Assembly: GCA_017516285.1 (NCBI GenBank)
Contig: JAFXDD010000019.1
Coordinates: forward strand, 1-16,178
DNA from: Lachnospiraceae bacterium
GTDB lineage: Bacteria > Bacillota_A > Clostridia > Lachnospirales > Lachnospiraceae
Length of the DNA: 16,178 bases
Reading direction: 5' to 3'
Below the pieces are notes generated by a model. That model did no database searches. It had not been told where the DNA came from and saw only the letters and a program-made list of their open reading frames with translations. Position numbers and translations under genes: made by a program. Below, in pieces: positions 1 through 16,178 of the stretch. How positions within the stretch are numbered: position 1 is the stretch's first letter; each line of letters starts with the position of its first letter.

Positions 1-16
1 AAATATAATTTAATAT

Positions 17-93
<77 letters not shown>

Positions 94-109
94 AGACTTT
101 TAAGTCTAT

Positions 110-182
110 GCCCAGATAGCTCAGTTGGTAGAGCAAAGGACTGAAAATCCTTGTGTCGCTGGTTCGATTCCGGCTCTGGGCA
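110..182 (+). tRNA. tRNA-Phe (GAA anticodon)
   Basis: Acceptor GCCCAGA (110-116) pairs with TCTGGGC (175-181), with discriminator A182. The D arm is GCTC...GAGC, the anticodon loop CTGAAAA gives GAA, and the T arm is GCTGG-TTCGATT-CCGGC. CCA is not encoded. It lies 19 nt downstream of the initiator tRNA and just before a terminator, so the two are probably co-transcribed. Confidence 0.97.
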
Positions 183-205
183 TTTTTGTTTGTTCAAATA
201 TTATC

Positions 206-232
206 AGGAAGTGCATAAGCACTTCCTTTTTT
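206..232 (+). terminator. Rho-independent terminator after the tRNA pair
   Basis: A perfect 9-bp stem AGGAAGTGC / GCACTTCCT with loop ATAA is followed directly by a T run (227-232). It ends the tRNA transcript. Confidence 0.9.
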
Positions 233-246
233 GATGGAAAAATGTT

Positions 247-268
247 ATTCTTGAAACACACCAAGAAT
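247..268. repeat. Short inverted repeat upstream of the YbjQ-domain gene
   Basis: ATTCTTG (247-253) and CAAGAAT (262-268) form a perfect 7-bp inverted repeat with an 8-nt spacer, 16 nt before the start codon at 285. It could be an operator or a small leader hairpin. No T run follows, so it is not a terminator. No convincing -35/-10 pair was found here. Confidence 0.35.
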
Positions 269-284
269 TATAGGGGGGAATAAT

Positions 285-902
285 ATGATAACATGTTGTA
301 TTTGTAATAAGAAAATAGGTCGAAATGATCAGCAACACATCTTTTCAAATAAGTATAGTCAGTTAGTGATATGCGCGAAATGCAACGGTGCAAAGGAGAA
401 TTTAGGAGTAAACTCAGAAGGAAAAATTGAAGAAATACAACGAAGTCGCAAGTATTTCGAGGAGCTTCTTTATATAGGAATTGTGAATAAGGCGGCGAGA
501 GAACCTCTGCAAGCTTTATTGAAAGAGGCAGAAAATGCTGAAAAAGAAAGCATTCGTTATCGATATAGGAATAGAGAATTATTGGTAACAACGGGCAATT
601 CTTTTGAGGGCTACCGAATTACGGAATATCTGGATGTATTAAGTGCAGAAGTAGTATTGAATATTGGCATGTTTAGCGAGCTTGGAGGTGAAATTTGTGA
701 TATTTCCGGAAAAGCGAACAACATTGTGGCACAAAAGTTGAGTGATGCGAAAGAAGAAGCACTGGAATTGTTGAAAAATAAAGCATCAGAAAAGTGTGCC
801 GGAGCTTTATTAGGAGTGCAATATAGTATGTTGAATCTGGTGGAAAATATGCTGGTGATTTCTGCCACCGGAACGGCTGTGCGAATACAGAAAGAAGCGT
901 AA
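285..902 (+). CDS. Cys-rich N-terminus fused to YbjQ/UPF0145 (heavy-metal-binding-like) domain
   Basis: This 205-residue protein has two visible parts. Residues 1-40 carry cysteines at 4, 5, 8, 30 and 33 (CxxC pairs about 22 residues apart), as in a small zinc-ribbon or treble-clef fold. A charged helical linker follows. Residues about 99-202 match the YbjQ/UPF0145 pattern: a conserved (R)ITEYLDVLSAEVV start, a central alanine/lysine-rich helix, a GALLGVQY-type strand and a terminal VISATGTAV strand. YbjQ proteins are putative pentameric heavy-metal-binding proteins whose role is not well established. The start is ATG 285, preceded by the G-rich Shine-Dalgarno at 272-279. There is no signal peptide or membrane segment, so it is probably cytoplasmic. 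The zinc-ribbon fusion suggests a metal-linked role, but that is inference. Confidence 0.8.
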   Translation: MITCCICNKKIGRNDQQHIFSNKYSQLVICAKCNGAKENLGVNSEGKIEEIQRSRKYFEELLYIGIVNKAAREPLQALLKEAENAEKESIRYRYRNRELLVTTGNSFEGYRITEYLDVLSAEVVLNIGMFSELGGEICDISGKANNIVAQKLSDAKEEALELLKNKASEKCAGALLGVQYSMLNLVENMLVISATGTAVRIQKEA

Positions 903-962
903 AAATAACTTGCAGATGCATGTAAATTTATTAATAACAAGTTAAATATATAAGGTGCCGAA

Positions 963-991
963 TTGACAATGGGCAGCTATTGTTGTATCAT
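963..991 (+). promoter_or_regulatory. Sigma-A-type promoter of the chemoreceptor gene
   Basis: A consensus -35 TTGACA (963-968) and a -10 TATCAT (986-991) are separated by 17 bp. The start codon lies about 40 nt downstream of the -10. This gives the chemoreceptor a transcription unit of its own, separate from the YbjQ-domain gene. Confidence 0.75.
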
Positions 992-1029
992 AATTGTATA
1001 GACAAATTAGTGTTTGATGGAGGTATTAT

Positions 1030-2718
1030 ATGAAAAATACCAAGAATATGCAAGTAAATGACAAACTAAAAAGAAGTTTTATATTGGTGGTATCTATTGC
1101 AAATATTGCCGCTATTTTAGCTGCCGGATTGATGTTAATCATTGATGCCAGATACAGTAAAGCTTTGGAGTTAAATGGTTTTATTCAGGGAGATTTGGGT
1201 GAATATAGTGCTTATTTAAATCGAGACGGAGCATTATCCAGAGATATCATTATGCTAACAGATGCTTCGGAATTAGCAGAGGCTCAAAAGGATTTGCAGA
1301 CAACCGATGAAAAAATCAATTATTATTTTAATGAATTTGAGCACAAATTAGAAACCGACGAGGAAAAAGCATTAACAGCACTCATCAAGGAAAAATATCC
1401 TAAATATATTGAAGAACGTGATAAAGCCATATCAGATGGTATGAAAAATCATAATGAAGCAGCCTTGCAGCAGTTCCGTGATAATGCAATTCCGATTTTA
1501 CGAGAGGTTATGGATGCGACTGAGCAGCTGATTGCCATGAACCGTGAAATGGGTGATAAGGTTTCTGACAGATTGATTATATTTAGTATTGTGATGGTGG
1601 TTTTTGTATTTGTAGTGATTGCTATTGCTGTAATAATAGCTATGCGTCTGGCATCCGCTACTTCAAAAGAGATTAATACATCCGTTGAGAAAATTCAGAA
1701 GGCCACAAAGAAGTTGGCAAAAGGTGAACTTGACGTTCGGGTGCAAATCGAGACCGGCGATGAATTTGAGGATATGGCGAAAGATTTTAACGAGGCTGTG
1801 GACAATCTGCACTTGTATATTGACACCATCAAATACGGCTTAACGGAAGTGGGCGCAGGTAACTTCGCAGTGAAGCCTCCCATTGAATTTGTGGGAGATT
1901 TCGTGGCATTGAAGGATGCTATAGTACATATTACTGAGGCATTAAGCAGTACCATGCGAGAGATTAATGACGGTTCCGAACAGGTAGCATTAGGAGCAGA
2001 GCAGCTGGCAGAAAATGCACAGATGCTGGCAGAGGGTGCTACTACACAGGCGGCGGCTATTGAAGAGTTAACCGCCACCATTGAAAATGTCACCAACCAG
2101 GCAGAATTTAGTGCAAGGCAGGCTGATGAGGCATGCAAGAGTGCCCAGAGCTTTGCAAATCTGGCAGAACAGTCCAGCCGGGAGCTGGTGCTTCTGACAG
2201 AGGCCATGATGCGCATTACAGAGACATCTAAGAAGATTGAAAATATCATTGCAGAGATTGAAGATATTGCATCACAAACCAATTTATTGTCATTAAATGC
2301 ATCCATAGAGGCTGCAAGAGCAGGAGAAAGCGGACGAGGTTTTGCTGTGGTTGCAGACCAAATCGGCAAATTGGCAGCCGATAGTGCCCAGTCCGCTGTA
2401 AATACCAACACCCTTATCAAAGAATCCTTGCAGGAAATCAGTGAAGGAAATGCGATTACAGCTAATACGGTTTCTGCATTACAGGAGCTTATCGAAGGCA
2501 TCCGTGCATTGGCTGAGGCGGCTCAGCAGAGCAGAGAGCTTTCTGCAGAACAGGCAGTTACCATGGAACAGGTACAGCAGGGTGTGATTCAGATAGCCGA
2601 TGTAGTACAGAACAATTCCGCATCCGCAGAAGAAACATCCGCTACCAGCGAAGAGCTTTCCGCACAGTCACAGAATCTGAAGGCTATGGTAGAGCAGTTT
2701 CAGTTGTTAGAAGGATAG
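1030..2718 (+). CDS. Methyl-accepting chemotaxis protein (transmembrane chemoreceptor)
   Basis: This is a 562-residue membrane receptor that would pass an external signal to CheW/CheA. Order of parts: TM1 about residues 16-38; an extracytoplasmic, mostly helical sensor of about 140 residues, consistent with a four-helix-bundle (4HB_MCP) ligand domain; TM2 about 182-204; HAMP about 205-260; then a long cytoplasmic coiled coil. The hairpin tip, around residues 408-455, has the hallmark run [20 protein letters not shown] followed by [15 protein letters not shown]. The tail ends in QFQLLEG with no CheR-binding pentapeptide tether. A GGAGG ribosome-binding site (1019-1023) sits 6 nt before ATG 1030. 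No che genes are nearby, so it is an orphan receptor gene. The ligand cannot be read from the sequence. Confidence 0.96.
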
Positions 2719-2729
2719 AATGAAAGAAA

Positions 2730-2769
2730 AAAACCATCCACCCTAAGTTATATAGGGTTGGATGGTTTT
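2730..2769. terminator. Bidirectional terminator between convergent chemoreceptor and pepF genes
   Basis: AAAACCATCC-A-CCCTA (2730-2745) pairs with TAGGG-T-T-GGATGGTTTT (2753-2769). This gives 16 pairs, one bulged T (2758) and a 7-nt loop. The A run on the left and T run on the right make it usable from either strand, which fits the convergent gene arrangement. Confidence 0.88.
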
Positions 2770-2774
2770 ATGTT

Positions 2775-4574
2775 TTACAACTCCAATTTTTCCATTTCAT
2801 CCAGTATCTCGCACATCACATCTAAGGCATCCTGAATAGGCTGAGGACTTTCCAAATTCACGCCGGCTATTTTGAGAAGCTCTATCGGTGACTTAGTACA
2901 GCCCCCGGATAAGAATTCTTTGTAGGCCTTTACGGCAGATTCCCCATTCTTTAGAATATTGCGGGCGATGGCTACGGCGCTGGCAAAACCAGTGGCATAT
3001 TGATAAACATAGAAATTGTAGTAGAAATGTGGGATTCGCGCCCATTCTACGGCGATTTCCTTATCGGAAACCATATCCGGTCCGTAATATTTGCAGTTCA
3101 AATCATAATAAATTTTGCATAAAACATCTGCGGTCAGACTTTCTCCGGCTTCTGCCAAGCGATTGGTTTCCCGCTCATATTCCGCAAACATGGTCTGGCG
3201 GTAAACAGTTCCCTTGAAGCTATCCAAATAGTGGTTTAACAGGTACGCACGCTCTTTTTTGTCGGTGGTATTTGCCAGCAGGTATTCCATTAACAAAATT
3301 TCATTACAGGTGGAGGCTACTTCTGCTACAAAAATCTTGTATTCAGCATAGATAAAGGGCTGGGTCTTGTTGGAAAGGTATGAATGCATGGCATGACCCA
3401 TTTCGTGAGCCAGAGTAAACATATTGTCCAAAGTATCATTGTAGTTTAATAATACAAAGGGATGGGTGTCGTAGGTATCGGATGAGTAGGCACCACTACG
3501 CTTTCCTACGTTTTCATACACATCAATCCAACGGTTGTTAAAGCCTTCTTCAACCACTTTCACATAATCTTTACCAAGAGGGGCTAATGCCTTTAAGACT
3601 ATAGCCTTTGCCTCATCGTAGGATACCTTTTTGGCAGAGTCCGGTATCATGGGAGTATATATATCATACATATGCAGTTCATCTACGCCCAATAGCTTCT
3701 TGCGCAGGGAAACATAGCGATGCATGTTGTCCAAATTCTGATTTACGGTCTGAATCAGATTATCATAAACAGAAGGAGATACGTTATTTGCGTTCACCGC
3801 AGCTTCCAGAGTAGAGCTGTATTTGCGCATCTTCGCACTGAAAATCTGCTTCTTCACCTGGCCGCTGTAAAGGCTTGCCAGAGTATTTTTATATTGGTCA
3901 TAGGTAGCATATAACTTTTCAAAAGCCTCTTTTCTGACAGTTCTGTCAGATGATTCCTCAAGAGCAATAAAACGTCCGTGAGAGATGCGTACGGTATTGC
4001 CATTTTCGTCCAGCATTTCCGGAAAGCTTAAGTCGGAATTGGTAAAAATAGAGTAAGTTTGGGAAGGGGTACGACCCATTTCAGCGGTCATAGCCATGAC
4101 CTTTTCCAATTCTGCACTCAGGCGATGAGGCTTCAGACGTTGGATTTCGTCAATTAATCCGCGATAAAGCACAAGAGCCGGTTGTTCTGCATAAAACTGT
4201 TCCAAAGCGGCACTATCCGCCTCCAAAATCTCCGGTTCAATAAAGGATAATGTGCTGCTGATATTAGAAATAATGCTATGCAGCTTCTGGTTCATACCCT
4301 GGTGTGTGGTATCCGATGTATCCTGGTCGCTTAAGCGGCTGGCGTAGTTCATAGCCTTGTAAGCTATACGCTCTATGTCAGCATTTTGAGCCAAAGTAGT
4401 CAGGAGATTCTGGGCAGATGCACAAACGGTACCTTCCATTTTAGCCAATTCTTCTGTCATAGCCTGTATATTAGCCACATCTGACTCCCATGCGGGAATA
4501 TTCGCATACATATCTGCCAGATTCCAGGTAAATTCTTCTTTTACTTCGCTTCGTTTGGGTAATTCCTTTGCCAT
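2775..4574 (-). CDS. pepF: Oligoendopeptidase F (M3B zinc metallopeptidase)
   Basis: This 599-residue cytoplasmic peptidase cleaves short oligopeptides. The zinc signature is visible as LAHEMGHAMHSY (HExxH near residues 389-393), with the downstream glutamate region FVAEVASTCNE supplying the third ligand, as in family M3. Typical M3B stretches are also present: the N-terminal EEFTWNLADMY, the ARIPHFYYNFYVYQYATG motif near the C-terminus, and SGGCTKSPIELLKIAGV. The length is normal for the family. The start ATG (4572-4574) has an AGGAGG site just upstream on the minus strand. It is monocistronic, with its own promoter and a terminator shared with the converging chemoreceptor gene. There is no signal peptide. 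Likely roles are peptide catabolism or turnover. Confidence 0.96.
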   Translation of the reverse strand: MAKELPKRSEVKEEFTWNLADMYANIPAWESDVANIQAMTEELAKMEGTVCASAQNLLTTLAQNADIERIAYKAMNYASRLSDQDTSDTTHQGMNQKLHSIISNISSTLSFIEPEILEADSAALEQFYAEQPALVLYRGLIDEIQRLKPHRLSAELEKVMAMTAEMGRTPSQTYSIFTNSDLSFPEMLDENGNTVRISHGRFIALEESSDRTVRKEAFEKLYATYDQYKNTLASLYSGQVKKQIFSAKMRKYSSTLEAAVNANNVSPSVYDNLIQTVNQNLDNMHRYVSLRKKLLGVDELHMYDIYTPMIPDSAKKVSYDEAKAIVLKALAPLGKDYVKVVEEGFNNRWIDVYENVGKRSGAYSSDTYDTHPFVLLNYNDTLDNMFTLAHEMGHAMHSYLSNKTQPFIYAEYKIFVAEVASTCNEILLMEYLLANTTDKKERAYLLNHYLDSFKGTVYRQTMFAEYERETNRLAEAGESLTADVLCKIYYDLNCKYYGPDMVSDKEIAVEWARIPHFYYNFYVYQYATGFASAVAIARNILKNGESAVKAYKEFLSGGCTKSPIELLKIAGVNLESPQPIQDALDVMCEILDEMEKLEL

Positions 4575-4605
4575 ATCCGAGCCTCCTATTCGTTCATGTA
4601 AGTAC

Positions 4606-4634
4606 AGTATACTCTCTAATCATATCACGGTCAA
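4606..4634 (-). promoter_or_regulatory. Promoter of pepF
   Basis: On the minus strand, -35 TTGACC (4634-4629) and -10 TATACT (4611-4606) are separated by exactly 17 bp, about 31 nt before the pepF start codon. It is close to the sigma-A consensus. Confidence 0.75.
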
Positions 4635-4691
4635 AAGGTATTTATGCAAAAGAGAAGGAAGAAGATAAGCTTAAGAATTTCTAAAATGTAT

Positions 4692-4719
4692 TTGCAATAA
4701 AAAGTTCCCGTGATAACAT
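4692..4719 (+). promoter_or_regulatory. Possible promoter of the SH3b lipoprotein gene
   Basis: TTGCAA (4692-4697) and TAACAT (4714-4719) are 16 bp apart and lie 36 nt before the chosen start codon. The match to consensus is moderate. It sits in the divergent region shared with the pepF promoter. Confidence 0.35.
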
Positions 4720-4755
4720 GAAAGAGAAGGGAAAGTGTTATGGAGGGAGTATGTT

Positions 4756-6411
4756 ATGAAGAAAAGAGTATCCGTTATTCTGTTAACTTTATCTATGTTT
4801 TGTTTGGCTTCATGCGGTATCTCAGAGGCACCAAATAATATTGTCTCTACACCGAAGCCTACGGCGACGACTCCTGCCGTAAAGGAAGAGTTTGCGACTA
4901 CAGAGACCACACCGGAACCAACACATAATCTAACGGCAGCAGAGTTGTTTGCCACTGTTCTGAGAGATGAAAAGTCCATATATTTCAGTGAGTTGGGATA
5001 CAATAGGCAGACGGAGTTGCCGCCTTCCAAAACAGGCACTATCTCAGAACTTCAGTTCGGATATGAAAACCACTATAATATCGCAAATTTCGCAGTGGTA
5101 GATTTGGACGGCAATAGGATTCCGGAAGTAATCCTGGAGGTGGAGGAATATTTTGGTTATATCATTCTGAGCTGTCAGGATGGCCGTATTACCGGGAATG
5201 GTATGTACTATCGGGGATTTTGTGACTTGAAGAAAGATGGACTTTATTTTTCCACCAGCGGAGCAGCTTATGGTCAAATTAACCGATTGTATTTCATGGG
5301 TGATACATGGGAAAGCGATGTTTTGGCAGAACATAACGATATGCAATATTTTGCTAAGGACATCATTACAGATGAGCGTGCCTGGAAAAAGGCATATGAA
5401 GAATTCGATAATAAGGAATCCGCAGAGTGGTATGCCTTTACGCCGGAAAATATTGATATTTATGTGCTGAAGAATAAGGAGCTGGCAATTAAGTATGCTG
5501 ATTTGCCTAAAGAACTTAAGAATCGGCAGGAATATTTGGACTCTCTGAGTTATTTGCAGGAGCTGACTTATGATTTATATCAGAAGTCAGAAGAGGAATA
5601 CAAAGAAGCTGTCAAGTCTTATTTCGAACATTGTGAAGGAGAGATGGAGAAAATACTGTATCAGTGTATAGACAAGGAAGGTCCGGGGGCAGGGCTGGAA
5701 AAGGAACAGCAGATTTGGCAGGAGAATTTTGATAAGAGATTAAAGGAAACTTTATCCATTCATAAATGCAATAGTATAGAGGAGCTGCTGAATTCAGATT
5801 TCGGTTTTTTGTATTGGGAGTACGGTGATATGATGCTGCGACGTACCTTGCGGCTATTGGACAGGTATTATGAGTGCGGTGAGTACCGCGTGTTACCCAC
5901 CAAAAATGTAGAGGAGGGTCATACATTCCGTGAGGTGAAGGAAACCATCACAGCTAAGAATGCTACCAATCTGCGGAATATGCCCAGCCAAGGAGAGGAT
6001 AGCAAGGTGATGGTCACTCTGAAAAACGGTCAGACCGCTACCCGAATCGGTATCAGTGATACGGGCTGGTCCAAGGTGGAGTATGAGGGAGTGATTTACT
6101 ATGCTGTGTCAAGCTATCTGACAACGGATTTAACAAAGCCCACACCGGAGCCAACGCCTACTCCGGAACCGGTGGATGACGGCATCAAGACAGTATTTAC
6201 TCCTTGTGAGGAGATGGTATCGCCCAAGATAGAGGTCAATTTACGGGCCCTTCCCAGTGTAACCCATCCGGATGCGGTAGTGGTGGTGAAGCTGCCTTAC
6301 GGGGCAGTGGTAAAGCGTACCGGTATTAATACGGACGTGGGCTGGTCCCGGGTAGAATATGAGGGACAAACCCTGTACTGCGTGAGCAGTTATGTATACG
6401 TGGTAGAGTAA
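4756..6411 (+). CDS. Lipoprotein with two C-terminal SH3b domains
   Basis: This 551-residue predicted surface lipoprotein begins MKKRVSVILLTLSMFCLASC, a classic signal peptide with lipobox LASC and lipid-bearing Cys20. A Thr/Pro-rich spacer follows. Residues roughly 50-200 include FAVVDLDGNRIPEVILE, an Asp-rich repeat-like stretch often seen in Clostridia lipoproteins. Residues about 270-385 are helical and charged, and vaguely like the LprI/DUF1311 type. Two bacterial SH3 (SH3b) units sit at about 395-455 and 490-551. Each has the NLRxxPS start and a GW(S)(K/R)VEYEG core, and a Pro-Thr-Glu linker (about 460-475) joins them. SH3b units commonly bind peptidoglycan, so a wall-associated role is likely. 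The start at 4756 is chosen because GGAGGG (4742-4747) precedes it and it opens the signal peptide. An in-frame ATG at 4735 lacks such support. Confidence 0.85.
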   Translation: MKKRVSVILLTLSMFCLASCGISEAPNNIVSTPKPTATTPAVKEEFATTETTPEPTHNLTAAELFATVLRDEKSIYFSELGYNRQTELPPSKTGTISELQFGYENHYNIANFAVVDLDGNRIPEVILEVEEYFGYIILSCQDGRITGNGMYYRGFCDLKKDGLYFSTSGAAYGQINRLYFMGDTWESDVLAEHNDMQYFAKDIITDERAWKKAYEEFDNKESAEWYAFTPENIDIYVLKNKELAIKYADLPKELKNRQEYLDSLSYLQELTYDLYQKSEEEYKEAVKSYFEHCEGEMEKILYQCIDKEGPGAGLEKEQQIWQENFDKRLKETLSIHKCNSIEELLNSDFGFLYWEYGDMMLRRTLRLLDRYYECGEYRVLPTKNVEEGHTFREVKETITAKNATNLRNMPSQGEDSKVMVTLKNGQTATRIGISDTGWSKVEYEGVIYYAVSSYLTTDLTKPTPEPTPTPEPVDDGIKTVFTPCEEMVSPKIEVNLRALPSVTHPDAVVVVKLPYGAVVKRTGINTDVGWSRVEYEGQTLYCVSSYVYVVE

Positions 6412-6426
6412 TATAGGGAATATGGG

Positions 6427-6466
6427 ACAAGCACCATGGTGGCAAAGCTACCATGGTGCTTGTTTT
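6427..6466 (+). terminator. Very strong terminator hairpin after the SH3b lipoprotein gene
   Basis: A 17-bp stem with one G.U pair runs ACAAGCACCATGGTGGC (6427-6443), loop AAA, GCTACCATGGTGCTTGT (6447-6463), followed by TTT. It begins 15 nt after the stop codon. Because the stem is symmetric it may work in both directions. Confidence 0.85.
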
Positions 6467-6518
6467 GTGGGAGTCGGAAGTGGAGTGGTCAGCATTTGGC
6501 TAATTTTCCATAAACAAA

Positions 6519-6547
6519 TTGAAAAAAGTAGGGTTTTAGTCTACAAT
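6519..6547 (+). promoter_or_regulatory. Promoter of the HD-domain gene
   Basis: TTGAAA (6519-6524) and TACAAT (6542-6547) have a 17-bp spacer. The start codon is 28 nt downstream of the -10. Confidence 0.75.
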
Positions 6548-6575
6548 AGGGATAGGCTTTACAAAGGGGTGCATT

Positions 6576-7070
6576 ATGAGGGAGAAATATGCCGTAAACA
6601 GGCAGAAAGAAAAAGAAAAACAGCTACGAAGACAGATTCGGGAAGCAGGTGCGGATATACTGGAGTCCGTGAATTTTCAGCTTACCAGAGAGCATATCCA
6701 GCATGGCACAGTGACTGTGCATGCCCATTGTATCAATGTGGCCAAGCATAGCCTGATGCTGGCGGACAAGCTGAAGATTCGTGTCAGACACAGGGAGTTG
6801 ATTCGCGGGGCATTGCTTCACGATTATTTTTTGTATGACTGGCATGACAAGGAGCATATCAATCCTTTCAAGCTTCACGGATTTTTTCATCCGGGACGGG
6901 CACTTAGGAATGCCACCCGGGATTTTGAACTGACAGAGCGGGAGCAGGATATTATCCGCAAACACATGTGGCCCATGACCATTGTGCCGCCCAAGTGCCG
7001 GGAGGCCTGGATCGTCACCGCTGCAGATAAATGGGTGTCCTTGCTGGAGACCCTTCGGATACACAAGTAA
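6576..7070 (+). CDS. Small HD-domain phosphohydrolase
   Basis: This 164-residue soluble protein has the HD superfamily metal-binding pattern: His51 (HCINVAKHS), His82-Asp83 (GALLHDYFLYDWHD), further histidines at 101, 105 and 130, and Asp151 in TAADKWVSL. HD proteins are metal-dependent phosphohydrolases acting on nucleotides, cyclic nucleotides or (p)ppGpp-like substrates. The substrate here is unknown. A basic, probably helical N-terminus (residues 1-25) precedes the domain. ATG 6576 is preceded by AAAGGGG (6563-6569). The gene has its own promoter, and a structured repeat follows immediately, so it is probably a short independent unit. The PF-x(n)-HPGRAL stretch resembles uncharacterised clostridial HD proteins. 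Confidence 0.88.
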   Translation: MREKYAVNRQKEKEKQLRRQIREAGADILESVNFQLTREHIQHGTVTVHAHCINVAKHSLMLADKLKIRVRHRELIRGALLHDYFLYDWHDKEHINPFKLHGFFHPGRALRNATRDFELTEREQDIIRKHMWPMTIVPPKCREAWIVTAADKWVSLLETLRIHK

Positions 7071-7094
7071 AGTGTGCAAATTTTTTGCCTGTCT

Positions 7095-7100
7095 TATAAT
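7095..7100 (+). promoter_or_regulatory. Consensus -10 box just upstream of structured element copy A
   Basis: A perfect TATAAT lies at 7095-7100. No good -35 is seen at 16-18 bp spacing. Transcription from it would begin near 7106-7108, about 5-7 nt before the first paired base of the structured element (7113). It could also serve the downstream decarboxylase operon. Confidence 0.4.
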
Positions 7101-7112
7101 GATAGTTTAATT

Positions 7113-7260
7113 GGGCACATTGTAGGGTGATATATGTCCTATAAAGAACTCTTGAAAAACGTCGGCCCTTGGCGATGGTACTTTCGAGCCTAGTGCCGCT
7201 ACGTTTTTCACGAAGCGAGAGCGGGTTCGTATAGGATATATATCATCCTACAAGGAGCCC
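7113..7260 (+). repeat. Structured repeat element, copy A (candidate structured RNA)
   Basis: The 148-nt element folds almost completely. GGGC 7113-7116 pairs with GCCC 7257-7260. After a 3x3 internal loop, 7120-7143 pairs with 7230-7253 over 24 continuous pairs, two of them G.U. Next, GAACTC 7146-7151 pairs with GGGTTC 7223-7228. Then GAAAAACGT-CGGC 7154-7166 pairs with GCCG-(CT bulge)-ACGTTTTTC 7195-7209. This continues into an apical helix CTTGGC 7168-7173 / GCCTAG 7188-7193 with a T.T mismatch. A short arm at 7215-7222 can form GC-GAGA-GC with a GNRA loop. The same core recurs at 11222-11438. It has no coding sequence, no T run and no transposase nearby. It ends 29 nt before the decarboxylase start. 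It could be a non-coding RNA, a cis-acting leader or a MITE-like element. Confidence 0.8.
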
Positions 7261-7275
7261 TGCAATACGTATTAT

Positions 7276-7283
7276 AAAGGAAG
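7276..7283 (+). promoter_or_regulatory. Ribosome-binding site that fixes a TTG start
   Basis: AAAGGAAG lies 6 nt before TTG 7290. No ATG or GTG in this frame lies near a ribosome-binding site, so the decarboxylase most likely starts with TTG. Confidence 0.65.
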
Positions 7284-7289
7284 AAAAAA

Positions 7290-8696
7290 TTGGGAATACT
7301 ACAGGACAGATTAACTGAATATAGTCAGAGTGATTTCTATCCTTATCATATGCCGGGCCATAAGAGGAATCCGGCAGGGACTTTGCCGGGAGAATGGACA
7401 AGCAGGGATATTACGGAGATAGAGGGCTTTGATAATTTGCATGATGCTACAGGCATTTTACAGCAGATGCAGGAGAAAGCGGCAACAGCTTATGGTGCGG
7501 AGGAAAGCTTCTATCTGGTAAATGGCAGTACCTGTGGGATATTAAGTGCCATCAGTGCGGCGGTACCCTTTGGAGGAGAGCTGCTGATCACAAGGAACTG
7601 TCACAAATCCGTATATCATGGTGCTTATCTGCGGCATCTTAGCTTACATTATCTTTATCCGGATATGTTGGAGGAGTATGATATCTGTGAGGCAATCACT
7701 GCAAAGCAGGTAGAGGAAGCTCTGGAGGCACATCCGGGAGTGGCGGCAGTACTGATTGTTTCGCCTACTTATGAAGGCCGGATTGCGGATGTAAAAGCCA
7801 TTGCAGAGGTGGTTCATAAGAAAGGATTGCCGCTGATAGTGGATGAGGCACACGGCGCACATTTGGGTTTTTCGCCGGATTTTGCACGAAATAGTGCCCG
7901 CTTGGGAGCAGATATAGTCATTAACAGTGTGCACAAGACCTTGCCGGCCATGACTCAGACTGCTTTGCTGCATGTAAACGGCGGACTTATTGACAGACAG
8001 ATTTTAAAGCGCCACTTGCGGATTTACCAGACCAGCAGCCCGTCTTATGTGCTGATGAGCAGTATCGAAGAAGCTGTGGATATGGTCGGGGAAGAAAGTG
8101 CTTTTGAAGAGTTTGTAATCCATTGGAGAGAATTACTGACAAGACTGTCAGAATTGAAAAATCTGAGGATTTTACCGAATTCTTTTGAGGAATGCAGAAA
8201 AAAGAAGCAGGATATCGGTAAATTGATTATTTCTACCAAAGAAACGGAATTGTCCGGAACGAAACTTTATGATATGCTGTTAACAGAGTATCATTTGCAA
8301 CCGGAGATGGTATGTGAAAGCTATGTGCTTTGCATGTTTACCATAGGGGATACGAAAGAAGGATATGACAGGCTGGCTGAGGCTTTGCTTGACATAGACA
8401 AACAAATACAAGGGGCCACAAAGACCGGATTCGGCAAGCTACAGGTGCCGGAAACAGTCCTGCCTTTTTATGAGGCCTGGGATCGGGAGCCGGAAGAGAT
8501 ACCCTTGAAAGATGCAGAGGGACGCATAGCAGGAGAGTTTCTGAACCTTTATCCGCCGGGTACACCTATTTTGGTGCCGGGAGAAAGACTTACCAAGGAT
8601 ATTATCACCTTTTTAGAGAAGTGTTTGTCAGAGGGGCTGACAGTACAGGGGATTAGCAGAGAAGGATGTATTAAGGTATTACGGGGGAGAATGTAA
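7290..8696 (+). CDS. Orn/Lys/Arg decarboxylase family PLP enzyme (YaaO/SpeA-type)
   Basis: This is a fold-type-I PLP decarboxylase of 468 residues, the short Firmicute form. It would convert a basic amino acid (lysine, ornithine or arginine) to the matching polyamine or diamine plus CO2. The N-terminus has the family motif YPYHMPGHKRNP. PLP contacts are visible: Asp185 in VDEAHGAHLGF and Schiff-base Lys216 in NSVHKTLPAMTQTA. The C-terminal domain carries LYPPGTPILVPGE. The start is TTG 7290, supported by AAAGGAAG. The stop (8694-8696) overlaps a candidate pyk ATG, indicating an operon. In B. subtilis yaaO heads the same kind of neighbourhood. The exact substrate cannot be decided from the sequence. 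The only promoter hint upstream is the TATAAT before the structured repeat, so that repeat may lie in its leader. Confidence 0.92.
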   Translation: MGILQDRLTEYSQSDFYPYHMPGHKRNPAGTLPGEWTSRDITEIEGFDNLHDATGILQQMQEKAATAYGAEESFYLVNGSTCGILSAISAAVPFGGELLITRNCHKSVYHGAYLRHLSLHYLYPDMLEEYDICEAITAKQVEEALEAHPGVAAVLIVSPTYEGRIADVKAIAEVVHKKGLPLIVDEAHGAHLGFSPDFARNSARLGADIVINSVHKTLPAMTQTALLHVNGGLIDRQILKRHLRIYQTSSPSYVLMSSIEEAVDMVGEESAFEEFVIHWRELLTRLSELKNLRILPNSFEECRKKKQDIGKLIISTKETELSGTKLYDMLLTEYHLQPEMVCESYVLCMFTIGDTKEGYDRLAEALLDIDKQIQGATKTGFGKLQVPETVLPFYEAWDREPEEIPLKDAEGRIAGEFLNLYPPGTPILVPGERLTKDIITFLEKCLSEGLTVQGISREGCIKVLRGRM

Positions 8697-8700
8697 TGCC

Positions 8701-8708
8701 AAAGGAGA
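8701..8708 (+). promoter_or_regulatory. Ribosome-binding site that decides the pyk start
   Basis: AAAGGAGA lies 5 nt before ATG 8714, which opens the canonical MRKTKIICTIGPSS N-terminus. The in-frame ATG at 8696 would add six residues and has only a weaker G-rich run (8683-8689) upstream. Confidence 0.65.
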
Positions 8709-8713
8709 GAATT

Positions 8714-10129
8714 ATGAGAAAGACGAAAATTATTTGTACTATTGGACCTTCCAGTGAAGAAGAAGAGAGATTAAAGGAACTGATGCTGGCAGGCATGAAT
8801 GTGGCACGCTTCAACTTTTCTCATGGTACCCATGAAGAACAGAAGGGCAAGTATGAAAGATTTGTAAAGGTGCGCGAGGAACTTGGCTTACCCGTAGCAG
8901 CTTTGATTGATACCAAGGGACCGGAAATCCGCCTCCACGATTTTGAAGGTGGTAAGGTGGAACTGGTGGCAGGTCAGATTTTTGTACTGACCACAGAGGA
9001 GATTATGGGTACCAGCGAAAAGGCAACCATTTCCTATAAGAATTTGAAGGATGATATTTCCGTAGGTATGTCCATTTTGATTGATGACGGTCTGATTGAA
9101 ATGACCGTGGAAGAGATTAAGGGTGAGGAAATTATCTGCCATGTGGTAAATGGCGGCTTTGTATCCAACCACAAGGGCGTCAATGTACCCGGTGCGGTAC
9201 TTTCCATGCCTTATATCAGTGATGTGGACAGAGCGGATATTGAGTTTGGTGCGGAACTGGGATTTGACTTTTTGGCAGCATCCTTTGCCAGAACCAAGGA
9301 AGATATTTTAGAGGTGCGTAAGATTCTGGAGGAAAAGGGAAGCTCCATGAAGATTATCGCAAAGATTGAAAACATGCAGGGTATCGAAAATGTGGAGGAA
9401 ATCCTAAGCGTGGCAGACGGTATCATGGTAGCCCGTGGTGACATGGGTGTGGAAGTGCCCTTGGAAGAGGTGCCGGTGCTTCAGAAGCGCCTGATTAAGA
9501 TGGCTGTGGCACAAGGTAAGCATGTTATTACAGCCACTCAGATGTTGGAGTCCATGATTAAGAACCCCAGACCTACCAGAGCAGAGGCTACCGACATTGC
9601 CAATGCGATTTATGACGGTACTACCGCAATCATGCTTTCCGGTGAGACGGCAGCAGGTGCTTATCCTTTGGAGGCAGTACGTACCATGGCCCGCATCGCG
9701 GAAGCGGCAGAGAAGGATATCGATTATCGCGGCAGAATGTATCGTTACGGCGTGGACAATCATACAGATACCACTACAGCTATTTCTTTTGCAACCTGTA
9801 GCATTGCCATGGACTTGAAGGCAGCAGCCATCATCACCGTTACTCTTTCCGGATTTACTGCAGAGATGGTAGCAAGATACAAGCCCGCATGCCAGATTAT
9901 CGGTTGCAGTACAGAACATCCGGTGTTGCGCCAGATGAATCTTTTGTATGGCGTGAAACCTTTGGAAATCGATAAAGAATATTCTGCAGACGTGCTTTTC
10001 GTACATGCTGCGGAGGAAGCAAAGAAAGCAGGATACGTAAACAGCGGCGATATCGTGGTAATTACAGCCGGACTGCCATTAGGTGTAGCCGGAAGAACCA
10101 ATATGATCAGAGTACTTGAGGTAAGATAA
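8714..10129 (+). CDS. pyk: Pyruvate kinase
   Basis: Pyruvate kinase converts phosphoenolpyruvate and ADP to pyruvate and ATP in the last step of glycolysis. The 471-residue protein is the short form, without the extra C-terminal PEP-utiliser-like domain found in some Bacillales enzymes. Visible motifs are RKTKIICTIGPSS at the N-terminus, NFSHGTHEEQ, DTKGPEIRLHDF, the active-site region IIAKIENMQGIENVEEI, MVARGDMGVEVPLEEV, and the signature ITATQMLESMIKNPRPTRAE followed by DGTTAIMLSGETAAGAYP. The C-terminal regulatory domain ends GVAGRTNMIRVLEVR. It lies 17 nt after the decarboxylase stop and 3 nt before the kinase-like gene, so the three genes should share one mRNA. It is not part of the standard yaaO-holB neighbourhood of B. 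subtilis. Confidence 0.97.
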   Translation: MRKTKIICTIGPSSEEEERLKELMLAGMNVARFNFSHGTHEEQKGKYERFVKVREELGLPVAALIDTKGPEIRLHDFEGGKVELVAGQIFVLTTEEIMGTSEKATISYKNLKDDISVGMSILIDDGLIEMTVEEIKGEEIICHVVNGGFVSNHKGVNVPGAVLSMPYISDVDRADIEFGAELGFDFLAASFARTKEDILEVRKILEEKGSSMKIIAKIENMQGIENVEEILSVADGIMVARGDMGVEVPLEEVPVLQKRLIKMAVAQGKHVITATQMLESMIKNPRPTRAEATDIANAIYDGTTAIMLSGETAAGAYPLEAVRTMARIAEAAEKDIDYRGRMYRYGVDNHTDTTTAISFATCSIAMDLKAAAIITVTLSGFTAEMVARYKPACQIIGCSTEHPVLRQMNLLYGVKPLEIDKEYSADVLFVHAAEEAKKAGYVNSGDIVVITAGLPLGVAGRTNMIRVLEVR

Positions 10130-10132
10130 AGC

Positions 10133-10720
10133 ATGGGAAAAATCGTCTGCCTGATGGGCAAGAGCTCCACGGGAAAGGATACAATTTATAAAAGACTGTT
10201 GGCGAAGGAAGATTTGGGACTGAAGCGTATTGTGCCCTACACCACCCGCCCCATGAGAGAAGGGGAACAGGAGGGGGTAGAGTACCATTTTACGGATGAG
10301 GCCGGCTTCCAAAAGCTGAAGGAAGAGGGCAAAATCATCGAGGACAGAGCCTATGACACAGTGCATGGGCTGTGGCGATATTTTACTGTGGCGGATGATG
10401 CTTTGGACCTGAGTCAGGGCAGCTATTGTATTATCGGTACCCTGGAGGCCTATGTGCAGATAAGGGAGTATTTTGGTGCGGACAAGGTGCTTCCCGTGTT
10501 GATTGAGCTGGATGACGGCGAGCGTCTGCAGCGTGCGCTGGGACGCGAAAGGAAGCAGGAGAATCCCCGTTATGAGGAGATGTGCCGAAGATTCCTGGCA
10601 GACAGTAAGGACTTCAGTCCGGAGAAGATTAAAGAAGCAGGCAATCCGCGGAGCTTTTACAACGGTTCCCTGGAGGCCTGTATTAGAAATATTGTCAGAT
10701 ATATTCGTGATAATGCGTAA
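10133..10720 (+). CDS. Guanylate-kinase-like P-loop protein
   Basis: The 195-residue protein starts with a P-loop (GKSSTGKDT, residues 9-17), has the GMP-kinase-type motif YTTRPMREGEQEGVEYHF around residues 36-53, and keeps a lid-like Arg-rich stretch. It would phosphorylate a nucleoside monophosphate with ATP, GMP being the likely substrate. Divergence from housekeeping Gmk is clear in the C-terminal half (for example FSPEKIKEAGNPRSFYNGSLE), so it may be a paralogue with a different substrate or a regulatory role. It occupies the place that tmk holds in B. subtilis, between the decarboxylase and yaaR. ATG 10133 is 3 nt after the pyk stop, implying translational coupling. Confidence 0.85.
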   Translation: MGKIVCLMGKSSTGKDTIYKRLLAKEDLGLKRIVPYTTRPMREGEQEGVEYHFTDEAGFQKLKEEGKIIEDRAYDTVHGLWRYFTVADDALDLSQGSYCIIGTLEAYVQIREYFGADKVLPVLIELDDGERLQRALGRERKQENPRYEEMCRRFLADSKDFSPEKIKEAGNPRSFYNGSLEACIRNIVRYIRDNA

Positions 10721-10735
10721 GCATCAACTAGCCGA

Positions 10736-10741
10736 TATAAT
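10736..10741 (+). promoter_or_regulatory. Possible -10 box upstream of yaaR
   Basis: A perfect TATAAT lies 36 nt before the yaaR start, in the 56-nt gap. No recognisable -35 is seen at normal spacing, so an internal promoter is only possible. Confidence 0.25.
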
Positions 10742-10776
10742 ATAGAGAAGTACTAACGGGAAGGAGGTCGTGTACC

Positions 10777-11217
10777 ATGGATTTGAAGATTAACCAAATA
10801 CAGCAGTCTGCGCCCGTGGAACACACCACTCAGGTTAGTCAGGGTGACAGTACCTTCAAATTTACACTGGTCAGCCATATCGAGGAGGCAGAGCTGCAGA
10901 CCAAGCTTCAGGGTCTTATGCAGGCTATCACCGAGGAGGGAGACAAGCTGGCCAAACGTAAGGACTTGCGGGATATGAAGCATTATCGGGGACTGGTGAA
11001 GGAGTTTTTGAATGAAATCGTCAGCCGTTCCCATGAGTTTTCCAGAGAGAACTTCCTGGACAGAAGGGGCCGCCACAGGGTATATGGTATCGTCCGTCTG
11101 GTGGATGAAAATCTGGACGCTTTGGCCCAGGAATTAATGAAGGATGAAAAGGACAATCTGGCGATTCTCTCCAAGATCGGAGAAATCCGCGGGTTGTTGC
11201 TGGATATATTTACATAA
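10777..11217 (+). CDS. yaaR: YaaR family protein (DUF327)
   Basis: This is a 146-residue soluble, largely helical protein. The family pattern is seen in [25 protein letters not shown], then [48 protein letters not shown] and a final [12 protein letters not shown]. YaaR has no firmly established function but is strongly associated with holB and yaaT in Firmicutes, as here. ATG 10777 has a near-perfect AAGGAGGT at 10761-10768. Structured repeat copy B follows 4 nt after the stop. Confidence 0.9.
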
Positions 11218-11221
11218 TAAG

Positions 11222-11438
11222 AATTGGGTTGGGGATAATGTGCTTATGTACTGTTGATTGATGCACATTATGTCCTATAAGCAAGGTCTTGAAAAACGTC
11301 GGCCCTTAGTGAGGTCAAGCCGCTTGCGGCTTCGAACTTAGTGCCGTTACGTTTTTCACGAAGCGAAAGCGTCCTGCGTTAGGATATAATGTGTGGCAAT
11401 CAACTTTGGGTGGAAAATCCCCCATCCCTAACCCAATT
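11222..11438 (+). repeat. Structured repeat element, copy B (candidate structured RNA)
   Basis: This is a second, longer copy (217 nt) of the element at 7113-7260, in the same orientation. The outer stem 11222-11236 pairs with 11424-11438 (15 bp, one G.U). Then GTTGATTG 11253-11260 pairs with CAATCAAC 11397-11404. After a 3x3 loop, CACATTATGTCCTA 11264-11277 pairs with 11380-11393 (14 bp, one G.U). The core matches copy A: GCAAGG 11281-11286 / CCTGC 11373-11377; GAAAAACGT-CGGC 11291-11303 / GCCG-(TT bulge)-ACGTTTTTC 11343-11357; apical CTTAGT 11305-11310 / ACTTAG 11336-11341; and an extra hairpin AAGCCG-CTTG-CGGCTT 11317-11332. A GC-GAAA-GC arm lies at 11363-11370. It fills the yaaR-holB gap and ends 10 nt before the holB ribosome-binding site. 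Confidence 0.8.
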
Positions 11439-11448
11439 TTATCAAAAC

Positions 11449-11453
11449 GGAGG
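11449..11453 (+). promoter_or_regulatory. Ribosome-binding site that decides the holB start
   Basis: GGAGG lies 7 nt before ATG 11461, which opens MAGFQDIIGQ. The longer reading frame from ATG 11389 would run through the structured repeat and adds 24 residues unlike HolB. Confidence 0.8.
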
Positions 11454-11460
11454 AAAAACT

Positions 11461-12453
11461 ATGGCGGGATTTCAGGATATCATCGGGCAGGAACAGATAA
11501 AGGAGCATTTGCAAAATGCACTGTCCACAGGCAAAATTTCACATGCGTACATAATCAATGGTGAAAAATCCTCCGGTAAGGAGTTTATTGCTAAGATTTT
11601 TGCCATGGCGCTTCAGTGTGAACGGGAAGGGGTTGAGCCCTGTAATGAGTGTCGTTCCTGCAAGCAGACCTTGTCCAAGAATCAGCCGGACATTATCTAT
11701 GTGAGCCATGAAAAGCCCAATACCATCAGCGTGGATGATATCCGTGCCCAGGTCAATAATGATGTGGCAATCAAGCCTTATAGCAGTAAGTATAAGGTGT
11801 ATATCATCAATGAGGCGGAGAAGATGACGCCCCAGGCTCAGAATGCTATTTTAAAGACATTGGAGGAACCCCCGGCATATGCGGTAATTATGCTTCTGGT
11901 ATCCAATATGAACAGTCTGCTGCCCACCATTTTAAGCCGTTGCGTGACTTTGAATATGAAGCCCGTAAGGGATGAGCTGGTTCGTAAATATTTGATGGAG
12001 GAGCTGCAGGTGCCGGATTACAAGGCAAATGTGTGCGTGGGCTTTGCCAGAGGAAATGTGGGAAAAGCCAAGCTTTTAGCCTCTTCCGAGGAGTTTGAGA
12101 ATATCAAGTCAGAAGCCCTTTCCCTGTTGAAATACATCAAGGAGATGGAGATACAGGAGATTGTGGCTGCCATTAAGAAAATCAATGAATACAAGCTGGA
12201 GGTTCAGGATTATTTTGACATCATAGCCATCTGGTATCGGGATGTGCTTTTGTTTAAGGCCACCATGGATGCCAACCAGCTGATTTTCAGGGATGAGATA
12301 CAGACCTTGCGTAAGATTGCAGCACGATGCAGCTACGAAGGAATCGAAAAAGTCATTCAGGCCCTTTCTACTGCAAAGAAGCGTATGGAGGCCAATGTAA
12401 ACTTTGACTTGCTGATGGAGCTATTGCTTCTGGAGATTCAGGAGAATGGCTGA
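11461..12453 (+). CDS. holB: DNA polymerase III delta' subunit
   Basis: HolB is the delta' subunit of the clamp loader that places the beta clamp on DNA. The 330-residue protein shows the clamp-loader AAA+ layout: FQDIIGQEQ start; a degenerate Walker A (GEKSSGKEF, residues 34-42, Glu in place of Ser/Thr); a four-cysteine zinc module at Cys53, 61, 64 and 67; a Walker-B-like VYIINEAEKM; and the SRC motif at 159-161. The degenerate nucleotide site is expected, since delta' does not hydrolyse ATP. Its C-terminal collar region (about 210-330) ends QENG. The gene follows yaaR as in B. subtilis. Its last 8 nt overlap the longest reading of the xylanase frame. The structured repeat in the yaaR-holB gap would be part of its leader. 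Confidence 0.95.
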   Translation: MAGFQDIIGQEQIKEHLQNALSTGKISHAYIINGEKSSGKEFIAKIFAMALQCEREGVEPCNECRSCKQTLSKNQPDIIYVSHEKPNTISVDDIRAQVNNDVAIKPYSSKYKVYIINEAEKMTPQAQNAILKTLEEPPAYAVIMLLVSNMNSLLPTILSRCVTLNMKPVRDELVRKYLMEELQVPDYKANVCVGFARGNVGKAKLLASSEEFENIKSEALSLLKYIKEMEIQEIVAAIKKINEYKLEVQDYFDIIAIWYRDVLLFKATMDANQLIFRDEIQTLRKIAARCSYEGIEKVIQALSTAKKRMEANVNFDLLMELLLLEIQENG

Positions 12454-12490
12454 TATCAGGAAAAGAATTGTTAGGAGTATTAACAGTAAT

Positions 12491-13870
12491 ATGACAGAAA
12501 AGAGAATAAACGTAAAATTATTGTGGGCAGTGCTGTGTTTGGCACTGCTCACAGGTTGTGGAAATAAGGTGGAGGAAAATGGCCCCACCGATACCAAGGA
12601 AAGCATAGAAGCACAACCGGAAGCAATTCCGGAAGTGACTCCTGCGCCCACCGCGAAACCAAAGGAGTGGAATACACCGGAGGATTACCGCGTAGTGGAC
12701 ACCTATGTGGCACCGGAGGCTATTGCAGACAGTAAGTTTGATATGGAGACGGCATTGACCTGTATTCCATTGAAAGAGGCGTATGCCCCCTATTTTAAGT
12801 TCGGTTTGGCCATGTCCGGTTACAATGCCCAGACCTTTGCCATCGAAAGCCCGGAAATGAAGGAGCTGGTCAAGTATCATTGTAATACAACCACAGCAAC
12901 CAACCTGATGAAGCCCCAGTATATGCTGATGCAACAGGAGTCTCAGGAAGCGGTAAAGAACGGGTCTGAGGACCCGGTACTGGATTTTACGGTTACGGAC
13001 AAGCTGTTGGCTTTTTGTCAGGAAAATGAAATCGGTGTAAGAGGTCATACCCTGGTATGGCATGCCCAGACACCGGATTGGTTTTTCAGAGAAGGTTATA
13101 CGGATGACGGGGCCTATGTGGACGCAGACACCATGAAGTACAGACTGGAAAGTTATATCCGCCAGATGCTGGAGTTTTGCCAGAACAATTATCCCGGTGT
13201 GGTATATTGCTGGGATGTGGTGAATGAGTGCGTGGAGCCCATGGACGGCGAAACGGAAAGCGGTTGGAAATGCAGAACTGCCGGGAACAGCCCGGAGGGA
13301 ACCAACCAGTGGTATGATATCCTGGGTTACGAATATGTGGAGCTGGCCTTTACCTATGCCCGCAAGTATGCAGCGGAAGGTGTGGCACTGGTCTATAACG
13401 ATTACAATACCTGGGACAGCAATAAGATGTTCCATGTGTATAATCTGATGAAATATTTGAAGGAAAAAGGCTTGGTAGATGCTTTGGGCATGCAGTGCAA
13501 TCTGTCCGTAAATACGGATTTGTTGGATGTATACAATTCCATCGGCAAGTATGCGGAGCTGGGATTGGAGCTGCAGGTGACAGAGTTGAACATCGTGGCA
13601 GAAGATACCTCACCGGAGTCCTACGAAAAACAGGCTGCCTGCTACAAGAAATTCATGCAGTATGTCTTGTCCTACGACAAGGATAATGGCGGCAATGCAG
13701 ATATCTCGGTGGTGAATATTTTCAGTCTGATGGACGGATATTTACTTTACCCCAGTGACAGTAACAACTATTGTGTGTTTGATTGCAATATTGAACCAAA
13801 GCCTAATTACTACTCCATCATTGATGCGGTGGTGAAATCGGGCAAGAACAATCCGGAAATACTGAAGTAG
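12491..13870 (+). CDS. Endo-1,4-beta-xylanase lipoprotein (glycoside hydrolase family 10)
   Basis: This is a retaining GH10 xylanase anchored to the outer face of the membrane. The signal peptide ends in lipobox LLTGC with Cys23. A Pro/Glu/Thr-rich spacer (about 25-60) leads into a TIM-barrel of about 390 residues. The acid/base Glu246 lies in WDVVNE and the nucleophile Glu365 in LQVTELNI. Conserved substrate-site runs are GHTLVWHAQTPDW and YNDYNT. There is no carbohydrate-binding module. It would cut xylan backbones, releasing oligosaccharides for uptake. The start is uncertain: ATG 12491 opens a normal signal peptide but its AGGAG is 13 nt away. ATG 12446, overlapping the holB end, would add 15 basic residues. 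A terminator follows. The gene sits inside a replication/sporulation gene block, so it is probably an acquired insertion. Confidence 0.93.
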   Translation: MTEKRINVKLLWAVLCLALLTGCGNKVEENGPTDTKESIEAQPEAIPEVTPAPTAKPKEWNTPEDYRVVDTYVAPEAIADSKFDMETALTCIPLKEAYAPYFKFGLAMSGYNAQTFAIESPEMKELVKYHCNTTTATNLMKPQYMLMQQESQEAVKNGSEDPVLDFTVTDKLLAFCQENEIGVRGHTLVWHAQTPDWFFREGYTDDGAYVDADTMKYRLESYIRQMLEFCQNNYPGVVYCWDVVNECVEPMDGETESGWKCRTAGNSPEGTNQWYDILGYEYVELAFTYARKYAAEGVALVYNDYNTWDSNKMFHVYNLMKYLKEKGLVDALGMQCNLSVNTDLLDVYNSIGKYAELGLELQVTELNIVAEDTSPESYEKQAACYKKFMQYVLSYDKDNGGNADISVVNIFSLMDGYLLYPSDSNNYCVFDCNIEPKPNYYSIIDAVVKSGKNNPEILK

Positions 13871-13887
13871 TCATATTTTATCATTGC

Positions 13888-13922
13888 AGGCGGGAAGAGA
13901 TTCCCGCCTATTTGCGTGTTTA
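13888..13922 (+). terminator. Terminator hairpin after the xylanase gene
   Basis: A perfect 9-bp stem AGGCGGGAA / TTCCCGCCT (13888-13896, 13901-13909) has a GAGA loop. It is followed by an interrupted T-rich stretch. It separates the xylanase from the flavoprotein cassette. Confidence 0.75.
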
Positions 13923-13978
13923 GGGATTCTTGCGAAGATTCAAAATGCACTTCAAATGTTACATTCGGCACACGGAAA

Positions 13979-14038
13979 GGTATTCCTTTTAGAGATGGAT
14001 ACGAGTAGAATATGAGTATAGGAACGGTTAGGGAATAC
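13979..14038. promoter_or_regulatory. Possible operator half-sites flanking a -10-like box upstream of the HTH gene
   Basis: GTATTCC (13980-13986) and its exact reverse complement GGAATAC (14032-14038) lie 45 nt apart and flank a TAGAAT (14006-14011). The first half also sits in a small hairpin, AAAGG-TATT-CCTTT. This would fit autoregulation by the HTH protein, but 7-bp inverted matches can occur by chance. Confidence 0.25.
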
Positions 14039-14059
14039 AAAGATAAAAGGAGGAGTTAC

Positions 14060-14659
14060 ATGACTACCGGTGAAAAAATAGCTATGCTACGAAAAAAGAA
14101 GGATTTGACCCAGGAGCAGCTGGCAGAGATTTTAAAGGTCTCAAGACAGTCGGTTTCCCGCTGGGAAATGGACGTGGCATTTCCGGAGACAGAGAAGCTA
14201 ATTAAGCTGGCAAAGCTTTTGGATTGCAGCATTGACTTTTTATTAAGTGAAGAGAATTTGGAGCAGGAAAAAGCGAAGAGCGAATACTCAATGAAGGAGA
14301 TTTGCAGATTTATCCGGGAATGCGGTTATTTCTTTTTGGCTACAGCCAATGATAATGAACCGCATCTGCGCCCTATGGGGATGATATATGGAGATGATGA
14401 GGCCTTGTACATAGCTACGGATAAGCGTAAAAATGTATATCGGGAGCTTACGGGGAATCCTATGGTGGAATTGGCAAGCTACAGCCTCAGTAGTCGGAAG
14501 TGGACCAGAATCCACGGCAAAATGACCGTAGGAAGCAGCCTGCGAATCAAAGAAGAAATGTCCGAAATGTACCCCATGCTTAAGCAGGAGTATGCAGGGG
14601 AGGAGGATATGTTTTTGGTGATATTTAGGGTAAATGTTGAGAGTGTGAATGTATATTAA
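14060..14659 (+). CDS. XRE-type HTH regulator fused to a PNPOx-like (split-barrel) domain
   Basis: The 199-residue fusion begins with a helix-turn-helix of the Cro/C1 (XRE) type, residues about 7-61, with the typical run LTQEQLAEILKVSRQSVSRWE followed by PETEKLIKLAKLLDCSIDFLL. After a short charged linker, residues about 76-199 are a pyridoxamine-5'-phosphate-oxidase-like flavin-binding split barrel (CGYFFLATANDNEPHLRPMG, DEALYIATDKRKNVYRELTGNP, HGKMTV). The likely role is a transcription factor that senses flavin, a flavin-bound redox state or a related small ligand. The ligand is inference. ATG 14060 has an excellent AAAGGAGGAG (14046-14055). An in-frame ATG at 14012 is weaker. The stop lies 10 nt before the next gene, which encodes another split-barrel protein, so the genes are probably one operon. 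Confidence 0.9.
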   Translation: MTTGEKIAMLRKKKDLTQEQLAEILKVSRQSVSRWEMDVAFPETEKLIKLAKLLDCSIDFLLSEENLEQEKAKSEYSMKEICRFIRECGYFFLATANDNEPHLRPMGMIYGDDEALYIATDKRKNVYRELTGNPMVELASYSLSSRKWTRIHGKMTVGSSLRIKEEMSEMYPMLKQEYAGEEDMFLVIFRVNVESVNVY

Positions 14660-14669
14660 GGAGGTTACC

Positions 14670-15098
14670 ATGGAAAAGTTGACAGAAGTGACGGCGAAGA
14701 TTATGGCAGAGCGTTTTGGTAAGGATAATGTGATTGCCCTGGCTACAGTAGGGGAAGGGGATCCTTATGTAAGATATGTGAACGCCTATTATGAGGAGGG
14801 TGCATTCTATATCATTACTTATGGATTATCCAATAAGATGCGCCAGATAGAGAGGCACGAGTCAGTATCTATAGCCGGAGAATGGTTTACCGCCAAGGGG
14901 AAAGGTGTGAACATGGGGTATTTCGGTAAGCCGGAGAATGTCCAAATGGCTAAAAAACTTCGCGAAGTTTTTGCAGAATGGATTGATAACGGACACAATA
15001 ATTTTGCGGATGAGAATACCGTTATTTTAAAGATTGAACTGATAGAGGGAATACTGTTTTCACAGGGGAGACGGTATCACATTGATTTTGTGGGATAG
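14670..15098 (+). CDS. PNPOx-family flavin-binding split-barrel protein
   Basis: The 142-residue stand-alone barrel has the features of small PNPOx-like proteins: NVIALATVGEGDPYVRYVNAYYEEGAFYIITYGLSNKMRQIERH, then SIAGEWFTAKGKGVNMG and a terminal strand ending RRYHIDFVG. Members usually bind FMN or F420, and many are reductases of unknown substrate. No catalytic residue distinctive enough to name a substrate is visible. ATG 14670 is preceded by AAGGAGG (14659-14665), which overlaps the stop of the HTH-fusion gene. The ATG at 14649 inside that gene is not favoured. The flavin-reductase gene starts 14 nt downstream, consistent with co-expression. Confidence 0.85.
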   Translation: MEKLTEVTAKIMAERFGKDNVIALATVGEGDPYVRYVNAYYEEGAFYIITYGLSNKMRQIERHESVSIAGEWFTAKGKGVNMGYFGKPENVQMAKKLREVFAEWIDNGHNNFADENTVILKIELIEGILFSQGRRYHIDFVG

Positions 15099-15112
15099 GG
15101 AGGTATAAGCAT

Positions 15113-15697
15113 ATGAAAAGAAAATCTATCGGATGCAGCCATGAAATGCCTGTGCAGCCTGCTTTCATAGTAGGTACTTATAATGAGGATGGGACACCGA
15201 ATTTTGCACCCATTACCTGGGTCAGCATGACCTGTGAAAAGGATGAAGATTACCTGATTGTTATCAGCATGTGGGGAACTAAGATGACAAAACAGAACAC
15301 CCTGCGCAATCGTAAGTTAAGCATCAATATGGTAAGCAAGGATATGCTTGAATTGATGGATTATTTTGGACAGACATCCGGCGCACAAGGTATGAAAAAG
15401 GACTTATCTTATACGTATTCGCAAGGGGAATGTGTAGAAGCACCTATATTGGATATGAGTCCCTGGGTATGTGAATGTGAGGTACAAAGCATCGTGAATA
15501 CCGGAGAATCGGATACGTTTTATTGTCGTGTAAAAAATGTACAGATAGATGAAAGGGTAGAAACAAGCGGCTGGGGAATCGATTTGACTTTGTTGAATCC
15601 CGTTATTTATTCCGGTAGTTATCATTCAATTGGACAGTATTTAGGTGAGATAGGGGATTTTTATATCAAGGAACAGAATGAATCGTCGTGCCAATAA
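15113..15697 (+). CDS. Flavin reductase family protein (FMN-binding split barrel)
   Basis: The 194-residue protein matches the flavin-reductase-like (flavoredoxin-type) split barrel: PVQPAFIVGTYNEDGTPNFAPITWVSMTCEKDEDYLIV at the N-terminus, a WGTKMTKQNTLRNRKLSINMVSKDM flavin-site region, and the late strand HSIGQYLGEIGDFY. These proteins bind FMN and pass electrons to flavin or to partner proteins. GGGAGG lies 9 nt before ATG 15113. It is the last gene of the three-gene cassette. No terminator hairpin is visible in the 80-nt gap before yaaT. It is not recognised as a named enzyme. Confidence 0.87.
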   Translation: MKRKSIGCSHEMPVQPAFIVGTYNEDGTPNFAPITWVSMTCEKDEDYLIVISMWGTKMTKQNTLRNRKLSINMVSKDMLELMDYFGQTSGAQGMKKDLSYTYSQGECVEAPILDMSPWVCECEVQSIVNTGESDTFYCRVKNVQIDERVETSGWGIDLTLLNPVIYSGSYHSIGQYLGEIGDFYIKEQNESSCQ

Positions 15698-15704
15698 CTC
15701 CCCC

Positions 15705-15733
15705 TTTTCATAATCCCAAATCTATGGTATACT
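15705..15733 (+). promoter_or_regulatory. Extended -10 promoter of yaaT
   Basis: TTTTCA (15705-15710) and TATACT (15728-15733) have a 17-bp spacer, and the -10 is preceded by TGG, an extended -10 (TGn) motif. It lies 44 nt before the yaaT start and restores expression downstream of the inserted genes. Confidence 0.6.
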
Positions 15734-15777
15734 ACAAAAGTCGTTAGAAATTTTGTGGTAATAGATTGGAGAAGTAA

Positions 15778-16178
15778 ATGATTAAAGTAGTTGGAGTACG
15801 TTTTCGTACAGCAGGAAAAATATATTTTTTTGATCCCGTGAAGTTTGAAATCAAAAGAGGGGATCATGTGATTGTAGAGACTGCCCGCGGTATTGAGTTT
15901 GGTACGGCAGTGAGTGATGTAAAAGAGGTAGAGGATGATAAGGTGATACAGCCTTTGAAGCCGGTACTTCGTATTGCAAATCAGAGGGATGTGGAGCAGG
16001 AAGCAGCTAATAAGCTGAAGGAAAAGGATGCTTACAAAGTGTGCCTGGAGAAGATTCAGAAGCACGGACTGGAGATGAAGCTGATTGATGCAGAGTATAC
16101 CTTTGACAACAATAAGGTGCTGTTTTACTTTACAGCGGATGGTCGTATTGACTTCCGTGAGCTGGTAAAGGATCTGGC
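15778..16178 (+). CDS. yaaT: YaaT/PSP1 family regulatory iron-sulfur-cluster protein (5' part only)
   Basis: The reading frame starts at ATG 15778, with TTGGAGAAG just upstream, and runs off the window edge after 133 codons. It begins MIKVVGVRFRTAGKIYFFDP and includes GDHVIVETARGIEFGTAVSDVKEV and the strand VLFYFTADGRIDFRELVKDL, typical of the PSP1 domain. In B. subtilis YaaT acts in RicA/RicF/RicT (YmcA/YlbF/YaaT) control of sporulation, competence and RNase Y-dependent mRNA processing. The cysteine-rich C-terminus of the family is beyond the window. The gene completes the yaaR-holB-yaaT order, displaced here by about 3.3 kb of accessory genes. Confidence 0.93.
   Translation, partial: MIKVVGVRFRTAGKIYFFDPVKFEIKRGDHVIVETARGIEFGTAVSDVKEVEDDKVIQPLKPVLRIANQRDVEQEAANKLKEKDAYKVCLEKIQKHGLEMKLIDAEYTFDNNKVLFYFTADGRIDFRELVKDL

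Follow-up and report, generated by a model that had tools for sequence, protein, structure and literature searches.

A dispersed hairpin element of Lachnospiraceae with one conserved, covarying core behind different IS66-type ends

Two look-alike hairpins in a stretch of Lachnospiraceae bacterium DNA (16,178 nucleotides, here called the window, part of contig C39 of the genome G000) are members of a short, dispersed family of elements that carries no transposase gene and that, by the tests made, is a MITE. The distinctive trait of the family, as read from its sequences, is a conserved, covarying core that is common to different ends. The family is probably moved by IS66-family transposases, and its hairpins would be transcribed together with neighboring genes and fold as + strand RNA with an effect in the 3' untranslated region. 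A sequence-only reading of the window had proposed a structured RNA and had set that proposal against a MITE. Its RNA-like folded core stands, and the whole turns out to be a mobile element and no standalone RNA gene.

Both hairpins are real in sequence and in folding, as the sequence-only reading had it. Copy A (7113-7260, + strand) has a predicted fold of -75.8 kcal/mol (z -8.76, equalled by none of 200 shuffles), and copy B (11222-11438, + strand) taken with its flanks has one of -86.4 kcal/mol (z -7.02). The neighbors of copy A are an HD-domain gene and an Orn/Lys/Arg-decarboxylase-like gene; those of copy B are a DUF327 gene and a gene of the DNA polymerase III delta-subunit type. All four are on the + strand. 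A TATAAT can be read at 7094-7099, upstream of copy A, and no common promoter was seen by eye in the sequences flanking the copies. The window itself opens with two tRNA genes (17-182).

In copy A, which the covariance model matches at G000:C39:7003-7135, the 5' strand of a copy-specific arm, P2 (7120-7143), pairs in the fold with its 3' strand (7230-7253). The arm encloses the conserved core (7144-7229), delimited by sequence, fold and the alignment of copies, which holds a long helix with a CT bulge and a T.T mismatch and a GC-GAGA-GC mini-hairpin. The corresponding parts of copy B are arm P2 (11253-11279 and 11379-11404, from the fold) and a core with an extended apical hairpin (11280-11378, from sequence, fold and alignment). 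The two base-pair changes reported earlier between the copies, G7171:C7190 to A11308:T11338 and C7173:G7188 to T11310:A11336, are correct in the sequence. The conserved T.T mismatch is also present, and sits at T7170.T7191, beside those pairs rather than between them. The hairpins had been located properly, but the elements are larger than was thought: the outermost inverted repeat of copy B, read from the sequence (11222-11236, the complement of 11424-11438), forms a further outer stem, and the stretches absent from the matching sites of the genome G092 span about 191 bp for copy A (~7083-7273) and about 228 bp for copy B (~11220-11447), with ends that are approximate in the alignment.

The consensus of the family runs from a copy-specific arm P2 of ~20 bp through a small internal loop and a short helix into a three-way junction. 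One branch of the junction is a long helix with a two-base CT bulge on its 3' side and the T.T mismatch, and with what reads as tandem G.A pairs near its tip; the other is a two-pair mini-hairpin, GC-GARA-GC. The apical part of the core is of variable length between aligned copies, and where the ends are intact, the terminal repeat pairs into a further outer stem. Apical hairpins have been gained, lost or swapped between orthologues. A different small repeat, made of two adjacent hairpins (AGAGAACGTC...GACGTTCTCT and AAGAATTGC...GCAATTCTT), also occurs within element copies in either orientation, at L007, L020 and L167 (G000 and G092).

Covariation in the larger alignment is strong. Across 102 distinct sequences, both partners have changed in 43 of the 49 pairs, 91.8% of pairing cells are paired as against 64.5% after shuffling, and the covariation score of 0.682 drops to 0.07-0.13 when the partners are slid and is matched by 0 of 500 shuffles; these values lean towards the structure because the alignment was fitted to the model (R1) itself. 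The asymmetric features of the core, the CT bulge and the mini-hairpin, are kept in the consensus over 103 matches in named genomes. A search of Rfam with copies A and B gave nothing at E<=5. With four relatives it gave MIR918 (59.4 of 268 bits, E 3e-8) and MIR9783 (34.3 of 100 bits), both far below gathering, and these miRNA-precursor matches are taken as generic matches to a long hairpin. A known Rfam RNA or riboswitch was rejected, with no curated family reaching its gathering score on copies A and B or on the four relatives. On its structure, its covariation and the lack of an Rfam match, the earlier description is upheld.

The element is abundant and its range is broad within one family. 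The genome G000 has 32 blastn matches, two of which (L020 and L025) are parts of a single interrupted copy; a covariance model built from 26 aligned copies has 38 matches there and finds 28 in G092, 62 in G012 and 76 in G017. Among 41 genomes, 25 from the genus and 16 from other families, the core was found in 16, every one of them in the genus. A survey of the family, in which 10 candidates per genome were scored and copy numbers are lower bounds, found the core in 108 of 299 genomes and in 107 of 298 genera, while a class-wide sample gave matches in 7 of 245 genomes, all 7 in the same family. The sequence-only reading had made its proposal depend on further homologues and on wider covariation, and both are plentiful.

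A pattern scan of named genomes found at least 119 stretches. Among these, 80 are listed; apart from some that are labelled Clostridia, Clostridiales, Clostridiaceae or uncultured bacterium, their titles name Lachnospiraceae or genera of that family. The core-bearing family is taken as Lachnospiraceae because of the titles among these listed matches. The covariance model matches all 80 of the named loci, with 103 matches in all. A phage or plasmid element was ruled out, as one exact pattern had 0 matches in viral contigs and copy A had no blastn match in plasmids or phages.

Mobility is seen at empty sites. The closest genome found, G092, which was the best in the genus sample and is 78-88% identical in the matched pieces, aligns without copy A and without copy B at the matching sites, arms included. 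At the empty site of copy A, G092 joins ...GTGAGCAAATT directly to ATAAAGG...; this comparison is with G092 alone, and copy A may have been gained in G000. At the site of copy B, the two genes are 0-67 bp apart in 12 genomes, G092 included (the genomes whose listed matches reach both gene ends on one contig), which indicates that copy B was gained in the G000 lineage. One locus in the two genomes stands apart: L046 (G000) and L146 (G092) have identical 1440-bp flanks on both sides in genomes that are otherwise 12-22% different. L146 is likely a contaminating contig in G092, which is listed as 6% contaminated, because another G092 locus, L163, is orthologous.

The ends of the element are best seen in relatives, where ~180-260 bp lie between terminal repeats. 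The 14-bp terminal inverted repeat GTAACAGTTCAGCC is found in G012, G230, Robinsoniella and a [Clostridium] symbiosum MAG. Complete copies in G012 (20 of 62 were read) are bounded by GTAACAGTTCAGCC...GGCTGAACTGTTAC or near variants, and the GTAACAGTTCAGCC end occurs 72+72 times in that genome at <=1 mismatch; ends of this type bound 3 of the 6 copies in G230. The genome G166 has the same core behind other ends, GTTACTTTTCAYGGGGTGGGG-like and ~21 bp long. No exact match to GTAACAGTTCAGCC occurs in G000, a TIR-like word lies within 90 bases of 14 of the 103 named matches, and neither end set was seen by eye in the copies fetched from G350 and G226. The GTAACAGTTCAGCC repeat is not specific to the core. 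It occurs in 45 of 101 genus genomes, also in G010, a genome without a core match, and is paired at many spacings, often ~40-530 bp in the listed places. Judged by these occurrences, GTAACAGTTCAGCC ends mark a broad set of IS66-type MITEs.

Target duplications of 8 bp, counted at 7 or more matching positions of 8, flank 6 of 16 usable copies in G012, 3 of 4 in G166, 1 of 3 in G230 and 3 of 5 named copies, and cross-pair controls gave 0/240 (G012) and 0/12 (G166). For this count G012 contributed 20 of its 62 matches, G230 contributed 3 of the 6 loci fetched, and 5 were taken from the 14 named copies with TIR-like words. Copies from G350 and G226 were left out, and so were 4 of the 20 from G012 and 4 of the 8 from G166, in which an end was truncated or matched poorly. 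No target duplication is visible at copies A and B. The family is classed as a MITE because of its terminal inverted repeats, its 8-bp target duplications, its empty sites and a matching IS66-family transposon in one relative. Copies can also be rearranged in place: L182 is a complete copy between the arms of an older, core-less copy, a nested replacement, and comparison of L191 (near 5735-5739) with L100 shows one element whose core is deleted in one species with both arms partly left.

The likely source of mobility is suggested by the ends. The portion of PMC11946415 used here describes IS66 elements as having 8-bp direct repeats and inverted repeats that start with GTAA (GTAAGCG), and the present family has the 8-bp repeats and GTAA ends in common with them. 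Unlike IS66-family insertion sequences, the element lacks a transposase gene, and none of the PF03050 loci examined was found to contain its core. The one autonomous element with matching ends is in G166, where L400 (one of three IS66-family loci) has an IS66-family ORF between two identical 21-bp ends, which differ from the best MITE end by 1 base and from the others compared by 1-4; no clear target duplication of its own was found. The IS66-family elements of G006 (end GTAACTATTCAG) and G017 (ends GTTACAGTTCAG/GTTACTGTTCAG) have perfect 8-bp duplications.

The presence of IS66 does not track that of the core. Across 18 genomes PF03050 was found in 6: of the 12 that match the core, 2 have it (G006 and G017), and of the 6 that do not, 4 have it. 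It was also found in 1 of 10 genomes of a further sample. It was not found in G000, G092, G005, G230 or G012, the last being a genome 73% complete. An internal-deletion derivative that still shares its core with an IS66 parent was rejected, with no core in 11 PF03050 loci or in 9 further loci (3 with PF03050). Because the ends and IS66 do not track the core and one core has different ends, the core looks like cargo of IS66-type ends or a part swapped between them.

Copies in G000 lie mostly at the 3' ends of genes. In G000 and G092 together, 23 copies are between convergent genes, 20 are co-directional in sense, 10 are co-directional in antisense and 2 are between divergent genes; one further copy had no upstream gene in view, and L146 and the short L158 were dropped from the G092 set. 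No 3' preference appears among the single copies of the wide named sample (++15, --14, +-7, -+13; n=49, with 30 paired, 16 edge, 5 far and 3 neighborless matches left out). A T-rich tail follows 9 of the 23 convergent, 3 of the 20 sense, 1 of the 10 antisense and 0 of the 2 divergent copies, against 212 of 2240 background windows, and a terminator-like appearance is limited to a minority of copies. An alternative measure, superseded because it reached past the stem end, counted 12 of 89 copies at T>=5 of 6. In the part of PMC3049150 used here, pneumococcal repeats are over-represented between convergent genes, which is read there as tolerance.

If the arms paired as DNA alone, G·T and A·C mismatches should be equally common. 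The arms of G000 copies have 45 G·T and 4 A·C, which bears out the earlier choice of the + strand as the best reading, and those of G092 have 31 and 8. Copy by copy, 35 lean to G·T, 1 leans to A·C and 20 tie. The ratio is 47:26 in 96 named copies (p 0.019) and 12:13 in G017; shared subfamily ancestry inflates such counts somewhat. Counting was restricted to the continuous helix, with the innermost 7 pairs skipped and a stop at 3 consecutive mismatches (analyst's choices), because unrestricted arm counts run into unrelated flanks; two unrestricted runs gave 90:34/87:34 for G000, 57:21/56:20 for G092 and 23:48/22:47 for G017. L146 was dropped from the G092 count and 7 of the 103 named matches were dropped for lying near a locus edge. 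The bias supports + strand RNA folding in G000 and G092, does so weakly in the family and does not in G017. Compensatory changes are also seen between orthologous copies (e.g., L034/L140 and L055/L155). Together, G·U tolerance and position suggest an RNA role for the core.

A rival account takes the element to be a selfish DNA hairpin in which one arm is copied onto the other at replication by template switching, with no selection at the RNA level. Several observations fit it. Robinsoniella copies with near-identical cores differ in their arms by symmetrical blocks, the arms of G017 are Watson-Crick at 491 of 526 positions with strand bias absent, and the 3' preference is missing from the wide named sample. 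At single loci in two species the element can lie in opposite orientations (L044/L149 and L047/L154). A locus can also have members of different subfamilies in two species. Arm-to-arm copying and conversion between copies would be the likeliest source of the head-to-head, orientation, subfamily, apical and arm oddities. However, arm-copying does not predict the excess of G·T over A·C (76:12 in G000 and G092, and the smaller excess in the named copies), and the asymmetric core has been kept over the 103 matches. It also sits badly with three orthologous head-to-head pairs, in which identity is higher in the arms (247/264) and middles (492/520) than in the spacer (665/796, gaps excluded); a fourth such pair, L100/L191, has one core deleted and was left out. 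As the full explanation, the selfish hairpin is rather unlikely. Another, doubtful prospect is that an RNA cassette travels as cargo, the three-way-junction core having been repackaged behind at least two unrelated IS66-type end sets and kept by selection on its fold.

Other accounts fare worse. An immobile, standalone structured RNA acting in cis or in trans, as in the sequence-only reading, would explain the strong covariation and the + strand bias, but it is very improbable for an element that has terminal repeats and target duplications, is missing from matching sites and recurs tens of times beside unrelated genes. The copy-specific arms might instead be terminator hairpins into whose loops the core had inserted. 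L035, L038, L051 and L060 do lie within a stem that has a T run after it, and L182 is nested between an older copy's arms; yet neither empty site tested (A and B in G092) has a palindrome or hairpin, on which ground this route was ruled out, and arms differ at one locus in two species (L047/L154 and, by eye, L020/L148), so that it is left with hardly any probability. Mobilization as a REP/REPIN-type element by a Y1 (RAYT) transposase would suit a palindromic, extragenic element that is often found in inverted pairs (among neighbors within 1.5 kb, 14 are head-to-head, none tail-to-tail and 1 in the same direction). REPs are ~20-40 bp, whereas the present element is ~200 bp, is bounded by terminal inverted repeats and 8-bp duplications and has a match in the IS66 family, which makes this origin extremely unlikely.

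No description of the element was found in the open-licence PMC literature, as far as titles and the openings of abstracts go. Its function is most likely comparable, by analogy, to that of NEMIS, ERIC, BOX and SPRITE elements. As described in the sections of PMC10969869 and PMC3049150 that were available, the NEMIS/Correia elements of Neisseria are MITEs co-transcribed with genes, and RNase III cuts the transcript at the terminal repeats. The present family resembles them in its MITE nature and, presumably, in co-transcription, which is reported for Neisseria; it is unlike them in that the interior too is a conserved, covarying asymmetric fold and in that the ends are IS66-type. The pneumococcal BOX, RUP and SPRITE repeats are likewise small and mobile with predicted RNA folds, and SPRITE is terminator-like (PMC3049150, same sections); positions between convergent genes are a further likeness. 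Their hosts given there are S. pneumoniae and S. mitis, with BOX relatives in S. suis, whereas the present family spans more than 100 genera and has one core behind different ends. ERIC elements, in the available sections of PMC10969869, are intergenic palindromic MITEs with many copies, which at the 3' ends of Yersinia genes alter transcript levels; the likeness, by description only, is that of an intergenic, palindromic, multi-copy MITE in other hosts. Candidate palindromic structured RNAs from the human microbiome, computational and in some cases terminator-like according to the parts of PMC8040213 consulted, share the palindromic form. The main text of that paper has neither "Lachnospiraceae" nor "transpos", and the present family may overlap with its supplementary models.

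In the preferred account, copies A and B would be old members of a nonautonomous mobile family moved in trans by IS66-family transposases. That mobilization is supported in relatives by the repeats, the 8-bp duplications and one transposon, and would extend to copies A and B, in which the ends have decayed. Every copy would form one long imperfect hairpin, running from the terminal repeat through the copy-specific arm to the core with its three-way junction. Copies in G000 would stay mainly 3' of genes, be transcribed with the neighbor and fold as + strand RNA, as G·U tolerance and position suggest. The likeliest effect would be that of a hairpin in the 3' untranslated region that ends or protects the mRNA or gives RNase III a double-stranded site. 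If the cassette account is true, the transposon would supply mobility and the RNA a benefit (e.g., antitermination, 3'-end protection or host-factor binding), and the core would often be installed as head-to-head pairs.

MITEs are often pictured as transposon ends with passive filler in between. In this family the filler is the conserved part, an RNA-like core that recurs in 107 of the 298 genera sampled and lies behind different transposon ends, and the arms change completely while the pairing stays. This offers a way to test whether covariation is in every case proof of RNA function or whether DNA palindromes can produce it too, and it carries a warning that covariation screens for new RNAs will catch MITEs. 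For these gut bacteria, the family supplies candidate mRNA 3' elements, with tens of them in a genome.
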